IMG/VR virus record: IMGVR_UViG_3300029319_000526
Coordinates: 1-23,513 of that record
Strand: one strand, 5' to 3'
Source of the DNA: a virus
Length of the DNA stretch: 23,513 bases
Shown: piece after piece, positions 1 through 23,513 of the stretch
Numbering within the stretch: the first letter of the stretch is position 1
Layout of the letters: each line of letters opens with the position of its first letter
Made by a program: the position numbers and the translations under genes
Notes under the pieces: model-generated
Database searches by the model: none
What the model was told of the DNA's origin: nothing
The model's input: the letters and a program-made list of their open reading frames with translations, nothing else

Positions 1-366
1 GCACTGCAAGCGGTGCTCGGCCTTTGCGTCGGCATCGAGGACAACGACGCTGATCTGGAGCCAAGCGCCCCGCCAGTTCGTGGTGGCAGCTCTGAGCCAC
101 CTATTGCAAAAGCGTCAGAAGATCTCACTAAAAAAGATCGCGACACCTGTATCGCCATGATCGCGGCAATTGCTAAACCCATCAAAGATGGCGGGATGGG
201 CGACAAAGCTGCTCAAAAACAGCTGTGCGAATCGTTCCGCTCACAGTTTCGTATTACCGCAGAGAAAGTCTCTGATGGGATCCAAAAGCAAAAGCACAAA
301 GCATGGATTGAGGAGCAGGTGACCGTGATCGAAAACGAGTTTCTGAAAAAACAAGCCCAAACATGA
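1..366 (+). CDS. C-terminal part of a probable ERF-family single-strand annealing protein (5' partial)
   Basis: The frame is open from the first base, so this is the 3' end of a gene that begins outside the window; the GTG at 13 is probably internal. The opening residues ALQAVLGLCVGIEDNDAD resemble the end of the conserved core of ERF/SSAP recombinases, where a YxRRYxLxAALGI stretch is followed by an acid-rich segment. The remaining ~100 residues form a charged, Lys-rich helical tail such as these proteins carry after the core. ERF-type proteins anneal complementary single strands in phage recombination and replication. The stop overlaps the next start (ATGA), so it heads a coupled group with an RHH protein and an SSB-tailed protein, which fits DNA metabolism. 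Only the tail is visible, so the family call is tentative; another phage recombination or replication protein is possible. Confidence 0.5.
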   Translation, partial: ALQAVLGLCVGIEDNDADLEPSAPPVRGGSSEPPIAKASEDLTKKDRDTCIAMIAAIAKPIKDGGMGDKAAQKQLCESFRSQFRITAEKVSDGIQKQKHKAWIEEQVTVIENEFLKKQAQT

Positions 367-548
367 CCCGTGAGAAGACCCCGCAAGCGCTCGCCGACGA
401 CAGACGGCGCAGGAATCAGTTTTCAGTGCGGTTGGATCCCGATACAGCCGCACAGCTCGAACATTTCATGACGAGCCGTAGCTACAGCGCAAACCAAGCG
501 CTGAGAATCATCGTTCAACGTTTTTTTAAAGGACACACCAATGCCTGA
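363..548 (+). CDS. ribbon-helix-helix DNA-binding protein
   Basis: A 61-residue basic protein. A disordered, Arg-rich N-terminus (about 1-18) is followed by NQFSVRLDPDTAAQLEHF, which has the alternating pattern of an RHH beta strand (QFSVRL) entering helix A. SANQALRIIVQRFFK then forms helix B after the usual Ser/Asn cap. RHH proteins bind operators as dimers through the paired strands, so this could repress an early promoter or act as an accessory DNA-binding protein. The start overlaps the upstream stop by four bases (ATGA), and the end overlaps the next gene by eight. The fold call rests on the strand-helix-helix pattern and length only. Confidence 0.6.
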   Translation: MTREKTPQALADDRRRRNQFSVRLDPDTAAQLEHFMTSRSYSANQALRIIVQRFFKGHTNA

Positions 549-864
549 CTTTTCAATCGGATTCGCCCAGTTCACCTCGCTCGAGGAGGACAAGCGCACA
601 GACAAAAGCCCTGATGTCACCGGATCAATCGAGGTTCTAGAGGAGGATGTCGCGGCTCTGATCAGCCACCTGCAGACCGCAGACCGGGAGACCAACTACC
701 GGGACGAGACTGTTGTTCGGCTGCGCCTCGCTGGCTGGAACAGCATGTTCAAGAACCGGAACGGCGATCCCCGGCCGATGCTGAAGGGCAAGCTCAGCGG
801 TCCTTACAAGCCCGCCGTGTCGCCAGCTGTTGTTGTAACAGCCGCTGATGACTTGGACTTCTGA
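541..864 (+). CDS. small protein with an SSB-like acidic C-terminal tail
   Basis: A 107-residue protein, product not firmly recognised. The middle has DKSPDVTGSIEV, then a strand-rich stretch VVRLRLAGW and MLKGKLSGPYKP. This is compatible with a small beta fold and resembles short phage proteins of the 'KxPDYTGxI...xLAGW' type found near recombination genes. A linker of Ala/Val/Pro residues leads to the final residues AADDLDF, an acidic cluster ending in Phe, as in single-stranded DNA-binding proteins whose C-terminal tip recruits partners. It sits directly after a putative annealing protein and an RHH protein with overlapping junctions. A role with ssDNA is inferred from tail and position; the OB fold itself cannot be confirmed by eye. 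Confidence 0.5.
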   Translation: MPDFSIGFAQFTSLEEDKRTDKSPDVTGSIEVLEEDVAALISHLQTADRETNYRDETVVRLRLAGWNSMFKNRNGDPRPMLKGKLSGPYKPAVSPAVVVTAADDLDF

Positions 865-1046
865 TGGCTTTCGCATCCAACAACAGCACTTCCGGTGATA
901 CGCAAGCCTGCAAGCAGAGTTTTTACAAAAACTCATCGGCTCTCGACAATCTCGACATCGATGATCGAACAGCTCGCAGGTATGCCCAGCGTCAGGCCGC
1001 TAAGTCGACCCGGCGTTTAACACGCGAACAAAAAGGGTTCGGCTAA
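864..1046 (+). CDS. hypothetical 60-residue protein
   Basis: Starts within the stop of the preceding gene (TGATG), so it belongs to the same coupled transcript. The N-terminal half is polar and Ser/Asn-rich. The C-terminal half (about residues 33-60) is strongly basic and probably helical, with RTARRYAQRQAAKSTRRLTR, which suggests nucleic-acid binding or the recognition helix of a small regulator. No family is recognised. It is the last gene of the rightward group; its stop overlaps the stop of the convergent minus-strand gene by four bases. Confidence 0.4.
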   Translation: MAFASNNSTSGDTQACKQSFYKNSSALDNLDIDDRTARRYAQRQAAKSTRRLTREQKGFG

Positions 1047-1246
1047 AACGGCTCAATCGAGGCGATGTGTTCTACGGCTTGCTTCAGAAGTTTTGTCTGA
1101 TGCCAGCTCTGTAAGGCCATCGCCTCACATAATTTTGCGAGCGCATCAGTGTCAGTGCAGGCTCTGATCTCGCGCACTGTTCTCTCTAGCTCCAGCTCCT
1201 CCTCGAGGCTTTTTTCCCGGACGATCATCCAGTCAGACCAGCCCAT
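1043..1246 (-). CDS. small helical hypothetical protein (67 aa)
   Basis: The frame can be extended to a GTG at 1357, but that would overlap the upstream peptidase gene by 95 bases. The ATG at 1246 has a clear Shine-Dalgarno GGAG seven bases upstream and lies 16 bases after the peptidase stop, so it was chosen. The product is two probable helices: SLEEELELERTVREIRA and a second centred on LAKLCEAMALQSWHQTKLLK, joined by a short turn TDTD. Length and helical-hairpin shape recall NblA and other short cyanobacterial proteins, but no diagnostic motif is present and the function is unknown. It is the last gene of the lysis-like minus-strand group. Confidence 0.45.
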   Translation of the reverse strand: MGWSDWMIVREKSLEEELELERTVREIRACTDTDALAKLCEAMALQSWHQTKLLKQAVEHIASIEPF

Positions 1247-1262
1247 CGGATAGCTCCAGAGA

Positions 1263-1982
1263 CTAAAGATCCACAAAAATGGCCCAGCCGCTACGAGGGC
1301 CATCCACCTGCCAACGCTGGTGGAACTCAGCTTGCCGTACTCGGACGCGATAGCCACTTAATGCGTGGTTATGCCCACCGTGCGCCATGTCAGGAACGCC
1401 CATCGGGTCGCTCATGAGCCACTCACTGTCGTTGCTGTATCGACCGCTGTAACCGTGAATCACGCTCCAGTGACCACAGGTTTGACTGCTGCACATTGGA
1501 GGCTCGCCCCGCAGCAGATCACCAGCGTGCAACCACCCCACCAACACCGGGCGGCCCTGGTCAATCTCGTCTTCAATGTCAGACGCGTCAGCATCCTGCA
1601 CGTAACGCACTCTCAGCCCCAGGCTTGTCAAAGTTTTGACTTGAGCCATGACAGAAGTCGTGTCGCCATGCTCTGCTCTGATCCGGTTGTACTCCTGTTG
1701 GCTTTCGACTTTTCTGTAGAAACGGGCAACCATCGCGGCAGCGCTGGTGAAGCACATTCGTGCCCCGTCCCGTAGATCGCGTTGTCGGTAGTACCGAGGC
1801 AAGTGGAGTTCTTGATCAATACCGCTCGCTCGCCATGCATCAAACCAAGCCGCGTCCTCATCCAAAATGCCTTCTGGCAAGGAACGTTCAAGCTCTGAAA
1901 TTGCAGCCAGCTGGTGGGGCGTACCACGAAAAAACTGAAAGAACGGCAGGAGCGCAAGCGAAGCCATGACCCATGACCTCAT
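1263..1982 (-). CDS. C39-like cysteine peptidase with N-terminal hydrophobic segment (endolysin candidate)
   Basis: A 239-residue protein. Residues 1-20 are hydrophobic (MASLALLPFFQFF) and may be a signal-anchor. The papain-like C39 fold is suggested by Cys77 in ARMCFTSAAAMVARFY, His171 in CGHWSVIHGY and Asp192 in MSDPMG, in the order and spacing expected for a Cys-His-Asp triad. Between them lies GRPVLVGWLHAG, typical of the strand before the His motif. Such domains occur in bacteriocin-processing peptidases and in phage proteins near lysis genes. Here it sits between a short amphipathic protein and a small helical protein, opposite a holin-like gene, so cleavage of peptidoglycan cross-links is the leading hypothesis; processing of a phage protein is the alternative. 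The ATG overlaps the upstream stop (ATGA). Confidence 0.7.
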   Translation of the reverse strand: MRSWVMASLALLPFFQFFRGTPHQLAAISELERSLPEGILDEDAAWFDAWRASGIDQELHLPRYYRQRDLRDGARMCFTSAAAMVARFYRKVESQQEYNRIRAEHGDTTSVMAQVKTLTSLGLRVRYVQDADASDIEDEIDQGRPVLVGWLHAGDLLRGEPPMCSSQTCGHWSVIHGYSGRYSNDSEWLMSDPMGVPDMAHGGHNHALSGYRVRVRQAEFHQRWQVDGPRSGWAIFVDL

Positions 1983-2152
1983 TTGTCGATGCGAGTTTCA
2001 GGCAGAAGCAGGTCCTTCAAATGCTTGACCGCCAGATCGTCGAGGTCGTTGTCAGTTCTAGTGACAATCTTCTCGAGCATCGCCACGATCAGTTCTTTGA
2101 ACGCCCGTGATCGCCACATGGTCATGACCAGCGGCTTGAGAACTAGAAGCAT
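1979..2152 (-). CDS. small hypothetical protein of the lysis region
   Basis: The ATG at 2152 is preceded by AGGTGA five bases upstream; the GTG at 2161 lies inside that Shine-Dalgarno sequence, so the shorter 57-residue form was chosen. The product starts with a hydrophobic stretch (MLLVLKPLVMTMW), then a helix (FKELIVAMLEKIV) and an acidic TDNDLDDLAVKHLKDLL motif. Short phage proteins with a T-N-x-LDD signature are familiar next to holin or lysis genes, but the function is not established. It is translationally coupled to the C39 peptidase and diverges from the holin-like gene, whose start lies a few dozen bases away. Confidence 0.5.
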   Translation of the reverse strand: MLLVLKPLVMTMWRSRAFKELIVAMLEKIVTRTDNDLDDLAVKHLKDLLLPETRIDK

Positions 2153-2239
2153 GTGATTCACCTAGTTACGCTGTAACGGTAGCTCTGTTGTCCTATGGCA
2201 TCCAACCCCGAGGATCAGCACGAAAAGGATGGGATCTGT

Positions 2240-2461
2240 ATGGCAGATGTCGTCAAGGCGTTAGTCCTGACGTGGAGCGCTGCATTGCTCACCGCTTCGT
2301 ATTTGGGCATTTTCCCTCAAATGAAAATGGACAATACGTTCGTTGCTTCTTTGCTTACTGGTGCGATGGCATCCTTTGGCATCGAGCGTAAAACCAACGG
2401 GGGGAGCAACAAGAAGCCGACTATCGTCGATAACAAAGACACCAAAGCTGGCATCAAATGA
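2240..2461 (+). CDS. holin-like small membrane protein
   Basis: Two hydrophobic segments are separated by a short polar turn: VKALVLTWSAALLTASYLGIF (residues ~5-25 from this start) and FVASLLTGAMASFGIE (~35-50). A Lys/Asn-rich hydrophilic tail follows. Size, two spans and charged C-terminus fit small phage holins, which permeabilise the inner membrane at lysis. The ATG at 2240 has a purine-rich stretch (AAGGATGGGA) upstream; an in-frame ATG at 2195 adds 15 polar residues but has no visible Shine-Dalgarno, so the shorter form is preferred, without certainty. The gene diverges from the C39 peptidase group and its stop overlaps the next start (ATGA), so it is coupled to the secreted-protein chain. 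Holin function is an inference. Confidence 0.5.
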   Translation: MADVVKALVLTWSAALLTASYLGIFPQMKMDNTFVASLLTGAMASFGIERKTNGGSNKKPTIVDNKDTKAGIK

Positions 2462-2952
2462 ACCGGGCACTTTTGGTATTGGGCATCACATTGACTGCGG
2501 CATCGCCCGCACAGGCTGATCTTGAGCACAAAATCATGTCGTCGATTCAGCTCCAAGTTGGCGGCGCCATAACAACGGCGGATCGGATCGGATCCTCGTT
2601 CAGTATTTCAGGAACAAACATTGACACCACCGACGGGACAACGGTGAACACGGTTTCGGCTGGAACCATCACCAGCGGCATCTATTCTCCAGGCACTATC
2701 GCAGCCACGCAGGACACGCCTGGCGAGGCTTTTAGTTTCAGTCAGTCTTATACGCAGGCCGACGCCGTACCTACTTCAGCCGTAACTACTGGCGACGCTG
2801 CAAATTTCGGCAGCCTTTCTTCAACGGCCGCCGGCACTCTCGGTACTTTGGCGGGCACAATTACATCTGATGGCAGCATGACTGTCACAGGAGGGGGTGC
2901 CAACACGTTGGCCGTAGGACAGCTCGTAACTGAAATCACAATCTTCGACTGA
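2458..2952 (+). CDS. secreted Thr/Ser/Gly-rich hypothetical protein (first of three)
   Basis: A 164-residue protein with a clear signal peptide: Asn-Arg start, hydrophobic core LLVLGITLTAA, and an ASPAQA-DL cleavage site near residue 21. The mature part is rich in Thr, Ser, Gly and Ala and almost free of Lys/Arg and Cys, with alternating patterns typical of surface beta structure. Export to the periplasm or cell surface, or presence in the virion, is possible. Similar short secreted proteins recur in marine cyanophages as far as I recall, with no known function. It overlaps its neighbours on both sides (ATGA before, TGATG after), forming a tight unit of exported proteins behind a membrane protein. 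Confidence 0.6.
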   Translation: MNRALLVLGITLTAASPAQADLEHKIMSSIQLQVGGAITTADRIGSSFSISGTNIDTTDGTTVNTVSAGTITSGIYSPGTIAATQDTPGEAFSFSQSYTQADAVPTSAVTTGDAANFGSLSSTAAGTLGTLAGTITSDGSMTVTGGGANTLAVGQLVTEITIFD

Positions 2953-3344
2953 TGCGTTGGCTTTTAGCGCTGATGTTGTTTGCCTCAAGAGCAAATGCTG
3001 CACCTGTTATTCCAAATTTCAAACAGGGCACGATGACTAGCCATACAGAAACAACCAGCAAAGTAACAGAAACAATCGTCAGCGAAAACTATTCAACTGG
3101 CTTTGAATACAGCGCCAGTGGCGTGAACGTTGCCCCAGACAAATCAATCAACCCCGTTTCAAATACAACAATCAACGGATGGACCTCCTTAGGAGAACGA
3201 CCCAACTGGTCAATCGTCAGGCCGGGCGAAACGTTTCAGTTCGTCGAAAGCCTGAAAGGCCCCGGTTTGTCAAACGTCACGACAATCCAGCGAACAACCG
3301 ACATCACCAGCGTTACCGATACAGTCTCCTCCTTTTCGGAATAA
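2952..3344 (+). CDS. secreted hypothetical protein (second of three)
   Basis: A 130-residue protein. The N-terminus MRWLLALMLFASRANA is a short signal peptide with an ANA-AP cleavage site near residue 16. The mature part is rich in Thr and Ser with no Cys (HTETTSKVTETIVSENYSTG, later TTIQRTTDITSVTDTVSSF), suggesting a beta-rich extracytoplasmic domain. No family is recognised. The start codon overlaps the preceding stop (TGATG). The end overlaps the region that encodes the signal peptide of the third secreted protein in another frame, so the three are probably made together. Confidence 0.6.
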   Translation: MRWLLALMLFASRANAAPVIPNFKQGTMTSHTETTSKVTETIVSENYSTGFEYSASGVNVAPDKSINPVSNTTINGWTSLGERPNWSIVRPGETFQFVESLKGPGLSNVTTIQRTTDITSVTDTVSSFSE

Positions 3345-3976
3345 TCGCCGCTGCCCCAGCCAACGCACAGGATATTGGTGGCATTTCGGCGACTGCATCT
3401 CCAACAGCGACAAGCAGCGGATCAGTCTCTAACCAGGCCGTTCAAATCCTTCAAGGTTCTGCCATCACGAACACCTACGGGGGAAACATCCAGTGCCAAG
3501 GACCAACTCTGACTGTCACTCCATATTTGAACAGAGCTGCGTCATGGGGCTTGCCGTATGAATACAGCTACCCAGACCCTGTTTACGATCTAAGTGATTT
3601 GAATGAAGACGGGGTTTTGGACAACCCTGGAGATGTTTTGTTCTACAAAGACACCCGCACAGGGCAAAAAAATAACCATAACTGGAATCTCGGTCTGTCA
3701 ATTCAGGCAACCATCCCGCTAGACCAAGGTCTGCAAAATCGCTGCAAACAAGCTGTTGACACTCAGCTGGCTCTACAACAACAACTCCTCGCCAACAAAC
3801 GCCTTGACTTTGAAATCAGTCGTTTGAAGCACTGCGGCGAGTTGATGATGAAAGGAATACGATTCGCGAAAGGCAGCCCATACGAGAAAGTCTGTCGAGA
3901 CGTTCGGGTGCATCATCCTGAGCCTCATAAGCACGCTATCCCCGTAATGACCTCTGATAAATCCGGCGCTCCCTGA
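3179..3976 (+). CDS. secreted cysteine-containing hypothetical protein (third of three); start uncertain
   Basis: The only ATG/GTG/TTG in frame ahead of the signal sequence is the ATG at 3179, which lacks a Shine-Dalgarno and would place 166 bases inside the previous gene. The convincing part begins near 3320: YSLLLFGIIAAAPANAQD is a signal peptide with an ANA-QD cleavage site. Initiation at a non-canonical codon is possible; an ATA at 3341 overlaps the previous stop as ATAA, but lies within the hydrophobic core. The mature part starts with a Ser/Thr/Gly-rich segment (SGSVSNQAVQILQG), has a DLNEDGVLD loop like a calcium-binding EF/dockerin loop, and ends in a helical region. Four cysteines (IQC, NRC, KHC, KVC) could form two disulfides. 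I recall related proteins in marine cyanophages without assigned function. The 3' end overlaps the convergent proline-rich gene by 41 bases. Confidence 0.6.
   Translation: MDLLRRTTQLVNRQAGRNVSVRRKPERPRFVKRHDNPANNRHHQRYRYSLLLFGIIAAAPANAQDIGGISATASPTATSSGSVSNQAVQILQGSAITNTYGGNIQCQGPTLTVTPYLNRAASWGLPYEYSYPDPVYDLSDLNEDGVLDNPGDVLFYKDTRTGQKNNHNWNLGLSIQATIPLDQGLQNRCKQAVDTQLALQQQLLANKRLDFEISRLKHCGELMMKGIRFAKGSPYEKVCRDVRVHHPEPHKHAIPVMTSDKSGAP
3596..3622 (+). other. putative calcium-binding loop in secreted protein
   Basis: These bases encode DLNEDGVLD, matching the DxNxDGxxD pattern of EF-hand, dockerin and thrombospondin type 3 loops. It lies in the mature part of the third secreted protein, where free calcium would be available. 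Only one loop is visible, so structural metal binding is a suggestion. Confidence 0.4.
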
Positions 3977-4460
3977 CACTCTCAGCTTTAACTTTTTTGC
4001 CCAATGCTTGCTGCAGTTTCTTCATTAGTTTTTTCACCGTCGGTTTAATTAGCTTCAGCAGCACTGGAGTTGCCAGGGCTGCGGAAACAGCAATAACAGA
4101 TGACGCTGCTACGTTTGTCGCTTCTGGAAGCGTTGGGATTGCCTCTCTAATCTGTTGAGGGAGGCTTTTCGTTTCCTCTGATGATTTCGGCTCTGCTGTT
4201 GATGCTGCTGCTGCTGATTGTTCTTTTGTGGGCAGTTTGATCGGAGGTGGCTTTGCTGCCGGCGGTTCAGCTGGACGAGGTTGAGCAGCTTTTACCGGTG
4301 GCGGCTCAACCTCAGGCTCCATGTCCATCGGGTTGAAATGAGGCAGATCTATAACAGGAACGCCAATCTCTAGCGTGACCGGCGGAGCTTGCGGGATCAA
4401 AACCTGAGGCAGATTTATTACAGGGTTAATCTCAGGCACGACAACTTCTCGGATCTCCAT
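3936..4460 (-). CDS. proline-rich single-span membrane protein
   Basis: A 174-residue protein in three parts. Residues 1-45 have a repeating hydrophobic/proline pattern (VVVPEINPVINLPQVLIPQ). Residues 46-100 are Pro/Ala/Glu-rich (PEVEPPPV, PAEPPAAKPPP) and probably extended. Residues 115-137 are hydrophobic (ATNVAASSVIAVSAALATPV) and can span the membrane, followed by a very basic tail (KKLMKKLQQALGKKVK). By the positive-inside rule the tail would be cytoplasmic and the proline-rich arm periplasmic, as in TonB-like or spanin-like spacers. The family is not assigned. Its ATG overlaps the ATG of the divergent plus-strand gene (CATG), and its end overlaps the third secreted gene. Confidence 0.55.
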   Translation of the reverse strand: MEIREVVVPEINPVINLPQVLIPQAPPVTLEIGVPVIDLPHFNPMDMEPEVEPPPVKAAQPRPAEPPAAKPPPIKLPTKEQSAAAASTAEPKSSEETKSLPQQIREAIPTLPEATNVAASSVIAVSAALATPVLLKLIKPTVKKLMKKLQQALGKKVKAESVRERRIYQRSLRG

Positions 4461-4704
4461 GGCATCAGAGCGGTTTACAGCGCGACATCTTTGGATCGAG
4501 GCAACCAGGCACAGAGAAGGACCACCGCTCGTCTATGTCTGCAAATCAGGCAACACGTCGATGTTATTCACCAAACCAGAAACCCTTTTGAAATATGTCC
4601 GTTGGCCCAAATCAACTCCGACAGGCAAAGCTCTGCGTGAGTGGCTTGACTGCTGGGACGCGCCAGAGATAGAACCGCAGGCCGAAACTAAAATGGTGAC
4701 GTGA
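4459..4704 (+). CDS. hypothetical 81-residue protein
   Basis: Not recognised. The sequence reads as a small globular cytoplasmic protein, with a strand-like LVYVCKSGNTSMLF, then PETLLKYVRWPKSTPTGKAL and a Trp-containing helix ALREWLDCWDAPE, and a polar tail. There is no signal peptide or membrane segment. The start overlaps the start of the divergent proline-rich gene, and the 3' end overlaps the end of the convergent membrane-protein gene by 17 bases. Composition is consistent with real coding, and no larger frame explains this stretch. Confidence 0.5.
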   Translation: MASERFTARHLWIEATRHREGPPLVYVCKSGNTSMLFTKPETLLKYVRWPKSTPTGKALREWLDCWDAPEIEPQAETKMVT

Positions 4705-4927
4705 TTGCCGGACCAGTTTCAGTCGGCAGCGCTGGGATTTCAGGCATCAGCTCATCAACCTGCCCCGGAATCATGTCTGTCACTTTGCCTGTGATGTCAT
4801 CGGTCATGCTGTTTGCGTAATCTTCAATCATTCCAGGGACCCGCATAAATGCAGCAACTGAGAGCCCAACCAGCGCCCCAGACATCACAAATGCCGCCAC
4901 AGCCAAAACGTTGAACAGCTTTTGCAT
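4688..4927 (-). CDS. small single-span membrane protein, cyanophage type
   Basis: The frame extends upstream to 4984, but that would run through a strong terminator hairpin; the ATG at 4927 begins a natural MQKLFNVLAVAAFVMSGA, so a 79-residue product was chosen. One N-terminal transmembrane segment (about residues 5-28) is followed by a helical linker (MIEDYANSMTDDITGKVTDM) and a Pro-rich end finishing ETGPAITSPF. From memory, small proteins with this layout (short N-terminus, one span, linker, terminal TG-A-PF motif) are common in T4-like cyanophages, with no established function. The only Shine-Dalgarno-like purines, AAGGGGA, lie in the 3' arm of the terminator stem, so expression may depend on whether that hairpin forms. 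Confidence 0.6.
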   Translation of the reverse strand: MQKLFNVLAVAAFVMSGALVGLSVAAFMRVPGMIEDYANSMTDDITGKVTDMIPGQVDELMPEIPALPTETGPAITSPF

Positions 4928-4931
4928 AGCC

Positions 4932-4964
4932 AAAAAAAATCCCCTTCTGTGCCGGCAGAAGAGG
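4932..4964 (-). terminator. Rho-independent terminator, leftward
   Basis: Read on the minus strand: a nine-pair stem CCTCTTCTG / CAGAAGGGG (one G-U pair), a six-base loop CCGGCA, then A and eight T. This is a classic intrinsic terminator shape. It lies between the secreted beta-rich protein and the small membrane protein, so it is the likely end of the long leftward late transcript. The plus strand has no T-tract on the matching side, so it acts in one direction. Confidence 0.85.
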
Positions 4965-4997
4965 ATAACCCTGTGTGTCTTCAATCAGCAGAGTAGC

Positions 4998-5339
4998 TCA
5001 GAAACTGAACTTTGCGCCAGTTTTGAACCCGAGGCCGAACTCGTCGCCAGTGCCAAACGAAACCTCTGCGTAAAGGGGACCACCGCTGATTCCAGCCTTA
5101 CCTGTGAACTCCAGTTCGTTTTCTCCAGAATCTGGAAGCACTGCAGCTGGACCGATTTGCACGTAGGCGCCGTTATCAAATCCGTAGCCGACATGCGTCT
5201 CAAGGATTGCAGAGCCCACCCCAGAATCCAAACCAACCCCAACGTTTAGCTCAGGATTGACGTACCAGTCTGCGCGGGCAGAGAGGGGTGCCAAGGCAAG
5301 TGCGCCAACGGCTGCACCAAAAACAAGACGTTTGATCAT
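4998..5339 (-). CDS. secreted beta-rich protein, outer-membrane-like
   Basis: About 113 residues. The signal peptide MIKRLVFGAAVGALALAPLSARAD has an ARA-D cleavage site. The mature part (~90 residues) alternates Gly with hydrophobic and aromatic residues (YVNPELNVGVGLDSG, THVGYGFDNGAYVQIG, GLGFKTGAKF) and ends in Phe, as in the strands of small outer-membrane barrels. It is too short for a full eight-stranded barrel of usual size. A TTG at 5351 overlaps the preceding stop as TTGA and has AGGG upstream, so a 117-residue form is equally possible. It is directly followed by the intrinsic terminator, which makes it the last gene of the late operon. Confidence 0.6.
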   Translation of the reverse strand: MIKRLVFGAAVGALALAPLSARADWYVNPELNVGVGLDSGVGSAILETHVGYGFDNGAYVQIGPAAVLPDSGENELEFTGKAGISGGPLYAEVSFGTGDEFGLGFKTGAKFSF

Positions 5340-5347
5340 TGGAAGAG

Positions 5348-5473
5348 TCAACGTTTTCCCTGCCCACGGTACTTCTTACGACCGTGAGACGGTTTGGAAT
5401 GCTGTCCATTTCCCTGTCTGGTCCGTTTCGGTCTGCCAACAACAAATGTTTGACCGTTGAGCGACTTCGCCAT
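5348..5473 (-). CDS. 41-residue highly basic protein, cyanophage type
   Basis: Begins MAKSLNGQTFVVGRPKRTRQ and ends KKYRGQGKR; 12 of 41 residues are Lys or Arg and two are His. The ATG overlaps the preceding stop (TGATG), which supports translation despite the small size. From memory, short proteins with an MAK-LNG-x-F start, a KxTRQG middle and a YRGQGK end occur in marine cyanophages, again with unknown function. Its charge suggests binding of nucleic acid or of an acidic surface. It lies between a 63-residue protein and the secreted beta-rich protein. Confidence 0.6.
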   Translation of the reverse strand: MAKSLNGQTFVVGRPKRTRQGNGQHSKPSHGRKKYRGQGKR

Positions 5474-5664
5474 CAGATGCCGTCAGTTGACTGCAAATTC
5501 TGATATTTAAGAGCTAAACCAGTAAATAAACCATGTTGAGGGTGACTGATTTGGTCACGACCATCAAGAAAAAACAACTCCTCAAGCCAAAGCGTTCTCG
5601 CTGCCATGGCTTGCACGTCTTGCGCGCCAGGCTTGTTGGGAATCATCGGATCAGGCCGTTCCAT
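5473..5664 (-). CDS. 63-residue hypothetical protein, cyanophage type
   Basis: The ATG at 5664 overlaps the preceding stop (TGATG); TTG and GTG codons just upstream are less likely. The sequence has MERPDPMIPNKPGAQDVQAM, then a helix AARTLWLEELFFLDGRD and the motif HPQHGLFTGL. I recall similar short proteins in marine cyanophages, where no function is assigned. It has no signal or membrane segment. It is coupled on both sides, between the DUF7936-like and the 41-residue basic proteins, near the fibre genes. Confidence 0.6.
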   Translation of the reverse strand: MERPDPMIPNKPGAQDVQAMAARTLWLEELFFLDGRDQISHPQHGLFTGLALKYQNLQSTDGI

Positions 5665-5987
5665 CACCAAGGAGTCCCCGTGCCTTTGATCGGAGTGCGC
5701 TGTTCATCAATTTGTGCTTGAAGCGCAGCTTGAATCTCAGCAACCTTTTCCGCACCACCAAGTTTGTCTTGCGCCCAGCCGATGCAAGTGTTAGCCGTCA
5801 AATCTCCATAAGCAATGATGTCATCGCCTTCAGCAGGTGCATCAAGGCCGATGCTGCCATAGGCTCCAGCAGAGTAAGTGCCGTCGCTTGCGTTCACAGA
5901 GTAGTGAACAACGCTCACAATCCCGTCTGCAAGGGTTCTTTCAAGAGTGTTGACGGCCCAGGTGAACGTGGTGGTTGGGGTAGACAT
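5664..5987 (-). CDS. DUF7936-like cyanophage protein
   Basis: A 107-residue protein. The N-terminal beta hairpin TFTWAVNTLERTLADGIVSV, then VHYSVNASDGTYSAGAYGSI, then ANTCIGWAQDKLG and a C-terminal helix AEIQAALQAQIDEQRTP ending in GTPW, match my memory of a small family found in many marine cyanophages (annotated DUF7936). The function is unknown; its place next to the fibre genes suggests a virion or assembly role. It starts 35 bases after the large fibre gene and overlaps the next gene (TGATG). The Shine-Dalgarno is weak. Confidence 0.7.
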   Translation of the reverse strand: MSTPTTTFTWAVNTLERTLADGIVSVVHYSVNASDGTYSAGAYGSIGLDAPAEGDDIIAYGDLTANTCIGWAQDKLGGAEKVAEIQAALQAQIDEQRTPIKGTGTPW

Positions 5988-6022
5988 CGGAAGTGTCGTG
6001 ATGGAGCAAGTTTAAATGCTGA

Positions 6023-8845
6023 TTAGCAAGCCATCAGCACGCAAGGCACGCAATAGCTGCCGTCAGCATAAGTAGTTGAAACCGTCGTGCTGGTTACTTT
6101 GGCAATCGTCTTGGAACGCACGATGTCATCATCTTGAGGTTTGGCAGTGCCATCACCAGCGGACATCAGAAGATCACCGCGTGCAACTGTGGTGCCCTGA
6201 GCAATACGGATAACAAAGTCACCCGTCATCGCGCAGTAGAAATCGTTGGTGTAGGTGTCATCGTCATCGTCCCAAGCTTGGAAAACACCTGCAACGTTTC
6301 GATCACCTTCTACATCGCTCACCTTCATACGGTTAAGTTGTTCATTGTCTTCCACACTTGCCTCAACGGCAGGAACTTTTACATCACCAACATTAACTCC
6401 TTCAGGTAATTCATCTTCTTCAGTATAAAGAACTGCTGCCTGCGCTCCATATTGCCACTCACACATCTCATCGAGGTTGCTCAGTACCGAGCCACGAAGA
6501 ATTTCAGTGCGTTCAGCACCGTTTGCTAATTGCGACCATCGAGTGAGGTGAGCACCATTTAGAGAAACGGTACTTCCAGACACACTGATGTCACCTTCTT
6601 CTGTGTTGTCTTGGAGGAATTTAACAAGCTTGCCGTCACTAGACAATCTGTTAACATCTAGAACTATATTGTTATTTCTTGTTAAACTGGTAAGCGCGTC
6701 GTTGACACGAAGAGTGCCGTCAATTTGAGCATTGCCTGCGACAAATAAGTCGGAATAATCGCTAAAACGAGTTCCAACTGTTGCTCTAGCTGCTGATGTT
6801 GTGGCAACACCGCCCGAAGGTTTTACATAAGAAGTAGCTGCACTTTCTGTTTGAATTTGCACTCCCCATAGACTCCAGTTACCATCTATACCTCCGAAGT
6901 CAATAAATCTACCACTTGTAGGTACTAACGAAGTGAAGACAAAACGTTGCCAAGAAGTTGTAACTGTAATGCTTCCAGCTTGATCGTCACCTAAATCTAC
7001 ATTAATTGATTGACTGGAACCACTTTCACTCTTAGCGTAAAATGAAAGCGTGTAGGCCGTTGAATTAAGATTTACGCTACTTGAAACTTGACTAAATCTG
7101 CTTTGTGCTGGTGTCGATCCAGCGGTGAATTTACTTGCAGTTTTTGTTCCATCTGGAGCGATAGAAGCATTTGCTGCCCAAGTACCAGTTCCAGCAGTAT
7201 CGTTTGTTGTGGGAGTGGCGCTTGTAAAGTAATTTGTAACTGGCGGTTCTGTTACGACAGACGGATCAGTTTGTGATCCGAGCGTAATGCGAGCAAGGCT
7301 ATCAATTCTCATCCGCTCAGTCGGACTTGCCGCACCATCCGCTGTGGTCATGAACGCTAAATGCGTTGGAAGATCATTGCTTCCAGGGGTGCCATCAATC
7401 TTGGCGCGGATGATTGCGCCTCTGCTGTTTACATCAGTTCCATCGTTACCTGCAAAAACAATATCACCAAGAATGTCACTTGAGCCAACAGAACCGCTGC
7501 CTCTAGATTTGCCAAGAATTAACTGAGGTCCATCGACCGCTGATTGATTTTGGTGTAGCGACAATGATGCCTTTGCTGAAGTGTTTCCTTCAATCTGCAA
7601 CTGCGACTCTTGAAAGATATCGTTACTGGTAGACGTACCAATCAACAGCCTGCCTGCGCCATCGAGGCGCATCTTTTGACCGTCCGCTCGACCAAAAATA
7701 TGCTGGTCAGCGTTATTGATAATATCGATAAACGAAGATGATCCACGATCGTAGTGATTTAAAGTGTTCTCTGTATCGCCGCTGCCTGGGAAAAACTCGA
7801 ATCCTTCGTCACCAGCATCTGAAACAACGAGTGCTCTTTGAGGCGACGTTGTGCCAATTCCACAGCGGCCTGAGCTGTCGATCGTAAATCTGTCAGCAGC
7901 GTTTGTCCTAATGGTGAGACTGTCGTCTACATGGCTGTACTTAATTTGACCGACATTATCGTCAGCAGCATCGCCAAAGAAAATATCGCCGCGTCCATTA
8001 TTAGGGCTGAGAATCCCTAATCCACCAGAGGTTGTAGTGCTAGTCAGCGTGAGTTGTTTGGTGGAATCTAATGCCGACGTACCACCAATGACCATCTGGC
8101 CTGAGCTATTTATGCGCGCAGCTTCGCTTGCAGCGGTGGCAAAACGCAAAGCCCTTGTGTTGTGGCTGTAATGGATATATCCGTCATATTCATCAGTGCC
8201 AGACGTTGCATCTGAGAAGTAAATAAAACCAGAGCTAGTTGTTCCGGAACGGAGTGTAATGCCACAGTTACCGGTGTCTGCAATAGTTAAATTGTCGGCA
8301 TTAGCATGGCCCTCAGTCGTCGTACCAACCAACAGCCTGCCCGAGCTGTCGATGCGCAGCCGCTCGGCATTTCCTGTGCCCAGAGCCATATAGTTAGAAC
8401 TGTGGACATAAATCAAATACCCTTCTGCTACAGCACTGCCACTCGTGCCATCGGCAAAAAACAATGATCCTTGACTGCCCGTTCCAGTAGCAATGGTTAT
8501 CCCATTATCTCCTGTGCTGCCTACTACAAGATTGTCTGCTGAAGCGTTATAAGAAGAAGGAGAAGAGTTGTTGATCCCGACATTTCCCGAGCTATCAATA
8601 AACAACCTGCTTGTTCCACCAGTAACCAGCGCAAGTTGGTCTGTGCCAGGGCGGTAAATGCCGGTATTTTTGTCGTTATCAAACGAAAAAGCAGGCGTAG
8701 CAGCAGCACCATCACCTGCATTCTCAAGCAAATCTGCAATCGTTACTTTCTTCGTCGTATCAGCACCGACATCAACAATCGGCAATACGTCAGAACTAGC
8801 GGGATCGGTCAGTGCCGTCAGTTCGGTGATTTTGACGTTTGCCAC
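6023..8845 (-). CDS. large modular tail fibre protein
   Basis: A 940-residue protein. Residues 1-50 (KITELTALTDPASSDVLPIVD) are a likely attachment segment also seen in the neighbouring 388-residue fibre. Residues 51-91 hold FSFDNDKNTGIY and LALVTGGTSRLFIDSSG. A repeated R-x-R/F-ID/NSSG-x-x-x-IG motif appears near 80, 162, 243, 319, 392 and 511, spaced about 73-119, marking beta-rich shaft modules. Residues ~535-680 read like a jelly-roll, carbohydrate-binding-type domain (YTLSFYAKSESGSSQSINVD, WQRFVFTS, WSLWGVQIQ). Residues ~695-940 form a distinct end with an acidic DDDDD run, GDFVIRIAQGTTVARGDLLM and the Cys-rich tip YCVPCVLMAC. That end resembles a trimerising/chaperone tip, possibly Peptidase_G2-like, but this is uncertain. 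The role is host recognition. Confidence 0.8.
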   Translation of the reverse strand: MANVKITELTALTDPASSDVLPIVDVGADTTKKVTIADLLENAGDGAAATPAFSFDNDKNTGIYRPGTDQLALVTGGTSRLFIDSSGNVGINNSSPSSYNASADNLVVGSTGDNGITIATGTGSQGSLFFADGTSGSAVAEGYLIYVHSSNYMALGTGNAERLRIDSSGRLLVGTTTEGHANADNLTIADTGNCGITLRSGTTSSGFIYFSDATSGTDEYDGYIHYSHNTRALRFATAASEAARINSSGQMVIGGTSALDSTKQLTLTSTTTSGGLGILSPNNGRGDIFFGDAADDNVGQIKYSHVDDSLTIRTNAADRFTIDSSGRCGIGTTSPQRALVVSDAGDEGFEFFPGSGDTENTLNHYDRGSSSFIDIINNADQHIFGRADGQKMRLDGAGRLLIGTSTSNDIFQESQLQIEGNTSAKASLSLHQNQSAVDGPQLILGKSRGSGSVGSSDILGDIVFAGNDGTDVNSRGAIIRAKIDGTPGSNDLPTHLAFMTTADGAASPTERMRIDSLARITLGSQTDPSVVTEPPVTNYFTSATPTTNDTAGTGTWAANASIAPDGTKTASKFTAGSTPAQSRFSQVSSSVNLNSTAYTLSFYAKSESGSSQSINVDLGDDQAGSITVTTSWQRFVFTSLVPTSGRFIDFGGIDGNWSLWGVQIQTESAATSYVKPSGGVATTSAARATVGTRFSDYSDLFVAGNAQIDGTLRVNDALTSLTRNNNIVLDVNRLSSDGKLVKFLQDNTEEGDISVSGSTVSLNGAHLTRWSQLANGAERTEILRGSVLSNLDEMCEWQYGAQAAVLYTEEDELPEGVNVGDVKVPAVEASVEDNEQLNRMKVSDVEGDRNVAGVFQAWDDDDDTYTNDFYCAMTGDFVIRIAQGTTVARGDLLMSAGDGTAKPQDDDIVRSKTIAKVTSTTVSTTYADGSYCVPCVLMAC
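7277..8608 (-). repeat. degenerate shaft repeats in the large fibre gene
   Basis: Six copies of a motif of the form R(L/M/F)xI(D/N)SSGxxxIG are encoded here, with intervals of about 73-119 residues. Some copies are still alike in DNA: the plus-strand stretches near 7634 and 8321 both read CGTACCAA(T/C)CAACAGCCTGCC. The modules are probably individual segments of a trimeric shaft that change number by recombination. Confidence 0.7.
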
Positions 8846-8891
8846 GGCTTAACACTGAGAACTGCGTCTTTGCAGTCTACCGTTCATGCCG

Positions 8892-10058
8892 TCAAGTGCT
8901 CATCAACCCATGACGTTGCAATGCGTCAATCAACGCCTCAACCTTTGCTTCAAGCGTCACGCAATACTGCAGCAACTCAGCATTTGTCGGTGATGCAGCG
9001 TTAGCAATGCTGTTTGCATCAGCAGCCGTAGGCAAAGTCCCAGTCGTTGCAGTTGTGTTGATGTCCGTGATTGCCGTTGCTTGCGTTGCAGGAGTCGCGC
9101 CAAAGAACCCAATCGCGTTGGCACTAACCTCAACCTGCGTCGTCAGCGTTCCAGCAGTCTGAACCTGTAGCCGAAGCTTGCCGTCTTCTGTCGTGTCACT
9201 TGCGTCAGCAATGACAGCTTGGATCGCTGCATAATCAATCGGCCGTTGAGCTTGCGTGCCATCATCGTTATTTCCTCTGAAATACAGAGTGCTCAGAATG
9301 TCGTCGTCTTGACCAACAGCATTGTTCCGATGGCGGTACATCCTAATGTCCGCACCAGACGCAGCATCATCGTTGGCACATTCAAGCCGAACCGCTTCAG
9401 TGCTTGCATCAGTGATGTGCAGCGGTGATTCAGGCGCAATCTCATTGATGCCGACCTTGCTTTCCTGCAGGCGTATAACAGTTGATGCTGAACCTGCTTT
9501 AGTTACTACAAAATCAAGTCGGCCATCCTCGCTGCCGCTGCTTGCGTCAGCAATGCTGCTGGTGATTTCTGCGTAAGATTGTGGGTTACCAGCATCATCT
9601 TCACCCCGAAACTCAAGCGTTCCGAGGACATCATCGTCAGCAGGTGATGCAGAGTTGCGATAGAAAACAACGTTAGGTCCTTCAAGTGCTCCAGCTTCGC
9701 TGTTTTCAATAATTACATCATCACCAGTCGTAGATTTAAACGTGTGCAGTTGTGCAGTTGCCGTTCCACTGCCAACTTGAAAACCTGTAGTTGTGAACTT
9801 TGAGTTCAGCGTATCCCCTGTGCTAATCGCAATCTCGTCTTCAGCACTGCGGAAGAATCCAGTGGCGTCACTGTCAGCAGTAAAACCAAGCGATGGAGCA
9901 GTAACAGTGCCAGCCGGAATTTCGGTCAGCAGCGTGTCATACCTGATTTTTTTGTTCTTGTCGGCACTGTTGGATTCTGAAGTGTCAAGCACCAGAAACT
10001 CATCGTCTGATGCAGGCGCTGTCAGCTCAGTAAGGGCAGATAATTTACGATCAGTCAT
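8892..10058 (-). CDS. tail fibre protein with internal duplication
   Basis: A 388-residue protein. The N-terminus KLSALTELTAPASDDEFLVL parallels the large fibre's start, followed by a related linker (PSLGFTADSDATGFFRS). Residues 131-196 and 240-306 are two copies of one module: YRNxA..DDDxLxTLxFRGxxDDG, then IADAS..(S/T)EDG+L and xAG. The end has GFFGATPATQAT, a polar linker and a helix LLQYCVTLEAKVEALIDALQ likely to form a trimeric coiled coil. This is typical of marine phage fibres. The start overlaps the stop of the S74 fibre gene (TGATG). It lies 46 bases ahead of the large fibre gene, with nothing evident in that gap. Confidence 0.75.
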   Translation of the reverse strand: MTDRKLSALTELTAPASDDEFLVLDTSESNSADKNKKIRYDTLLTEIPAGTVTAPSLGFTADSDATGFFRSAEDEIAISTGDTLNSKFTTTGFQVGSGTATAQLHTFKSTTGDDVIIENSEAGALEGPNVVFYRNSASPADDDVLGTLEFRGEDDAGNPQSYAEITSSIADASSGSEDGRLDFVVTKAGSASTVIRLQESKVGINEIAPESPLHITDASTEAVRLECANDDAASGADIRMYRHRNNAVGQDDDILSTLYFRGNNDDGTQAQRPIDYAAIQAVIADASDTTEDGKLRLQVQTAGTLTTQVEVSANAIGFFGATPATQATAITDINTTATTGTLPTAADANSIANAASPTNAELLQYCVTLEAKVEALIDALQRHGLMST

Positions 10059-11035
10059 CAGTTGCCAGCCTCCAGTGCAGCGACTTTGGTTTCAAGAGTT
10101 TCGATGCGATCCATCGCTTCTTGCAAGGCTTTGACGGCTTTCATATACAAAACAGAGTAAGACACTGTTTTTGTCGTTGTACCGAGGCTGTTGCCGTCAG
10201 CATCTTCATCGTTTGATTCTTTGACAAGCCCTGGCGATACAGCTTCAAGCTCTTGGGCAATTACACCAATTTGCGTGTGAGTTGCGTAGCCAGTGCTGGA
10301 CTTGAAGTTGTAGTTTCTAACCCGAACATCTTTGATGTCATTCCACTGCGAACCAGCGTCAACAATGTTTTCTTTTAACTTGCTGTCTGAAATCGCTCCG
10401 TAGCTGTTGTTGGTGTTTTGCAAGTCGCCATCGCCTTTAACCCTTGCTTCACCGCTGCCGCCAAGCACCTGTAGCACGCTGTTGCCATCTGCAGTGTTTC
10501 TACCAAGCTTATGGACCGAATCATCGCTGATTGTGTAACCGCTTGTTCCTACTGCAGGCGAGCCATTGGTGATGTTACCGCTTGCGATGTCTAAATTACC
10601 AGTCGTTTTGATGTTGCCAGCAACGTGCAAAGATTCGGTGGGTGTGTTTTCGCCGATGCCTACCTTTCCAGCACTATCAATAACCAAACGATTTGTGCCG
10701 CCAGTGACGAGGGCTAGCTTGTTGGTATCACTTAACTGAAGCCCAGTATCCTTGTCAGTATCAAAGGCAAGGCCAGGAGTTGCTGAGGTTCCAGGCTGAA
10801 TATATGTTGGACCGTTGATTTCCCTTATGTCAATCCAGTTGTTATTTGCTACATTCCGTTGCTTTAGCAGTGGCCTTGGGCTGTTGTCAGTGTCTATCCA
10901 ATACTGATACGCAAATGTCGTTCCAGGTTCGCTTGCGCTGCTGTTCTGGCTGACAATCGCCGCTAGAGCATTGTTGAGGTCTGCCCTGAAGCTGCTACCG
11001 CTTTGATTGGCAAGATTATAGTCGTGTGTTGCCAT
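10058..11035 (-). CDS. tail fibre with C-terminal S74 intramolecular chaperone
   Basis: A 325-residue protein. The N-terminus DYNLANQSGSSFRADLNNAL followed by YQYWIDTDNSPRPLLKQRN is a recurrent fibre start in marine phages, probably the tail-attachment part. Residues 87-127 hold FDTDKDTG and LALVTGGTNRLVIDSAG, shared with the large fibre. Residues 216-325 are a Peptidase_S74 domain: SDSKLKENI gives the Ser216/Lys221 dyad with the S+5 spacing of endosialidase-type chaperones, then IGVIAQELEAV, and a C-terminal coiled coil (ALQEAMDRIETLETKVAALE). In known members this domain trimerises the fibre and then cleaves itself off before the Ser. The gene starts two bases after the J C-terminal gene. 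Confidence 0.88.
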   Translation of the reverse strand: MATHDYNLANQSGSSFRADLNNALAAIVSQNSSASEPGTTFAYQYWIDTDNSPRPLLKQRNVANNNWIDIREINGPTYIQPGTSATPGLAFDTDKDTGLQLSDTNKLALVTGGTNRLVIDSAGKVGIGENTPTESLHVAGNIKTTGNLDIASGNITNGSPAVGTSGYTISDDSVHKLGRNTADGNSVLQVLGGSGEARVKGDGDLQNTNNSYGAISDSKLKENIVDAGSQWNDIKDVRVRNYNFKSSTGYATHTQIGVIAQELEAVSPGLVKESNDEDADGNSLGTTTKTVSYSVLYMKAVKALQEAMDRIETLETKVAALEAGN

Positions 11036-11037
11036 CG

Positions 11038-12498
11038 TTAGGTTTGCTCAGAGCCGAAGCCCGCTGCCACGTACTGGAAATTGCGATCCACCGAAGAATT
11101 GCTGGAATCCTTGAAGTGAACCGTGAAACCAGTGCGGGTCACGGATGTCACTTCATAGTAGTCCCCACTGCGTAGATTGAAAGCCGTGATGCCAACAGTA
11201 GGCGCTTCATAGAACGCATTTGTAAATGTCACTGCCTTCGCTGCCGCTCCAGACTCAATCAACAGGCTGTTCTCAGTCCGTGCAGGGATTGACAACGAAA
11301 CACCCAGCTCATCAATCAACGGGGTCTGAGAATCGCTGTCCGACTCAAGCACTGCTTTGAACTGAAATGTCCTAGCGACAAACGAGTTGCGATTCAAAAC
11401 CCTCCAATCGCCAAACGTGACGGGCAGCTCTTGCCGCAGCTTGTTGCCATCTTCTAGCAATAAAAAATCAGAGTCTTCTAGCTGAACTGTGCCTATCGCC
11501 CGAGCTTCATCGCTGGCCCGAAAATAAACGGCAGCGTTAGTGTCTTCTGCTAAGTAAGAACCAAAATCAGGCCAAGTATCAATTAACTCGACACGGCTGT
11601 CGATCAAATCATTCGGAGTCAAGCTCAGATTTCCCAAAATCTCACTCAGCGTTACTTCAAATTTGCCGCCAAGATCAACGATCGTGCTGAACTCATATTC
11701 GCCGGAACGCCCGCGCGTGCCAATAAAATCGATCTCACTTAGGTCATCAATATTGCCTGTAACTTCACTCTCCCACAACGCATCTCCGTCTAAAACTAAA
11801 CCGTTATAAACGTCGCTATAAAAAACTCCGCGAGTGAAACTGCCACTGCTAAATGGCGAGGTTGTTGTCTCTTCACGGATGTCAATCACCGTGCGCCTTG
11901 GCGTAGCGTCGGGAATGTTGACAAGCGCAGTAACTGCAGTGCTGCTTCTCCTTCTGCTTACATCGTCCTTGAGTTTAATGATGTATTCACCATTCAAAAG
12001 CGGCACAGTGACTGCACTTACTGCAACTGGCACTTCAGCAAGCTTGACCGAACCGGCAAACGTTCCAGTGCCATCTGTTTTTCTTGAGTGCCTAACGAGA
12101 GCAACGAGATTGTTTAGCCTTTGAGCAACTGGAGGGGTCCACTTAAGAACAGCCTGCTTGTCATCAATAGGGCTGACTGTAAGGTCAGAGATGTTAGGAA
12201 CAAGGTCCGAAAGATCTGGTACTATCGCTGCAACTTTTGCGCGGCGAGATTTCTTCGGTTCTGCATCTCCAATTCTTATCCCAACGGCTCTAACTTGAAC
12301 CTCAAGCGTCCTACCAGGCTTCAGCCCTTCAATCTCAAAAGTAGTTGCTGTCGTTTCAAACTTCTTAAATGTTCCGCCGTCGATGCGGTAGCGGCCTTCA
12401 AAAGATGCAGTGAAGCCACCCTCACCTCTTGACCACGAGGCTACTGCGCGATTAGTAACGCCACCATCCTTGTCGATCCGCTGAAATTCAATCGGCAT
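11038..12498 (-). CDS. J: C-terminal half of a split J-type host-specificity protein (FnIII and lectin-like)
   Basis: A 486-residue protein that continues the J-type tip protein encoded just upstream. Residues ~1-90 and ~95-195 look like two fibronectin type III domains (FTASFEGRYRIDGG, LKPGRTLEVQVRAVG; QAVLKWTPPV). A middle beta-rich segment follows (WESEVTGNIDDLSEIDFIGT, FGDWRVLNRNSFVARTFQF). The last 76 residues (411-486), with VTFTNAFYEAPTVGITAFNL, VTRTGFTVHFKD and FQYVAAGFG, have the pattern of an H-type lectin-like sandwich and may contact the host surface. The start overlaps the stop of the J N-terminal gene (TGATG), and the two lengths (720+486) add up to about the size of lambda J (1132). 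Confidence 0.75.
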   Translation of the reverse strand: MPIEFQRIDKDGGVTNRAVASWSRGEGGFTASFEGRYRIDGGTFKKFETTATTFEIEGLKPGRTLEVQVRAVGIRIGDAEPKKSRRAKVAAIVPDLSDLVPNISDLTVSPIDDKQAVLKWTPPVAQRLNNLVALVRHSRKTDGTGTFAGSVKLAEVPVAVSAVTVPLLNGEYIIKLKDDVSRRRSSTAVTALVNIPDATPRRTVIDIREETTTSPFSSGSFTRGVFYSDVYNGLVLDGDALWESEVTGNIDDLSEIDFIGTRGRSGEYEFSTIVDLGGKFEVTLSEILGNLSLTPNDLIDSRVELIDTWPDFGSYLAEDTNAAVYFRASDEARAIGTVQLEDSDFLLLEDGNKLRQELPVTFGDWRVLNRNSFVARTFQFKAVLESDSDSQTPLIDELGVSLSIPARTENSLLIESGAAAKAVTFTNAFYEAPTVGITAFNLRSGDYYEVTSVTRTGFTVHFKDSSNSSVDRNFQYVAAGFGSEQT

Positions 12499-14660
12499 CA
12501 GATTACTGGGATAGGTGGCCTTTCATCCACAGTAGTGATGTCATCTAATTGCAGAGTGGCATCGGGATCGTCCGCAGCAGCATAGATGGTGTCGTTGAAC
12601 TGCACAGCAACAACAGCAAACGTTCCATCACCATTGTCCGCAACAGAAAGGCAGCGGAACTTCTGTTCTTTCGCATCATCTGTGCTGATTGAATACACCG
12701 CATGATCTAGCGGTTGCGAACTAAATGCGGTGCTTACTGTGACCGTGGTGCCGCTGGTATTACCAGTGTCAATCGCTTTGCTTTCAACCGTTCCATCACG
12801 CAGCACGCACGTCAGCGTTGGGTTGGTGCCACTAGGCAAAGTGATGGATTGATCCGCGACAATCGTGGTTGTCGTAGAACTGCTGATACGTCCAGACAAA
12901 CGCGTTGCAGCACGCAGCTCATCTTGAATCGCAAAGACCTGTCCAGGGAAAACCAACGCTCCATCAAGACCAACTGCAAAGGTAACCGTGTTGGCGTCCA
13001 GCTCTTCTGACTTCATCATCCAACGCCCCATGCGTTGCGCTTGCGTTTTAGATGTACAGCCAAAAGCCAAAATCTCTTTTACTTGATAGCCGTATTTTGA
13101 GATCAAGTCTGCATCTTCAATGCAGATGACGTTGGGCTTGTAAAAGTTGTCTGGATCGCTGTAGCGGATTCTGATGCTGGTGCTACGTGTCTTGAGCGAT
13201 GATCCGCTGTAGTTGAACACGCCGCCGATAACGTTGGAGTTAGAAAAAATGTGAACCGCAGAAACAGGATCAGTCGTGCCGTCATCTTTCCTAAGATTTC
13301 CGTGATCTGCTGTGACCTGAATCGTATTTGACTGCCAGTACATCATGCCCCTGAAGATGCTGGCAAAGTCCTGCAGCACGGTGAACGCTTCAGCCTGCGA
13401 TGAAACCTGAACGTTGCAAGCAAAGCGCGGCTCTTTAGTATTATCGTCCAAAGTTATTAACTCGTTTGCATACTGGCAAAGAGGATACAAATCAACCCAG
13501 CTCAGATTTGTTTCGTCAATGAAGTGACCCGCTCCGTATCGTTTGTTCGTAAGCAAGTCGTAAAAAATGCACACCGGGCATGTTGTCCATTTTTCCCTTG
13601 CGGAAAGCTTGCCGTTGAAAGACTGAGGAAAAGTCAAACTTCCAACGGCTTTTGGACCGTCAAGTTCCCCGTCATTTACAACCGCGTTTTTAGGGATTTT
13701 CACTTTTCTGCCGCGTACCAGATAAGCCCTAGTTGGCAGATTTTGGAACTCCTCTGTTGAGATGTTCATGCCTACCGTTGCTGCGTAGGGATACGCTGTC
13801 CGGATCCTTTGGTTTTCAGTGACGGCAGTCCACAGCAGTTGATTTCTGCGGCCATTTTTTAACGGCGTACGCTTATCGACTTCTTCAAACTCGTCAAACG
13901 TTGCGCGGAAAATCTGCCTGTCAAGCTCGCCAGCACTTTGCTGCGTATCAGTGCTTTGTTGACTGTGCGGTATGTTGCCTTCAAAGTCTTTGCCAGGATA
14001 TTTGCGAACTTGAATTGTCCAAGGTGCTTCGCCTTCTAGTTCAATGCCGCTTATTTTGTACTGATAGCCAGTCGTGCTAATGCCCTCAATGTAGAAGAGG
14101 TTGCCTTTGCCGTCTGTTTTAAAGTCTTCGCCGATCTTTCTAACGTCGGCCTTTTTGATGCTCTTGTATACGCCACTTTTGTCTGCAATTCTTACATCAA
14201 AGAAAATCACAGCATCAAACTGCTGACCCTTAACAAGCCCTTCTTGCGCTGTAGAGAACAATGCTGGCACCGTAAACAGCAGATCAACGTTGTCAACGTC
14301 AGCGTCTGTTACCTGATAAATTGCCGAGCCTGCGCCATAGTTTCTTGACTTAACTATGTCTAAGTCCTCGCCAGTGTCTTTGTCCTTCCTGTTGTTTTCC
14401 TCGTACTCTGAGCCGACTTCACCAGGGCCATCTTTTGTGACGCTTGTCTTTCCCTTGGTGTTCGGCAACCACGCTTGCTCCCGAGTTCCAGGATTGAAGT
14501 CATAGGTGATGTTGTTTGGATCGTAGTTGTTTTGCCCTGTCACTGATTTCAGAGGTGTTTCATCTAAGAAGACACCTTTGCGCCTACCCTCAATGCCATC
14601 AATCGGCCCTTCACAAAGGAGATCAAGAATCTTGATTACAGAGGTTGAATTAAGTCCCAT
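12498..14660 (-). CDS. J: tail tip protein J, N-terminal half (hub)
   Basis: A 720-residue protein. The start (STSVIKILDLLCEGPIDGIE, then GVFLDETPL) is the hallmark opening of lambda J-type host-specificity proteins. The middle holds hub-like segments (GEAPWTIQVRKYPG, WTCPVCIFYDLLTNKRYGAG, FTVLQDFASIFRGMMYWQSN) and a phage-tail-3-like region (IRYSDPDNFYKPNVICIEDA). J forms the central baseplate hub and carries the receptor-binding parts. This product stops at LDDITTVDERPPIPVI, exactly at the linker that in normal J leads to the fibronectin domains; those are in the next gene. It starts two bases after gene I. Confidence 0.88.
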   Translation of the reverse strand: MGLNSTSVIKILDLLCEGPIDGIEGRRKGVFLDETPLKSVTGQNNYDPNNITYDFNPGTREQAWLPNTKGKTSVTKDGPGEVGSEYEENNRKDKDTGEDLDIVKSRNYGAGSAIYQVTDADVDNVDLLFTVPALFSTAQEGLVKGQQFDAVIFFDVRIADKSGVYKSIKKADVRKIGEDFKTDGKGNLFYIEGISTTGYQYKISGIELEGEAPWTIQVRKYPGKDFEGNIPHSQQSTDTQQSAGELDRQIFRATFDEFEEVDKRTPLKNGRRNQLLWTAVTENQRIRTAYPYAATVGMNISTEEFQNLPTRAYLVRGRKVKIPKNAVVNDGELDGPKAVGSLTFPQSFNGKLSAREKWTTCPVCIFYDLLTNKRYGAGHFIDETNLSWVDLYPLCQYANELITLDDNTKEPRFACNVQVSSQAEAFTVLQDFASIFRGMMYWQSNTIQVTADHGNLRKDDGTTDPVSAVHIFSNSNVIGGVFNYSGSSLKTRSTSIRIRYSDPDNFYKPNVICIEDADLISKYGYQVKEILAFGCTSKTQAQRMGRWMMKSEELDANTVTFAVGLDGALVFPGQVFAIQDELRAATRLSGRISSSTTTTIVADQSITLPSGTNPTLTCVLRDGTVESKAIDTGNTSGTTVTVSTAFSSQPLDHAVYSISTDDAKEQKFRCLSVADNGDGTFAVVAVQFNDTIYAAADDPDATLQLDDITTVDERPPIPVI

Positions 14661-14662
14661 AC

Positions 14663-15988
14663 CTATGTCTCCGAAAGGTTTTGAGTTTTGTTTTCGCTGT
14701 CTTGGATAAAGTGCTCGTAGCCAACGCCTCTGATCACGAGTTGACCGCTAGTGTCGGCGTCGGTGTCAACGATTCTAAAACCAAGTCTGACAGTCGTATT
14801 GTTATCCTCTAGGCCGCTAACTGCATATGTAATCGCGTGTGCAAACTTGAAACTGTCCGTTTGCTTTAGCAGCCCTTGCACCGTCCCGCGAACAGTGGCA
14901 AACAACTGATCTCCACCCGTATAATCATCTTTCTGAATTGTCATTTCATAGGTGACAAAAGCTGGAACGTTTTGACCGCCAACAATGTTAAACAGGCCGT
15001 TGTTAATCTCCAGCAGTATTTGAAAGTTTTCCTGATTGTCTTCGTCAGAATCAAACTCTTTCAAGCCACTGACGCTTTGCTTGCTTGTCTCGTCAAAGCT
15101 GATGACAGCATCCGGCTTTTTCTTCTTTGCCTCAGAGCCTGATTCTTCTGCAAGTCTCACTTGCTCATTGCTCCAAGTTCTTGTTCTAAGGCCGTTCAAA
15201 GATTTGAATTTGTTGCCGGGCTTTTCTCCATTGACCCTTACTGAACTGCCGCCGGTAATGCCAAAAAACTCACCTGTCGGGTTGCTGTCATCTGCCACCT
15301 GCACACGAGAAGAAAGCAAATGGCTGCCGATCAACAGTTTGCCGTAAACGAGAGGCACTGTTGCTCCAACGCCCACAGTATTTGCAGGGCCAGCAAAAGC
15401 GTATGACTGTTGCCCTGATGTGGCGCGGGAAACACCTTGTGGGCCTGAAGCGTTTGTGTTTTGCCCTGGTGCGGTTCTGTTGTTAAGGGTTGGGATTATG
15501 GGCTGTGGGGCAAGCATTTGCGAAATGCCGCCGAGCACAAGGCTTGCGCCGACTGCGCTAATTGCCGTCCCTACCGCAGCAGCATTGAGGACAGCAATAG
15601 TTGAAACCCCAACGGCTGCTTGCCCTGCCCCAAACAAACCTACTGTTCCAAAAAGTCCAGCGCCCGGAAAAAGGAACGAAGCAGCAATAAGGCCAACACC
15701 TGCAAGTATCTGGCCTGCACTGCCACCACTACCTGCGATCACAGGTGTCAGCACCAGATCATTCTTGCCTAATGGCAACTGCAGATCTTCGTACCCCAGA
15801 AACGTTCCAGCCTGCACCAACGTATAACCAACGCCATGCTGGTGCGCTTCTGTCAACTCCTTCTGCAGTGCAGGGTGATTGATGCACAGCAGCTTGATCG
15901 CCTCCGCAGGAGAGCGAAGGTTGAAGTAAACATGCTCTGAGCCGTAACGATCGCCCAGGTCATCCAGCAGTCTTACGGTCTGCTGCAT
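14663..15988 (-). CDS. I: tail assembly protein I with long C-terminal extension
   Basis: Start chosen at the ATG at 15988, because MQQTVRLLDDLGDRYG aligns best with the opening of the I family (LxGxLxxxFG...SPAEAIKLL); ATG 16018 and GTG 16045 lie further into gene K. Residues ~1-85 form the ubiquitin-like start and ~88-165 a Gly/Ala-rich hydrophobic stretch (SAGQILAGVGLIAASFLFPG) as in lambda I. The segment VGATVPLVYGKLLIGSHLLS marks the usual end. Lambda I is 223 residues; this one is 441, with an extra ~200-residue charged, beta-rich domain (FQILLEINNGLFNIVGG, AFVTYEMTIQKDDYTGG). I acts in tail-tip assembly. It overlaps K by 29 bases; lambda K and I also overlap. Confidence 0.8.
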   Translation of the reverse strand: MQQTVRLLDDLGDRYGSEHVYFNLRSPAEAIKLLCINHPALQKELTEAHQHGVGYTLVQAGTFLGYEDLQLPLGKNDLVLTPVIAGSGGSAGQILAGVGLIAASFLFPGAGLFGTVGLFGAGQAAVGVSTIAVLNAAAVGTAISAVGASLVLGGISQMLAPQPIIPTLNNRTAPGQNTNASGPQGVSRATSGQQSYAFAGPANTVGVGATVPLVYGKLLIGSHLLSSRVQVADDSNPTGEFFGITGGSSVRVNGEKPGNKFKSLNGLRTRTWSNEQVRLAEESGSEAKKKKPDAVISFDETSKQSVSGLKEFDSDEDNQENFQILLEINNGLFNIVGGQNVPAFVTYEMTIQKDDYTGGDQLFATVRGTVQGLLKQTDSFKFAHAITYAVSGLEDNNTTVRLGFRIVDTDADTSGQLVIRGVGYEHFIQDSENKTQNLSET

Positions 15989-16352
15989 ACCGAAAGACTG
16001 CCGCAACTCTTGAAACATAGTATCGCCCAAATGGTTCCACCGCACTTAGTGAGTTCTGCCGTTGATGCAGGATCCGTTCGTCAGACAGCAAGATCGCGGC
16101 GTGCATTGGCGTTGCAGTTCCAAGGCGCATGATCAATACATCACCTGGTTTCCTGCTGATGTACTCAACTTGCCGGAAACCATGTACTGGCATCTGCTCT
16201 AAAAAGATACTGCTGCACGTCTCCAAGTCATCAGGGCGCTCAAAATCAGGCAGCTCAACCCCCTGCAACTTGAACCAGTCACGCATCAAAGTAAAACAAT
16301 CAAATTTGCCATACTCCCAGTCCCTGCCGATTAAGGCGCAATAGTTGACCAT
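15960..16352 (-). CDS. K: tail tip NlpC/P60 peptidase (C-terminal half of K)
   Basis: About 130 residues from the ATG at 16352; a GTG at 16382 is possible. The catalytic Cys is in YGKFDCFTLMRDW (Cys19 from this start), the His in TPMHAAILLSD (His84), and KPGDVLIMRL is the strand between them, the standard NlpC/P60 layout. In lambda, K has a JAB domain followed by NlpC/P60 in one chain and sits in the tail tip, where the peptidase may open peptidoglycan during DNA entry. Here the two domains are encoded by separate genes overlapping by 22 bases. The gene also overlaps the start of I. Confidence 0.85.
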   Translation of the reverse strand: MVNYCALIGRDWEYGKFDCFTLMRDWFKLQGVELPDFERPDDLETCSSIFLEQMPVHGFRQVEYISRKPGDVLIMRLGTATPMHAAILLSDERILHQRQNSLSAVEPFGRYYVSRVAAVFRYAADRKTAG

Positions 16353-16639
16353 TGTTTGTTTGGAAGGCTCCAAATATGCCACGGAACTTTCGTTCCAATG
16401 CAGGCACGCCTGTCAGCTTCACTTGCTTCACCCCCGTTTGGGTGTGAATGCACAATGGCTTCTACTGTTCCAAAAAATGCCGCCATTGCATAATCCCGTG
16501 GATCAATCGCAAAATCAGCGCAGGGATTGTCTGCAACGTTCCGACAGGGCCAGTATTTGCCATCAACAACAACGCCACAGGCTTCTTTTGGAGCGCACCT
16601 TAATGCGTGCTGCTCTGCATCAGATCTGAAGTCTTGCAC
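16331..16639 (-). CDS. K: tail tip JAB/MPN metalloprotease-like protein (N-terminal half of K)
   Basis: The GTG at 16639 has GGAGG eight bases upstream and gives the usual family opening (QDFRSDAEQHALRCAPKEAC), so it was preferred over an ATG at 16672. The product is 102 residues. The JAMM zinc site is complete: Glu19 (PKEACGVVV), His65 and His67 in VHSHPNGGEA, and Ser73/Asp76 in SEAD. YWPCRNVADNP is also a signature of lambda K-type JAB domains. It is predicted to be part of the tail tip with the NlpC/P60 protein encoded next. It overlaps L by 20 bases. Confidence 0.83.
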   Translation of the reverse strand: MQDFRSDAEQHALRCAPKEACGVVVDGKYWPCRNVADNPCADFAIDPRDYAMAAFFGTVEAIVHSHPNGGEASEADRRACIGTKVPWHIWSLPNKQWSTIAP

Positions 16640-17477
16640 CTGGGAAGCCTCCAAACGGCAAGAGATTTCCATCTGGACCGATGCCACATTCGTCGCCCTT
16701 TGGGAACCTGAGTTCACAGGCTCTTAGATTCTTGGCACATTGATCGCCTGCCTCGTTTGTTGCTTCATTGTTTAGATCAAAATACCCACCGCTTTTCGGA
16801 ACGTATCCGCACTCAGTGCCCTTGTAAATCCACGGGCAGTGCTCAACAACTTGTCTCGCAGGCAAACGCAGATTCGTCAGATCAAGCTTGCCAACCAGTT
16901 CAAACTCAACAACCTGAAGGTTTTCAGTTGCTACGCGGTCGATGTACCACGATTCATAGCCACCGTTGAACACTGCCGTTGGATCTGCTGTTGGATTCAG
17001 ACCCTCCCCTGAAAACAATGAATCGCCTGATTGCGTGATCAGCTGATCGTCAGTTTGAGTAACAAAAAACAGAGTTGGAAAGTTGGCACTGTCTAGAAAC
17101 TTTTTGCAGGTACGAATGCGCCTAACTTCTGCCTGCAATGGGTTGTAAGCATTGAGCAATGCAGTGATGGTTCCATAGTTGACGTTTGGATCAGTGCCAC
17201 TTGTAGAGATCGCGCTTACATTACTGATCTTCATGCTAGGGCGCGGCAACGTGCCCTTTGTTGTTACCTCAAATCCGTCAACTTCAATCGGAACTGCCGC
17301 GTAAACTAGATCATCGAAAATAATTGAATCTTGAGTTTGATTTGTCCCTGCGTGGAAGTAATAGACCTGATCGACGCCATTTACTGCAGCGGTTAAGTGC
17401 AGTTGAAACAGTTCAATAATCGCTGACGGTTCAAGGGAATGAAGCTCCCTTTCAACCTTGTTGGGCGTGGTCGTCAT
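16620..17477 (-). CDS. L: minor tail protein L, iron-sulphur type
   Basis: A 285-residue protein matching lambda L. The N-terminal part (ELFQLHLTAAVNG, YYFHAGTNQ, VPIEVDGFEVTTKG, LPRPSMKISN) is the typical start. The C-terminal domain holds four cysteines, 214 and 223 (EHCPWIYKGTECGY) and 247 and 254 (DQCAKNLRACELRF). Their spacing is like that of the lambda L residues that bind a [4Fe-4S] cluster. L joins the tube to the tip complex. Somewhat longer than lambda L (232). Two further cysteines (124, 264) are not part of the conserved set. It overlaps M by four bases (ATGA). Confidence 0.9.
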   Translation of the reverse strand: MTTTPNKVERELHSLEPSAIIELFQLHLTAAVNGVDQVYYFHAGTNQTQDSIIFDDLVYAAVPIEVDGFEVTTKGTLPRPSMKISNVSAISTSGTDPNVNYGTITALLNAYNPLQAEVRRIRTCKKFLDSANFPTLFFVTQTDDQLITQSGDSLFSGEGLNPTADPTAVFNGGYESWYIDRVATENLQVVEFELVGKLDLTNLRLPARQVVEHCPWIYKGTECGYVPKSGGYFDLNNEATNEAGDQCAKNLRACELRFPKGDECGIGPDGNLLPFGGFPGARLQI

Positions 17478-17812
17478 GGCTCAAACACTTGCTCAAACGT
17501 TGCTTGGATCGTCGCACGATTTAAATATGGAATCGACTTGCTCCACTGACGGCAGATGAATTTGCTGCTGCTACTTTCGCCAGGTGGCGTGAAGTCAAAG
17601 TTTTCCGTTCCACCGCGTGCATCTAAGAACGTCTCAATCGTGTCTGCATCCGTTTCCGACACCTCAAACGTCAAGCTGTAGGACTTTGGGTTTTGATTGA
17701 TGCCAAACGTGCTGCGCTGGCTATACCCTGAGCCAAACTGAGCGATATTTACGTTTGGGGCACTGGTCTTTTGCAGACCATACGTTGGGTTGATAGAGGG
17801 GAAAGTAGCCAT
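17474..17812 (-). CDS. M: minor tail protein M
   Basis: 112 residues, close to lambda M (109). The features are the ones expected: FPSINPTYGLQKTSAPNV, then AQFGSGYSQRS, ETFLDARGGTENFDFTPPG, FICRQWSK and the ending RATIQATFEQVFE. M is a small beta-sandwich protein in the tail tip, needed with H, L and others to start tube polymerisation. The start overlaps the tape-measure stop (TGATG) and the stop overlaps L (ATGA), as expected in this operon. Confidence 0.9.
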   Translation of the reverse strand: MATFPSINPTYGLQKTSAPNVNIAQFGSGYSQRSTFGINQNPKSYSLTFEVSETDADTIETFLDARGGTENFDFTPPGESSSSKFICRQWSKSIPYLNRATIQATFEQVFEP

Positions 17813-20016
17813 CAGCTCAGAAGTCCTCCAGGGCGTTTTTGCTTGATCAGCTCAGCTTGCACGGCCGCCCCAATCGCTTGCCCAAGTGCTTTGCCTTGTT
17901 GCCCATCACCCTGCACGTTAGAGCCTGAAGCGTCAACGTTCACCACGACGTTAGAGCTGCCAATTGCATGATTAGGGACGATCGTGCCTGCTGTTTTCGG
18001 TACGAATAACTCAGGCCCACGTTCGCCGACGATTGAGGCACGGCCCACAGGTGGACGACCACCATCCGCAAATGTAGGCAGTGCAGAAAACAAAGAGCTG
18101 CCTGGGAATATGGCGTTCAATGCTGTATTGACCCCAAGACGCAGAAGCTGCCGACCAATGTCGTTCAACATGTTGCCCAGTGCCTGCGTGGCGTTTTGAG
18201 CGTCGAGAATTGAATCAACGATGCCATCGCTGATTGTTTGCCCAACAGACTGATACAGCTTTTCTAATTCTGTAACTTCTTTCTTGATCTCCTTCTCTTT
18301 TTTCTCTCGATCATCAGCGAGATCAACGAGCGTCTGAGTCATCTGAACAATGCCGAACGTATGTTTTATCTGATCGATAAGGTCATTTGTGATGTCGTCC
18401 CCAACTAAAGCGCGGTTGCTTTCTGCTTTTTCTATAAGCAGCTGGAACTGCAACATTGTTCGCTCTTGATCTGTCCTCGCTGCCCCGAGGACTGCCTGAT
18501 CCTTCATGGCTGCCAGCTGAGCCAATGCTGATTTCTGAGCAGCATCACGGAGCTTTGCAAACTCCTCCTCTCGCTTCAGCCTCTCCGCTTCAGCTTTTTC
18601 TCGATTATCAGAAACCGTTGGCGGTGGCTTTATCGGCACCATGTTCGCGTCGTATTCAATCCCGGCGATGGTGAACGTTTGGGACAGCACGTCCCGGCGA
18701 GCTTTAAGCCTGTCGATCTGATCAGCGGCCTCTTTGATTCGATCTCGGAGGTTGGCCGCCTCGCCTGCTTGGCCCCGGAAAAACGCTTGCTCCTCAATGG
18801 TTTGCAAAGCGCCTTCCATCTCTTTCAATTTGCCGGTGGCGTCCTCAATGCCATCTTCTAAATCGTTGATGCTGGTTGACTTGATGAGATTCTCGAACTC
18901 CCGCTGTTTTCGGATCGCATCCTCAACAGCTAGGGCAAAGCCAGCAACCGCAGCAGCAACCAGTGCAAACTTGCCCAGTGTCGCAAGCCCGGCAACGATG
19001 CTCGCGGAAGTCAGTTTGATCCCCAGCAGATTGGCGGCAGCCGATGCAGTGCCAAGCGCGCCGGCCAAACCAATCGCCCCGGCGATCGCAAACTGAAACA
19101 ACCCCGGCAACCTGCCAACAGCGTCGACCAAGACAGATGCGATGCCAACAAAACCCTCGGCAGCAGGCAGTAGTTGGCGGCCGATTGAAACGCTCAGCTC
19201 ATCTGTTGCGTTTCTTAACGCCTTGAACCGCGCCGTAGGCGACTCTTTTAGCAGCTCTTGAATTTTGTCTTTGTTTTTTTCAAACCCTCGAGCCAGCGCG
19301 TTGATAAGGATGTCGGACGTAATCTTGCCCTCGCTGCCTAGCTGCTTCAGCTCGCCAACGGTGACACGCATCTCGTCAGCAACGAGCGTAAGGATCCCTG
19401 GGATCTGCTCAGAAATGCTTCTGAACTCATCGCCTTGCAAGCGCCCAGAGCCGAGGGCTTGGCTCAGCTGCAAAAATGCTGCAGACGCAGCTTGAGAAGA
19501 AGTTCCGCTTGCAAGCGCAACAGCGTTAAATCCTTGAAAAACTGTCTGAATCTCAGACAGCGATTTCCCGAGCGGCCGCAAACGCGCAAATATGTCGGCG
19601 AAAGCTGAAGACGATTCGCCCAGCGATAAGTTGAACGTCTCTGCGTTTCTTTTTACTAAACGCTGGACTTGACCGAACTCTCCGTACTCGCGTGACAGCA
19701 GCTCGAGGCGAACCTGCGTTTGTTCGAATGAAGCTGCTTGATCAATGAAGTTTTTTGTAGTCGCTCCTGCTCCAAGGGCGACGGCAGCACCGCCAAGCGT
19801 GCCCATCCTTTTGCTCAACTTGTCAGCTGCATGTTGCGCTCGCTGAAAGCCTTTACTGAAGCTGTCCCCTATTTTCCGAGCTTCATTCTGCAGCCGAACA
19901 GCTTGGTTCTGAACTCGAATGACAGCCCGCTGCAGGCGAGTGCTGTCGCGGTTGATTTTCCTCAGCTTGCCGCTGAGTTGGTCTTCAAGCTTTAGAACTA
20001 GCTGGACAGATTCCAT
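17812..20016 (-). CDS. tape measure protein
   Basis: 734 residues. Residues 1-60 are a charged coiled coil. Residues ~90-285 form the conserved tape-measure N-terminal domain (SFEQTQVRLELLSREYG, SSQAASAAFLQLSQALGSG, LQGDEFRSISEQIPGIL, ITSDILINALARGF). Residues ~305-365 are strongly hydrophobic (FQFAIAGAIGLAGAL, LGKFALVAAAVAGFALAV) and can enter the host membrane. A long helical, charged region follows. The end has the motif FADGGRPPVGRASIVGERGP-ELFVP seen in many tape-measure proteins, then Gly-rich residues. The length implies a tail of roughly 110 nm at 0.15 nm per residue, an inference. It is preceded by G/GT, which act as its chaperones. Confidence 0.93.
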   Translation of the reverse strand: MESVQLVLKLEDQLSGKLRKINRDSTRLQRAVIRVQNQAVRLQNEARKIGDSFSKGFQRAQHAADKLSKRMGTLGGAAVALGAGATTKNFIDQAASFEQTQVRLELLSREYGEFGQVQRLVKRNAETFNLSLGESSSAFADIFARLRPLGKSLSEIQTVFQGFNAVALASGTSSQAASAAFLQLSQALGSGRLQGDEFRSISEQIPGILTLVADEMRVTVGELKQLGSEGKITSDILINALARGFEKNKDKIQELLKESPTARFKALRNATDELSVSIGRQLLPAAEGFVGIASVLVDAVGRLPGLFQFAIAGAIGLAGALGTASAAANLLGIKLTSASIVAGLATLGKFALVAAAVAGFALAVEDAIRKQREFENLIKSTSINDLEDGIEDATGKLKEMEGALQTIEEQAFFRGQAGEAANLRDRIKEAADQIDRLKARRDVLSQTFTIAGIEYDANMVPIKPPPTVSDNREKAEAERLKREEEFAKLRDAAQKSALAQLAAMKDQAVLGAARTDQERTMLQFQLLIEKAESNRALVGDDITNDLIDQIKHTFGIVQMTQTLVDLADDREKKEKEIKKEVTELEKLYQSVGQTISDGIVDSILDAQNATQALGNMLNDIGRQLLRLGVNTALNAIFPGSSLFSALPTFADGGRPPVGRASIVGERGPELFVPKTAGTIVPNHAIGSSNVVVNVDASGSNVQGDGQQGKALGQAIGAAVQAELIKQKRPGGLLS

Positions 20017-20040
20017 CAGCCGCCGACCAATGGACTAATA

Positions 20041-20223
20041 CTACCGACGCCTCTGTTTTGCGCGCTGCATGGCCTTCTCCTCCATCTCAACTTTCAACTC
20101 ATAGAAAGCGGCAAAATGCACTAGCTCTGCATCAGTAAGCTCTGTGCGGAGCCTGCTGACCGTCATGCCCAGCTCGCAGGCCAAGTGGAACTCGAAAAAT
20201 ACCCACTTGTCCTGCTTTAGTCT
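20041..20223 (-). CDS. T: tail assembly chaperone T segment, made by -1 frameshift as GT
   Basis: This frame has no start of its own in a sensible place; it is reached from gene G by slipping back one base at the run of seven A (minus strand, 20229-20223). The added 60 residues begin RLKQDKWVFFEFHLACELG and contain MTVSRLRTELTDAELVHFAA and FYELKVEMEE, the typical T domain (xELGxTVxxL...LTxxEL...AFYEL). It ends at a TAG at 20043-20041. The full GT product would be 177 residues. In lambda and many siphophages G and GT load onto the tape measure during assembly; T also contacts the tube subunit. The next gene, the tape measure, starts 24 bases later. Confidence 0.85.
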   Translation of the reverse strand, partial: RLKQDKWVFFEFHLACELGMTVSRLRTELTDAELVHFAAFYELKVEMEEKAMQRAKQRRR

Positions 20224-20573
20224 TTTTTTGCCTCCTCCAAGTCAGCGGTTTCGCCGAGACCAAACAGAAACAGTTCGATCTCATTCAGAATCGACTCAGG
20301 CAGCTGGCGTTGAAGCTTGACAGCGTCAGCAGCAGCAAACGCCTTCGTGCCGTCCTCCAACTCAGCAATTTGGCAAAGCATGTTGGTGCTGATGTCTAGC
20401 GCTTCATCAGTGCCAGCCAACTGCTGAGCTTTTTTACGGTCTGCCCGTGTGATGGGCTTGAAATACAAATCGACGATTTTCTCGCCTTCTGCGTTCTTCA
20501 GTTCAAACTTGCGACGCTGGTTGAGGTCAAACGCCCCAACCAGCAGATCAACGGTGCGAGTTTGAGAAGGCAT
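20217..20573 (-). CDS. G: tail assembly chaperone G
   Basis: 118 residues, mostly helical: VDLYFKPITRADRKKAQQLA, an ALDISTNMLCQIAELEDGTK stretch, and an acidic end ETADLEEAKKD. This matches G-type tail assembly chaperones located between the tail tube and tape-measure genes. The gene stops just after a slippery A-run, and the -1 frame goes on into a good T domain, so most ribosomes would make G and a fraction GT. The ATG has no obvious Shine-Dalgarno; 38 bases separate it from the tail tube gene. Confidence 0.85.
   Translation of the reverse strand: MPSQTRTVDLLVGAFDLNQRRKFELKNAEGEKIVDLYFKPITRADRKKAQQLAGTDEALDISTNMLCQIAELEDGTKAFAAADAVKLQRQLPESILNEIELFLFGLGETADLEEAKKD
20223..20229 (-). promoter_or_regulatory. 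programmed -1 ribosomal frameshift site, A AAA AAA
   Basis: On the minus strand the G frame reads GCA AAA AAA GAC TAA. The seven A form an X XXY YYZ slippery heptamer in the correct phase, with the stop codon six bases later. Directly upstream is GGAGGAGG (20231-20238), a Shine-Dalgarno-like sequence that may pause the ribosome, although it is closer to the slip site than in dnaX. The position matches the conserved G/GT frameshift of siphophages. Confidence 0.87.
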
Positions 20574-20611
20574 TTAAGCAATACATTTATCGCTCAAACT
20601 ATAGCCCGGTA

Positions 20612-21031
20612 TCAAGCGTTCGAATTTATCGCGCCGCTTGTTTGGAAGCTAGCGCTAACAATTACAAGCTCACCAACAGTCGAAGAAATCTCTGCTTCAG
20701 TAATGATGCCCGCAAAAGTAAATGAGTCCGCATCGTTAGTATTGCCAGCTCGGAACAGCTCAAATGATGCGTCTACAGCGTCAGCTGTCTTCAACACGTC
20801 GTCGAAGAAGGTTTTTTGAGTAGCTTCACCCTCGTTGAAAACCAACTCGATAGTGCCAGAGCCGCTAATCAAGCTGCCAACAAATGAACGGAAGGTGTCA
20901 CCGTGATCGGTAACGTCCAGCGTTTCCTTTGTAATGTTCAGGCTCCAGCTACGTGTGCCGACAACAACAGCAAGAGAGCCGCTGCCAGTCTCAAATTCGA
21001 CTGAGCCTTCTTCTCCGCGAAGGATAGCCAT
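20612..21031 (-). CDS. major tail tube protein
   Basis: 139 residues, beta-rich. Typical features are AILRGEEGSVEF at the start, WSLNITKETLDVTDHGDT, then SFVGSLISGSGTIELVF, and FTFAGIITEAEISS with a final strand SASFQTSGAI. The 'KETLDVTDHGD...G..SGSGTIEL' pattern is common in lambda V-like tube proteins of siphophages. It polymerises as stacked hexamers around the tape measure. Position between tail terminator and G is as in lambda. No Ig-like extension is present. Confidence 0.85.
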   Translation of the reverse strand: MAILRGEEGSVEFETGSGSLAVVVGTRSWSLNITKETLDVTDHGDTFRSFVGSLISGSGTIELVFNEGEATQKTFFDDVLKTADAVDASFELFRAGNTNDADSFTFAGIITEAEISSTVGELVIVSASFQTSGAINSNA

Positions 21032-21033
21032 GG

Positions 21034-21459
21034 TCAGAGTTCCTCGATGAATTCAAAGGTCACACGGACCTGGGTTTGAAAGTAGCCCTCGGGGGAAGCC
21101 GAAGCTAAAACCTCCGGACCTATTGGAGCGTCGAAGTAAACCCCCGACACGATGACCCTATTGTATAGGTCACGAATCCGCTTGGCGATATTGTAGTTTG
21201 CGCCCGTGCCCACCCCCAACGGCGTAAACACGTTCAAAACAACAATCCCGACAACACGGTTGCTTGAATCGCTGATTCCCCCATGTGTCAGATATTCGCC
21301 AAGGCCAAAACTCACTAAGCATTGCACCCAACTAGACCCTGGTGTTGGCTCGTATGCCATGTTGTGAAACACCACAGGCAGCACAGGGTTGCTCGCCAGC
21401 TCATCTGCGATCCTGCCCTCTACAACTGCCCTGATTGTGTTTCGGTTGGTGATAGCCAT
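21034..21459 (-). CDS. tail terminator-like protein, copy 2
   Basis: The frame extends upstream to 21603 inside the previous gene, but the ATG at 21459, two bases after that gene's stop, gives MAITNRNTIRAVVEGRIADE, parallel to the start of copy 1; 141 residues. The shared core has PVVFHNMAYEPTPG, VQCLVSFGLGEYLTHGG, DSSNR and NVFTPLGVGTGANY. It fits the DUF4128/tail terminator-like group (functional analogues of lambda U), which caps the tube and joins the head. About 60 of ~113 aligned residues match copy 1 by eye. One copy may have taken a different job. It is followed two bases later by the tail tube gene. Confidence 0.75.
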   Translation of the reverse strand: MAITNRNTIRAVVEGRIADELASNPVLPVVFHNMAYEPTPGSSWVQCLVSFGLGEYLTHGGISDSSNRVVGIVVLNVFTPLGVGTGANYNIAKRIRDLYNRVIVSGVYFDAPIGPEVLASASPEGYFQTQVRVTFEFIEEL

Positions 21460-21461
21460 TT

Positions 21462-21959
21462 CTACAGATCTTCGAAAACGTTGAACGGCACAGTCACTGT
21501 CGATTGAAAAAACGACGGCGGTTGCGAGGCTGTAACGACACTCGGGCCTGAAACGGCCTCGAACTGAATGTCGTTTTGGATCTCCCTCGTATAGATGGTG
21601 CAAACACGGCTAGCTAAGTCGTAGTTGGCACCGGGGCCAACTCCTAAAGGAGTGAAAACGTTTGCCTCAACGTTGCCGTTGAGCCTGTTAGACGAATCAG
21701 TTGTTCCACCGTGCGTCAAATATGCAGACGATGCAAACGACACCAAACACTGAACAAACGAGTCCCCAGGAGTAGGCACATATGCCTGATTTCTGAACAC
21801 TATGGGCGTCGCGTCTGCCTCAGGTGACTCCGTGACAATGATTAACCCGCTTTCGCTGGTCAGCGTGTTGCCATCTTGCTTCGTAACGTCTGCACCAAAG
21901 CCCGCGAGAAAATGCGCTTCAATCGTCGCTCTGATGGCGTTCAGATCAGCGGCCGCCAT
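21462..21959 (-). CDS. tail terminator-like protein, copy 1
   Basis: 165 residues. It begins AAADLNAIRATIEAHFLAGFG and has a ~22-residue insertion (TKQDGNTLTSESGLIIVTES) before the shared core PIVFRNQAYVPTPGDSFVQC, LTHGGTTDSSNR and NVFTPLGVGPGANY. Fold and position match a DUF4128-like tail terminator. It is directly followed by a paralogue. The ATG overlaps the preceding stop (TAATG). In most siphophages a single gene stands here; having two suggests a gene duplication followed by divergence. Confidence 0.75.
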   Translation of the reverse strand: MAAADLNAIRATIEAHFLAGFGADVTKQDGNTLTSESGLIIVTESPEADATPIVFRNQAYVPTPGDSFVQCLVSFASSAYLTHGGTTDSSNRLNGNVEANVFTPLGVGPGANYDLASRVCTIYTREIQNDIQFEAVSGPSVVTASQPPSFFQSTVTVPFNVFEDL

Positions 21960-22357
21960 TAGCGCCTCCGATTCTCAAACCTGATCAGCTGTGGAATGTC
22001 TTTTCGAGCCACTTCTTTGAGGATCAGATCAGGGTATCTCTGAACAACAGGCTTCGTCCCTGTCGACTTGTTTCTGCCAGCGGGCTTGTACTCGTTGTTC
22101 CAGTTTTTTGGCATGTTCTCGCCATACATCACGGCGGGAGCGTATTTGACCATGTTGAACACTCTTGCTTCCCCTGGAGTGTCAGTGTTCAGCTGCCAGC
22201 TCTCGATCAGATTTGCTGTAACAACCGGGGTGCCTATTGGCGGCTCAGCGGTTTTTAGCCTTCCGTGCAGGCCAATGCCAGCTTTTTTGATGACTCGCTC
22301 GGCCACCTCTTGAATCATGGAATCGATTCGAATAATCCGAGTAGAACCCCTAGTCAT
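21959..22357 (-). CDS. HK97 gp10-like neck/tail completion protein
   Basis: About 132 residues, very basic. An N-terminal helix (DSMIQEVAERVIKKAG) is followed by a strand-rich part (TPVVTANLIESWQLNTDTPG, ARVFNMVKYAPAVMYGENMP) containing the KYA-x-x-x-x-GE motif of HK97 gp10-type proteins, and a C-terminal helix (YPDLILKEVARKDIPQLI). Such proteins occur between head-tail connectors and the tail terminator. The ATG at 22357 overlaps the preceding stop (TGATG); the preceding GTG is less likely. Confidence 0.7.
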   Translation of the reverse strand: MTRGSTRIIRIDSMIQEVAERVIKKAGIGLHGRLKTAEPPIGTPVVTANLIESWQLNTDTPGEARVFNMVKYAPAVMYGENMPKNWNNEYKPAGRNKSTGTKPVVQRYPDLILKEVARKDIPQLIRFENRRR

Positions 22358-22716
22358 CACGCCCTCAGGATTAGTTCGTAATGGGTCGCGTCGCCGGCTG
22401 TTTCTTGGAACGTCGTCTCGACCCGAATGATCTGATAAACGATGCTGCTGATCACAACGCGATCTTTTGTCTCCGGCGCAGTTGTTAGCTCTTTGGCTGC
22501 AACGATCAAACGTTTGTCGCCAGCTTGGATCAGCTCGTTTGCTTCGCTGACGCTGACGTCATAAACATGACCTTTGATCGACGTATCCGAGGTCGTTTCC
22601 GTGATCGCGCCCGTTGTCGTGTTGTAGCTGCCGCCAGAAACGTAACGGATTGTCACGTCTCCGCCAAGTTTGTCCACGATGGTCTGCGCGACCTTGTCGA
22701 GCCCTCGGAGTGCCAT
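22357..22716 (-). CDS. head-tail connector/stopper-like protein
   Basis: 119 residues. A short helix (LRGLDKVAQTIVDKLG) is followed by a small beta barrel: DVTIRYVSGGSYNTTTGAIT, IKGHVYDVSVSEAN, AGDKRLIVAAKELT, KDRVVISSIVYQIIRVETT and THYELILRA. Helix plus SH3-like barrel with strand pairs as here is the form of head-closure (stopper) proteins of siphophages, and the position fits. No catalytic residues are evident. TGATG overlaps occur at both ends. The assignment is by pattern and position, with no strict motif. Confidence 0.65.
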   Translation of the reverse strand: MALRGLDKVAQTIVDKLGGDVTIRYVSGGSYNTTTGAITETTSDTSIKGHVYDVSVSEANELIQAGDKRLIVAAKELTTAPETKDRVVISSIVYQIIRVETTFQETAGDATHYELILRA

Positions 22717-22955
22717 CAGGCTTCGTAGGCGATGACGGTGCCGCTAGCGAGCGTAATGCTGGTGATCACCAGCCCCTCAATCGCGCAGTTGGCGTTGAGG
22801 TTGATACTGCTAACAGTGGACGATCCGTTCTCAGTGATGAAATCAGAGACCAGCGTGATCACGCTGTCCTCAAGAGCAACAACTTTCACGAACTTGCCGG
22901 TTTGGGCTGCCGTGTTGTTGATGATGTTCGCCTTGGAAGGCTCGTAACCCATCAT
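22716..22955 (-). CDS. small beta-rich head or spike-base-like protein
   Basis: 79 residues. The first ATG (22955) has GGAG six bases upstream and lies two bases after the preceding stop. The product is repetitive and beta-rich, with VVALEDSVITLVSDFITENG, then AIEGLVITSITLASGTVIAY. The end 'TSITLASGTVIAYE' is familiar from short proteins near head-tail connector genes in siphophages, where they may form decoration or spike parts. It is likely structural; the specific role is not known. Confidence 0.5.
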   Translation of the reverse strand: MMGYEPSKANIINNTAAQTGKFVKVVALEDSVITLVSDFITENGSSTVSSINLNANCAIEGLVITSITLASGTVIAYEA

Positions 22956-22957
22956 GA

Positions 22958-23513
22958 CTAACTCCGTTTGATACCGATGTTGCCCGGTCCTGAGATTCTA
23001 AGGCCGGTTAAATACCTTTCAAACATAGGCGGCACTCGATCAGCACCCACAGCACCTGTTTTGTCAGGCTCAACTTCAATGTTGCCCAGTTTGACTCGCT
23101 TGTAATCCTCGAGTCCGCTCAGGCTGATACCGTCCGCATTGTTTTTCAGGTAAACAGCAAGCTCGATCTGCGCCCTTTTTACCTGGTCTGGGACTTCCGT
23201 ATCGGTGAAGTAATCCTCAGAGATGCGAAACGGAAACCCCGTGGAATACGTATTGACGTAGGTGTCTGGCTTCCGAACGCCTGTTCTCGGCCACTGCAGT
23301 GCTTGCGTGTCTGTTGCCCTGGCTCCCAAGAAACGCTCACGATCGAGACGCTGTGCAGCGGCTGCTAAAGCCCGGTTCCGCGTGTCATCCGTTCCCGTTG
23401 TCCACTTGCTTACGTCCGTGCTGGAGATCATCGCCTCCACGAACGTGTTCGCCTCCGTCAGCGTGATGTAGCTGTTGGCGTTTGCGCCGCCCGCTGTTGC
23501 GTCGATTGTTACT
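22958..23513 (-). CDS. head-tail adaptor, DnaT-like/gp6-like (5' partial)
   Basis: The frame stays open to the right edge. Beyond the internal ATG at 23440 it continues VTIDATAGGANANSYITLTE, the usual opening of this family, so the start is at or just beyond the window end. Then come helices around RNRALAAAAQRLDRERFLGA, the motif QALQWPRTGV, and VPDQVKRAQIELAVYLKNN, as in head-tail adaptors annotated as DnaT-like ssDNA-binding proteins or gp6-like connectors. They form the ring below the portal. It is the first visible gene of the leftward structural series; head genes would lie to the right. Confidence 0.75.
   Translation of the reverse strand, partial: VTIDATAGGANANSYITLTEANTFVEAMISSTDVSKWTTGTDDTRNRALAAAAQRLDRERFLGARATDTQALQWPRTGVRKPDTYVNTYSTGFPFRISEDYFTDTEVPDQVKRAQIELAVYLKNNADGISLSGLEDYKRVKLGNIEVEPDKTGAVGADRVPPMFERYLTGLRISGPGNIGIKRS

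Follow-up and report, generated by a model that had tools for sequence, protein, structure and literature searches.

The stretch of DNA analysed here, referred to below as the window, is a viral contig of 23.5 kb (23,513 nucleotides) in which four genes follow one another on the plus strand: an ORF of the DUF6450 family and three genes, here named A, B and C. The minus strand carries a tail module of siphovirus type, and the tape-measure protein of the window is similar to the tape measures of other phages. The chain and its surroundings comprise the following features:

1263-1982, minus strand: endolysin-like C39-family peptidase, divergent to the module (Pfam Peptidase_C39_2, E 5e-8; phrog_10051 'endolysin', E 3e-49)
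1979-2161, minus strand: small conserved protein adjoining the endolysin (phrog_2738)
2195-2461, plus strand: candidate class II holin of the DUF6450 family, with two hydrophobic segments (PF20048, E 1e-14; phrog_21865/721)
2458-2952, plus strand: gene A, exported Ser/Thr-rich protein (phrog_564, E 5e-62)
2952-3344, plus strand: gene B, exported Ser/Thr-rich beta protein (DUF6322, PF19847, E 1.8e-28; phrog_650)
3179-3976, plus strand: gene C, exported protein with four invariant cysteines, a strand-rich part and then a long helix (phrog_848, E 4e-104)
3179-3344, plus strand: dual-coded B/C overlap of 166 nt, with C in the -1 frame (stop-codon avoidance)
3936-4460, minus strand: Pro-rich protein, phrog_570-like, convergent to the module (phrog_570, E 3e-18, matched through its C-terminal part)
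4459-4704, plus strand: small ORF, phrog_37139, beginning where the divergent phrog_570-like gene starts
4688-4984, minus strand: phrog_568 membrane protein
4998-5351, minus strand: adjacent cyanophage outer-membrane-like beta-barrel protein (PF24653, E 2e-15)
6023-8845, 8892-10058 and 10058-11035, minus strand: successive fibre-like proteins

The first-pass annotation had described a holin-like gene joined to three signal-peptide genes by ATGA and TGATG overlaps and then a deeper one, and both the coordinates and the AxA-type sites confirm it: DUF6450 and A meet in an ATGA overlap, A and B in a TGATG overlap, and C, read in the -1 frame relative to B, opens inside it and shares its last 166 nt. 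The start of DUF6450 may be placed at 2195 or at an internal ATG at 2240, both equally possible. By HMM score the window genes are members of PHROG families 564, 650, 848/1755, 721/21865 and 570/9426, all of unknown function, and the PHROG 848 HMM covers C over its full length (residues 1-260). As for the fibre-like genes, the C-terminal stretch of the 10058-11035 product resembles, judged by eye only, an intramolecular chaperone of the Peptidase S74 type.

Using simple rules and not a trained predictor, a hydrophobic segment with an AxA-like cleavage site was recognized in 94 of 94 homologues of A, 101 of 102 of B and 97 of 97 of C, and a lipobox motif in none of these 293 proteins, so that none of the three has an evident outer-membrane anchor. 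In B, the hydrophobic segment is N-terminal, precedes the AxA site and looks cleaved; in the phrog_570 partner it is C-terminal instead. The phrog_570/9426 proteins share a common plan (12/12 homologues, from three phage types), formed by an acidic, Pro-rich N-terminal part (12-30% Pro), a hydrophobic segment and a basic C-terminal tail, which under the positive-inside rule suggests an N-out/C-in topology. Two hydrophobic segments were also seen, by hydropathy only, in six DUF6450 homologues of 58-103 aa. The phrog_568 protein, which lies in the same neighbourhood in T4-like phages and in MED4-184, is here strongly hydrophobic and accompanies the envelope module (window, 4688-4984, minus strand; locus L002, 8487-8750; MED4-184, locus L171, 5275-5511; locus L088, 5617-5874). 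Its name, 'plasmid stability', has been used as ground for plasmid hypotheses (PMC9602691). We consider that this label may be misleading.

The three products had also been presented as different Ser/Thr-rich exported proteins. Export holds for all of them and richness in Ser/Thr for two, the share of these residues in the mature protein reaching 31.5% in A and 30.7% in B, whereas C is ordinary in this respect (13.8%). Nor are the three all different, since A and B are, by profile comparison, distant homologues (hhalign, 98% probability, E 2.7e-13); the same kind of comparison gave no relationship of C to either of them. In MED4-184 protein A matches the B family directly. Against the DUF6322 HMM gene B of the window scores 99.4 bits, above the curated cut-off of 30.6, and gene A 15.2 bits, under it; protein A bears the name OMP1 in several phage records. 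The AlphaFold2 model of B (pLDDT 85, pTM 0.65) displays long strands and found no significant PDB match with Foldseek, while the model of C is poor (pLDDT 50), with strands at 98-180 and a helix at 183-224. A TolC-like or pore-forming-toxin-like fold was considered for B or C and discarded, the Foldseek and Pfam matches being at noise level. No meaningful sequence relatives of the module proteins were found in the PDB, and no plasmid homologues of B.

By tblastn, C matched 418 phage records, B 414 and A 404, all of them Synechococcus or Prochlorococcus phages or marine uncultured viruses, and the scan of a genome collection for cellular homologues of C returned a single contig, from a MAG labelled as a proteobacterium, which is probably misbinned phage DNA. 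We examined 169 loci: the window, this MAG contig, GenBank phages and IMG/VR contigs, 80 of these close and 80 T4-like. The full trio is present and in order in 154 of the loci, T4-like and siphovirus-type, and in the remaining 15 a nearby contig edge removes the missing gene or genes. The siphovirus-type order is nearly invariant, i.e., endolysin, phrog_2738, DUF6450, A, B, C, phrog_570, phrog_568 and barrel protein. Taking C as the reference, the endolysin is found in 51/51 loci, phrog_2738 in 60/61, DUF6450 in 66/66, A in 68/68 and B in 73/73 and, on the other side, phrog_570 in 69/69, phrog_568 in 61/63 and the PF24653 barrel protein in 52/53; the small phrog_37139 ORF is present in only 45 of 65. 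The lysis gene that had been noticed beside the module in the window is therefore, in loci of this type, its constant neighbour. In T4-like loci (n = 86) DUF6450 (65), phrog_570 (69) and phrog_568 (57) also occur near C, mostly 1-4 kb off, their homologues in Syn9 being gp161, gp164 and gp162, respectively; by homology to the endolysin of the window, the module adjoins no recognised endolysin in any of the 86.

C also matches T7-like cyanopodoviruses, in which the set consists of a Pro-rich protein, DUF6450, B and C, A being absent in the examples read. Among 173 podovirus-type loci, the Pro-rich protein is present in 142/144, DUF6450 directly before B-C in 147/147 and B in 161/161, and beyond C come the small (147/149) and large (85/89) terminase subunits. 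In the annotated examples the module follows the tail-fibre genes and thus lies between fibre and terminase. T7 itself has the order fibre, two-TM holin, small terminase, Rz with embedded Rz1, large terminase, and by gene order the position of the module in T7-like cyanopodoviruses is that of the T7 holin/spanin region.

Hence, co-occurrence of the three genes in a fixed order, which the first-pass annotation had put forward for comparison across loci, was found in 154 loci, but the strict A-B-C trio is not universal, since A is absent from T7-like phages, and the three genes are all missing from the genomes of S-CREM2 and P-SS2. Genes occurring independently of each other, which was to speak against a joint role, were seen only in part, for A. 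B and C stand together in every locus with enough flank, with A added in T4-like and siphovirus-type phages, and both the making of these proteins together and a joint function are in this sense well supported. A literature search gave no paper describing the module and no mention of DUF6322 or DUF6450; the module is conserved in cyanophages and apparently undescribed.

The relationship between B and C deserves separate treatment. The signal sequence of C, in whose homologues four cysteines are invariant, is not N-terminal, but comes after some 48 residues, basic in character, whose coding sequence lies entirely within B. Signal sequences seldom have such an extension in front of them, and its amino-acid conservation is moderate only, both of which would be in keeping with C not being made from the conserved ATG, but by ribosomes that shift frame in B or start at a non-standard codon by the signal sequence, the overlap being a by-product. 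We regard this as highly improbable. Across 102 non-redundant homologues of the window type and T4-like types, two C-frame stops were observed within the 166-nt overlap, both in one sequence, against 311 +/- 15 expected under synonymous shuffling of B, a null in which phylogeny is not modelled. C-frame stops are common upstream of the C start, with 474 where 550 would be expected, and no avoidance is seen in the third frame. Furthermore, ATG lies at -166 in 145 of 156 homologous loci, being shifted in the remainder, and among the former the B residue whose codon gives its first base varies. Shifting frame close to the B stop could do without an open frame, and production of C in this way is ruled out by the stop-codon distribution, and beside the signal sequence there is no conserved candidate for a start codon. 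Four-fold sites of B are less divergent within the overlap, where a value of 0.63 gives way to 0.43 (first half) and 0.57 (second half), and the 48-residue extension has a mean net charge of +7.3, compared with +3.9 under shuffling, lying above expectation in 97% of sequences.

In podoviruses C starts elsewhere, at -193, -112, -67, about -350 or -56, and in both of the large groups that were tested the avoidance of stops gives out close to the start codons of the group itself, stops returning directly upstream, while the hydrophobic core of the signal is always encoded at the end of B or just beyond. Given that a boundary of stop avoidance coinciding with the start codon in separate lineages would otherwise be hard to explain, the B/C overlap is, on this pattern of substitutions and stops, genuine dual coding: a clear natural case in which the start codon moved from lineage to lineage and the signal sequence kept its place where gene B ends. 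Its extent is variable. The C frame of NATL2A-133, whose first ATG stands at about -360, runs open through nearly the whole of B, which is thus almost embedded in C; P-SSP6 has a C frame open to a similar extent, and there B is not annotated. In P-SCSP2, P-SCSP1u and MED4-184 C overlaps B by a short stretch in the +1 frame, which suggests that the overlap arose more than once; the C proteins of P-SCSP2 and P-SCSP1u have an ordinary short signal peptide. The annotation of C in GenBank is inconsistent, with the conserved ATG used in Syn9, truncated versions in S-WAM1, S-CAM9 and S-H68, and no C in S-RSM4. Altogether, with 2 stops where 311 would be expected and an order kept wherever there is enough flank, the chain is more than chance; the feature is real and partly confirmed as first described, and its interpretation is partly supported.

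Some indication of timing comes from the T4-like loci, where the T4-type late-promoter motif [AC]TAAATA is found upstream of A in 54 of 61, mostly at 27-36 nt, against 3.4 expected. The cyanomyovirus late promoter has been reported as NATAAATA, close to this motif (PMC2984593). The late motif was not found in siphovirus-type loci, in which A directly follows DUF6450.

We infer that the chain might be the core of a late envelope and egress (lysis) module peculiar to the phages of marine picocyanobacteria, a reading to which we give about an even chance. DUF6450 would act as a putative holin, whereas A, B and C would be exported by Sec to the periplasm late in infection; there B and C would work together with the Pro-rich inner-membrane protein of phrog_570/9426, in some phages with the help of A, forming a complex that breaches the outer membrane and does the job of spanins without being spanins. 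What favours an egress role is the late-promoter motif, the export signals, the constant holin-like companion, the endolysin of siphovirus-type loci and the position in the lysis region of T7, and a lysis function appears plausible. For none of the members of the module did we find data on function, localisation or lysis, and structural comparison of B or C gave no significant match to a membrane-disrupting protein.

The main rival to the egress role is that A, B and C remodel or shield the outer surface of the infected cell, in superinfection exclusion, receptor masking or as an uptake or export channel. Their signal peptides would serve such a purpose equally, an outer-membrane-like barrel (PF24653) adjoins them in 52 of 53 siphovirus-type loci, and the name OMP1 given to A points in the same direction. 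Exclusion genes, however, usually act early, whereas the motif before A in 54 of 61 T4-like loci is a late one, and neither the invariant pairing with a holin-like gene nor the lysis-type position in T7-like phages agrees well with remodelling, which we thus consider unlikely, though the more serious of the competing explanations. Far less probable is a place in the virion, for instance as fibre- or capsid-decorating proteins, which the first-pass annotation had admitted among the possible sites. Fibre or structural genes do lie nearby in several genomes, and the late-promoter motif would suit virion proteins as well, but tailed-phage virions assemble in the cytoplasm, from which Sec signal sequences would take A, B and C away. 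Two phages were considered in this regard. S-CREM2 gp174 and gp176 belong to the virion proteome, occupy a similar-looking place and have sizes like those of A and C; PHROG places them in phrog_22836 and phrog_8198, families unrelated to those of A, B and C, and the genome is one of the two that lack A, B and C. The S-CREM2 locus (positions 3440-8019) presents a C39 peptidase and two lysozymes, and then hypothetical genes including these two. The other, the siphovirus P-SS2, for which virion proteomics exists, could not serve as a test of a virion role, being without the three genes. From S-CREM2 and P-SS2 it also follows that other egress routes must exist.

The egress role can be related to a previous survey, in which marine cyanophages account for 20 of 91 spanin-less phages, Syn9 and P-SSP7 being on the list, and where it was proposed that spanins could be replaced by two proteins, one in the outer membrane and one of N-out/C-in topology whose TM is C-terminal (PMC6139136). 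Syn9 and P-SSP7 both carry genes B and C, and the module offers candidates for both parts. A wider and more tentative proposal, possible but in our view somewhat less than probable, is that marine cyanophages of the three tail types share a non-spanin system of outer-membrane disruption, passed between unrelated phage families and composed of the exported beta protein B with or without A, the dual-coded, cysteine-containing C and the Pro-rich inner-membrane protein of reversed topology. If true, this would explain why cyanophage genomes look spanin-less. The module may supply the step that has been missing in accounts of how these viruses get through the outer membrane. Marine Synechococcus and Prochlorococcus rank with the chief primary producers of the ocean, and their lysis by phages represents a large carbon flux; the module constitutes a compact and testable candidate in hundreds of sequenced cyanophages, several of them with genetic systems.

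How far does the module resemble what is already known? By eye, the pattern of strands followed by a long helix in C recalls the protomer of TolC family outer-membrane efflux proteins, a likeness for which Pfam gave OEP at E 0.24 in 1 of 97 homologues and Foldseek, on a low-confidence model, matches at noise level. DUF6450, a putative holin, shares with class II holins such as T7 gp17.5 its small size, two hydrophobic segments and, in T7-like phages, the same gene neighbourhood. The closest parallel is with two-component spanins (lambda Rz/Rz1, T7 gp18.5/18.7). These combine one N-terminal anchor and one lipoprotein, whereas the signal sequences of B and C are of the cleavable type, none of A, B and C is a lipobox lipoprotein, and a third, B-related protein, A, is added in some phages; by definition, then, with no protein carrying a lipobox, the module is not a spanin system. 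The B family was searched for in T7 and not found, a negative of little weight. A location in the lysis region is seen in T7-like and siphovirus-type loci and not in T4-like ones. Overlap is not required of spanins, as separated pairs exist. Nevertheless, like the spanin genes, B and C form an overlapping pair of exported envelope proteins in different frames, by 166 nt in the window and by near-full embedding in NATL2A-133, standing beside a holin-like gene and, in T7-like phages, in the lysis region.
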